Assembly: GCA_001443445.1 (NCBI GenBank) | Contig: LDXN01000016.1 | Span: 3,855-46,044, forward strand | DNA length: 42,190 bases | Reading direction: 5' to 3' | Source of the DNA: Candidatus Dadabacteria bacterium CSP1-2 | GTDB taxonomy: Bacteria > Desulfobacterota_D > UBA1144 > Nemesobacterales > CSP1-2 | Shown here: piece after piece, positions 1 to 42,190 of the stretch | How the letters are laid out: each line of letters starts with the position of its first letter | Position numbering within the stretch: position 1 is the first letter of the stretch | Notes under the pieces: generated by a model | What the model saw: the letters and a program-made list of their open reading frames with translations, nothing else | Databases searched by the model: none | Told to the model about the DNA's origin: nothing | Program-made: the position numbers and the translations under genes

Positions 1-55
1 AAAGAAATAGCACCCCGTTTATCATGGTTTTTATATCCCTAACTTTGGCTTTTCA

Positions 56-715
56 TTATTCTAATTTATTTCCATTAGTATAAACAACCGTTCTTGCTTT
101 AGGACTACGTGAGTCAAATTCCTTTACTACTTGCAAAATTGCATTGTTAATCTTTTCTCCTCCGTGTACCGATGGTTCAATAGGATTTGAATAATCTTTA
201 TCTTCGTTACATATCAGTCTTAGGTCAATTAATGGTAATCCAAATGTAAACGCTTCACGTATAATACAGTCATTGAATATTGATAGTGCAACTACAGCCA
301 TCCTCTGTATAACGGGGTCTAGAAATCGAGGATAGTAGATTGAACATATAGCTGTTGGTAGACCATAACTAAGAACAGTTCTTAACATGCTGTGATAGCT
401 ACGTTGGAATTCCTCTTGTATATCTGCAAGTCTTTGTAAAACCTGAGCGGCAGATTTTGCACTTTCATTGAAAATGTTAATGTGGTCAAGAGCGTCATTT
501 CCACCAACGCTTACTATCAGAAAACTAGCGTCCTTTGGGAGTTCCTCGAGTTGTCCTTCTACGTGATCTGTACTACTTCCATCTATAGCCTTTAGCGTCG
601 CTTTCCATCCTTCGGAAAGCTTACGCCTTAGCTGTTGAATAACATCTGGCTCTCCCTGTTGGATATACGCTGCGTTATCGAATATTGAATCACCAAGCAA
701 AATAATATGTTGCAT
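56..715 (-). CDS. SGNH/GDSL-family hydrolase
   Basis: Probable esterase or lipase-like hydrolase of the SGNH superfamily, 219 residues, no signal peptide, so likely cytoplasmic. The block I motif LLGDS places the nucleophile at Ser10. Block III is VSVGGND (Gly72, Asn73) and the C-terminal block carries the catalytic His in EPSVHGG (His184). The Asp normally three residues before that His is not obvious. The open frame extends eight codons further upstream, but an AAGGAGAG ribosome-binding site lies five bases before the ATG at 715, which decides the start. The gene follows the PD-(D/E)xK-like gene by about 34 bases and is probably its operon partner. The substrate cannot be read from sequence. 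Confidence 0.85.
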   Translation of the reverse strand: MQHIILLGDSIFDNAAYIQQGEPDVIQQLRRKLSEGWKATLKAIDGSSTDHVEGQLEELPKDASFLIVSVGGNDALDHINIFNESAKSAAQVLQRLADIQEEFQRSYHSMLRTVLSYGLPTAICSIYYPRFLDPVIQRMAVVALSIFNDCIIREAFTFGLPLIDLRLICNEDKDYSNPIEPSVHGGEKINNAILQVVKEFDSRSPKARTVVYTNGNKLE

Positions 716-749
716 AAAAACTCTCCTTAAATAATCCAAGCTCGGAAGA

Positions 750-1520
750 TTATTGCCAGTTTAGCTTCACCCTTTTTTCCTTTTTGGGGTCAAAGAGGTC
801 TCTACCTCTAGAAAGTATAAGTTCCTCGATTGTGCAGGTAATAAACACTAACTCACACACATCTTGGAACTCTACCAATCTTTTCCTAACCCATCTCTTT
901 GTTTTAGGGTCTTTGAATTCTTGCTTTGTTTCAAGAAATGTCTTTGCCGAGGTTTTGATAAGATAGTCATAGAAACGATAAGGATTCTGATAAACCAATC
1001 CTCTTAAAGAAGAATGAAAAAATTGGTACTCTTGATTCGTATCCCATATCTGGTAATGGTCAACTAACCGGTCTGGAATACTAAGTAACCAAACAAAATA
1101 CCTAGGTACCTTTTGCTTCAAGGTATAGTAGTTGCCAATAGTTCCGTAGTAGTACCACTGCTTGTTAATATTATCTTGGCCTCTGATGCCCTCATGTTCT
1201 CCAAAATGGCATAATTGGGAACCATCAAGAGATTCTAACTCTAAAAAGAAAAGGGGAATGTTATTGCCTTGTCTTCTCTCATAGAAGACGAAATCAACCC
1301 TCTGATTGCCTCCAATCTCATAACATGGACAAAAAGTATTCGGTATTTGCCTACCAATCCTCAAATTCAAAGCTCTGGCTAGTGAATGAGCAACAGGGTT
1401 GAATGCCTTTTCAAGCTTCCCTCTTCCAAGGTACTGTGGAAGAAAAATCTTACCTCTCCTCAGGTGACGTGCATGTTTTTCCATGCTCTCTTTTAGATTT
1501 AAGAAGAATTTCTTAATCAT
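750..1520 (-). CDS. PD-(D/E)xK nuclease-like protein of unknown function
   Basis: Hypothetical protein of about 256 residues. Near residues 74-96 a strand RVDFVFYE is followed by a second strand LFFLELES. This Asp then Glu-x-Glu arrangement resembles the core of PD-(D/E)xK (restriction-endonuclease-like) folds, with Glu in place of the usual Lys. There is no signal peptide or membrane segment; the N-terminus is basic and the middle is rich in Trp and Tyr. The frame is open back to a TTG at 1568, but neither that codon nor the ATG at 1520 has a good ribosome-binding site, so the start is uncertain. It precedes the SGNH hydrolase gene on the same strand. The nuclease assignment is a motif-level inference. 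Confidence 0.6.
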   Translation of the reverse strand: MIKKFFLNLKESMEKHARHLRRGKIFLPQYLGRGKLEKAFNPVAHSLARALNLRIGRQIPNTFCPCYEIGGNQRVDFVFYERRQGNNIPLFFLELESLDGSQLCHFGEHEGIRGQDNINKQWYYYGTIGNYYTLKQKVPRYFVWLLSIPDRLVDHYQIWDTNQEYQFFHSSLRGLVYQNPYRFYDYLIKTSAKTFLETKQEFKDPKTKRWVRKRLVEFQDVCELVFITCTIEELILSRGRDLFDPKKEKRVKLNWQ

Positions 1521-1598
1521 GATGAAAATTCTAATTTTGTTCTTTACTCTTGTTTGTTTTAATGTCAATCATACTATCAATCAACATCAAACAGTGTT

Positions 1599-2096
1599 CT
1601 ATGGTATCTTGACCTCGAGGTGATATTTAGGGGCGAGTGCCAAAAGTTTCTCGACAGTTGCCGGATTAAAAGGAGGCGGAGAGGATTTGTCTATCGCTGG
1701 CTCACCGATTTCCTCAAAGAACTTCTCAAATCCCGCAGGCGTGATGATAGCCAGAAACCTACCTTGGGACGTTCCTATGTTTTTGAATGTATGAAGCGTA
1801 CCCTTGGGAATGTAAACAAACGATCCAGCGGTCGCTGTAATTGTAATGTCACCATGCAGGAACGAAAACTCTCCCTCTAACACATAAAACGTTTCGTCTT
1901 CGCGATGGTGAATATGTGGGGGCGGCCCGTTTTCCGATTGTACCTGTACCTCAATCAAGGAGAAGGAACCACCGGTGTCTTCTCCTACCACTTTAAACGT
2001 GCATAGGTCACCCAGCACCCAGAACGACTTACCCTCCCCGGGTTTAAGTGTGACGCCTTGTTCAATTTTTAGTTTAATAGTTTCTTGGTTCGCCAT
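1599..2096 (-). CDS. Cupin-domain protein
   Basis: Single-domain cupin of 165 residues. Cupin motif 1 is present as PPPHIHHREDETFYVLEG, giving metal ligands His61, His63 and Glu68. Motif 2 is GSFVYIPKGTLHTF, with His102 as the fourth ligand. The set is complete for binding one divalent metal, as in quercetin dioxygenase-like cupins, but the substrate is unknown. The frame extends four codons upstream to a GTG that overlaps the Shine-Dalgarno sequence itself; AAGGAGGT about 10 bases before the ATG at 2096 fixes the start. It lies 20 bases after the metallo-beta-lactamase-fold gene and is almost certainly cotranscribed with it. Confidence 0.88.
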   Translation of the reverse strand: MANQETIKLKIEQGVTLKPGEGKSFWVLGDLCTFKVVGEDTGGSFSLIEVQVQSENGPPPHIHHREDETFYVLEGEFSFLHGDITITATAGSFVYIPKGTLHTFKNIGTSQGRFLAIITPAGFEKFFEEIGEPAIDKSSPPPFNPATVEKLLALAPKYHLEVKIP

Positions 2097-2116
2097 AATA
2101 GGCGACACCTCCTTTT

Positions 2117-2842
2117 TTATGACCCGCCTAGCACATCCTTCATTACTGCATTAAGGTTGAAAAGCGCTCGCTCGCAGTTGCCAGTAAAACTCGACCCATG
2201 CATCGTCGCCAGCGTTTTCGGTTTAAGTTCGGCAAGGCTTTTGAGGATATTGGCTGTTTGTGGCGTGTACGGAATGTAGTTTGCAAAAGGGCTAGCCTGA
2301 TATTCAATCAGTGTCTTCCGCACCCGTTCTATTATGTCCGACTCGGTTAGCGGTTCCACATCACCATCATGATGGAAAAGGTCTGAGCAAAGAAGCACTC
2401 TATTTGTCTCCTCAAATAACACCCCTGCATCCCAACCGTGTGGTAGATGGGCCGTCGAGCAGAACCGAAAACGGTATTTACCAGTGGTCAGTACTTCACC
2501 ATCCGTCATTCCTCGCGCCGGCCGGGCTGCAAAATCGTTCACGTTAACTAGCGCTCCCACTACGCTGCATACAGCCTGCGCAGATGACGCCACTTCGAGC
2601 CATTGGTTCAGCGAACCGCACTCGTCCGACTCAAAATGGCTGAAGCTAATCCAGCGTATCTCCGACGGCTTGATGATAGTTGCCACAGCGTCGTGCACCT
2701 GTGGGAACATTCTCTTGTAGCCAGTGTGGAATAGCAGCGGCTCATCGTCCTTGATGAGAAAATGATTGAACTGCAGATTAAACTCAGGTACGTAGATCGA
2801 GATGCGGTACACATCGGGAGCGATTTCAGTTACCTTTGCCAT
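2117..2842 (-). CDS. Flavodiiron-type metallo-beta-lactamase-fold protein (diiron domain only)
   Basis: A 241-residue protein matching the N-terminal diiron domain of flavodiiron (FprA/ODP-type) proteins, without the flavodoxin domain. Ligand candidates are all present and spaced as in that family: His69-x-Glu71-x-Asp73 (SHFESDECG), His135 (HLPHGWD), Asp154 (CSDLF) and His215 (TMHGSS). Known relatives reduce O2 or NO or sense oxygen. Without FMN a partner would have to deliver electrons, so a sensor or hydrolase role is equally possible. The frame opens 32 codons further upstream, but AAAGGAGG seven bases before the ATG at 2842 fixes the start. It heads a compact run with the cupin gene. Confidence 0.82.
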
Positions 2843-2925
2843 AGCCGTTCCTCCTTTCATAAATATTTTGCTGATAATAAACACTAATTTACACGAATAA
2901 CAAGATACATGATCCATTATACGGG

Positions 2926-2976
2926 ATACAAGATGCATGATGTATTAAAGTTCTGACACCATCCTGCATCTTGTAT
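2926..2976. repeat. Inverted repeat upstream of the diiron-protein gene
   Basis: Two 17-base arms (2926-2942 and 2960-2976) are complementary except at one position and are separated by 17 bases. The left arm is itself preceded by a partial direct repeat of the same wording (CAAGATACATGATCCAT, from about 2901). It lies in the gap between the O-methyltransferase pseudogene and the diiron-protein gene. It could be a short mobile repeat, or a terminator-like or regulatory hairpin. No T-run follows on either strand, so a repeat is more likely. Confidence 0.6.
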
Positions 2977-2996
2977 ATTACATCCTATTGTTTAAT

Positions 2997-4045
2997 TTAG
3001 GGTTTGCGACCAACTAGAATTCCGTTTGCTCCTGGAGATTCCATAGCTATTCGCTTAATTTTCCTGAACCCAGTTTTCTCAAGCCACTCGGTGTATTCGG
3101 ACCAAGCATAGTTGCGGCCCCCTTCTGTCTCTATTAGCATATTCAAAGACATTAGCGCCGCCGACACAGGCCCCGTCTTATTATCTTCCATCATCAACTC
3201 GCTAACTATCACCGTACCACATGACGGTAGCGTTTTGAAACACTTACGAAGGATCATGAGGTTCTTCTCCGGTGACCAATCATGCAAAATCATTGAAAGC
3301 AGAATCACGTCTGACCCTTTCGATAGTTCATCCTTGAAAAAGTCCCCCGGATGCATTTTAATCCGATCGGAAAACCCTGACTCAGTTATCTTTTCTCTAG
3401 CAACTTCCAAGGCGGGTGGAAGATCAAATACCACTGCGCGAAGATTTGGATAACGGCGAACCGCTTCAATGCAGTATGCCGCTGAAGCCCCACCCACATC
3501 GAGAAGCTGAGTATGTTGGGAAAAGTCAAACGCCGCTGCGAGGGCTTTTCCAGACTGCACACGAAGCTATGCATACCCTCTGTGAAAAGGCGTTGCTTAT
3601 CTGGATTGGAAGAGATCTGTTCGAAAATACCTGAATGATCTTCCCAAGTCTGCGCCCTGTTGGTTCTTAGAGCCTCTAAAAGCCGGTTCCAAGGCAAATA
3701 TAACCGCCGATCCAAAAGTGTAACAACACCACCAAAATAGTAAGGTTTACCTTTCACTAAATACTCCTCGGCTAGGGAGGAGTTAGAGAAACGCTTATTG
3801 CGCTTCTCAAGTAAGCCTAAGGCTGTACAGGCACTAAGAAGCATCTCTGCCGGTCGTGGATGAATCCCTAGTAATTGCGATAGTTGCTGAACATCGGCTT
3901 GTCTACCTGATAGCTTAGTAAAGAGGTCTAGTTCTACCGCTGCAGCCAGTGTCTTAGAAGCCCAAAAACCTGAGATCAATTGCATTAAGGGAACAGGTGT
4001 TACCTTCTTTAATCTTCTTGTTGTACGACGAGATTTTGTTGGCAT
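2997..4045 (-). pseudogene. O-methyltransferase of the plant/CrtF type, frameshifted
   Basis: Two overlapping frames together make one SAM-dependent O-methyltransferase of about 350 residues (acetylserotonin/hydroxyneurosporene methyltransferase family). The first frame, from the ATG at 4045 (AAGGAGG eight bases upstream), encodes the winged-helix dimerisation domain up to TEGMHSFV. The second frame resumes with QSGKALAAAFDFS and carries the SAM site LLDVGG, the acidic VVFDLP, GDFF and the ILHDW catalytic segment. The break is near 3560, where the coding strand reads GTGTG; removing one GT repeat restores a continuous reading frame. This may be a real inactivating dinucleotide expansion or an assembly error. 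It lies upstream of the diiron-protein operon, with a 154-base gap. Confidence 0.8.
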
Positions 4046-4203
4046 AGTGTTACCCTCCTTAAACATCTTTTTCTCACTTAACGTGAGTCCGGCGCAAGTA
4101 AATTGTAATGGAATCCTTATGGTCTTACAAAATTTAATGGAGTAATAAACACGGGGTAGGGGTTTTTAATGAACCCATACATTTATAGCATTCATTCCAT
4201 TCT

Positions 4204-4229
4204 GTAGGGGCGAACCTATGTGTTCGCCC
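4204..4229 (+). repeat. GTAG-headed palindrome (REP-like)
   Basis: The sequence GTAG is followed by an 8-bp perfect stem, GGGCGAAC/GTTCGCCC, with a six-base loop. This GTAG-plus-hairpin layout matches REP elements mobilised by RAYT Y1 transposases. Many related hairpins lie elsewhere in the window. Confidence 0.7.
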
Positions 4230-4247
4230 ATTATTAGGGAAGCATAG

Positions 4248-4275
4248 GTAGAGACGCAAAATCTTGCGTCTCTAC
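4248..4275 (+). repeat. Perfect 12-bp palindrome GTAGAGACGCAA
   Basis: Arms 4248-4259 and 4264-4275 are exactly complementary around a four-base loop. It starts with GTAG on either strand. It sits just downstream of the shikimate kinase stop and might also stall transcription, but lacks a T-run. Confidence 0.75.
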
Positions 4276-4285
4276 TGCTTCTGTT

Positions 4286-4798
4286 TCATTTTTTTATTAT
4301 CTCCTCCGCCACGTCTTCAGGAGAGACATTTTCAGTATCAACAATTAAATCGGCTTTTTCATATTGGGGGATTCTTTGGGTAAAAAGCTCACAAAGCCTC
4401 TCAAATGGATTTTCAACCTGAAGAAGAGGGCGTGATGTATTGTTCCTTACACGAGTCCAAAGGACCTCGGCTGGTGCCCTGAGGTATACAGTAATTCCGT
4501 TTGCTATCATAATTTGCCAGTTTTCCTTTCTTAAAACCACACCTCCACCTGTTGCAACTACATATCTATCTTTGTCAGCTATAGACCGGAGCGCTTTTGT
4601 TTCAGCATCCCTAAAAAAATCCTCTCCATATCTTGAGAATATCTCTTGAATAGTCAGGTTGAGTTCCTTCTCAATTACCTCGTCTAGGTCAATGAAAGTT
4701 AGTCTAAGCCTTTTAGCAAGTATTTTCCCAACAGTTGTCTTCCCTGCACCCATAAAGCCCATAAGAAAAATGTTTTTAGGTGTTTTGTTCTTGATCAC
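4286..4798 (-). CDS. aroK: Shikimate kinase
   Basis: Phosphorylates shikimate at the 3-hydroxyl using ATP, the fifth step of the chorismate pathway, in the cytoplasm. The 170-residue length is normal. The P-loop GFMGAGKTT is at residues 14-22. The shikimate-binding Asp is in FIDLDE (37-39), Arg63 is in FFRDAE and the TGGG motif is at 83-86. The lid arginine is in SRPLL (about 123) and a C-terminal Arg lies in QRIPQY. It starts with GTG at 4798, preceded by AGGAGAG. It is the last of three minus-strand housekeeping genes (lspA, riboflavin synthase, aroK) separated by repeat-bearing gaps. AroK and AroL cannot be told apart here. Confidence 0.95.
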   Translation of the reverse strand: MIKNKTPKNIFLMGFMGAGKTTVGKILAKRLRLTFIDLDEVIEKELNLTIQEIFSRYGEDFFRDAETKALRSIADKDRYVVATGGGVVLRKENWQIMIANGITVYLRAPAEVLWTRVRNNTSRPLLQVENPFERLCELFTQRIPQYEKADLIVDTENVSPEDVAEEIIKK

Positions 4799-4886
4799 AA
4801 CTCTCCTAACTATTTAGCCATTAATGAGAATACAAATTCCAAGCCATTACATGAATAAATTCGTGCCTACAATCTACAATCCTTTT

Positions 4887-4940
4887 GTAGGCTCAGACTT
4901 GTCTGTGCCATAGTATTTGCACGAACAAGTTCGTGCCTAC
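4887..4940. repeat. Pair of GTAG-headed hairpins, opposite orientations
   Basis: On the plus strand GTAG at 4887 heads an imperfect stem GCTCAGAC/GTCTGTGC. On the minus strand, GTAG (complement of 4937-4940) heads a perfect GCACGAAC/GTTCGTGC stem at 4919-4936. A half copy of the second palindrome lies at about 4858-4871. The same GCACGAAC hairpin recurs exactly at 6570-6587. Typical of REP-like elements in head-on pairs. Confidence 0.72.
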
Positions 4941-5024
4941 AATATTTATATTGAAAATGGTATCGGATTATCAGCATTTGAATTCCAAACATTTGATCTT
5001 CGGAAATTAGTGGTTGAATAATTA

Positions 5025-5657
5025 TCAAAACTTTTCAAGAAGTTCAGAAAAATCTTTCTTCCCACCCTTCCCCATTACAAATTTCTCTACGTACTTTCCT
5101 ATTATATCGAATTCTATATTTACAGAATCACCTGGCTTTAGATTGCTAAATATAGTGGCTTCCTGGGTGTATGGAATTATGTTCACTGAAAACCTTCCAC
5201 CATTTACAGCATTTATAGTAAGACTCACTCCATCTATTGCTATAGAACCTTTTTCCACAATATACTTAGAATGCCCTTCAGGTATTGAAAACCAGAATTC
5301 CAGCGATTTTCCACGTCTACCTGTAGATTCCACTTTCCCTATTCCATCTACATGACCGTTTACAATGTGCCCGCCGAGTCTGTCCCCTAATCTTAGAGAT
5401 CTTTCCAGGTTTACCTTGCTTCCAACCTTTAGTTTTGAAAGGGTTGTCCTTCTCAAGGTTTCATGAGAAGCCTCAACTGTGAATATGTTTTTTTTGACGG
5501 AGATCACCGTAAGACATGCCCCATTAACCGAAATACTCTCACCGATCTTAATTTCTTTAACATCTATATTCTTTGCTCCGATTGCAAAAAGAACCTCTTT
5601 CGTCTTGGGCTTCAGTTCTTCGACCCTTCCGACATCCTCGACTATTCCTGTAAACAT
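5025..5657 (-). CDS. ribE: Riboflavin synthase, alpha subunit
   Basis: Dismutates two 6,7-dimethyl-8-ribityllumazine molecules into riboflavin and a pyrimidinedione, the last step of riboflavin synthesis. The hallmark N-terminus MFTGIVEDVG is intact. The two internally homologous lumazine-binding barrels are visible: NGACLTV followed by SHETLRRTTL in the first half, and IDGVSLTIN followed by TIFSNLKPGDSVNIEFD in the second. The length of 210 residues is normal. The ATG at 5657 has only a weak upstream AGG. No FMN riboswitch is visible upstream; that space is filled by a repeat element. The other riboflavin genes are not in the window. Confidence 0.95.
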   Translation of the reverse strand: MFTGIVEDVGRVEELKPKTKEVLFAIGAKNIDVKEIKIGESISVNGACLTVISVKKNIFTVEASHETLRRTTLSKLKVGSKVNLERSLRLGDRLGGHIVNGHVDGIGKVESTGRRGKSLEFWFSIPEGHSKYIVEKGSIAIDGVSLTINAVNGGRFSVNIIPYTQEATIFSNLKPGDSVNIEFDIIGKYVEKFVMGKGGKKDFSELLEKF

Positions 5658-5682
5658 CCTTATTTAACCTTCTTACCTGTTT

Positions 5683-5841
5683 AGCCACAAAGACACTAAG
5701 ACACGAAGTTGGAATTTAGAATCCAGAAGACGGGATCCAGAATAAACTAAGGATGTAAGGCCTCTGTTCTTCTGACATCTGACTCCTGACTTCTAAGTTA
5801 AAACTCATCTTCCTTCTTTGTGCCTTTGTGCCTTAGTGGCT
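5683..5841 (-). repeat. About 159-bp interspersed element with inverted ends, copy 1
   Basis: The ends are imperfect inverted repeats built on AGCCAC-AAG-CAC-AAG wording. The whole element reads, in reverse complement, like the stretch at 11824-11973: same ends, a shared GAGTTTTAAC-AGAAGT segment, AGAAGAACAGAG, TTATTCTGGAT and GATTCTAAATTC-AACTTCGTGTCTT. It has no reading frame of its own, so it looks like a non-autonomous MITE-like element. Its lspA-proximal arm encodes the last 14 or so residues and the stop codon of LspA. Confidence 0.78.
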
Positions 5842-6328
5842 GTATAGCTAACTTTTTTAAGAATAAAGCTTGCAATAGGATTAATATAACACCGATTGTG
5901 ATTGCCGCATCAGCAACATTAAAAGGAGGCCAGTGATATTTAGGATCTCCAAACCAGTGAAAGTCAATAAAATCCGTAACGTATCCAAGTCGAAATCTAT
6001 CTATAGAATTCCCAATAGCTCCACCCAGAATAAGAGAAAGAGAAGTGATTAAAATCCTATCCCGAGGTTCAGCCTTTTTTACAAAAGTTAAAATTGCTAT
6101 AAAAGCTACCACTAAGATCAATACAAAAAGAGGCATCCGAATCGTTTCAGGAAGGTCATTCATTATTCCAAAAGCCGCTCCTCTATTTCTAAGATGCGTA
6201 ATAGCGAGAAAGGGAAGCACTGATACACTTTCATGCAGAGCAAAACTTGATCGGATAAGCACCTTAGTTATCTGGTCAAGAACTACAACAAATAGAGAAA
6301 CGCAAACCACTGTTTTATATTTGTTCAT
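5798..6328 (-). CDS. lspA: Lipoprotein signal peptidase II
   Basis: Inner-membrane aspartyl protease that removes signal peptides from prolipoproteins. Four hydrophobic segments are present, at about 6-24, 60-83, 93-110 and 139-158. The family motifs are all present: NRGAAFG (48-54), GNSIDR, then the catalytic Asp119 in YVTDFID and Asp140 in FNVADAAI. It has 176 residues. The tail after residue 162 (QPLRHKGTKKEDEF) is encoded by the end of the inverted-end repeat at 5683-5841, including the stop codon. The original C-terminus has therefore probably been replaced. The catalytic core is untouched, so activity is expected. Confidence 0.95.
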   Translation of the reverse strand: MNKYKTVVCVSLFVVVLDQITKVLIRSSFALHESVSVLPFLAITHLRNRGAAFGIMNDLPETIRMPLFVLILVVAFIAILTFVKKAEPRDRILITSLSLILGGAIGNSIDRFRLGYVTDFIDFHWFGDPKYHWPPFNVADAAITIGVILILLQALFLKKLAIQPLRHKGTKKEDEF

Positions 6329-6472
6329 TTTCTAGAGCTAAGAGTATATCGGATAAACTTGTTACTTCAACAAAGAAGCGAGGAATTACTCTTCTTACAC
6401 TGTACAAGCATCATTCATTCGTTAAAACACAGGGCGGGCTTGGCGCAACCGATCGCTAGCGAACAAGTCAGC

Positions 6473-6591
6473 GTAGTGCCAGTTCCCCGAACGGGCGTCA
6501 TTAGGGTTGATGAGGGCATCAGCCCCTACATTTTATTCCTGGATAAAGGGGTTAGAAACCCCGCCTATAGCACGAACAAGTTCGTGCCTAC
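6473..6591. repeat. Cluster of four REP-like hairpins
   Basis: In order: GTAG plus TGCCAGTTC-CCC-GAACGGGC (6473-6497); on the minus strand GTAGGGGCTGATGCCC (6510-6529); a GGGGTT-AG-AAACCCC palindrome followed by CTATAG (6548-6569); and GCACGAAC/GTTCGTGC with a minus-strand GTAG (6570-6591). The cluster fills the gap between the divergently ended lspA region and the metalloprotease gene. A near-perfect version of the first hairpin lies at 11293-11317. Confidence 0.7.
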
Positions 6592-6595
6592 AATG

Positions 6596-8824
6596 CTATT
6601 TCCCCGCCCACTCACATCTTTCTATTAAATCAATTGCATATTCTTTAAGAACCCTATTTGGTTCTAAATCAACAATAAATTGAAACCTTTTTATTGCGCC
6701 CTCGTAATCCCCTGTTGCAAAAAGAGAAACCCCAAGAAGTTGCAGGTTGTCCATCTCCAAGCTCTCTGAAGGAAGTCCTAATGACTCGGATTCGATAAGG
6801 TAAGAAGCAGCCAATTTATAATCCCTTTTAGAGTAAAAGATTTTTCCAAGCAAATAATAAGATGGGGAGTAATCTGGAAAATCCCTAATTATTTCTTCAA
6901 GTATCACTGCCTGATATAGCTTTTCTCTAGTGCTGAAATACTCTCGGATTTTCTTTTCTATATCATTGCCACTTGAAATGGCATTAAGCTTTATTTCAAT
7001 CTCCCTCTTTACATCTTCTGGGAGCGGCTTTCCAAGTAATGACTCAAAAACAGATTTCGCTTCTAGAACCCTACCTCTTTGCAATAGAACATTACCCCGA
7101 AGATTCTCAAGGATGTTTTTATCAACCTCTGGAAGTGTTTGTGAATTATTAATCAGATCGATGAGCTCATTGTAACCCTTATTGTAATAGTAAGCGTACG
7201 CTAGACCCGCAATAAGCACGGGATCACTTTTGTTAAGATTTAGGGCGTCAAGAAAATACCCTCTTGCTTCATAGTAGTTCTCATCCTTATATGCTTTGAT
7301 ACCTTTATCAGCCAATTCCGCAATTCTTCTTGGACATCTACCTTGAAAAATACTCGGTTGGCTGAATTTATACCAAGCTAACGCAAGAAGCTTATCAGGA
7401 ATGTAAATTCCATCTAAAAATTTCTTCCACTCCGATACCAATTCATCTACGCTCTTTCCATAGACCGAAAAGTCCCCCATCCTGTAAAGGGTTTTAAATT
7501 TTTCAATTCCGTAACTATCTATCAAATAACGGACAAAGGAACCCATAGTCGTGTAGCTTTTAGCCGGAGGTGCATACCAAAATCCAATCCCAATAATCTC
7601 TCTAATATCAGGAGCTGTGTTAGTCTTAATCATCGCCTCTGCCCACTGGTGCGGCGTATAACCATCTCCATCCCAGTCAGAAGCGACAGCAAGACCTTCT
7701 ACCAACCCTAACTTAGGGCTAATTCTTAGGAACCTCGTTCCAAACTCAGAGGACATAACATGTGTGAGTTCATGTTTTAGCAAATGGTCTGGAAAAACAT
7801 CGTAGACTAGATGAATCTCTTTATGGATTGGATTGGCAATTGTTGTCTCCCCCGCCCCAATAACCCTTTTTCTCGTCTCGTTGTCAGGATAGATATAGGA
7901 ACGGATTTTGTCGTTTAAATTAACTTGAAGGAATTCTTTTAATTGGTAGTATCTCCATTCATGATCGTTTGCAATTAATGAAATTGAATTGGCTTCAGTC
8001 GTACCGGGTTTGAAGTAAATTACAAAGTGCTCTGTTTCTACAGAACCTGTAAGAATATTATCTGTTATATATTTTCTGGTATAGCTAATTCCAAGCTCCT
8101 CTTCTTTTATTTCTGTTATAATCAATATAAGAATCAATATAAAAAGAGCTAATAAATCCCATGCCTTTAATACTTTAAATTTAATCCCTCGTATAACCCC
8201 TAGAATAGTCAATAAAAAAAGACCCCAACACACAGTAATCAATCTATAGACAACAAGAGTAAAGGTTATCGGGATTGATTCATCGTAAAGGGGACCTGGA
8301 AAAAATCCGAAAACAGCGTTAAAAGAAAAGATCTGCGGGTCATTGTAGAGTTTCCAGAGAGAGTAACAAATAATCGCGATAAGTATAAATGAGCCAAATA
8401 GAAATCCCCTTTTTGAGAAAAGGCTTCCAATGAGAAGACCGAGGGACGAAGAGAAAAACACTGTGACAACAGGTATGAGAACGTAGAAGATCGCTCCCTC
8501 TTTTATATAACAGTCGTCCTTGATACTAGAACTCAAGAGTCCGATAACGAAAGGAATGGCAAGTAAAAGAAAGTCCAGAACAAATATGGACGATACTAGA
8601 TCAGCAAATCTTCTTTCTCTTATAAACCTCTCCCTAAAGTCAAGGTTTACAAATTCAGCAGAGATAAAGACTGAGATAAAGGAAGCTATAAATGCTATCG
8701 TAACAGAGAACTCAAATCCCAGAGATCCGATAAGTGGAAAGAAGGTTAGCAATACGGAAATTAAAACTATTAAAGCAAGTGAGATAAGGGCTTTTTTTGA
8801 AAATAATATCTCGATAAGAGACAT
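6596..8824 (-). CDS. Membrane-anchored gluzincin-like metalloprotease with TPR repeats
   Basis: Large protein of 742 residues in three parts. Residues 1-240 contain about seven hydrophobic segments with the look of an ABC-type permease domain. Residues 260-470 form a peptidase-like domain with HELTH at 351-355 and VEGLA at 375-379, so His351, His355 and Glu376 make a gluzincin-type zinc site with Glu352 as base. Residues about 500-742 contain TPR-like helical repeats, such as YEARGYFLDALNLNKSDP and YEGAIKRFQFIVDLEPN. The ATG at 8824 has only a weak ribosome-binding site. The protease domain probably faces the periplasm. The neighbours give no clue to the substrate, and no named family was recognised. 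Confidence 0.8.
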   Translation of the reverse strand: MSLIEILFSKKALISLALIVLISVLLTFFPLIGSLGFEFSVTIAFIASFISVFISAEFVNLDFRERFIRERRFADLVSSIFVLDFLLLAIPFVIGLLSSSIKDDCYIKEGAIFYVLIPVVTVFFSSSLGLLIGSLFSKRGFLFGSFILIAIICYSLWKLYNDPQIFSFNAVFGFFPGPLYDESIPITFTLVVYRLITVCWGLFLLTILGVIRGIKFKVLKAWDLLALFILILILIITEIKEEELGISYTRKYITDNILTGSVETEHFVIYFKPGTTEANSISLIANDHEWRYYQLKEFLQVNLNDKIRSYIYPDNETRKRVIGAGETTIANPIHKEIHLVYDVFPDHLLKHELTHVMSSEFGTRFLRISPKLGLVEGLAVASDWDGDGYTPHQWAEAMIKTNTAPDIREIIGIGFWYAPPAKSYTTMGSFVRYLIDSYGIEKFKTLYRMGDFSVYGKSVDELVSEWKKFLDGIYIPDKLLALAWYKFSQPSIFQGRCPRRIAELADKGIKAYKDENYYEARGYFLDALNLNKSDPVLIAGLAYAYYYNKGYNELIDLINNSQTLPEVDKNILENLRGNVLLQRGRVLEAKSVFESLLGKPLPEDVKREIEIKLNAISSGNDIEKKIREYFSTREKLYQAVILEEIIRDFPDYSPSYYLLGKIFYSKRDYKLAASYLIESESLGLPSESLEMDNLQLLGVSLFATGDYEGAIKRFQFIVDLEPNRVLKEYAIDLIERCEWAGK

Positions 8825-8885
8825 GAAACCTACTTATTTAACATTTAACAATAGTATTAACATTAACATCATTATGTCTACTCAT

Positions 8886-8994
8886 GTAGGGGCACATTGC
8901 AAAGTGTTCCTAGTCAAATCTAGGACAGGAATACCTTGCCTTTTTAAGGTAGAATCTTGATAAATCTGGATAGGCGGGATTTTCTAATCCCGTC
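8886..8994. repeat. Two REP-like hairpins between divergent genes
   Basis: GTAG at 8886 heads an imperfect GGGGCACATT/AAAGTGTTCC hairpin. At 8973-8994 an ATAG precedes GGCGGGATT-loop-AATCCCGTC. Both lie between the divergent metalloprotease and acyl-CoA ligase genes and may share space with their promoters, which I could not define. Confidence 0.6.
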
Positions 8995-9077
8995 TGATAC
9001 TGAGAATCTAATCTTGTTGTTAAACAGGCTTACTAGCATGGGTTTTAAAACAAGAAAAAAGTAGCCAGAATTTAGAA

Positions 9078-10766
9078 ATGGAACAAAGGATCTGGCATAA
9101 AAATTACGACACAGGTGTACCAACCGCTCTCAAATACCCACAGATTCCAGTCTTTAAACTACTGGAGAACTCTGCACAGAGCTATCCACAAAGAGATGCA
9201 CTAATATTTTTGGGCAAAAGGATCAATTATAGCCAGCTTCTTAATCTTTCAAATCAATTTGCATCCTCTCTAGTCAAATTAGGGATAAAAAAAGGAGAGC
9301 GAATTGCGCTATACCTTCCAAATACCCCTCACATGATTATAGCCTTTTACGGTGCTTTAAAAGCCGGAGCCATTGTAGTTAATACAAACCCACTTTATAC
9401 AGAAAGAGAGCTTGAATACCAGTTAAAGGACACCGGTGCAGATTCCATTGTAACCTTAGATTTAAAACTCACCCTATCAAAAGTAAAGGCAGTCAAGGAT
9501 AAAATTCAATTAAAGCACGTAATAGTAGGAAGCTTGAGTGATTTTCTTCCGTTTCCAAAGAGTATCCTTTACTCGATTGTAAAAAGAAAAGAACTAGAAT
9601 CCATACCATACTCGAAGGGTTATCATAGATTCACAGATCAGCTAAGAGATAACACTCAACCTCCTCAAGCAGATGTTCAACCTGATGACACTGCCATGCT
9701 TCAGTATACAGGTGGAACAACAGGGATATCTAAAGGCGCTGAACTTACTCACAAGAATTTGGTTACTAACGCATTTCAAATTCGATGCTGGGGAGAAGAT
9801 GTGTTTATAGATGGGGAAGAAACAATACTTACCGTTCTTCCATGTTACCATGTCTATGCGATGACCGTATGTATGAATCTTGGTATGATGATTGGAGCGA
9901 CACTACTGCTTCTCCCTAGATTTAATCTCAAAGAAGTCTTGGATACGATAAAAAAATACCGCCCTACTATATTCCCCGGTGTCCCCACAATATATACAGC
10001 CATTTCAAATCATCCTGAGGTCAAAAATTACGGAGTTGATTCAATAAAGCTTTGTCTCTGTGGTGGGGCACCATTACCGATTGAGCTTCTTGATAGGTTT
10101 GAGAATCTGACAGGAGCAAAAATCCTAGAGGCTTATGGGCTCTCTGAAGCATCACCTGCGACCCATGCAAATCCTTTCATAGGTAGACGCGAAATTGGAA
10201 CAGTCGGTCTCCCCGTTCCGGATACAGATGCAAAGATTGTTGATTTAGAAAGCGGAGAAAAAGAAGTACTTGCTGGAGAACCTGGTGAGCTTATAGTCAA
10301 GGGACCACAGGTTATGAAAGGCTACTGGAACCGTCCAGATGAAACAGCTCAAGTATTAAAAGATGGCTGGCTCTTCACAGGCGACATAGCCAAGATGAAT
10401 GAAGATGGTTATTTTTCGATTGTCGACAGAAAAAAGGAGATGATAATCTCAGGAGGCTATAACGTTTATCCAAGAGAGGTAGAAGAGGTTCTCTATGTGC
10501 ATCCAAAGGTGCTCGAAGCTGCTGTAATCGGTGTTCCCGATTCATATAGAGGTGAGTATGCAAAGGCTTTTGTCGTAGCAAAATCGGGAGAGGAAGTAAC
10601 AGAGAGTGAGATTATTCTTTTCTGCAAAGAAAGACTCGCCCCGTTTAAGGTCCCTAAGGTTGTAGAGTTTAGAACCTCTCTCCCAAAAAGTACAGTTGGA
10701 AAGGTCCTAAGAAGAGCTCTGAGGGAAGAGGAACTTAAGAAAGCAGGTAATCCCAATCTTAAATGA
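9078..10766 (+). CDS. Long-chain fatty acyl-CoA ligase (AMP-forming)
   Basis: Activates fatty acids to acyl-AMP and then acyl-CoA. At 562 residues it has the length of FadD-type enzymes. Motifs in order are: the P-loop-like YTGGTTGISKG (210-220), the A5 motif YGLSEASP (353-360), WLFTGDIA (431-438) followed by the hinge RKKEMIISGGYNVYPREVE, and the catalytic C-terminal Lys542 in KSTVGK. There is no signal peptide. The ATG at 9078 lacks a clear Shine-Dalgarno sequence. It stands alone on the plus strand between repeat clusters. Chain length cannot be inferred. A second, shorter AMP-forming ligase lies at 36.9-38.4 kb. Confidence 0.93.
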   Translation: MEQRIWHKNYDTGVPTALKYPQIPVFKLLENSAQSYPQRDALIFLGKRINYSQLLNLSNQFASSLVKLGIKKGERIALYLPNTPHMIIAFYGALKAGAIVVNTNPLYTERELEYQLKDTGADSIVTLDLKLTLSKVKAVKDKIQLKHVIVGSLSDFLPFPKSILYSIVKRKELESIPYSKGYHRFTDQLRDNTQPPQADVQPDDTAMLQYTGGTTGISKGAELTHKNLVTNAFQIRCWGEDVFIDGEETILTVLPCYHVYAMTVCMNLGMMIGATLLLLPRFNLKEVLDTIKKYRPTIFPGVPTIYTAISNHPEVKNYGVDSIKLCLCGGAPLPIELLDRFENLTGAKILEAYGLSEASPATHANPFIGRREIGTVGLPVPDTDAKIVDLESGEKEVLAGEPGELIVKGPQVMKGYWNRPDETAQVLKDGWLFTGDIAKMNEDGYFSIVDRKKEMIISGGYNVYPREVEEVLYVHPKVLEAAVIGVPDSYRGEYAKAFVVAKSGEEVTESEIILFCKERLAPFKVPKVVEFRTSLPKSTVGKVLRRALREEELKKAGNPNLK

Positions 10767-11389
10767 AATTTTAACTATTATCGCAGTAGGGATGCCGCTC
10801 CTACGGTGGGGGGAAATATTATTTGTTATCGCGCCTGTAAGGCGCTCTTACAACAATTAACCGTAAAACTCCAGTAGGAGAGGCTTCTAGCCTCGATCAT
10901 GTATTTGTTCCCTACCATAAGCGCACCTGTCCTTAGTGGTTCGATTAAACTCACCATAAGCTCTGTCGAAGGGAAGGCGCTCCTCTACCCAAGGGGCTCA
11001 TAACCTAACCTGTCATACCAGAAATCGGTAATCGGGCATCCATGCTATATTCCTTTATCCGAGGTTGGAAAACCTCGGCTATCGCCCCACCCTAACCCTC
11101 CCCCTTGTTAGAGGGGGAGGGATGGAAGGGGGTGAATATAAACATTCGATAGCAGCGACTTTCCAGTCGCTGATTTTTATAATTAGGAATTTATCGCGCA
11201 TAGTATGTGCTCCTATGATGATGTTGCGATTATTTTTTGATTTTAAATATGTAGCGGCGAACTTTAGTTCGCCATAAATTAAATAGACTAAAGTAGTGCC
11301 CGTTCCCCGAACGGGCACTTATCTGTGGACTGATATAGGCATCAGCCCCTACATTTTGACATTAAAGGGGTTTGTGTTAGAGTGAGTTT
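10767..11389. repeat. Gene-free, REP-rich interval
   Basis: No convincing gene in 623 bases. It holds, in order: minus-strand GTAGGAGCG...GCGATAA units at about 10780-10804 and 10828-10852; a plus-strand GTAGGAG-AGGCT-TCT-AGCCT-CGATC (10873-10896); a TGTCAT...ATCGGGCATC unit (11010-11040); a CGAGGTT-GGAAAA-CCTCGG hairpin (11059-11078); a 10-bp CCCTCCCCCT/AGGGGGAGGG stem (11096-11121); a CAGCGACT-TTCC-AGTCGCTG hairpin (11151-11172); GGCGAAC-TTTA-GTTCGCC (11244-11273); a perfect TGCCCGTTC-CCC-GAACGGGCA hairpin headed by GTAG (11293-11317); and a minus-strand GTAGGGGCTGATGCC unit (11330-11352). Confidence 0.75.
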
Positions 11390-11806
11390 GTGATATTTAG
11401 CGAGAAAATATTTAAGTTAATAATCCCTACGCTTTTGTTTTGTTTAATTTTGGTATTTGGGATTGACATAGATGAAACCAAAAGCGGCGGATGTCCTGAT
11501 GGCACTGTGAAAGTCCCCAATTCCAACCTTTGTATTGAGAAATTGAATCCAACAAGAACCGCTAATTTTAAGGAAATTGCTATGTACTGCCTCTCAAAGA
11601 ATATGGATATTTGTCTAGCTGAACAAATTGTAAAAGCATGTGAAGAAGGTTCTATAAAGGTTCCATCTGATCAAAGCTCGCTATTATTTCTCACATCAAG
11701 CGGAATGTATTTACGTATAACTCCCGATTGTAACCTTGCAAAAACAGGTCCCATCGGCTCTACCGAAAAAGAACAGTTCTTGTGCTGTGATAGACTTGCT
11801 GAATAG
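11390..11806 (+). CDS. Small exported cysteine-rich protein, function unknown
   Basis: Unrecognised 138-residue protein. A hydrophobic segment at residues 8-24 (FKLIIPTLLFCLILVFG) is a signal peptide or anchor. The mature part has eight cysteines (35, 48, 67, 75, 84, 114, 132, 133), an even number that suggests disulfides in the periplasm. The opening CPDGTVKVPNSNLCIEK and closing LCCD segments give the look of a small disulfide-bonded fold. The start is GTG at 11390 with a poor ribosome-binding site. It is followed by copy 2 of the inverted-end repeat. I assign no function. Confidence 0.6.
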   Translation: MIFSEKIFKLIIPTLLFCLILVFGIDIDETKSGGCPDGTVKVPNSNLCIEKLNPTRTANFKEIAMYCLSKNMDICLAEQIVKACEEGSIKVPSDQSSLLFLTSSGMYLRITPDCNLAKTGPIGSTEKEQFLCCDRLAE

Positions 11807-11823
11807 CTTATGGGTAATTATTC

Positions 11824-11973
11824 AGCCACTAAGGCACCAAGACACAAAGAAGGAATATGAGTTTTAACTCAGAAGTTAGGAGCCAGAAGAACAGAGATTT
11901 TCCATGCTTATTTTATTCTGGATTCTAGCTCCTAGTTTCTGAATTCTAAATTCAAACTTCGTGTCTTGTTGGC
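11824..11973 (+). repeat. About 150-bp interspersed element with inverted ends, copy 2
   Basis: Reverse-complement relative of 5683-5841, matching along its whole length with small insertions and deletions. The left end is AGCCACTAAGGCAC; the right end (CTTCGTGTCTTGTTGGCC) is shortened compared with copy 1. It ends about 15 bases before the next start codon, so it supplies that gene's leader and perhaps its promoter context. Confidence 0.75.
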
Positions 11974-11988
11974 CCTATAGTTAAGTTT

Positions 11989-12417
11989 ATGGATACGCAG
12001 GAATTTAAAAAACGAGTTTTAAGAGATAATGTTTTTCCCTTCCTAATCCTATTCTTTCTCTTGACTTCTATAGCAGTAGGAGAGGATTATATCGCCCAAC
12101 TAAAGAACGTGGTTGTGTTAAAGGTTTCCGATGAGCAGTTCCAAATTAAGGGTGAAATAGTAAACAATACAGATAAGGAACTAAAGCGCTTCTCTATAAA
12201 ATGTATAATTTATAACCCATCAGGAGAGGTAGTCGAGGAAGACCAGATTCTGCCCTTTGTTATTCCAATCCCACCCCGCGGCAGTTCCCCTTTTTTACTG
12301 CCGATTAGATATAAACCTAATATGGAAAAGTTCACACTTCAGGTAATTAACCTTGTTGGGAAGGAACTAAGTGTTCACACTGGTGGAAAGCCTTTAGAAT
12401 TTAGTGTTCCTAGATAA
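11989..12417 (+). CDS. Membrane-anchored FxLYD-like protein
   Basis: A 142-residue protein with one N-terminal hydrophobic segment (about residues 16-31, VFPFLILFFLLTSIAV) that acts as signal or anchor. The exported part is a single beta-sandwich-like domain: FQIKGEIVNNTDKELKRFSI, then IIYNPSGEVVEED and IPPRGSSPFLLPI. This pattern resembles FxLYD/DUF3426-type domains found on many exported bacterial proteins with unknown binding partners. The start ATG at 11989 lies just after the repeat element and has no clear Shine-Dalgarno sequence. No enzymatic motif is visible. Confidence 0.65.
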   Translation: MDTQEFKKRVLRDNVFPFLILFFLLTSIAVGEDYIAQLKNVVVLKVSDEQFQIKGEIVNNTDKELKRFSIKCIIYNPSGEVVEEDQILPFVIPIPPRGSSPFLLPIRYKPNMEKFTLQVINLVGKELSVHTGGKPLEFSVPR

Positions 12418-12512
12418 TTTGCGTCTTTAGGCTAAGACAGGCAATTTGACTCTCCGACCCTTCGATACATTCAGAACCCACGGCTCGGTAAGGACCCTTC
12501 ACCCCAGATATA

Positions 12513-12848
12513 TTAAGCGGATAAACATCCGCTCATCCTGAGCCCTGAGCTTAGTCGAAGGGTCGAAGGATGAAACTTACGCGCTAAGCGAGATACCTCA
12601 GCCCAATCTCCGCGCATCAGCGCTTCTTTTTTCTCTCGGCTCCAACCTTTGATCTGCCTTTCACAGGCTAAAGCTTCCTCACGTGAGCAAAATTCCTGAG
12701 AAAATACAAGCACCACAGGTAGCCTTGTAGACGTGTAATTATTGTATTCACCAGCCTGATGTTCTGCTATTCTCTTTTCAAGATTATCTGTATGCCCTGT
12801 GTAGTATGATTTATCAGCGCACCGTAATAAATATACCCAAAAGCTCAT
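12513..12848 (-). CDS. GIY-YIG-domain protein with repeat-derived tail
   Basis: Small stand-alone GIY-YIG nuclease-superfamily protein (UvrC N-terminal-like). The motif appears as VYLLRCADKSYYTGHTDN, followed by LEKRIAEH (Arg26) and ALACERQIKGW with the conserved Glu63. The core covers residues 1-90. Residues about 92-111 (HPSTLRLSSGLRMSGCLSA) are encoded by the interspersed CCTTCGACTAAGCTCAGG repeat, which also provides the stop, so the native C-terminus has been overwritten. The ATG at 12848 is the only sensible start. Such proteins are common and mostly uncharacterised; nuclease activity is not certain. Confidence 0.85.
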   Translation of the reverse strand: MSFWVYLLRCADKSYYTGHTDNLEKRIAEHQAGEYNNYTSTRLPVVLVFSQEFCSREEALACERQIKGWSREKKEALMRGDWAEVSRLARKFHPSTLRLSSGLRMSGCLSA

Positions 12849-12887
12849 ATTTTCTTGATTTCTTCTAATGTAATCGTTTTATGAATA

Positions 12888-12926
12888 CCGTTCGTCCTTC
12901 GACAAGCTCAGGGCGAACGGTTTTTT
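12888..12926 (+). repeat. CTCAGG-family hairpin followed by six T
   Basis: CCGTTCGTCC pairs with GGGCGAACGG (10 bp with one G-T pair) around the widespread TTCGACAAGCTCA loop, and TTTTTT follows at 12921-12926. On the plus strand this has the form of an intrinsic terminator, but the genes on both sides are on the minus strand. It is therefore best called a repeat that could block antisense transcription. Confidence 0.6.
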
Positions 12927-12964
12927 ATTGGCCAATGTGGTTCGTTCAGTTGTATTTAAATTAA

Positions 12965-15340
12965 TCATAGCTTTTTTATTGATTTAGCTACTCCGTTTTC
13001 GACCTCGACTTCAACCTTATTGCAAATAGAAATCCCTTCAAGAAGCTTAGGGTCGATTTTTATTACGTGTTTTTTCAATTTAGCGTCATTAACTGTAATG
13101 GTTCCTGCTTGTGTGTCAATTGACATTATAATTCCAATAATTTTCCCTTGAGTAGACGAGGCAGGACTAGCGATTGCATCCGTACCCGAGCTTGAAGATA
13201 ACCCAACCTGCTGATTAGCACTCACTATTCCATTTGATTCTACTTCTATCAACCTTGATTCTGTTGCCAAATCTATGATCTTCAATCGGTTCTTCAGCTT
13301 TTCATCAAGCCCTAATCGGTCAAATATCAATGGAGATAGGTTTCTAAACCTAAGTCGCACATCAACCTTGAGTGGTCCCTTCGCATCGGGCGGAACTGTA
13401 ATAGGGTAGATTCCTGATCTTGTCTCAAGGGGAGGTATTCCATCTTTAACAAATTTATTTGCCTGACTAGTTAAGAAGACGTCTTCTTCAGTCCCGTCTG
13501 GATTAACTCTAATCATCTCCGACTGAAAGTTGACTAGATATTCATCCAAAGGTGCTGCTTCCAGTTTTACCTCCTGGCTGCAACGGTTACGTAAATCATA
13601 GTTTCCATCCAAGTCACCAGATACAAAAAGCAATTTCCCATCTGAGCCCTTTGCTATTATCTCAACCCATAACTGACGTTCGACAGTAAATCCAGAGGGA
13701 AGGTAGTGCCCCGCACCAACGTTTGTTACATGCACCGCTACTTGAAAATCCGACCCTGTGATTACCGATTTTGGCGCTTCGACCTTCATCTGCGCGCTTG
13801 CTTTATGGAGTTCATAAACCTCCTGCATATATTCCCTCTGAATCCTTTCGGTTTCTGCTGGGTTATTCGGATATGGGAAAAAGTCAACAAGGTGGTAGTC
13901 AACCCCAACCATAGAGTGATTAGAGAGTGGTCTCTCTGGTAAATCAACACCGACCATTATGGCTGCAGTACCCATCACCTTTTTCTGATTAGGTTTGCCA
14001 GGTATTGTCCTCATATGACACTCCTGGCAGGTTATGCCCTTCTTGGCGTAGATGCTGTCTTTCCATTCAGCAAATGTTTCTTCAACCCTGAGTCCTTTGG
14101 GGGTAACAACGTCATGGCAAGATCCGCAAAACTCTGAGGTCTTAAGATAGGTAAATTCCAAGCTCTTATGAAAAGAGTTACGCACCGGTTTAGAATCGCC
14201 ATTAAATCCTGTGCCAAAGATGCCATATTTCGTTCTCCCAGGCTCAAGTGGAAAATCCCCGCTTACAAGCCCGTGGTCTTTTCCAATCGTATGGCAAGAG
14301 TCACACTGGACTCCTAGTACCCCGATAGGGTCTCTTTTATCATTAGGCATAATTGCGTCTTCACCAATTGCAATGCTTACTGGGGCATGACACTTAAAAC
14401 AGAATACCCCGACCTTCCCTTTGCTGTCCTCCTGTACCTTTGCGTTTAGCTCAAAGGCAACAGGGCTTACCTGACCGTATGCGTGCATTGACATTATCCA
14501 CTCATCGTATTGCCTTTGATGGCACTGCCTGCATTCTTGAGGCGATCCAAAATCCGAAGCCGTTGGAGGAAATACCTTAAAGCTATCGTCAAGAATATGT
14601 AGTGGTATCAAAACAATAAGCCCACCAGTCACAACGAGATGCGCAACGAGCCAACCACGAAAAAGCGGTTTATACTTAAGCTGACTCACAGATTGGGCTT
14701 CTAGACTTGCCTTTTGCTCGAGTAAAAGGACCGCCTTTTTAAAATCCTCCTTCTCTTCTTCATGTAAGATCTCACCCTTTGATAAAAGCTCCTCCCAGTA
14801 TTCAGGTTTAGGAGAAAGTGGTGATGGGGTGTTAAGCTCAGAGCCAATTATTTTCTGAAATGGTCTAGACTTTCCTGCCATTAAATCATTTATTGATTTC
14901 TTAACCTCATTCACTTGGGAGATTACTTTATCTTGTTCATTAGCAATTGAGCTAGGAAAGCGTGTGTAGAAGTATCGGCCTACAACTCCAGTAATTATGA
15001 CCAAGGCAAGAAATATCACTGCGGCCGTATTGTAATCCCAACCAAAACGGAACTCAGCGTGCAACGCTATTATGAAAAGTGCCAAGATCCCAAGATATAT
15101 GTGAGCCCAGAGCCAATTATCAAGGCGACCAGGTACCCCTTTAACCACACGTTTACGAAGAGAGTATGTCATCACAAAGAGAATAAGAAGGACTGCTACA
15201 ATACCTAGTAGATAAACAGTTCCCTTTTCCACACCAGGTATAGGTAGGTATGGGGCAAAGCGGTAAACAACCCAAAATATAAACCCAGCTACCAATGTAA
15301 ATAGGGCTAATCTCTTATGCATTTGAGAAATACTACTCAT
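12965..15340 (-). CDS. Membrane dihaem-b-like / pentahaem cytochrome c fusion
   Basis: A 791-residue electron-transfer protein. Five hydrophobic helices (about 11-29, 41-60, 75-97, 104-121, 228-249) carry two His pairs spaced by 14: His80/His94 on helix 3 and His234/His248 on helix 5, the pattern expected for two stacked b haems. Positive residues follow helices 2 and 4, giving N-terminus inside and C-terminus in the periplasm. The exported part has five CxxCH haem-c sites at Cys270, 314, 346, 405 and 438. Beta-rich segments follow, and residues about 732-791 look like a small OB-type domain. A charged loop at 122-227 would face the cytoplasm. The start overlaps the upstream ferredoxin stop (ATGA), with GGGAG eight bases before. 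The role is probably quinone/haem electron transfer; CbcL of Geobacter is an analogy, not an identification. Confidence 0.88.
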   Translation of the reverse strand: MSSISQMHKRLALFTLVAGFIFWVVYRFAPYLPIPGVEKGTVYLLGIVAVLLILFVMTYSLRKRVVKGVPGRLDNWLWAHIYLGILALFIIALHAEFRFGWDYNTAAVIFLALVIITGVVGRYFYTRFPSSIANEQDKVISQVNEVKKSINDLMAGKSRPFQKIIGSELNTPSPLSPKPEYWEELLSKGEILHEEEKEDFKKAVLLLEQKASLEAQSVSQLKYKPLFRGWLVAHLVVTGGLIVLIPLHILDDSFKVFPPTASDFGSPQECRQCHQRQYDEWIMSMHAYGQVSPVAFELNAKVQEDSKGKVGVFCFKCHAPVSIAIGEDAIMPNDKRDPIGVLGVQCDSCHTIGKDHGLVSGDFPLEPGRTKYGIFGTGFNGDSKPVRNSFHKSLEFTYLKTSEFCGSCHDVVTPKGLRVEETFAEWKDSIYAKKGITCQECHMRTIPGKPNQKKVMGTAAIMVGVDLPERPLSNHSMVGVDYHLVDFFPYPNNPAETERIQREYMQEVYELHKASAQMKVEAPKSVITGSDFQVAVHVTNVGAGHYLPSGFTVERQLWVEIIAKGSDGKLLFVSGDLDGNYDLRNRCSQEVKLEAAPLDEYLVNFQSEMIRVNPDGTEEDVFLTSQANKFVKDGIPPLETRSGIYPITVPPDAKGPLKVDVRLRFRNLSPLIFDRLGLDEKLKNRLKIIDLATESRLIEVESNGIVSANQQVGLSSSSGTDAIASPASSTQGKIIGIIMSIDTQAGTITVNDAKLKKHVIKIDPKLLEGISICNKVEVEVENGVAKSIKKL

Positions 15341-16803
15341 TGATATTTCTCCCTTTTTGGTATTAAGTCCTCAGTATCCCCAAAATACTCCATCGGATTG
15401 ACCCACTTAATAGAGTTTGTGGGACAGTTGTTGGTACATGCTGTGTCGTAGTAGCCCAAACAGTTGTCACATTTAATAGCCAGATGCTTTGGTTTTATCT
15501 TATGGTCTTTAGGAGTCTTGTTATCACTCTCTTTTGCACCTTTTAATAGGGCGCTTATGATATTAAATTTTTTGAGTTCATGCTCAGGTTTTGAGGGAAC
15601 CATTTGAATTACATTATAAGGGCATCTTATTGCACATCCAGCGCATCCAACGCACTTGTCATCAATTATATTAATCTCACCTGTAGGCGCACGTTTTATG
15701 GCGTCAAAGTTGCAAATAAGGCAAACTGGGTCGTGACACAATCGGCAGGCAACCGGAATAGATACATCGGGAACCCGTGTCCCCCGTCTATCTAAGCGTG
15801 GATAACCGTGCCGGTCCTCACAAGCATCAACACAGTTGTTGCAGTGAATACATGTTTTAAGGTCAATAATAAGAAGGCTCTCTGCTTGAATTATCCCCTT
15901 TTCAACGAGCGTTTGTAACCTTTCAGATTTAGAAGGGTCCTTCTGAACCTTAAGGGTCCTAAGCTTGCGTTCCATAATTATGTCCCCTATCTCCTCAGCT
16001 AGCTTTGAATCAGCATCTAGTAGCATATTGAAATCCTCTTTTAATACCTGAAGGACCTCCACATTTGTAAATGCTGATACAGTGGCGGTTCGCCTCTCAT
16101 CCTCAAGAAGCGCCATCTCGCCAAAGTAGTTACCTTGGGAAAGGTAAGCAATGATCTGCTCTTTATCTAGGTGTTTTTTTGTAATTTTAACAAAGCCCGT
16201 CCTAATTACATATAAAGAGTCCCCTTGATCTCCCTCATTAAATATAATGTCACCAGATTTGTAAGATTTTAGATTTACATCCTTTTCTAATCTTTCCAAT
16301 GTTGATTCATCTAGATTTGAAAAAAGAGGGACTTTTCTAAGATATGTCTTGACTGCTCGCTCAGCATACATAACCTCTATAGCATCCTTAAACCCTGGAG
16401 AATGCTTCATTAAATTCTTGAGCACCTCAGCAGGAATCTCTAGAAGGTAAAGGGCCTCCTTGGCAGACACAGTAGCGCTTCTTGGGTAACCAGAAAGTGC
16501 TGCCATCTCACCGAATATGTTCCCTTCTCCTAGAAGGGCAAGAGTTAGATTCTCATATCCTGCGGTATTTATACTTACCTCAACAGCACCACCTAAGATA
16601 GCAAAAGCTGTATCACCGTACTCCCCTTCTCGGCATATCACAGAACCTGCCTCAAATTGCCTCAGGCTTGATTTTTCAACTAGCCCTTTTAGATCATCAG
16701 ACGAAAGCTGAGAAAAAAGACTCATACTGTTTAATTTCTGTTTAAGAGATTCCAAGTCAATCGTCTTGACCTTCTGGATTTCCATGTTTGACGTTAATCT
16801 CAT
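15337..16803 (-). CDS. Double cyclic-nucleotide-binding protein fused to a four-cluster ferredoxin
   Basis: A 488-residue cytoplasmic protein. Two CAP_ED domains span about residues 29-145 and 159-275. Each keeps the phosphate-binding cassette: FGEM-AAL-GYPRSAT with Glu99 and Arg108, and FGEMALLEDERRTAT with Glu229 and Arg238. The C-terminal half has sixteen cysteines in four groups: 318/321/324/328, 353/356/361/364, 384/387/390/394 and 445/448/456/460. This is the layout of DmsB/PsrB/HybA-type subunits with four 4Fe-4S clusters. There is no Tat signal and no DNA-binding domain. It is translationally coupled to the downstream cytochrome gene. The likely role is a cyclic-nucleotide-controlled electron carrier docking on that protein. 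Confidence 0.9.
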   Translation of the reverse strand: MRLTSNMEIQKVKTIDLESLKQKLNSMSLFSQLSSDDLKGLVEKSSLRQFEAGSVICREGEYGDTAFAILGGAVEVSINTAGYENLTLALLGEGNIFGEMAALSGYPRSATVSAKEALYLLEIPAEVLKNLMKHSPGFKDAIEVMYAERAVKTYLRKVPLFSNLDESTLERLEKDVNLKSYKSGDIIFNEGDQGDSLYVIRTGFVKITKKHLDKEQIIAYLSQGNYFGEMALLEDERRTATVSAFTNVEVLQVLKEDFNMLLDADSKLAEEIGDIIMERKLRTLKVQKDPSKSERLQTLVEKGIIQAESLLIIDLKTCIHCNNCVDACEDRHGYPRLDRRGTRVPDVSIPVACRLCHDPVCLICNFDAIKRAPTGEINIIDDKCVGCAGCAIRCPYNVIQMVPSKPEHELKKFNIISALLKGAKESDNKTPKDHKIKPKHLAIKCDNCLGYYDTACTNNCPTNSIKWVNPMEYFGDTEDLIPKREKYQ

Positions 16804-17321
16804 TTACCCACCCCGAAACATTCAAACCTAAATTAACTTATTTCTATTATAACAAATATAGTGAATTTAGAAAAAGACTAACATTTAAAACCTGAAATGC
16901 AGATAACTTTTCCATTTCCCGCTCGTCACCATTTTGCTATTTATCTACTTTAAATTGCAATTGACGTGCCAGCGCTTAGTCCAAAACCAATAAATATAAT
17001 AAGTGGGCTGTAAAAAAAAGGGGGTACTAGTATCTTGGCTAGATGTTCGACCACAAAATTGATCTCAGAACGTAAACGCTGTATACACAAGTGTAAACAA
17101 AGTTGATGATTATAAAGGCTATAATATTGTGTTTCTGATGACGATTAAAGATAGCAGCAAAAATTAAAGTTGTATCCTCAAATATATATACTTATCTTTT
17201 GGCCTATCTCCCATTAACATTACTTTCTGTCGTAATTCGTTAATAAAACTTGAACCTGGGTTAATCCAAATAATCTACAATAGTCGCATATATTCAGTAA
17301 GAATTAAATGAGGTGAAGAAG
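16804..17321. promoter_or_regulatory. Divergent intergenic region between the cytochrome operon and the exported-protein cluster
   Basis: About 518 bases with no convincing gene and none of the REP hairpins common elsewhere. On the minus strand a TATAAT hexamer (complement of 16846-16851) lies about 43 bases upstream of the ferredoxin-fusion start, without a good -35 partner. On the plus strand TTGAAC (17250-17255) and TACAAT (17276-17281) are 20 bases apart ahead of the frameshifted gene at 17322. Both are weak promoter candidates. The region is AT-rich and probably holds the regulatory sites for both directions. Confidence 0.35.
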
Positions 17322-17638
17322 ATGATAAGTAGAGTACGATTTAGTTGGTTCGCTAGTAATCTTAGTTATTAGTGTTTTTAATATTGTTACCAAGTCCTAG
17401 CATTTCATGTGAGACATCCGTGAAGACAAAAGAAGCTAGTCTTGTATGTTTGCTTCCTGACAATAGTAACGGGAAGGTTAAACCAGTAATGGCTTTAGTA
17501 ACTAAGGATGGTGAATTCTATCCTATAGTTGGTTCAGAAGATTCAACACAAAACCTAAACACTATCATAAAGAAAAATGGAGAAACTATTTCTCCAAAGT
17601 TGCATCGAATTCAAAATACCTGGCCTATAGTATTTTAG
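17322..17638 (+). pseudogene. Frameshifted paralogue of the exported two-repeat protein
   Basis: The ATG at 17322 has a good AGGTG ribosome-binding site and starts MISRVRFSWFASNL, the beginning of a signal peptide, but runs into a stop at about 17370. Another frame continues with LLVFLILLPSPSISC, completing the signal peptide, then ASLVCLLPDN and VKPVMALVTKDGEFYPIVGSE. The latter resemble repeat 2 of the protein encoded at 17828. One small indel between about 17350 and 17368 explains the break. Downstream of ISPKLHRIQNTWPIVF the match to the paralogue fades. It may be a decayed single-repeat copy or an error in the assembly. Confidence 0.6.
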
Positions 17639-17786
17639 TTTTTCAAGGCAGAAACAGATGAGTAATAACGAATTAACATATTGCTGTTTTAGTCACGATT
17701 TTGGTTATCCCCAAGAAGATGACTTTATATATAATGTAATAGTGAATTTGTTAATATAAATAAAGTCAATGTGTACAACTTCTAGG

Positions 17787-17792
17787 TATAAT
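17787..17792 (+). promoter_or_regulatory. Candidate -10 box for the exported two-repeat protein
   Basis: A perfect TATAAT, 36 bases before the ATG at 17828, with GGGAGGT about 11 bases before that ATG. No clear -35 hexamer is found at 16-18 bases, so this is only a candidate. Confidence 0.35.
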
Positions 17793-17827
17793 TAGTTAAA
17801 AACAAAAAAAGGGAGGTAATAAACAAA

Positions 17828-18430
17828 ATGAAGAAGGCTAATTTAGCTGCTCTGTCTTTAATTGCGTCTTTAGTGTTTGTAATCTTATTAGCTAGCTCCA
17901 GTTTTGCAGCAAAACAGGACGTCGAGGGCAATGTTATTTGCGTTGAGGTAGATGAGAAAGGTAACGTCAATGGTATGGATCAATTTACTGAATGTGATGG
18001 TGTATTCATGGTTGTAGGTAAGGATGGCAAACTATATACCGTCTATGGAACAGAAGAACAAATGAAGATGATGGCAAAAAGCCCAAAGAAAAAGGTCAGC
18101 GGACAGGTTGGTGGTAGTCAGAGGGCTTGGGTTATATACGGATCACCATTAGACATACAGAAGGGTACGGATCAAACCGTAACTGGAACAATAGTTTGCT
18201 TGCTGCCTAGTTACGAGAAGGGGAACGTTACACCAGTAGTATCAACTGGACCCTGTAATGAAGCAACACCGCATGCACATGTTATATACACCAAGGATGG
18301 ACAAGTATACGCATTGAGCGGTTCGGAGGCAGCAATTAGCAGTATAGAAAAGAATCCTCAGAGAACAAATGTAACGCTAAGTGGAAAGGTAGTTGGGAAT
18401 CAGGGTGCCTGGATTCTTTATGTAGAATAG
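17828..18430 (+). CDS. Exported protein with two beta-rich repeats
   Basis: A 200-residue protein with a clear Sec signal peptide (residues 1-28, ending SSSFA-AKQD). The mature part is two tandem repeats, about 31-107 and 117-200. Each opens VxGxxxC (VEGNVICVEV; VTGTIVCLLP), passes a KDGK/QLY or VY turn (GKDGKLYTVYGTE; TKDGQVYALSGSE) and closes with VSGxVGxxxAWxxY (VSGQVGGSQRAWVIYG; LSGKVVGNQGAWILYV). The pattern suggests small OB-like barrels. Each repeat has a Cys pair (C38/C56; C123/C142). The function is unknown. It lies between a decayed paralogue and an exported globin, divergent from the multihaem cytochrome operon. Confidence 0.8.
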   Translation: MKKANLAALSLIASLVFVILLASSSFAAKQDVEGNVICVEVDEKGNVNGMDQFTECDGVFMVVGKDGKLYTVYGTEEQMKMMAKSPKKKVSGQVGGSQRAWVIYGSPLDIQKGTDQTVTGTIVCLLPSYEKGNVTPVVSTGPCNEATPHAHVIYTKDGQVYALSGSEAAISSIEKNPQRTNVTLSGKVVGNQGAWILYVE

Positions 18431-18501
18431 TGTTCACATAGTGATTCTAAGTATAGGTTAAATGTAATTTTTCTTCAGTGTTTAAGGTTTATTGAAGTTA
18501 A

Positions 18502-18529
18502 CTGACATTTAGCAAATAGTGGCTATAGA
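18502..18529 (+). promoter_or_regulatory. Probable sigma-70-type promoter for the truncated globin gene
   Basis: CTGACA (18502-18507) and TATAGA (18524-18529) are separated by 16 bases. Each matches the consensus at five of six positions. The predicted start of transcription near 18536 would leave a leader of about 40 bases with AAAGGAGG before the ATG at 18576. Confidence 0.5.
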
Positions 18530-18575
18530 ATCTAACTAACTTAAGTAAACAAAATATTAAAGGAGGCGCATTAAA

Positions 18576-19016
18576 ATGAAAAGCTTATCAAAGTGTGTTG
18601 TCGTTATGGTATTATCGGTCTTTTTTGTTGGTATAACCCTTCAACCAGCAAGTTCAGGAGATAAATCGTTATACGATCGCCTCGGTGGCAAAGCGGCTAT
18701 TTCAGCCGTTGTTGACCAATTTGTATCCAATGTCGCAGCAGATAAACGAGTTAATGCAATGTTTGCAAATGTAGACATTCCCCATTTCAAGCAGTGTCTC
18801 GTCGACCAAATCTGTGAGGCAACTGGTGGGCCATGCAAGTATACTTGTAGGAGCATGAAGGATTCCCATGCGGGTCTAGGATGCACGGCGGATAATTTTA
18901 ATGCAATTGTTGAGGACCTAGTTGCTGCTTTAAACAAATTCAAAGTGGGAAAGAAGGAACAAGATGAGCTCCTAGGAATTCTTGGCCCACTACAATCTGA
19001 CATAGTTGAAAAATAG
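18576..19016 (+). CDS. Exported group I truncated haemoglobin
   Basis: A 146-residue truncated haemoglobin (trHbN-like) with a Sec signal peptide at residues 1-27 (VVVMVLSVFFVGITLQ then ASSG). The globin body begins SLYDRLGGKAAISAVV and has the family signature TGGP-Y-R-M-H-G, with the proximal haem ligand His98 in RSMKDSHAG. The position normally holding Tyr B10 (DQF-Y) is Val50. Five cysteines (74, 80, 87, 91, 103) are unusual and could form disulfides or bind haem covalently. AAAGGAGG lies nine bases before the ATG. Export implies a periplasmic role in O2, NO or electron transfer, consistent with the cytochrome genes next door. Confidence 0.9.
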   Translation: MKSLSKCVVVMVLSVFFVGITLQPASSGDKSLYDRLGGKAAISAVVDQFVSNVAADKRVNAMFANVDIPHFKQCLVDQICEATGGPCKYTCRSMKDSHAGLGCTADNFNAIVEDLVAALNKFKVGKKEQDELLGILGPLQSDIVEK

Positions 19017-19048
19017 CAATCAGTTCCCAGCCGTTGCGTTAACGATAT

Positions 19049-19624
19049 ATGAACGGTTTCCTAGGAACCGGCGCAACTATACAAGCTGACCTTAACTTAA
19101 CTATTCAAATTTTGATGGGAATAGCCCTGTTGGCGGGCATGATACACGCCCGCCACAGGTGCTACCGTGCACACGCTGTCTGCCAGGGAAGTGTGATATT
19201 GCTTAACCTGGTTATGATTGCCTTTCTAATGCTCCCCTCACTTGAGCTTGGAGTTGTTCCAGAACTGAAAGTTAAGTTTTCTGAGTCATATTATTTTATC
19301 CCTACGCTTCATGCCTCACTTGGGGGTATTGCTGAATTACTTGGTATATATATAGTGCTATGAGCAGGTACGAACCTGCTGCCTAAGGCATTATGCTTTA
19401 ACAACTACAAACTCTGGATGCGCACTGCTCTCGTGCTTTGGTGGGTCGTTATAGCGCTTGGTGTTTCAACCTATTATGTTTGGTATATAGCATCAGTGCC
19501 CAAAATTGTTGCTGAGGAGATTCAAACCCCACCACCTAAGCCTAAAGAGGAAGCTGTAACACTTGAGCCTGCAGGTGGTGTACCACAACCTACAGGAGAG
19601 ATGTACCTAATTAGTGCATCGTAA
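19049..19624 (+). pseudogene. Four-helix membrane protein interrupted by an in-frame UGA
   Basis: One continuous frame encodes a membrane protein of about 191 residues, broken only by TGA at 19361-19363. Before it: four hydrophobic stretches with His33, His36, His42 and His88 (MIHARHRCYRAH; IPTLHASLGG). After it, in the same frame: AGTNLLPKALCFNNYKLW, MRTALVLWWVVIALGVSTYYVWY and a proline-rich tail. The layout recalls DUF420-like membrane proteins, though I cannot confirm the family. A single C-to-T change of CGA (Arg) would explain the stop. A perfect 7-bp hairpin with loop ACGA (19363-19380) begins at the stop codon. Nonsense mutation, sequencing error and readthrough all fit. It lies 32 bases after the globin gene. 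Confidence 0.65.
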
Positions 19625-20031
19625 CTTCCTGCATCCAAGATCAAATCATCAACTGAACCATACTGACTCTGAAGAGCGAAATTAAATTATCCCTTTCTTA
19701 CAAAGGGTTTGTTGTTGAAAATAGGCTAATTCTCAGACTACTCTCATTAGTAGTAACACCATTTCCATTGGAAAGGTGTTAAAATCCCCAACAGAAGTTG
19801 TCATTCCCGCAAGTATTTAGCGGGAATCCACTTTTAAGCTCTTCATGGATGCCCGATTAATATATTCGGGCATGACAGAAGAAAGACGAATTACTCGTGA
19901 TGTAAATAAATTTTGGACGTTTAACAGTTGGAAATGATATGAGGTTGTGTATGATAAGGAAGTTCATAATTAATGTTAAACTAAGTTGACTCAAGCATTC
20001 GAAAAATCAATAACAATGGAGATGAAATCCG
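19625..20031. repeat. Intergenic region with a TGTCATTCCCG element
   Basis: No gene seen in 407 bases. A hairpin AACACC-A-TTTCC/GGAAAGGTGTT lies at 19755-19780. At 19799-19877 a 79-bp element starts TGTCATTCCCG and ends CGGGCATGACA, inverted ends with one mismatch, with an inner CCCGC/GCGGG palindrome. Related TGTCATACC...ATCGGGCATC pieces occur near 11010 and 22060. The rest is plain AT-rich DNA ahead of the next gene. Confidence 0.65.
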
Positions 20032-20397
20032 ATGTATAAAGTGATTACTCTAGCTATTACAACCTTTATAATTTCATTCTCTCCTGTGCTCGGAGATCAA
20101 AAAGGAGAAACTATAACAATCATCGGTGAACCTCTTGATCCAGCTTGCTATATAACAATGGGATCGAAGGGAATAGATCATAAGGCCTGTGCTGAGGCTT
20201 GCAACAAGGCTGGACAAAGCCTCGCAATATTAGCCAATGATGGTTCGCTCTTCTTCGCAATAGTGGGTGCGCCTGGAACCAGTCCCGACTCAATGTTAGC
20301 TCCATTTATTGGTACCAAAGTAAAAGTAACTGGTAGGGTGTTTGAAAGCGGCGGCTCAAAGGCCATGATTGTCGAAAAAGTAGAACCGACGAAGTAG
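20032..20397 (+). CDS. Small exported protein with Cys/His cluster
   Basis: A 121-residue protein with a Sec signal peptide (about residues 1-21, ending SPVLG-DQ). The mature part opens TITIIGEPLDPACYITMGSKG and continues IDHKACAEACNKAGQSLAIL, bringing together Cys39, His51, Cys54 and Cys58. It then has a DGSLFF turn and ends in KVKVTGRVFESGG. I recall similar GxxxDxACY...HKxCAxxCxxxG proteins as common exported hypotheticals, a recollection rather than a search result. The cluster could bind a metal or haem. The beta pattern resembles the repeats of the protein at 17828. GGAG lies about 10 bases before the ATG at 20032. Confidence 0.72.
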   Translation: MYKVITLAITTFIISFSPVLGDQKGETITIIGEPLDPACYITMGSKGIDHKACAEACNKAGQSLAILANDGSLFFAIVGAPGTSPDSMLAPFIGTKVKVTGRVFESGGSKAMIVEKVEPTK

Positions 20398-20520
20398 ATG
20401 GTGAATATTTAGGAAGTATTTCCTCGGTAGGAGCGGTGGGATCTGGGGTAGCGATCAAGCATGTCCTGAGCAAAGACGAAGGGAGGGAGGGAAGTCAGGG
20501 ATCCTCCTCCAGCCGCGAAA

Positions 20521-20579
20521 TTATCGCACCAGGCCTGTCCTGAGCGAGTCGAAGGATCGAAGGAATGGTGCTCCTATAG
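20521..20579 (-). repeat. Composite REP: CTCAGG repeat inside a REP loop
   Basis: The outer parts TTATCGCACCA and TGGTGCTCCTATAG form the usual TAGGAGC-hairpin-GCGATAA REP on the minus strand, with stem GCACCA/TGGTGC. The loop between them is a CCTGTCCTGAGCGAGTCGAAGG repeat plus a duplicated GATCGAAGG. See also 22202-22254. Confidence 0.7.
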
Positions 20580-20748
20580 ATGTTTGTGTATCACCGTAGG
20601 AGCAGCAGATACTCAACTTAGTAAAAGAAAGATTTCTCCTGGAGCCTGCACTGAGTGAATCGAAGTGGTCGAAATGACACACTCTCCTGTCATCTCGAAC
20701 GAATGTGAGAGATCTTACATATTCTCTTTTAGAGAAAATCCCATATTC

Positions 20749-20825
20749 ACGCCAAGCCTGTCCTGAGCCCTGAGCTCTGAGTATTATCGAAGAGTCGAAG
20801 GATCGAAGGGATGGTGCTCCTATAG
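20749..20825 (-). repeat. Composite REP, degenerate copy with expanded insert
   Basis: Same order as 20521-20579: a worn left arm (CACGCCAAGCC), a CCTGTCCTGAG segment expanded by extra CTGAG units, TCGAAGAGTCGAAGGATCGAAGG, then the intact right arm TGGTGCTCCTATAG. Confidence 0.6.
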
Positions 20826-20949
20826 GTCTGGGCATACGTTTTTAAAACCACCTCAAAACATAATAAAAACTTTAAAACTAAAATGGAAAAATCTCCTATT
20901 TTCATTATGTTAATATTAATCCCCAAAATCTGACACGGAGGCTTTAAAT

Positions 20950-21909
20950 ATGGACACGCTAAAGCAGGCAGCCATGATTGCGGTAAAGGATTGCATGGCG
21001 GTGAAGCCTAGTGAAAGGGTTCTTGTTATAACCGACGAACCGCTTAGAAAAATTGCCTACACCCTCTGGGAGGCTGCCAAAGAACTAGGAGCCGAAGCGA
21101 TAATTACAGAGATTTTGCCAAGAAAAACCCATGGAGAAGAACCTCCAGAACCTATTGCGGAGCTTATGAAGTTAGTGGATGTAATACTCATCCCAACATC
21201 AAAGTCCTTAAGCCATACAGACTCAAGACGCGAAGCAAGCAAAAAAGGTGTAAGGATCGCAACATTGCCAGGAATAACAGAGGACTCCATGGTTAGAACG
21301 CTTAACGCCGATTACTACGGAATCGCGAAAAGAAGCGAAAAAATTGCTGAGATCCTTACAAAAGGTTCTAATGTCAAAATCACCACCAATCGTGGGATGG
21401 ATGTCACATTGGTTATAGATGACAGGAATGGGTACGCAGACACAGGGCTCAATCATAGACCCGGAGACTTCAGCAATCTTCCCGCAGGTGAAGGGTATAT
21501 TGCTCCTTTAGAGGGAAAATCAGAGGGGGTGATTGTAATTGACGGCTCGATGGCTGGGGTTGGAAAGCTAGAAGGTGAAGTAATAAGAGTTGTAGTTAAA
21601 GAGGGATACGCTACTGATATAACAGGTGGTGAACCTGCTAGTAAACTTCTTTCCTTAATGAAACCTTTTGGAAAGCTTGCATTCAATGTTGCAGAACTTG
21701 GAATAGGCACAAATGATAAAGCAAAGGTTACAGGAAACGTATTAGAAGATGAAAAGGTCATGGGCACGGTGCATATAGCATTTGGAGACAATAAAAGCAT
21801 GGGAGGCACAATCAGGGTTGCTAGCCATTTGGACGGTGTGATTATGAAGCCTACAGTTTATGTAGATGACGAGCTAATAATGAAGGGTGGAGAGTTTCTT
21901 GTTTTCTAA
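20950..21909 (+). CDS. M29-family (thermophilic-type) aminopeptidase
   Basis: Metal-dependent aminopeptidase of family M29, related to AmpS and aminopeptidase T, 319 residues, slightly shorter than the classical members. Metal-ligand candidates lie in order: Glu181 in NLPAGEG, Glu249 in VAELGIGTN, His275 in GTVHIAFGDN, then His293 and Asp295 in SHLDG. The N-terminal half has a Rossmann-like alpha/beta region (ERVLVITDEP, VDVILIPTSKSL). There is no signal peptide. GGAGG about eight bases before the ATG at 20950 supports the start. It is flanked on both sides by repeat-rich gaps, so it is probably transcribed alone. A role in peptide turnover is expected. Confidence 0.87.
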   Translation: MDTLKQAAMIAVKDCMAVKPSERVLVITDEPLRKIAYTLWEAAKELGAEAIITEILPRKTHGEEPPEPIAELMKLVDVILIPTSKSLSHTDSRREASKKGVRIATLPGITEDSMVRTLNADYYGIAKRSEKIAEILTKGSNVKITTNRGMDVTLVIDDRNGYADTGLNHRPGDFSNLPAGEGYIAPLEGKSEGVIVIDGSMAGVGKLEGEVIRVVVKEGYATDITGGEPASKLLSLMKPFGKLAFNVAELGIGTNDKAKVTGNVLEDEKVMGTVHIAFGDNKSMGGTIRVASHLDGVIMKPTVYVDDELIMKGGEFLVF

Positions 21910-22525
21910 ATTTATAATGTAATGTAGAGGAAACCTTTAGGTTTCCATTTTCACCCCTCCCATCCCTCCACCTTAATGGGGAAGGAAGTAATTGGTAATC
22001 AAAGAATTGTGAGCAAGCATTCGTCCCGGGCCTTAGCCCGAGGGGACTCTTAACCTAAGCTGTCATACCCGAATTCAGTAATCGGGCATCAACGCGATAT
22101 TCGTTTACCCGAGGTTGGAAAACCTCGGCTACCGTGGTGTAATTCTGCGAAAATTAACCTTCGATAGATGCGACTTTCCAGTCGCAGATTTATACAGGAA
22201 CTTATCGCGGCAGGGCCTGTCCTGAGCGAAGTCGAAGGGATGCCGCTCCTACGGTGAAATTTTGACTCTACGGAACATACTTCCTTTGACACCTAACGAA
22301 ATTATAGGCGGGGTTAGAAAACCACCCCTATCGCACGTGGTTATTCTTCCTTTCGCTAGGCGGGACTTTCCAGTCCCGCATTCAAGGGCGGTGTTGGAAA
22401 ACACCGCCTATCCTTGCAAGGGTGCGTTATATCTAAATAATGTAGAGGAAACATTTAGGTCTCCATATTTCTAAACACCTTCAGATGGGAAGCAACTCCA
22501 ACCTTTATGTGGTAAATTAATAACG
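21910..22525. repeat. Gene-free, REP-rich interval
   Basis: About 616 bases without a supportable gene. GTAG plus GGAAACCT-TT-AGGTTTCC (21924-21946), followed by ATTTT, may double as the aminopeptidase terminator; a worn copy recurs at 22441-22465. Others: TGTCATACCCG...ATCGGGCATC (22061-22090), CGAGGTT-GGAAAA-CCTCGG (22100-22129), TGCGACT-TTCC-AGTCGCA (22168-22186), the composite REP at 22202-22254, GGCGGGGTT-AGAA-AACCACCCC (22301-22328), GGCGGGACT-TTCC-AGTCCCGC (22361-22380) and GGCGGTGTT-GGAA-AACACCGCC (22387-22409), the last ones each ending in CTATC. Confidence 0.72.
22202..22254 (-). repeat. Composite REP: clearest copy
   Basis: The outer arms TTATCGCGGCA and TGCCGCTCCTACGG make a perfect GCGGCA/TGCCGC stem with the GTAGGAG head and CGATAA tail on the minus strand. 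The loop contains CCTGTCCTGAGCGAAGTCGAAGG. A plain REP with nearly the same arms and no insert is at about 10780-10804. Confidence 0.75.
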
Positions 22526-24781
22526 ATGCGAGCTGAGGTTGAGAAATTCATTTTTCTAAATCAAATAGGATTCTTAGAGGGTGTTCTTGTTTTTCTTTTA
22601 TTTTTAATAGTTATTTACGGCGCTATAAGATACACAAGACGCTTAAGATCGCTAAAAAGGAAAATAATTCTCATCTCCCTTCGCTCTCTATCATTCCTAT
22701 TAATAGTTTTTATACTTTTAAACCCCGCACTAAGGACTGAAACCTACACGGAGGAAAAACCACGCCTTGCAATTCTTATTGATAACTCAACGAGTATGTC
22801 CCTTCCAGGAGATGAAGAGGGGACACCTAGGATTCAAGCTGTAAGGAATTTCTTTGAAAACCATAAATCCTTTTTCACTGAGCTTGAAGAGAATTTTTAT
22901 CTCAGCTACTACGTATTTGACAAAACCCTAAAGCCTGCCTCACTTAATTTTATAAATACCAATGAGCCAAATGGTACAGCAACGGATATTGGCGAAGCAA
23001 TTAAAGAATTAGACAAGAACTACGACACTGGCGAGTTAGACGCCGTCATCCTGTTTTCAGACGGAGCAAATAATGGCACTATATTGAAAAAATCATCCGA
23101 TGAATTTTTTAAAACTATAAGTTTCCCCATAAACACCGTTGCCGCCGCCTCAGGCGATAATGTGCGGGATATATGGATTGACGGCATTAAAGCAAGCGTA
23201 ATTGCGTTTGTGAGGTATCCTCTCTCCATAGATGTTGTTATTAAATCCATAGGGTTTAAAGCCTCGAATATACCTGTAACCCTGAAAGATGGAGACAAGA
23301 TAGTCTCGACTGAGGAGATTTCAATAGGTCCTAATGATGATAAGAAAGTAGAATTTACACTGAATCCAACATCCCTTGGAAGAAAGGTCTACACAGTATC
23401 CATTCCCGTTATAGCTGGCGAGGTGATTAAAGAGAACAATCAAAAATCCTTTGTGATAGATGTCATAATTGATAGGATTCGTGTTTTACATATAGCAGGG
23501 ACCCCTTCATGGGATGTAAGGTTTCTAAGAATGGCATTAAAGAGAAACCCAAATGTTGACCTGGTTTCATTTTTCATCTTGAGGGAAGCATCTGATATGG
23601 TATTCGCTTCTCAGAATGAACTTAGCCTGATTCCATTTCCAGTTGATGAACTTTTTGGAAATGAGCTTTCGAGCTTCGATGTCCTGATCTTTCATAATTT
23701 CGACTTTCGCCCTTACGGAATTTATGGTTTACACCTTAGAAGCTTAAGAGATTATGTAATGGAAGAAGGCGGGTCATTTCTTATGATAGGAGGAGACAAG
23801 AGTTTTGATAGCGGAAGCTATGGTGGGACGCCAATTTCCGAAATCCTTCCCGTAGAACTCAACCCCATTCCACCCAGGAGTAACGAAACCTTTAGCACAG
23901 AGAGTTTTCACGCAAAGCTTACGCCAATCGGACTCCGCCATCCTGTTACGAGGGTTATACCTAATGAAAAAGAAAACGAAGGGTACTGGAAAAATATGCC
24001 TGAGCTTGACGGATTTAATAAGGTAGAAGGATTAAAACCAGATGCTATTCCCCTCTTAATAACACCCCATGGAGAACCAATATTAGTCATAAGTCAGGTT
24101 AAATCAGGAAGGGTTGCGTCCTTTCTTTCAGACTCCTTCTGGGAATGGGTTTTCGTTCGAGCTGGAGAAGGAGAACTCGCACCATATTATGAGACATTCT
24201 GGAATCGTATACTTCTGTGGTTGGTGAGCGACCCTGGGCTAAAGGATATAAGAGTTAGAGTGGAAAAGACTTCCTATGACCTTAGTGAAAAGGCTAAATT
24301 AGATATCTGGATACTTGGGTATGAGAAAAACGAGGAAAAAATTGAGGCCTCAGTCGTTTTTCCAGACGGAATCCAAAGAGAGCTAAATCTTGAGAAAACA
24401 TCTTCTGATAGATTTTCTGCCGAGGTTGAGACAGATGAATACGGGGTTTACAAAGTAAAGGTTAAGACAGGGGACGGGGGTTTGGACAATGAGACGGATA
24501 ATAGTGAAGATGAAATACCGTTTCTCGTCGAGCCCCCAATTAATGAGATAAAGAGTCCAACTATAGATCAAGAATTACTTAAAAATCTTGCAAAGAAAAC
24601 GGGTGGGCGTTCTATCACGGCTAATGATAACCCAGACGGGCTCGGAATTGATTTCTCCCCAAAAAAAATAATCTCGGGTTATAAAACAAGGGGAATATGG
24701 GATAAACCCTGGTTTTTTATGTTACTCGTTGCTCTCCTATCTTCTGAGTGGTTACTAGGAAGAAGGTGGGGACTGAGATGA
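22526..24781 (+). CDS. Membrane protein with VWA and glutamine-amidotransferase-like domains
   Basis: A 751-residue inner-membrane protein. Two N-terminal helices (about 15-35 and 46-67) and one at the C-terminus (about 730-745) bracket a large exported region. A von Willebrand A domain begins near residue 80 with an intact metal site: Asp86-x-Ser88-x-Ser90 (LIDNSTSMS), Thr153 (GTATDIG) and Asp179 (LFSDGANN). Near 325-570 lies a class-I-amidotransferase-like fold (RVLHIAGTPSWDVRFLRMAL; GGSFLMIGGDKSF), without an obvious Cys nucleophile. Such proteins usually accompany MoxR/DUF58/BatA genes, which are absent here. The stop lies 94 bases before coaX, so cotranscription is likely. The ATG at 22526 lacks a clear ribosome-binding site. 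Confidence 0.85.
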   Translation: MRAEVEKFIFLNQIGFLEGVLVFLLFLIVIYGAIRYTRRLRSLKRKIILISLRSLSFLLIVFILLNPALRTETYTEEKPRLAILIDNSTSMSLPGDEEGTPRIQAVRNFFENHKSFFTELEENFYLSYYVFDKTLKPASLNFINTNEPNGTATDIGEAIKELDKNYDTGELDAVILFSDGANNGTILKKSSDEFFKTISFPINTVAAASGDNVRDIWIDGIKASVIAFVRYPLSIDVVIKSIGFKASNIPVTLKDGDKIVSTEEISIGPNDDKKVEFTLNPTSLGRKVYTVSIPVIAGEVIKENNQKSFVIDVIIDRIRVLHIAGTPSWDVRFLRMALKRNPNVDLVSFFILREASDMVFASQNELSLIPFPVDELFGNELSSFDVLIFHNFDFRPYGIYGLHLRSLRDYVMEEGGSFLMIGGDKSFDSGSYGGTPISEILPVELNPIPPRSNETFSTESFHAKLTPIGLRHPVTRVIPNEKENEGYWKNMPELDGFNKVEGLKPDAIPLLITPHGEPILVISQVKSGRVASFLSDSFWEWVFVRAGEGELAPYYETFWNRILLWLVSDPGLKDIRVRVEKTSYDLSEKAKLDIWILGYEKNEEKIEASVVFPDGIQRELNLEKTSSDRFSAEVETDEYGVYKVKVKTGDGGLDNETDNSEDEIPFLVEPPINEIKSPTIDQELLKNLAKKTGGRSITANDNPDGLGIDFSPKKIISGYKTRGIWDKPWFFMLLVALLSSEWLLGRRWGLR

Positions 24782-24862
24782 ATTGCGGATTTCGGATTTG
24801 GGATTGCGGAATAAAAGATTTTTAAAATCCGCAATCAGAATTCAGCAATCTAAAATCCGCAG
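24782..24862. repeat. ATTGCGGATTT palindromic repeat
   Basis: ATTGCGGATTT (24782-24792) is complementary to AAATCCGCAAT (24825-24835), and an inner GATTGCGGA/TCCGCAATC pair (24802-24810 and 24828-24836) is also perfect. More half-copies follow up to 24862. It starts at the VWA stop codon. It creates an open frame that falsely extends coaX by 31 codons. Confidence 0.7.
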
Positions 24863-24875
24863 GCGGAGGATAAAC

Positions 24876-25640
24876 GTGCTTCTTGCAGTTGATGTCGGAA
24901 ATACAAACATCGCATTTGGGGTTTTTAAGGGAGAAGAGATTATAAACCAGTGGAGAATTGGAACTGATAAAACCAAGACATCGGATGAATATGGGGTTCT
25001 TTTTAGGAGCTTACTAGAGCTTAAAGGAGTAGGTTCAGGCTCAATTAAGGGGGCTGTTATCTGCTGTGTTGTTCCTCCACTACAGAGAATCCTAATCTCT
25101 ATGGTTAAATCTTATTTCGATGTTAATCCTGTTCTTATAGAGCCAGGAATAAAAACCGGCATGCCTATACTTTATAAAGACCCTAAAGAGGTAGGAGCCG
25201 ATAGAATTGTAAATGCTGTAGCTGCCTTTCATGAATACAAAAGAAGCGTGATAGTAGTGGACTTCGGAACGGCTACAACATTTGATTGCATATCTGAAAA
25301 GGGTGAATATCTTGGGGGTACCATAGCACCAGGCCTTCTTATTTCCGCTGAAGCCCTTTTTGAGGCCGCATCAAAACTACCTAAGGTAGAAATCACAAGA
25401 CCTAAAACAGTTATAGGAAAAACCACCGTCCAGAGTATTCAATCCGGTCTTGTCTATGGATGTGCCGGGCTAGTAGATGGAATTGTAACAAGGATAAAAA
25501 AAGAGATAGGTACAAATCCAAAGGTGATTGCAACAGGCGGGCTTGCATATCTAATCTCGCCAGAGAGTTTGACTATAGAGGAGGTAGATGAATTTCTTAC
25601 ATTAAGGGGCCTAAGACTCATTTATGAATGGAACAAATAG
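24876..25640 (+). CDS. coaX: Type III pantothenate kinase
   Basis: ATP-dependent phosphorylation of pantothenate, the first step of coenzyme A synthesis. The 254-residue ASKHA-fold protein has DVGNTN (phosphate loop, residues 6-11), GADRIVNA (substrate-binding Asp), VVDFGTATTFD, GGTIAPG and TGGLA. The frame is open back to 24783, but that part is the palindromic repeat. The GTG at 24876, preceded by GGAGG at about eight bases and followed at once by LLAVDVGNTN, is the true start. The 3' end overlaps the next gene by 17 bases. It stands within a plus-strand operon that continues to about 30.6 kb. BirA, its frequent neighbour, is not seen. Confidence 0.95.
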   Translation: MLLAVDVGNTNIAFGVFKGEEIINQWRIGTDKTKTSDEYGVLFRSLLELKGVGSGSIKGAVICCVVPPLQRILISMVKSYFDVNPVLIEPGIKTGMPILYKDPKEVGADRIVNAVAAFHEYKRSVIVVDFGTATTFDCISEKGEYLGGTIAPGLLISAEALFEAASKLPKVEITRPKTVIGKTTVQSIQSGLVYGCAGLVDGIVTRIKKEIGTNPKVIATGGLAYLISPESLTIEEVDEFLTLRGLRLIYEWNK

Positions 25641-26016
25641 GTTTATTATCCACAAACATAAGACAACCAATCCTCACTACGATTTGAGAATTGAGATAGA
25701 GGGAATTTTAAAATCGTGGATTATTCCTAAAACCCTCCCCGCCGAAATTAATGAAAAGAGGCTAGCAATTGAGGATGAAGACCAAGACCCAGGGATTATC
25801 GAAACAAAAGGTGTTATAAATGACGGATATGGAATTGGGGAAGCCGAGTTATGGGATAGTGGAACCTATGAGCTTCGAGAAAAAGGGAGTTCTAAGATTA
25901 TATTTGAAACTCAAGGTGTAAAATTCTACGGAAGATTCGTTCTTCTGCTTCCAAGTTGGGGTAAATTAAGTAAGAAAAGGTTATGGGTTTTATTTGCCTC
26001 ACCTTCGACGAGATGA
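25624..26016 (+). CDS. Stand-alone LigD-type 3'-phosphoesterase domain
   Basis: A 130-residue single domain related to the phosphoesterase module of bacterial NHEJ ligase LigD, which trims 3'-phosphate and ribonucleotide ends. RFIIHKHKTTNPHYDLRIE gives His12, His18, Asp20 and Arg22, matching the family's metal and phosphate ligands. ILKSWIIPK and YGIGEAELWDSGTY follow. The further metal-binding His, normally in an EDHP-like sequence, is replaced here by EDQDP, so activity may be altered. No ligase or Ku gene is in the window. It overlaps coaX by 17 bases and the following small ORF by four. Confidence 0.82.
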   Translation: MNGTNRFIIHKHKTTNPHYDLRIEIEGILKSWIIPKTLPAEINEKRLAIEDEDQDPGIIETKGVINDGYGIGEAELWDSGTYELREKGSSKIIFETQGVKFYGRFVLLLPSWGKLSKKRLWVLFASPSTR

Positions 26017-26126
26017 TAACTTTTATAATATCATTTCTCATGCACTGTTTATTTCCATCTCTATCACACGCGATAGAGATAAAGCAGGGAGAAATAGTGC
26101 TTCTAGAGGGTTATAGATATGGCTAA
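26013..26126 (+). CDS. Possible 37-residue exported peptide
   Basis: A short frame whose ATG overlaps the preceding stop (ATGA) and whose end overlaps the histidine kinase start by eight bases. It encodes MITFIISFLMHCLFPSLSHA, a convincing signal-peptide-like start, then IEIKQGEIVLLEGYRYG. It may be a true small gene, or the remnant of a longer exported protein cut off when the kinase gene was joined here. There is no independent support for expression. Confidence 0.35.
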   Translation: MITFIISFLMHCLFPSLSHAIEIKQGEIVLLEGYRYG

Positions 26127-27756
26127 ATTTGGGGATAGCTATTGCTGGATGATCAAGGATGACCCCTCTGTATGCCCTTACATAAGGCCGGGAGAGGAAT
26201 ACCTTATAAACGATGTTAATAAGCGTATTAGAGAAAAATGTATTGAGTGTGAAGAGCTTAAAAACGATTTAAAAAACCTTGGAGAAGAAAAAGGTCCTCT
26301 GTTCGGAACATTCTCAACAGTTCTCGATGAATTCCGCAAAAGAGAACAGAAATTAGAAAAATATGGTAAGTCTCTTAAAGTTAAAGAAGAGATGTTTGAT
26401 ACTATGGCTCATCTCTCGACCTCGCTTAAACTCGTGCTCGATTTGGATGAAATACTTTATAAGGTACTTGTAGCATTCACAGCGGGAAGTAGCTTTGGAT
26501 TTAATAGAGCGATTATGCTCCTTTCTCAGAAGGGAAAACTCCGTGGATACTTTGCAGTTGGCCCTAAAAGTCCTGAAGAGGCTTACACAATATGGAATGA
26601 TATTTCACAAAAGAACCTTACCATAGTAGACCTTCTTATCTTTTCTCCTCAATTATTTCAAAAAGAGAAGGAAAAATTCAAAGAAGTACTTAAAAAAATG
26701 GAATTCGACCTTGATGAGGGAATCTTTAAAAGGGCTTTCAAGACAGGAATGATCCCTCGAGTTACTTCCGAGGAAGTGCTGCCTGACGTCATTCGTGGCT
26801 TTTATCAGGGTACCCCATTCTGGATTGTACCGCTCTTTTCACACCTTAAACGTCCGCTTGGGGTCATATTACTAGATAACTTTCTCACTAAAAGGGAAGT
26901 ATCTCAAGAAGAGATAAAAGCGATAGAGATTTTTTCAACAGAGATCTCACTAGCGCTTGAGAGAGGGCTCACATATGAAGAGCTTGAAGAAAAGATCGAG
27001 ACACTTGAAGAAGCAAACGTCAAGTTAAAAGAGCATCAGGAGCTTATTATGAAGCTCAGGGAAGAAGCCTCGATAGGCGAGATGGTTCTACAAATGACCC
27101 ATTCCTTTAAGAACCCAACGATTGCAATTGCAGGACTTGCGAGGCTTTTAAAGAAGAAGACTAATGATCCATCTTCTGTCTCTAAGTATACAGATGCAAT
27201 ACTTGAAGAAGCGATTAAACTTGAAAAAACACACAAAGACTTTATTAATTTCGTTAAGACTAAATATACCTCCGAAAAAACTCCTATAGATATTAACAAG
27301 GTGGTTGAACTCTTATATCAAGAAAAGAAAAATAAAGAAAAATCTCAAGGCGTAAATTTTCATCTAAACCTGGGAAGCAATCTTCCTTTGGTTTTGGGCA
27401 ACGATTATCAGCTTTACAACTGTATTGAAAATATTGTGAGTAACTCAATCGAGGCGATGCCTGAGGGAGGAGAACTCTTTATAGAAACCGCAGAAGAAGA
27501 TGGTTTTGTTTCAGTAGGTATAAAAGACACAGGTCCAGGTATATCGGATGAGGTAATGAAAAACCTTTTTAAACCCTTTTTTACAACAAAGACCATTGGA
27601 AGCGGTTTAGGGCTCTATACAGCAAAAGGAATCATCGAAAATTTAGGCGGTCATATAGTTGTTTCATGTGAAAGAGATAAGGGCTGTAATGTAACAGTAA
27701 AAATCCCAATTCTAAGTAAAGAGGTCATAGATGAACAAAATCTTAGTAGTAGATGA
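26119..27756 (+). CDS. Cytoplasmic GAF-type sensor histidine kinase
   Basis: A 545-residue two-component kinase without membrane segments. The N-terminus has four cysteines (9, 19, 41, 44; CIEC), a possible metal or redox site. A coiled region follows, then a GAF-like domain at about 103-285 and a second coiled coil at 285-315. The phosphoacceptor is His328 in MTHSFKNP. The ATP-binding domain is complete: N box NIVSNSIEAM, G1 KDTGPGIS, F box FKPFFTTK and G2 GSGLGLYTAKG. The start at 26119 overlaps the small ORF before it. The last codons overlap the receiver gene by 26 bases, so the two are translationally coupled. The signal is unknown. Confidence 0.92.
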   Translation: MAKFGDSYCWMIKDDPSVCPYIRPGEEYLINDVNKRIREKCIECEELKNDLKNLGEEKGPLFGTFSTVLDEFRKREQKLEKYGKSLKVKEEMFDTMAHLSTSLKLVLDLDEILYKVLVAFTAGSSFGFNRAIMLLSQKGKLRGYFAVGPKSPEEAYTIWNDISQKNLTIVDLLIFSPQLFQKEKEKFKEVLKKMEFDLDEGIFKRAFKTGMIPRVTSEEVLPDVIRGFYQGTPFWIVPLFSHLKRPLGVILLDNFLTKREVSQEEIKAIEIFSTEISLALERGLTYEELEEKIETLEEANVKLKEHQELIMKLREEASIGEMVLQMTHSFKNPTIAIAGLARLLKKKTNDPSSVSKYTDAILEEAIKLEKTHKDFINFVKTKYTSEKTPIDINKVVELLYQEKKNKEKSQGVNFHLNLGSNLPLVLGNDYQLYNCIENIVSNSIEAMPEGGELFIETAEEDGFVSVGIKDTGPGISDEVMKNLFKPFFTTKTIGSGLGLYTAKGIIENLGGHIVVSCERDKGCNVTVKIPILSKEVIDEQNLSSR

Positions 27757-28096
27757 TGAACCAAACATTAGGCTTGTCTATAGAGAGGTGCTGAGTGATG
27801 GAGGATATGAGGTATTGGAAGCGGAATCGGCGAAAGAAACCTTTGAGATTCTTAATCGTGAGCCCATTGACCTGGTCGTCTTGGATATAAAGCTTAGATC
27901 AGAGAGCGGCCTCGACGTGCTTCAAAGGATAACGAATGAATTTCCTAATCTTCCTGTTGTGCTGTGCTCGGCTTATGTCTCGTTCCAGAACGATTACACC
28001 TCCTGGCTTGCCGAGAGTTATGTCGTAAAGTCAAGTGACCCAGAAGAATTATTGCTAGAAGTAAACAAAGTTCTAAGGAAAAAAGGGGGACATTAA
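27731..28096 (+). CDS. Stand-alone response-regulator receiver domain
   Basis: A 121-residue CheY-like receiver without an output domain. The acid pair is Asp8/Asp9 (VVDDEP), the phosphorylation site is Asp52 (LVVLDIK), the switch Ser is Ser84 (LCSAY) and the conserved Lys is Lys99 (YVVKSS). It is surely the partner of the overlapping kinase. Without an output domain it must act by protein contact or pass phosphate on. Its stop codon directly abuts the start of the sugar nucleotidyltransferase gene. Confidence 0.93.
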   Translation: MNKILVVDDEPNIRLVYREVLSDGGYEVLEAESAKETFEILNREPIDLVVLDIKLRSESGLDVLQRITNEFPNLPVVLCSAYVSFQNDYTSWLAESYVVKSSDPEELLLEVNKVLRKKGGH

Positions 28097-30595
28097 ATGA
28101 AAGCTGTAGTGCTCGCAGGAGGTTTCGGAACAAGGATAAAGCCGCTCACCTACACCATTCCCAAACCAATGCTTCCGCTAGCCGGAAAACCAATACTTGA
28201 GCATGTGATAGATCTACTTAAGAATCACGGAATCACTGAAGCTATATTCTTACTCTATTTTCAGCCTGAGGGAATTACAAACTATTTTCGTGATGGAAGA
28301 GAATTTGGTATAAAAATAAACTACGTTATTCCACCAGAGGACTATGGAACTGCAGGGGCTGTAAAATTCGCATCTGAAAACCTAAAGGGTGACGAACCCT
28401 TTCTGGTTATAAGCGGAGATCTATTAACCGACGTTGACTTAACAAGCTTCATTGAGTATCACAAAAAAAAGAAGGCTTTAGTTACAATAGGGTTAACATC
28501 TGTAAAAGACCCGTTACAGTTTGGTATTGTAATCACAGACAATGAAGGAAGTGTTATAAAATTTCTCGAAAAGCCTGGCTGGGGTGAGGTATTTAGCGAT
28601 TCAATAAATGCAGGGATGTATGTTATGGATCCCCAAGCCCTTAATTTTATACCAGGAAGGCAGGCATTTGATTTCAGTCATGATCTTTTTCCAAGGCTTC
28701 TAAGCGAAGGAAAACCGATTTTCGGTTATTCGCTTCGTGGTTACTGGCGAGATATAGGAGATCCACCCTCATATTGGGAAGCAAATATGGATATCTTAGC
28801 AGGAAAATTGAGGGTTAAAGGTACAGGTAAAAGGGTTGATTTAGTAGGAAGGGACATATGGCTAGGTAAGAACGTTGATTTTGATATGGACGCTGTGCTT
28901 GAAGGAACCGTTATACTTGGAGAAGGCGTAAAAATAATAGGAAAGGCCAGAATAAGTGATTCTATAATCGGCGATTACTCAGTGGTTCACACAGGTGCAA
29001 ACATTATTAAAAGCATTATATGGAATAATACAGAAATTAACGAAGACTGTTGGGTTGAAGATAGCGTTATATGCTCTAATGTTAGGATAGGGAAAGAGGT
29101 AAAAATCGAACCAGGCGTTGTCGTTTCAGAAAACTGTACAATTGGAAATACTGCAGTTCTTAATCAGGGTGTCAAAATCTGGCCCGGCAAACATGTCGAG
29201 TCAGGTGCGACGGTATCATCTAACCTTATCTGGGGTGAAAGGTGGAAAAGAAGCCTCTTTGAAGAATCTAAGGTCGCGGGGCTTTCTAACTTTGAGCTTA
29301 CGCCTGAGTTTGCAGCTAAACTCGGTGCGGCATTTGCCTCCTTTCTTCCACGAGGCTCCTCAGTTCTTATGGGAAGGGATAGCCATAGAGCCCCTAGAAT
29401 GATAAAGCGAGCTTTTGTCGCAGGTGTTCTATCAGCAGGGGTGAATGTAAAGGATTTAAAAGCAGTACCTATTCCTATCCTCCGATACAAACTTCAAACA
29501 TTTGGTGAGGTAGGTGGAGCTTATTTTAGATATTCGCCTGAAAACCCAGAGGTAACCGAGATACTTTTTTACGATTCGAATGGTTTTGAAACCTCTGTGT
29601 CTTTTGAAAAATCATTTGAAAGAATATTTCAGCGCGAAGACTTCCGACGAGTTCCAGAGGGGGCCGTTGGAAGAATTTCAGATCTAAGCGGCATAATTGA
29701 TTTTTACAAAGAAGGTTTTATGAAGTCTATAAAGAGGGAAACCATCAAAGAAAATCGATTTAGAATAGTAGTAGATTTCTCATTCGGCTCTTCTTCAGAA
29801 TATTTCCCGTCGATTCTTAATGAACTTGGATGTGAAGTTATAAGCTTAAACGCCTTCACAGTAGAACATGGAAGTGGGATTGATGCCAATCGAGCCCTTG
29901 ATCTTCTCTCAAAGATAGTAAAGGCAACAGATGCAAAAGCAGGGTTCTGGCTAGATCCCTGGGCTGAGAAGCTTAACTTCATAGATGAAATAGGAAAGGT
30001 TTATAAGGACTTAGATTCATTCTTACTCTTGTTTCATCTTATTCTCAAAGCCGAAGACACCGGCGTTATTGCAGTTCCCACTTTCGCCCCATCATATCTT
30101 GAAGACATAGCAAAAGAAAATGGATTTAAAATAAAAAGAACGAAGAATAGTGTTAGAGCTCTCTCGGAAGCAGTAAGAGATAGGGATATAAAGTTTGTGA
30201 GTTACCCAGACGGAAGGTTTATATTTAGTGATTTTCAAATTGCATATGACGGAATGTTCTCCATCGCAAAAACACTCGAACTAATGTCAAAGCTAGGTGT
30301 GAAACTCTCTGAAATCTCAGAAGGAATTCCCAAGATCAATTACCTTCACACAACAGTTTCCTGTCCTTGGGAATCGAAAGGTGTAGTTATGAGGAAGGCG
30401 TCTCAGGAAGTACAAGGGCGTGAAGTTAGTTTTCTTGACGGTGTAAAAATATTCTTAGACGGCTCCTGGGTGCTTGCATTCCCTGACCAATATAAGTCAC
30501 TCATTCACGTATATGCAGAGGCTAAATCAGACGAAGATGCACGTTATCTCATAGATGAATACACAAAAAAGATAGAGAATTGGGTAAGGAGCTAA
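28097..30595 (+). CDS. Mannose-1-phosphate guanylyltransferase-like / phosphohexomutase-like fusion
   Basis: An 832-residue fusion. Residues 1-232 form a nucleotidyltransferase: LAGGFGTR (6-13), IPKPMLP, catalytic-site Asp108 in SGDLLTDVD, and FLEKP. Residues about 250-375 are left-handed beta-helix hexapeptide repeats (VILGEGVKIIG, VRIGKEVKIEPG). From about 385 a phosphomannomutase-like region starts with LMGRDSHRAPRM. Where mutases have the phosphoserine loop TASHNP there is RYSPENP (478-484), so catalysis by this half is doubtful. Similar fusions of about 830 residues are known in actinobacteria and cyanobacteria. It makes NDP-sugars, probably GDP-mannose, for surface glycans. It begins directly after the receiver stop, with GGGGG before the ATG. 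Confidence 0.87.
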   Translation: MKAVVLAGGFGTRIKPLTYTIPKPMLPLAGKPILEHVIDLLKNHGITEAIFLLYFQPEGITNYFRDGREFGIKINYVIPPEDYGTAGAVKFASENLKGDEPFLVISGDLLTDVDLTSFIEYHKKKKALVTIGLTSVKDPLQFGIVITDNEGSVIKFLEKPGWGEVFSDSINAGMYVMDPQALNFIPGRQAFDFSHDLFPRLLSEGKPIFGYSLRGYWRDIGDPPSYWEANMDILAGKLRVKGTGKRVDLVGRDIWLGKNVDFDMDAVLEGTVILGEGVKIIGKARISDSIIGDYSVVHTGANIIKSIIWNNTEINEDCWVEDSVICSNVRIGKEVKIEPGVVVSENCTIGNTAVLNQGVKIWPGKHVESGATVSSNLIWGERWKRSLFEESKVAGLSNFELTPEFAAKLGAAFASFLPRGSSVLMGRDSHRAPRMIKRAFVAGVLSAGVNVKDLKAVPIPILRYKLQTFGEVGGAYFRYSPENPEVTEILFYDSNGFETSVSFEKSFERIFQREDFRRVPEGAVGRISDLSGIIDFYKEGFMKSIKRETIKENRFRIVVDFSFGSSSEYFPSILNELGCEVISLNAFTVEHGSGIDANRALDLLSKIVKATDAKAGFWLDPWAEKLNFIDEIGKVYKDLDSFLLLFHLILKAEDTGVIAVPTFAPSYLEDIAKENGFKIKRTKNSVRALSEAVRDRDIKFVSYPDGRFIFSDFQIAYDGMFSIAKTLELMSKLGVKLSEISEGIPKINYLHTTVSCPWESKGVVMRKASQEVQGREVSFLDGVKIFLDGSWVLAFPDQYKSLIHVYAEAKSDEDARYLIDEYTKKIENWVRS

Positions 30596-30744
30596 CTGAA
30601 TCTTATGGAAGGCCACTCGCCTAATCCGATTTCTTTATAGCACCTTCATTTGAACCCAGGATAAAGCATATATCTAAGGTAAATAGGAGCTGAGACACAA
30701 TTACCCCAATTTCTTTTTTCTAGTTTACAAAGAGGAATTACAGA

Positions 30745-32196
30745 ATGAGTCTAAGGCGTATTTCACCAGTTTTGTTAATTTTGCCTCTCCTTATTATTTA
30801 TTCATGCACCAAAATAGAGGATAAGAATAAAACAAAAAGTGAAGATGATAACAAGCTAGAACCGGTTAGAGACATGCCAGTACTACCGCCAGCTCTCCCT
30901 AACTTCACCGCGCTAGTAAGAAAGCTTAAGCCTTCTGTAGTAAATATCAGTACAACTAGCTTAATACGTAATGGGGGAGCCTTCCGATTTCCCTCACCGC
31001 ATGGTAAAGAAGAGGATTCCTTGCAAGAGCTATTCAGAAGGTTTCTTGGAGATATCCCTCAAAGGGAATTTAGACAGAGAGAACTAGGCTCTGGATTTAT
31101 TATTAGCGAAGACGGATACATAATTACAAACAACCATGTTGTTGAAAAAGCAAAAGAGATTCAGGTGATTTTGGAAGATGAAAAAAAGTACAGTGCCAAA
31201 ATTGTTGGAGGGGATCCTAAAACCGACTTGGCCCTACTCAAAATAGTACCTAAAGAAAAACTTTCTCCAGTCATATTAGGGAATTCTGATAAGCTTGAAA
31301 TTGGAAACTGGGTTCTTGCCATAGGAAACCCCTTTGGTCTTGGTCACACAGTTACCGCTGGAATAGTAAGTGCAAAGGGAAGAATACTCGGCTTTGGCGA
31401 CTATGATGACTTCATACAAACAGACGCTCCGATTAATCCGGGAAACAGCGGTGGCCCACTTTTTAATCTAGACGGGGAAGTAGTAGGAGTAACTAGTACA
31501 ATATTTCTGAGGGCTCAAGGGATAGGCTTTGCAATCCCTATTAATTCCGCAAAAGATACTATAGAACAACTAAAAGGAAATCGAACAGTTGTAAGTGGAT
31601 GGCTTGGTGTAACTATTCAAGATATAACTCCTGAGATAGCAAAGGCAATGAAACTACCTGAAGCAAAGGGAGCTCTCGTAGGAGATGTAACAAGTGGAAG
31701 TCCTGCTGACAAAGCAGGTGTAAAAAGAGGAGATGTTATCTTTGAGTTTAATGGGCATAAAATTAAGAAAAATGGCGAGCTTTCAAGGACAGTTGCCACT
31801 ACTCCTCCTGGTACCGAAGTGGAACTCAAGTTATTAAGAGATGGAACTGAGAAAACCTTGTCAGTAAAGCTCGGAGTGCATATACCAGAAAATTCAGAGG
31901 AATTTCAAAAAGCACAAAGTAAACTAGGACTTGCTATAGAGGAATTAACACCAGAGGTGATAAATAGACTAGGAGTTGAAGAAGATAGCGGAGTTATCGT
32001 AACTAAAGTGGATTCGAGAAGTCCTGCAGATGATGCTGGGTTTGAAATTGGCGATCTAATACTCGAGATAAATAGGAAGAGAATTACAACCTCAGAAGAT
32101 TATAAAAATATACTTAGTTCACTAACAAATGGGCAGAAAGCACTTTTTCTAGTAAAAAGGAAGGAAGTTATCTTATATATTGCTATGATATTTTAG
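30745..32196 (+). CDS. HtrA/DegP-family periplasmic serine protease
   Basis: Envelope quality-control protease or chaperone, 483 residues. The N-terminal signal ends LLIIYSC, a probable lipobox with Cys21, although Tyr at -2 is atypical, so lipid anchoring is likely but not certain. The trypsin-like domain has the triad His131 (NNHVV), Asp161 (KTDLALLKI) and Ser235 (PGNSGGPL). Two PDZ domains follow: about 285-380 (GWLGVTIQDI ... GSPADKAGVKRGD) and 392-483 (LGLAIEELT ... SPADDAGFEIGD). AGAGGAA lies about seven bases before the ATG. It stands alone after the sugar nucleotidyltransferase gene, with a gap of about 150 bases. Confidence 0.95.
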   Translation: MSLRRISPVLLILPLLIIYSCTKIEDKNKTKSEDDNKLEPVRDMPVLPPALPNFTALVRKLKPSVVNISTTSLIRNGGAFRFPSPHGKEEDSLQELFRRFLGDIPQREFRQRELGSGFIISEDGYIITNNHVVEKAKEIQVILEDEKKYSAKIVGGDPKTDLALLKIVPKEKLSPVILGNSDKLEIGNWVLAIGNPFGLGHTVTAGIVSAKGRILGFGDYDDFIQTDAPINPGNSGGPLFNLDGEVVGVTSTIFLRAQGIGFAIPINSAKDTIEQLKGNRTVVSGWLGVTIQDITPEIAKAMKLPEAKGALVGDVTSGSPADKAGVKRGDVIFEFNGHKIKKNGELSRTVATTPPGTEVELKLLRDGTEKTLSVKLGVHIPENSEEFQKAQSKLGLAIEELTPEVINRLGVEEDSGVIVTKVDSRSPADDAGFEIGDLILEINRKRITTSEDYKNILSSLTNGQKALFLVKRKEVILYIAMIF

Positions 32197-32791
32197 TTGA
32201 AACAAAATCAAAAATATGAATCCAAACCTATATTTCAAACGTATATTATGTATAAATTAATGCTATGCTGTTAAGTCTTCTACCACGTATATTAATCTCC
32301 GTTTTTTCTATATTTCTCTCTATTAACTTTATATTTTTTTCATTTCAACACTACATACCACCATCGTTTCGACATTCTGTATCATACTCAATTTTAAATT
32401 GTCCCTCACACTCAAATCGAAATTCTATATCATACATAATATACTACCTTTACGAATCAGAAGGCAAGGAAGGAAATGAAAAAAATTGCCCTTGTTTTAC
32501 CTGCAGTATTCATAGGTTCTCATTTATAGCTTCCAAACCCTCAATCAACTTCTTAATAGATGAATATAGAGCTTACTTATTTGCATTAGATCAAAATCTT
32601 CCCCTAAAAGAGTTTTATAAAAACCTCTCTATCCGTTCTCCTCCGATGCTTTCAAGTTAGTTAAAAAAACCAGTAGGATTTAAATCATTCCCCATGTGAG
32701 TTTCCCCCACACGCACTCGATTACATCAGACTGAGTGTGCCGTGGAGACCAACAATCATGCAATTTAGGATTTTTTTAATGGAGGAGAACT
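32197..32791. other. Intergenic region, probably non-coding
   Basis: About 595 bases. A plus-strand frame at 32265-32660 (131 codons) starts without a ribosome-binding site, is built from pyrimidine-rich sequence with Ser, Phe and Ile runs, and resembles no protein I know. I treat it as chance. At about 32704-32745 an imperfect hairpin (CCACACGCACTC against GAGTGTGCCGTGG) precedes the outer-membrane protein gene and could be a leader structure. Confidence 0.4.
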
Positions 32792-33562
32792 GTGAAAAAA
32801 ATAGTGATTATTCTGACTTTATTGATTATCGCTGAAGCTTCCCATGCCGCACATTTCCTCGAGCCACTTAATACTGAAATTGCCGCAACACCACCAAGGT
32901 GGAGGTTTTTCTTACAAGCGATTTACACATTCTTTAGAAAAGAAAACGAAGAAAAGATTGACGAGCATCTGCTCCCAATTGAAATCGAGTTTGGACTTGC
33001 AGAAAAAACACAACTTAATCTTGAGGCAGAGGTTCTAATTGCAGAGAGGGAAAACGGCGAAACTGAAGATAAGGGAATTGAAGAGATTGCCATAGGATTA
33101 AAACACAGGTTCTTTGACGAAAAGGGTTATTTGCCAGATATGGCTTTTGAGGTTGAATTTGCCCCAGTTACTGAGCTTGGTCATGGTCAGGCAGTTGCCG
33201 GAACGCTAATATTTTCAAAGTTTCTTGGCAGATGGTTTATTGCCCATGTAAACCTTGGCTACGAGTTTGAAAGAGTAGAAGAAGACGATGAGACAGAATT
33301 TTCTCACTCCCCTTTCTATAACCTTGCCCTAATGTTTCGGGCTATACCCGATAGACTTTTGTTAGGTGGAGAACTTAATTCAAAGCATAGCTTTGTCGAA
33401 GACGGACCAACTATTGACGAGTTAGTATTCGCCCCTGAATTCATAGCTGTGCCGTTTACAAAACCTACCTTTGCACTCAAGTTCGGGGTTCCGATTGGCC
33501 TAACGGATGGGAGCTCAACGCCAGACTTTGGAATAGAGGTGGGTATAAGCATGTTGTTTTAA
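32792..33562 (+). CDS. Putative outer-membrane beta-barrel protein
   Basis: A 256-residue exported protein with a Sec signal (residues 1-19, ending EASHA-AHF). The mature part shows alternating beta-strand patterns (IEIEFGLAEKTQLNLEAEVLI, GLKHRFF, MAFEVEFAPV, WFIAHVNLGYEFE, FALKFGVPIGLT). It ends in a typical C-terminal strand with a final Phe (IEVGISMLF), as BamA substrates do. It resembles outer-membrane proteins of the MetA/transporter type that often precede metal or aromatic uptake functions, but no substrate is evident. The start is GTG at 32792 with GGAGGAG five bases upstream. It is followed by another exported protein gene. Confidence 0.75.
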   Translation: MKKIVIILTLLIIAEASHAAHFLEPLNTEIAATPPRWRFFLQAIYTFFRKENEEKIDEHLLPIEIEFGLAEKTQLNLEAEVLIAERENGETEDKGIEEIAIGLKHRFFDEKGYLPDMAFEVEFAPVTELGHGQAVAGTLIFSKFLGRWFIAHVNLGYEFERVEEDDETEFSHSPFYNLALMFRAIPDRLLLGGELNSKHSFVEDGPTIDELVFAPEFIAVPFTKPTFALKFGVPIGLTDGSSTPDFGIEVGISMLF

Positions 33563-33660
33563 CAAGTTGGAGGAGGCGGGTGGAAACTCACCTCTAATTA
33601 CTGGCTAAATAAAAGGTTTAATTCCCAGGGATGCTTGGTTAGTATATCGAGAGACTAAAT

Positions 33661-34320
33661 ATGAAAAAGTTATTGAGACTTTTCGCTTTCGGATTATTAA
33701 TAATCTATTCCCCTGCTCTTTCTTATTCACATCAGATTGTAGGTGAGGTAACACCGCTTCTCAGTCGAATGGAAATCATAGTCCGCTTAATAGAAGCCGG
33801 AGATATTGAACTGGCTTTCAGAGAAACTGAACTAATAGTGGAGGATTTCCATTATCATAAGCTAACTAGCGTTGAAGATGGACTAAAAACAACTATGAAT
33901 AAAATAGATAAGAAATTTGGAACCAATCTTCGAACATCCCTAGACGAATCGCTTATTAAAAAAAATCCTGATGATCTTAGAAAGACCTTGCAGACACTCG
34001 GGGTTTTACTTATGCTCGAGAAGTTCGATACACTTCAAGAAACCTTTAAAAAAAACGATTCTAACCTTAACACACAAAAAACAATCTTTTGGCTTGGTAG
34101 AAATAATTTCACACTTCTTCTCGAACCCACACTTGCCAAATACGACCCTGCTGAGGAGATGCGAATGGACCGCCTCCTCGATAGGATGCTTTACCGTTTA
34201 GAAGATAGAAAATGGAAAGAATTTGAAGATACAAAGATTGAACTTATAACAGAATTAGAAAGATATTTTAAGCTTTCTCTACCCCCATGTGCTCTCGATG
34301 CATCTATAAATAAAGATTAG
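33661..34320 (+). CDS. Exported helical protein, function unknown
   Basis: A 219-residue protein with a Sec signal (about residues 1-23, ending SYSHQ). The mature part is mostly helical and charged: LLSRMEIIVRLIEAGDIELAF, then FHYHKL, EDGLKTTMNKIDKKFG, and LLDRMLYRLEDRKW. The pattern resembles the periplasmic helical domain that precedes FTR1-type iron permeases, but no permease is adjacent and the match is only structural in flavour. It probably pairs with the barrel protein 98 bases upstream. GAGAG lies about eight bases before the ATG at 33661. I assign no function. Confidence 0.65.
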   Translation: MKKLLRLFAFGLLIIYSPALSYSHQIVGEVTPLLSRMEIIVRLIEAGDIELAFRETELIVEDFHYHKLTSVEDGLKTTMNKIDKKFGTNLRTSLDESLIKKNPDDLRKTLQTLGVLLMLEKFDTLQETFKKNDSNLNTQKTIFWLGRNNFTLLLEPTLAKYDPAEEMRMDRLLDRMLYRLEDRKWKEFEDTKIELITELERYFKLSLPPCALDASINKD

Positions 34321-34604
34321 TACAAAAGTTAAGCATGAAAGCAACTCTAAACCTCATACACGCTGAAGTAAGCTGAATGGTTCTTCAATGTTTAAATTTA
34401 TTCTGAACTTATGACAATACAAATAAAAGTATAGCTCTTTGTTATATACACATACCGTGCGCTTTCCTAACATACTTGGTATCTTGAATCAAATTGGTTT
34501 AATTGAAAAAATTTAGTTTATATTCTAGAGTAAAATGTAGTAAAAAGCCTTTATTCTTAAATGCTAGCTTGGCAATCGAAATACAATAAACAGGAGAAAG
34601 GAAA

Positions 34605-34907
34605 ATGATTAAACACATTGTAATGTGGCGGCTTAAAGAATTCGCAAATGGGGTTAACAAAGAGGAAAACGCAAGGAAATTAAAAAGTCATCTGGAATCT
34701 CTAAAAAGTAAAATAAAGGAAATTAAGCGTATTGAAGTCGGCATTAATATCAAAAGTTCTGACGCCGCCTCGGATGTTGTTTTATATTCAGAGTTTGATA
34801 GTATGGATGATCTCGAGGCTTATCAAAGACACCCTGAACATATGAAGGTAGTTGATTTTGTAAACGAAATACGTTTAGAAAGAAGGGTTGTTGATTACAA
34901 AGTTTAA
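34605..34907 (+). CDS. Dabb-family (stress-responsive A/B barrel) protein
   Basis: A 100-residue cytoplasmic protein covering one Dabb domain. It opens IKHIVMWRLKE, with the helix NARKLKSHLESLKSKI, then strand IKRIEVGINI and ends with DDLEAYQRHPEHMKVVDFV. Dabb domains dimerise into ferredoxin-like barrels and range from stress proteins to cyclases. No catalytic residues can be assigned. AGGAGAAAGG lies a few bases before the ATG. The unknown gene that follows starts 22 bases downstream, so the two probably form an operon. Confidence 0.85.
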   Translation: MIKHIVMWRLKEFANGVNKEENARKLKSHLESLKSKIKEIKRIEVGINIKSSDAASDVVLYSEFDSMDDLEAYQRHPEHMKVVDFVNEIRLERRVVDYKV

Positions 34908-34929
34908 TTTTTTTTGAGTAAGTGATTTA

Positions 34930-35514
34930 ATGAAAGAAGATTTTGCTTTCAAACCAGATATATACGGTCAAGCTTTTTTAGAACTTTTGAAGGAAAAGCG
35001 TCTAAATCCGCTCGGCCCTGGCTCTCCAAATATTAAAGCTAGAAGTGCACTTAATAAACTCACGATTCATAAAGCCTTTGCTCCTCATGAAGTCATAGAT
35101 ACAAATATGGCAAATGCTTGCCTTGCGGCTGTCTGGCTTTATCAGGACTTTTTGCAAGAATCTCATAACATTAGCCAAACAATCCATACTCAAACTGGAA
35201 GTTACTGGCATGGTATCATGCACAGGCGTGAACCCGATTTTTATAACAGCAAGTACTGGTTCCATAATCTTGGAGAGCATCCTATTTTCGAACCTCTTCG
35301 GATTGGAGCTGCTCAACTCGCCTCCAATTCAAATGCTCATAAATCAACTGAATTCATTTCAAAACAATCAAAATGGAATCCTATAGCCTTCATTGATCTT
35401 TGCGAGGCCTGTATCAAGGGACATTTGCCTTGTGAAATGCTATGTCGCCAAATTCAGCAATTTGAGTGGAAACTCCTATTTGATTATTGCTATTGGAAAG
35501 CCATTAAACGTTGA
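34930..35514 (+). CDS. Conserved-looking protein of unknown function
   Basis: A 194-residue soluble protein without signal or membrane segments. It contains the dense motif YWHGIMHRREPDFYNSKYWF (93-112), and I recall the HGIMHRREPD wording from uncharacterised proteins of other bacteria. Further on are HPIFEPL and, near the end, FIDLCEACIKG with cysteines at 157, 160, 167 and 171. The many His, Arg and Cys in short motifs suggest an enzyme or metal site, but I cannot name one. It lies directly downstream of the Dabb gene. The start codon at 34930 has a weak ribosome-binding site. Confidence 0.65.
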   Translation: MKEDFAFKPDIYGQAFLELLKEKRLNPLGPGSPNIKARSALNKLTIHKAFAPHEVIDTNMANACLAAVWLYQDFLQESHNISQTIHTQTGSYWHGIMHRREPDFYNSKYWFHNLGEHPIFEPLRIGAAQLASNSNAHKSTEFISKQSKWNPIAFIDLCEACIKGHLPCEMLCRQIQQFEWKLLFDYCYWKAIKR

Positions 35515-35616
35515 AGCTTTTCACCCAATGTTGTTCCCAAGAACATCAAGTGATTTTAATTATCACATATTCAAACTAAACAACATTTATTAAATACAAA
35601 AGATTAACAAATATGA

Positions 35617-35646
35617 TTGACAAATACTAAAAGAAAGGCGTAATAT
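35617..35646 (+). promoter_or_regulatory. Probable promoter giving a leaderless MerR-like mRNA
   Basis: A perfect TTGACA (35617-35622), an 18-base spacer and TAATAT (35641-35646). The expected transcription start about seven bases after the -10 box falls on the A of the ATG at 35653, so the message would have little or no leader. A second in-frame ATG lies at 35662. Confidence 0.5.
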
Positions 35647-35652
35647 CATTGT

Positions 35653-36372
35653 ATGGATGGAATGACAATAGAAGAAATTATTAAAGAATCAAAGAAAAGA
35701 GGGATTAATCTAGGAGAGGACCCAGCAAAAACTATTAGATTCTACACAAGGCTTGGGTTCATCCCAAAACCAATAAGAAAGAGAAGTAAAAACGGTAAAG
35801 GGAAATTAACCAAGCTCTATTATTCAGAATTTACTCTAGACAAGCTTGCAGAAATAAAAGCCCTAAAATCAAAAGGACTTTCGTTGGATGAAATCCGAGA
35901 TAGCTTTGCACTAGAATACGTTCAAAAGGCTTTACAAGACCTGCTCAGTAAAGCAGGCGATGAAAAAGTAAGACAGCTTGCACATATAATAGGTAGTAAG
36001 GAAAACGAACTTGAGTCAATAATAGAAGCACCTCTTATTTACATAATTGAGGGGATGTCTCAAGAGGAGGTCAAAAAGCTTCTTACTTTATTCTGCGGAG
36101 TCGGCTTTTATGCACTTCTTGAGGCTCAGCAGGCAATAGAAGAATTTAAAATTAATGATGCACGCAGAGCGCTCTTTAAAGCCATATTTTACAATTCGAT
36201 AGCTGTCTTGCGGCTTGCCCGCACAACTGGAGATACAAAGCTTGAATCCACTGCTTCAGAAGTGTATGAAAAGGTAGTTCTTGAACCTATTCGCAAAGCG
36301 AGCGAGCGTGTAAGAAAAGAGTTCATCAGCTCTCTAGAGGCGCATGTAAAGGAAAAAGGTGCCGTTGATTGA
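35653..36372 (+). CDS. MerR-like transcriptional regulator
   Basis: A 239-residue regulator. The N-terminal winged-helix of MerR type is recognisable: KTIRFYTRLGFIPKPIRK, then LYYSEFTLDKLAEIKALKSKGLSLDEIRD. The usual start of the first helix is altered (MTIEEIIKESKKRGINLGED) and longer than in MerR. The C-terminal 150 residues are helical (LFCGVGFYALLEAQQAIEEF, ARRALFKAIFYNSIAVLRLART) and probably form the dimer or ligand part; no conserved Cys metal site is seen. It has a strong promoter of its own. Its targets are unknown; the convergent argC/ligase/ACP genes are neighbours. Confidence 0.8.
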   Translation: MDGMTIEEIIKESKKRGINLGEDPAKTIRFYTRLGFIPKPIRKRSKNGKGKLTKLYYSEFTLDKLAEIKALKSKGLSLDEIRDSFALEYVQKALQDLLSKAGDEKVRQLAHIIGSKENELESIIEAPLIYIIEGMSQEEVKKLLTLFCGVGFYALLEAQQAIEEFKINDARRALFKAIFYNSIAVLRLARTTGDTKLESTASEVYEKVVLEPIRKASERVRKEFISSLEAHVKEKGAVD

Positions 36373-36576
36373 AGGGTTCTTTTCTAGAAGCTATTAATTT
36401 ATCACTAAATAGCCTTCTAGGATTCTCTAATTGATTTGAATTATGTATTATTGAGTGTGAAATTTGATTTAATAATGCACCCACAATTGAGTATGTAAAA
36501 CCCTTTAATCTTTTAGCATAAAGTTCTCGTAGTTTTACGAAGAGTTTATTCGAATTCGTAATTTTCATTAGCCGTG

Positions 36577-36834
36577 TTAAGCAGTTACAAGCTTCGATAT
36601 ATAATCGGAAATGTTATTAACAGTTGCAAGAAGCTCTTGATTAACTTCGCTTTCATCTATACTTATCTTAAACTCTTCCTCTAATGCTACAATTAACTCG
36701 AGTGTGGCTACGGAATCAACGCCAACTCCCAACTCTATAAGAGGAGCATCGTCATTTATATCCTCTGGTGTAAAATCATGAAGTAGTTTTCTAATTAAAA
36801 CCTGTTTAACACTGTTTTTGATCTCTTCATTCAT
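36577..36834 (-). CDS. Acyl carrier protein
   Basis: An 85-residue acidic four-helix carrier. The phosphopantetheine site is Ser41 in GVDSVATLEL. The open frame reaches 36879, but those 15 codons are a CGTGATTCGTGACTCG repeat; the ATG at 36834 begins the normal ACP helix MNEEIKNSVKQVLIRKLL. It lies last in a minus-strand run after argC and an AMP-forming ligase. This makes it a dedicated rather than a general fatty-acid ACP, because fab genes are absent. The cognate ligase probably loads an acyl or aryl group onto it. Confidence 0.88.
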   Translation of the reverse strand: MNEEIKNSVKQVLIRKLLHDFTPEDINDDAPLIELGVGVDSVATLELIVALEEEFKISIDESEVNQELLATVNNISDYISKLVTA

Positions 36835-36840
36835 GTGCTT

Positions 36841-36917
36841 ATCCGTGATTTGTGACTCGGGTTTCGTGGTTCGATACACGATTCACGAGCCACGATCCAC
36901 GAGTCACGAACCCCGAA
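36841..36917. repeat. CGTGACTCG-type repeat
   Basis: Tandem and inverted variants of GTGATTTGTGACTCGGG and CACGAGTCACGAACCCCG fill the gap between the ligase and the acyl carrier protein gene. It gives the ACP a false N-terminal extension. Confidence 0.65.
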
Positions 36918-36923
36918 AAGATG

Positions 36924-38396
36924 TTATTTCAAATATTCTCTTAGCACCTTTCCCGTAAGGCTTTTTGGTATTTCCTTTCTAAATTCAACCATACGGGGTG
37001 TCTTAAAATCCGCTACGTGATCCTTACAATAAGCATAGATCTCTTTTGAATCCATATCCTCTTTCGGTACAATTACCGCCTTTACTAATTCATTTCCATA
37101 TTGATCCTTTGCGCCCAGAACCACTACTTCCTTTATTTTTGGATGAGTTAGGAGAAAATTTTCTACCTCTGTCGGATCAACCTTATTTCCCGCAACGTTT
37201 ATGAAAAGCTTCTTTCTACCCAAAATGTAGATATAACCCTTCTCGTCCATTTTTCCTAAATCCTCTGTAAAATAAAAACCATTTTTAAAAACCCTTTTCG
37301 TTTGTTCTTCAAGACCATAATATCCAGTAGTCATAGATGGGCTTTTCACAGCTATTTCCCCAACCTCGTTTATAGTAGCCTCGTTTCCATCTTCTCTAAA
37401 AATCTTAACCTCCACGTTTTTAACAGGAAGCCCAACTGAGTCGAAATTATTTTCAATATCCTGGCTAAGATTGATCGAAATCACACCAGTCTCGGTTGAC
37501 CCATATAGCTGTCTTGGATAGACACCGAACCTTTCATGAAACTTAAAAAAGGTTTGCCTTGATAAAGGAGCTCCAGCAGAAATAACTAGCTTTAGGGAAG
37601 AAAAATCCCTAGGTTTAGATGAATAAGTAACTGCCATAACATTAAGCATAAAAGGTACAGCTGGAAAGATAGTGATTGATTCCCTCTCTATTAAATCTGC
37701 TACCTTATTTCGGTTAAATCCCTCTAAAACGTAAATTGAAGCTCCTACTTTTACTGCGCTGATAAAGTTTCCAAACCCATAAGTATGGGCAAGAGGTACC
37801 GTAAACAGAACCCGATCATTCTCAGTCAATCCAACTGTCTCAGTATGATTATCAGCAAGAGAAGTAATGTTATAATGGGTTCTTGCTACTCGCTTCGGCC
37901 TTCCTGTAGAACCTGTTGAATAGAGATAAAGAGCATCATCATCCGGCTTTATTGAGGCTTTAATATAAGCAGGAGTATCAGCTTCTAAAAATGACCATTC
38001 CCTTTTACCTCCTCTAACTACAACAACAGATACGCCCAGACCGGCAGTAACCTTTTCAGCAATCGGTTTTAGCCTTTCTTCTGTGATTAATAGCTTTATT
38101 TGGGAATCTGAAACATAGAATCTAATTTCCTCTTCCTTGTATGCAACGTTTAAAGGAAGCGCAACCGCACCGAGGCTTGCAACACTAAAAAAGCTCGTAA
38201 TAAACTCAAGCGAATTAGGCAAAAGTATTGCTACCTTATCACCATGCCCTATCCCCCTTGAGATGAGGAAAGAAGAAAGACTTCTTACCATCAAATCCAA
38301 GGTCCCATATGTAACTCTTCGCTCACCGTCTACAACAGCGGTTTTATCCCTATATCTATTTACAGTTGATAAGAATACATCTGGAATAGTTGTCAT
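36924..38396 (-). CDS. AMP-forming acyl/aryl ligase, probably ACP-loading
   Basis: A 490-residue member of the ANL superfamily, shorter than FadD. Motifs: YSTGSTGRPKRV (159-170), LYGSTETG (297-304), GFYFTEDLG (373-381, TGD changed to TED), the hinge LGRKKLFINVAGNKVDPTEVE region, and the catalytic Lys483 in KSLTGK. It would form acyl-AMP and transfer it to CoA or to a carrier; the acyl carrier protein gene 90 bases downstream favours the latter. AGGAA lies directly before the ATG. It begins only 15 bases after the argC stop, so it is cotranscribed with an arginine gene. The substrate is unknown. Confidence 0.9.
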   Translation of the reverse strand: MTTIPDVFLSTVNRYRDKTAVVDGERRVTYGTLDLMVRSLSSFLISRGIGHGDKVAILLPNSLEFITSFFSVASLGAVALPLNVAYKEEEIRFYVSDSQIKLLITEERLKPIAEKVTAGLGVSVVVVRGGKREWSFLEADTPAYIKASIKPDDDALYLYSTGSTGRPKRVARTHYNITSLADNHTETVGLTENDRVLFTVPLAHTYGFGNFISAVKVGASIYVLEGFNRNKVADLIERESITIFPAVPFMLNVMAVTYSSKPRDFSSLKLVISAGAPLSRQTFFKFHERFGVYPRQLYGSTETGVISINLSQDIENNFDSVGLPVKNVEVKIFREDGNEATINEVGEIAVKSPSMTTGYYGLEEQTKRVFKNGFYFTEDLGKMDEKGYIYILGRKKLFINVAGNKVDPTEVENFLLTHPKIKEVVVLGAKDQYGNELVKAVIVPKEDMDSKEIYAYCKDHVADFKTPRMVEFRKEIPKSLTGKVLREYLK

Positions 38397-38411
38397 TTCC
38401 TATGTACTTAT

Positions 38412-39452
38412 TTAAGGGAATATTACGGGGGATTTTAAACCTTCTTCCTCTGGAAAATCAAACATGATATTCATGTTTTGAACTGCCTGACCTGATGCCC
38501 CTTTTCCAAGATTATCAAGCGCAACAACAGATATTAAGACATCACCTTGAAAACCAACCCCGATATCACAAAAATTAGAAAACCTTACGTTTTTTACGGC
38601 GGGTAGTTCATCGTCTTCATAAATTCTTACAAATGAATCGCGGATATAGAACTGCTTATACAGATCAAAAATACCATCTTCAATCTTTTTTTCTTTGAAT
38701 ATGGTATACATGGTTGTTAAAATTCCACGGCTTATTGGAACTGTATGAGGAACAAATGTGACATTAGTTGGTGATTCCACTAAATTTGACAGCTCCTGTT
38801 CCATCTCTGGTTTCTGGCGATGTCCTTCAACCCCGTAAGACGATACAGATTCATTGCATTCGGAATAATGAAGCTCAAGTGACGGTGCTCTTCCAGCACC
38901 CGTAATTCCAGCTTTTGAATCTACAATAATTACCGAACGATCTTTTAACAAACCATTTGAGCATAAAGGAGCTAATCCTAGAATAACACTGGTTGAAAAG
39001 CAGCCTGGATTTGCAACGAGTTTTGCGTCTCTTATTTTTTCTCTATAAATCTCAGGAAGACCATACACTGCTTCTCCTAGAAGATCCTTGTAAGCGTGTT
39101 TAACCTTATACCAGCTTTCATAAATACCTACATCCTTAATTCTAAAATCAGAGCTAAAATCAATCACACGTGTTCCCTTTTGAAGAAGTTTTGCAACAAA
39201 GTGCATTGAAGAACCATGAGGAAGGCATGAAAAGGCTACATCAACCTTGCTTAAGCTTGCGAGTTTAGTGATATTTACACATTCTAAATCTAAGAACTTG
39301 CGTAACTGAGGAAAAACATCTGATATTTTCTTGCCAGCAAACTTCTCTGACGTAAGCCAGGCTATTTCAACTCCAGAGTGGTTAACAAGATACCTAATTA
39401 ATTCAACCCCTGTATAACCAGTTGCTCCCAAAATCCCTACTTTCAATTTCAT
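38412..39452 (-). CDS. argC: N-acetyl-gamma-glutamyl-phosphate reductase
   Basis: NADPH-dependent reduction of N-acetyl-glutamyl phosphate, the third step of arginine synthesis. The 346-residue protein has the nucleotide-binding GATGYTGVELIRYL at residues 9-22, the catalytic Cys151 in NPGCFSTS and the conserved His211 in EGHRQKPE. The length is normal. The ATG at 39452 lacks a clear Shine-Dalgarno sequence. It is the first gene of a run that continues with the ligase and acyl carrier protein. No other arg gene is in the window, and the association with a carrier-protein pair is unusual. Confidence 0.95.
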   Translation of the reverse strand: MKLKVGILGATGYTGVELIRYLVNHSGVEIAWLTSEKFAGKKISDVFPQLRKFLDLECVNITKLASLSKVDVAFSCLPHGSSMHFVAKLLQKGTRVIDFSSDFRIKDVGIYESWYKVKHAYKDLLGEAVYGLPEIYREKIRDAKLVANPGCFSTSVILGLAPLCSNGLLKDRSVIIVDSKAGITGAGRAPSLELHYSECNESVSSYGVEGHRQKPEMEQELSNLVESPTNVTFVPHTVPISRGILTTMYTIFKEKKIEDGIFDLYKQFYIRDSFVRIYEDDELPAVKNVRFSNFCDIGVGFQGDVLISVVALDNLGKGASGQAVQNMNIMFDFPEEEGLKSPVIFP

Positions 39453-39648
39453 ATCTTAGTATATTTTGACCTATCGTTACTTAGTTGTAAACAGATATAA
39501 AGCAGATATGTTCGCTAGAACTTTACCATAATAGCAAGTTGCTGGGAGAATGTTGTTGACAAGGGGTTGTGATTAGTGATAAGTATAAATTAGGTATTAA
39601 ACGTGATTTAGATTATGCAATAACACCTTAAAACCAAGGAGATTAATA

Positions 39649-40911
39649 ATGCACGATAAGGTTCTAGAAAGAGATTTTGTATTAAAAGCATTTAAGGATA
39701 CTTTAAAGGTCATACAGCAAGAACCCCCTTCTGTCCGCAGGAGTATTCTCAGGTCACAAACCGAAAAGCAGCGTCGGCGTCACTCATATGAGCGTGACCA
39801 GCTTGTTGCAAAGATGCAGCGTGCCTTAGATTGGTTCGAAACTGCTAAACTTGCAGAAACCACTCGACGAAGACGAGAAATAACCCCCGAAGACGAGGTA
39901 TTTCTGCCTAGAGACCGCACCTTTTCATTATTCCAATCCGCACTTGATTCCTACTTAACTGAGCTCCAAACTAAACGCAGATTACGTCACCGTACGACAC
40001 GTGCACCAGCAGGATCATTTGAACCAACTGATCCAGGCTGGGTAAGTGTAGTCTGGGAAAAACTATGGGTGCGGTTAGGACGAGGATTCGCTCGTTTTAG
40101 GTCTCATAAAAAACCAACAGACTTTATGTTTCCGCTAGAGGACAATTGTTCTATTGCACTTGTTGGCGACTGGGGCACGGGAATTAAAAGGGCACTAGCT
40201 GTTGCTAGAGAGATTGAAAAACATACCCCACATCACGCAATTCACCTTGGAGATGTTTACTATTCTGGAACTGAGGAAGAAATCACAGAGCGATTTTTAG
40301 CCAACTGGCCTAAGAACGTGGGACGCTCCTGGGCGCTTAATTCAAACCACGAAATGTATAGCGGCGGCCACGGGTACTTTAAAATTACGCTTAAGAAGTT
40401 TAAGCAGCCTGCAAGCTATTTTTGTCTTAGGAACAATAACTGGCAATTAATAGGGCTTGACACTGGATACGTAGACCATAACCTAAACCGAGAGCAGTTT
40501 GAGTGGCTACTTCATAAGGTAAATAATTATAATGGAAAAACCATCTTGCTTTCTCATCACCAGCTTTTTTCAGCTTATGAAAGCCAGGGAGAGAATCTTG
40601 AAGCCCGGCTCGATATGCTATTAGATGAAGGAAAAATCTATGCCTGGTTCTGGGGACACGAGCATAGATGTATTGTCTATAAACCTTATATGAATATTAA
40701 AGCGCGCTGCCTGGGACATGGTGGAGTTCCTTACAAAGCACATGCCGAACGTCAAACGAACATCCCCATAGAGTGGGTAGATGAACGAGAGCACCCGCAA
40801 AGACCTGGGTGGGGAATGTTTGGCTTTGCCCTTCTAAATCTAGAGGGTTCAAACCTCCACGTTCGCTACATTGATGAATTTGGAAATATCCCTTGGGAAG
40901 AGGACCTTTGA
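39649..40911 (+). CDS. Calcineurin-like metallophosphoesterase
   Basis: A 420-residue protein. Residues 1-165 are a basic, helical, Arg-rich N-terminal region unlike the family core. The phosphoesterase domain follows: GDWGTG (173-178), HLGDVYYSG with Asp202, SNHEMYSGG with Asn233/His234 (Ser in place of the usual Gly), SHHQLFS with His303, and WGHEHR with His337/His339. The two-metal site therefore appears complete. No signal peptide, so cytoplasmic. AAGGAGA six bases before the ATG fixes the start. A second, diverged copy of its last 21 codons lies 1.15 kb downstream, beyond the methyltransferase. The substrate is unknown. Confidence 0.88.
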   Translation: MHDKVLERDFVLKAFKDTLKVIQQEPPSVRRSILRSQTEKQRRRHSYERDQLVAKMQRALDWFETAKLAETTRRRREITPEDEVFLPRDRTFSLFQSALDSYLTELQTKRRLRHRTTRAPAGSFEPTDPGWVSVVWEKLWVRLGRGFARFRSHKKPTDFMFPLEDNCSIALVGDWGTGIKRALAVAREIEKHTPHHAIHLGDVYYSGTEEEITERFLANWPKNVGRSWALNSNHEMYSGGHGYFKITLKKFKQPASYFCLRNNNWQLIGLDTGYVDHNLNREQFEWLLHKVNNYNGKTILLSHHQLFSAYESQGENLEARLDMLLDEGKIYAWFWGHEHRCIVYKPYMNIKARCLGHGGVPYKAHAERQTNIPIEWVDEREHPQRPGWGMFGFALLNLEGSNLHVRYIDEFGNIPWEEDL

Positions 40912-41133
40912 TTAGTAACAATAGTGTAGGATCCTTATGAAAAAGGTTTAAATACCGTCAGAATTATAAAATAGTCTAAAATGTTTAATATAATACCTAG
41001 GTTTAGGCAGGATTAAAAAACCTCATGTTAGTGTTGAAAGATGATAAGGTAAAAAGAAAGTAAGTTGGTTGTTACTTTAATTAAAGATATTCGCAAAACT
41101 CCATAGCTTTGAAACTTCTTTGGGATATACAAA

Positions 41134-41907
41134 ATGACGGATAAACTGACAGAAATCTATGATCAGCGTTACTCAGGAGGCTACCGCAAGAATCTAGTTG
41201 GATACGAGATCGCTCGTTGGGCGGCACTCGAACATTTTATAAAACGAGTTCTGAAAATAGATAATATTCGAACTGTTCTAGACTATGGCGCGGGAAGAGG
41301 ACTACACGTAGAGCTTTGGAGAAAAGTTTTCCCTAAAGCCAACTTATACTTCTGCGATATTAGTTCAGTTGCCCTTAAAAAGTTAGTAGAGAATTACCCC
41401 GAATACGAATCAAATTGTGTTCAAATCAAAAACGATTACATGCCTTTTCCTGATACATCTTTTGATATTGTAATAAGCGTTGAAGTAATGGAGCATGTTG
41501 CTAATCTTGACTCCTATTTGAATGACATTCATCGCCTATTAAAACCTGAGGGAACCTTTATATGGACTACACCTTGTGGTAATAGATTTTCAATTGAGCA
41601 CATATTTAATGTGATAACCAAGCAGGTTGAAGAAACAAACGAAGGGTACAGACGATGGAAATGGGAAGATCCTACTCATTTACGAAGATTAACGAGCAAA
41701 GAAATACAGGGAAAATTAGAAAAGCACGGGTTTGATAAGATTATTTTTCGATTTCGGTCACACTTTTTTTCATTTGTATGTACTGCACTCATGCGAGGGC
41801 CTTTATCTCGATTGGGGGAAAGGATGATGTTATTAGATTATTTTCTATTTCGGATTTTTCCAAACGGTGCTTCAATGATTGGGGCTGCTAGAAAAATAAG
41901 TGCGTAA
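41134..41907 (+). CDS. Class I SAM-dependent methyltransferase
   Basis: A 257-residue cytoplasmic enzyme of the Methyltransf_11/25 type. Motif I is VLDYGAGRGLHVELW (48-62), the acidic end of strand 2 is Asp75 in YFCDIS, then PFPDTSFDIVISVEVMEH and the motif RLLKPEGTFIWTTPCG. The substrate is unknown; relatives modify quinones, sugars or lipids. The start has no evident Shine-Dalgarno sequence. It lies between the metallophosphoesterase gene and a fragment of that gene's duplicate, suggesting it was inserted or kept during a local duplication and deletion. Confidence 0.88.
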   Translation: MTDKLTEIYDQRYSGGYRKNLVGYEIARWAALEHFIKRVLKIDNIRTVLDYGAGRGLHVELWRKVFPKANLYFCDISSVALKKLVENYPEYESNCVQIKNDYMPFPDTSFDIVISVEVMEHVANLDSYLNDIHRLLKPEGTFIWTTPCGNRFSIEHIFNVITKQVEETNEGYRRWKWEDPTHLRRLTSKEIQGKLEKHGFDKIIFRFRSHFFSFVCTALMRGPLSRLGERMMLLDYFLFRIFPNGASMIGAARKISA

Positions 41908-41991
41908 ACGCCAGATGAATAATAGCTCAATATAGATGAATTTAAACAAAAGACTCTAACACTGTACATATGGTTTACTCTATTCACCAAA

Positions 41992-42078
41992 ATGCCTCTC
42001 TTCTATCTGGAAGACTCAAACCTCCACATTCGCTACATTGATGAGTTTGGAAATATACCTTGGGAAGAGGAGCTTTGA
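41992..42078 (+). pseudogene. Truncated second copy of the metallophosphoesterase 3' end
   Basis: Bases 42016-42078 encode SNLHIRYIDEFGNIPWEEEL and a stop, against SNLHVRYIDEFGNIPWEEDL at the end of the gene at 39649-40911. In 63 bases there are four differences: two silent third-position changes and two conservative replacements (Val/Ile, Asp/Glu). Weaker similarity continues upstream to about 41992 (TGCC...TTCTA...TCTGGAAGA), after which the match is lost. This is the relic of a paralogous gene whose 5' part was deleted. Confidence 0.75.
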
Positions 42079-42190
42079 GTAGTAGCCAAATTATACTGAA
42101 ATTACTGTGAGGAGAATGCTGTCTGCATTAAAGAAGTTTAGCCAACTTCAGAACAAGTAAGCTTGTTGATAATACGAACACATATCGTAT

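Follow-up and report, generated by a model that had tools for sequence, protein, structure and literature searches.

CbcL-type cytochromes from Geobacter consist of a di-haem b membrane domain fused to a periplasmic multihaem c domain; CbcL probably serves as a quinol oxidase and is not known to be accompanied by a cyclic-nucleotide ferredoxin partner. We also know of no HycB/HydN/DmsB ferredoxin family that carries cyclic-nucleotide-binding domains (CNBDs), and of no respiratory electron-transfer complex for which direct switching by a cyclic nucleotide has been demonstrated. An inner membrane protein (IMP) was predicted by He et al. 2017 (PMC5566968) in the porin-cytochrome clusters PCC3 and PCC4, which belong mostly to bacteria of habitats with an Fe(II)-oxidation niche; the authors likened its HX13H pairs to those of bc1 and hydrogenase cytochrome b, and proposed a quinone activity. 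In PCC4 subgroup II, a pfam13247 Fe-S gene lies upstream of the IMP gene, with multihaem c genes around them (PMC5566968). The main text of that work makes no mention of a tandem cyclic-nucleotide cassette, which its supplementary architectures may show, and our search of a literature library retrieved no paper joining CNBDs to a transmembrane redox complex.

In the window analyzed here, i.e., the whole stretch of 42,190 nucleotides from Candidatus Dadabacteria bacterium CSP1-2, two open reading frames were confirmed on the minus strand, one at 15337-16803 (488 amino acids) and the other at 12965-15340 (791 amino acids). The former, encoding an Fe-S protein, lies directly upstream of the latter, which encodes a fused cytochrome b/pentahaem cytochrome c protein, and the two share a 4-nucleotide ATGA stop/start overlap (15337-15340, minus strand), as the preliminary description had reported. 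Scans for promoters and terminators fell below shuffle expectation and were uninformative. Whether the features of this gene pair exceed chance was assessed through conservation, namely of the haem-b histidines, the Fe-S cysteines and the recurrence of the pair across phyla.

The membrane half of the cytochrome protein is a five-helix di-haem b domain (residues 1-255; 14576-15340, minus strand) with the motifs W76-x3-H80-x13-H94 on TM3, T117GVVG on TM4 and W230-x3-H234-x13-H248 on TM5. The same motif arrangement was described for the IMP (He et al. 2017, PMC5566968), with five helices, WX3HX13H on TM3 and TM5, and GxxG on TM4, although the window has T for the S of SGXXG and a pentahaem c domain fused to the membrane protein. 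All four haem-b histidines, as well as both TM4 glycines, are invariant in 15 diverse relatives. The ferric reductase TM component PF01794 scored 16.7 bits in the window, not reaching its gathering cut-off of 28 bits, and when PDB profiles were searched using the alignment of the cytochrome b, all matches were weak and unrelated. Judging from the charges, the N-terminus lies inside, together with the 2-3 loop, which has five K/R, and the 4-5 loop of roughly 100 residues; the haem-c domain lies outside. The latter contributes five CxxCH sites (at 270, 314, 346, 405 and 438), and its residues 265-455 (13976-14548, minus strand) form a predicted periplasmic pentahaem domain resembling c554 and ExtKL (PF13435, E 1.4e-10; PDB 5ze8, E 1.6e-6; NF040886 ExtKL, E 4.7e-14 and 51.8 bits, under the curated cut-off of 250). 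It is followed by a C-terminal domain (residues ~520-690; 13271-13783, minus strand) that aligns weakly with MccSep (9wt8, E 0.072), over residues 533-572; here, a Phe in the window stands opposite the MccSep residue printed as X, which is taken to be the MccSep selenocysteine. In contrast to ExtKL, c554 and MccSep, the five-haem domain of the window is attached to a cytochrome b.

The 488-residue protein is predicted to be cytoplasmic, as no transmembrane helix was found in it and no twin-arginine motif could be read by eye at its N-terminus. Two PF00027 domains (E 4e-46, 155 bits against a cut-off of 27.5) correspond to cassette 1 (residues 26-146; 16366-16728, minus strand) and cassette 2 (residues 150-279; 15967-16356, minus strand). 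Arg108 (codon 16480-16482) and Arg238 (codon 16090-16092) lie within FGE..(P/E)R[ST]AT-type motifs, and the phosphate-cassette pairs are E99/R108 and E229/R238. Residues 310-470 (15394-15876, minus strand) match Fer4 families and compose a HycB/DmsB-like ferredoxin domain, which shares with the HycB/HydN/DmsB ferredoxins its four [4Fe-4S] Cys groups (318/321/324/328, 353/356/361/364, 384/387/390/394 and 445/448/456/460). These 16 cysteines are invariant across 36 aligned proteins, except that two sequences have Val for one Cys and one sequence has four positions masked. Matches of this domain to DmsB, FDH3 beta, HybA, AegA and, in the PDB, HycB3/HycB4 were weak, with all NCBIfam matches far below curated cut-offs; PF13247 is not among the Pfam matches of the window protein, and matches the relatives L021, L006 and L057. 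In the AlphaFold model, the tandem CNBs were placed with high confidence, while the Fe-S part was weak (pLDDT roughly 40-80); the structure-model alignment was anchored on same-frame read-through pairs, with two Sphingobium plasmid rows left out. Altogether, these positions bear out what had been described for both proteins: five helices with His80/94, His234/248 and five CxxCH sites, a large cytoplasmic 4-5 loop and a periplasmic haem-c domain, two intact cassettes, sixteen Cys in four 4Fe-4S groups, and the lack of a Tat signal.

Foldseek matched the tandem CNB model to PKA regulatory subunits and PKG, with which the window shares the tandem fold and the FGE...R motifs; its CNBs, however, are attached to an electron carrier, which they would control, and not to a kinase. 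The CNBDs are also matched by the PADLOC models PycTIR and PycC, as would be the case for a Pycsar-like defence effector sensing cCMP/cUMP. Yet, the match is limited to the CNBD, neither a TIR domain nor an adjacent PycC cyclase was recognised, the neighbours in the window are unrelated, and the partner in relatives is a redox membrane protein; this candidate was rejected as extremely improbable.

Both phosphate-binding arginines are intact in each protein examined from Dadabacteria and Sphingobium and in the 16 examined from the second phylum, and nearly all cassette Glu residues are kept in these groups over deep divergence. On the other hand, six distant members (L054, L055, L057, L061, L063 and the fusion L104) have lost the Arg of one cassette or of both, and nucleotide binding is therefore not universal in the family. 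Since the complex persists in these six, it could be real and have cassettes that are merely structural, serving dimerisation or docking, or that bind another small molecule, with no cyclic-nucleotide control. CNB folds operating without cAMP are known, and the nucleoside-bound trypanosome PKA-R is among the structural matches of the CNBs. This explanation is nevertheless rather unlikely in our judgement, given the retention of both Arg and nearly all Glu in three separate groups, the plentiful cyclases in a genome where no Crp-type HTH DNA-binding domain was found over cut-off, and an SpdA/CpdA-like phosphodiesterase gene that sits in Sphingobium operons. The genome of the window encodes eight class III cyclases, at least three of them carrying the two metal Asp as well as the Asn/Arg motif, together with three cNMP-binding proteins. 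We favour the two cassettes as putative docking sites for a cyclic-nucleotide messenger, through which electron flow may be directly controlled.

The two genes do co-occur across genomes: in 387 genomes, the CNBD-ferredoxin adjoins a five-helix di-haem cytochrome b at 17 of 20 loci, the other three having no cytochrome b and two of these adjoining an aldehyde:ferredoxin oxidoreductase. In an independent second phylum (24 genomes), an identical set of 15 genomes has both genes, with one lying directly downstream of the other on the same strand at 23 of 24 loci. Cytochrome b and Fe-S subunit co-vary (r = 0.83 for 30 pairs; r = 0.93 in the second phylum), their paralogues co-segregate, and cNMP_binding, Fe-S and cytochrome b parts are naturally joined in one 660-residue chain, L104 (pLDDT 38 in a single-sequence fold). 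Adjacency, co-occurrence, co-variation and fusion argue that this is no chance neighbourhood, and support the CNBD-ferredoxin and cytochrome b as a conserved unit. Fusion of b and c is a variant particular to Dadabacteria; other lineages encode the multihaem c protein separately, and at most second-phylum loci the pair is flanked by a c protein of 8-11 haems, in line with a periplasmic output. The interpretation in the preliminary description is supported in part: the unit is conserved, but the membrane half is not wholly new, as the IMP and its neighbouring Fe-S gene were already reported (PMC5566968).

Very probably, both genes encode one electron-carrying machine, in which Fe-S clusters and then the haems of the membrane lead from the cytoplasm to haems on the far side of the inner membrane. 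The natural fusion L104 speaks for entry or exit of electrons via the Fe-S protein. Moreover, NAD(P)H-flavin modules are fused N-terminally, fused C-terminally or encoded nearby in relatives, the window's pair being without one; such varied recruitment makes NAD(P)H/ferredoxin a likelier electron partner than quinone. The proposal of He et al. 2017 would instead have the membrane subunit exchange electrons with the quinone pool, the Fe-S protein being accessory, and it draws on their comparison of the HX13H pairs (PMC5566968). We consider it doubtful, as the cytoplasmic partner is an Fe-S or Fe-S plus NAD(P)H-type flavin protein not only in the CNBD family but also in the four PCC3-type clusters for which the partner was scanned (L101, L108, L109 and L110), and as L104 joins Fe-S domain and cytochrome b in one chain.

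The reading that we regard as moderately probable is a two-subunit inner-membrane complex, switched by cAMP or cGMP. Low-potential electrons from a cytoplasmic ferredoxin or NAD(P)H-flavoprotein would enter the four [4Fe-4S] clusters of the Fe-S subunit, move to the cytoplasm-side haem b (His80/His234) and the periplasm-side haem b (His94/His248), and then exit via the five c haems on the periplasmic side towards another acceptor in the periplasm. With cAMP or cGMP bound in both cassettes, the ferredoxin domain would shift or change shape relative to the cytochrome b, and this change would switch or tune electron flow without a transcription factor. Sequence establishes the domain make-up, the ligand residues, the signals of topology, the recurrent pairing with its co-variation, and the fusion, while we infer the physical complex in this organism, its electron direction and donor, the identity of the ligand and the gating. 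As the CNBD-ferredoxin and cytochrome b are paired in distant bacteria, it may be that a second messenger acts directly as the switch of a respiratory electron path; that this is a widespread bacterial complex, connecting the NAD(P)H/ferredoxin pool with periplasmic multihaem cytochromes and gated directly by cAMP or cGMP, has about an even chance of being correct. If so, a second messenger would control respiration at the protein level, not via Crp-type transcription, and in many uncultured bacteria signalling would be tied to the export or uptake of electrons. In addition, extracellular electron transfer of the PCC3/PCC4 type, whose inner-membrane step is unexplained, would gain a cytoplasmic partner for that step, i.e., the Fe-S protein and an NAD(P)H-flavin module.

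Electrons could also run inward from periplasmic or extracellular donors, helped by the membrane potential, to reduce ferredoxin or NAD(P)+. The habitats of most PCC3/PCC4 bacteria, with their Fe(II)-oxidation niche (PMC5566968), are consistent with such uptake, as are the porin-sized genes and multihaem proteins alongside the relatives L054 and L055. A search of the window's genome, however, returned no MtrB/PioB porin, and sequence cannot tell direction; we consider this possibility somewhat unlikely. It would alter the direction of electrons and leave the complex unchanged. Compared with PCC3/PCC4 clusters as the main text of He et al. describes them, the window differs in having an Fe-S protein with two cyclic-nucleotide cassettes and no recognised porin nearby; neither the porin nor the three separate periplasmic multihaem cytochromes of a PCC4 cluster were recognised near the pair among its open reading frames.

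No relatives were detected in the viral contigs scanned. A scan of genome contigs with the b/c protein as query yielded one near relative only, at 92% identity. The b/c protein ends in about 87 extra residues (12968-13228, minus strand), which are absent in G008 and G033, and present in the close relatives G001-G003.

The pair consists of two intact open reading frames on the minus strand, a cyclic-nucleotide-binding domain (CNBD)-ferredoxin gene (15337-16803; protein 1) and a fused cytochrome b/haem-c gene (12965-15340; protein 2), which overlap by an ATGA. In protein 1, two PF00027 cassettes (155 bits against a cut-off of 27.5) precede a ferredoxin domain of four clusters; protein 2 has five helices, the histidine pairs H80/H94 and H234/H248, and five CxxCH motifs. 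Both layouts are as in the preliminary description. The topology proposed there also agrees with the loop charges of protein 2, which put loops 2-3 and 4-5 on the cytoplasmic side and the haem-c domain on the periplasmic side. Among named records, the nearest is a MAG of Candidatus Dadabacteria (92% identity), and no Pfam or NCBIfam model scored above cut-off on the membrane domain.

Both genes were found in 8 of the 58 genomes searched in the window's phylum, adjacent in all eight; in a ninth genome the match was limited to the periplasmic haem domain. When 387 genomes sampled across the domain were searched, those eight among them, the CNBD-ferredoxin lay beside a five-helix cytochrome b at 17 of 20 loci. 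All 24 genomes of an independent second phylum were also searched (two also belong to the larger sample), and there the ferredoxin and cytochrome b profiles mark the identical 15 genomes, so that the co-occurrence raised in the preliminary description is indeed found. Such identity has a chance probability of about 8e-7 if genomes are taken as independent, which related genomes are not. Moreover, cytochrome b is directly downstream, on the same strand, at 23 of the 24 distinct ferredoxin loci of this phylum. Between the distance matrices of the two subunits the correlation is 0.83 over 30 pairs, and 0.93 within the second phylum; part of this correlation is shared ancestry, which is harder to invoke for the co-segregation of ferredoxin and cytochrome b paralogue groups inside one genome. 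In addition, locus L104 of genome G090 encodes a cyclic-nucleotide domain, ferredoxin and cytochrome b fused in one 660-residue chain. Altogether, we hold with high confidence that the pair is real and conserved, and probably a physical complex.

Two of the three CNBD-ferredoxin loci lacking an adjacent cytochrome b in the 387-genome sample adjoin an aldehyde:ferredoxin oxidoreductase. Fusions L056 (2158-3597) and L058 (6900-8378) are divergent from such a gene and represent a second use of this CNBD-ferredoxin fusion.

All Dadabacteria, Sphingobium and 16/16 second-phylum proteins examined retain Arg108 and Arg238 and, with few exceptions, the cassette glutamates; L054, L055, L057, L061, L063 and L104 lack the arginine in one cassette or both. 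The pair of G008, a close relative of the window's, was modelled with intergenic stops read through as a modelling device only (mean pLDDT 79, pTM 0.55; cassettes and helices mostly about 90, the Fe-S region roughly 40-80), and in Foldseek the tandem cassettes match PKA-R and PKG. In the window's 2.5 Mb genome, eight domains pass the Pfam cut-off for class III cyclases (contigs C15, C6, C24, C28 and C4), and at least three of them have both metal Asp as well as the Asn/Arg motif. Its only three CNBD proteins are the pair's ferredoxin, an MscS-like channel and a single-domain protein. No Crp-type DNA-binding domain (HTH) scored over cut-off in this genome, which is about 92% complete, so that one could be missing from the assembly. 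Sphingobium operons encode a metallophosphoesterase that some records name CpdA; its closest match is SpdA, at scores under the curated cut-offs. From these sequence features, we lean towards direct control by a cyclic nucleotide in this lineage. In G008, a DUF2652 protein (L013, 3606-4358) whose LDISGYT and EGDAAF motifs resemble those of cyclases is convergent on the b/c gene.

The cassettes, four [4Fe-4S] clusters and five-helix di-haem b form the common core of the module. On its periplasmic side, the window and close relatives have a fused pentahaem domain, the second phylum has separate c proteins of 8-11 haems, and an FHA (forkhead-associated)-multihaem protein occurs in G006, in G013 and in Sphingobium. 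The last three also carry an N-terminal thioredoxin-reductase-like flavin domain, FAD-NAD and 2Fe-2S domains form a C-terminal fusion in G033 and an N-terminal one in G349, and L054 and L055 have flavin-FHA-2Fe-2S as a separate gene. As to the electron donor, the best evidence is that NAD(P)H-type modules have been recruited in this way repeatedly. In PCC3-type membrane-protein relatives, adjoined by cytochromes of about 20 haems, the CNBD type is replaced by a 4Fe-4S and thioredoxin-reductase-like flavoprotein adjacent or close to the five-helix cytochrome b (L101, 7788-9098; L108, 3469-4968; L109, 11494-12834; L110, 5441-6769), likely the NAD(P)H partner of a PCC3-type conduit. In L067 (G008) and L066 (G033), a Val replaces the second cysteine of cluster three (C387 in the window), which suggests a 3Fe-4S or differently ligated cluster.

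The preliminary description considered the complex possibly new. The membrane module, however, is a known prediction: He et al. 2017 (PMC5566968) describe, for the inner membrane protein of PCC3 and PCC4 clusters, five helices and two WX3HX13H motifs, resembling the window's five helices and paired His motifs, and guess at quinone activity and a pair of b haems. For PCC4 subgroup II they report an upstream Fe-S gene of pfam13247. The terms "cyclic", "cNMP" and "FHA" are absent from their main text. No earlier description could be found of the cyclic-nucleotide coupling or how widely it occurs, nor of the flavin partners or the single-chain fusion. A forkhead-associated protein with ten haem motifs, classed under "other" in a Gallionellaceae pangenome (PMC10734462), is possibly the same as the FHA-decahaem protein here.

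Upstream of the pair and divergent from it lies a bacterial-like globin (PF01152; 18576-19016, plus strand) that, judged by eye, seems to carry a signal peptide; export is unusual for a truncated globin. A small exported-looking protein without Pfam match (11989-12417, plus strand) converges on the b/c gene, and is also found beside it in G001 and G003 (L010, 912-1397; L068, 6164-6595). Elsewhere in the window's genome, L018 (C1, 5000-5512) holds a second c554-like multihaem protein, 38% identical to the haem-c domain and lying within a 412-aa open frame.
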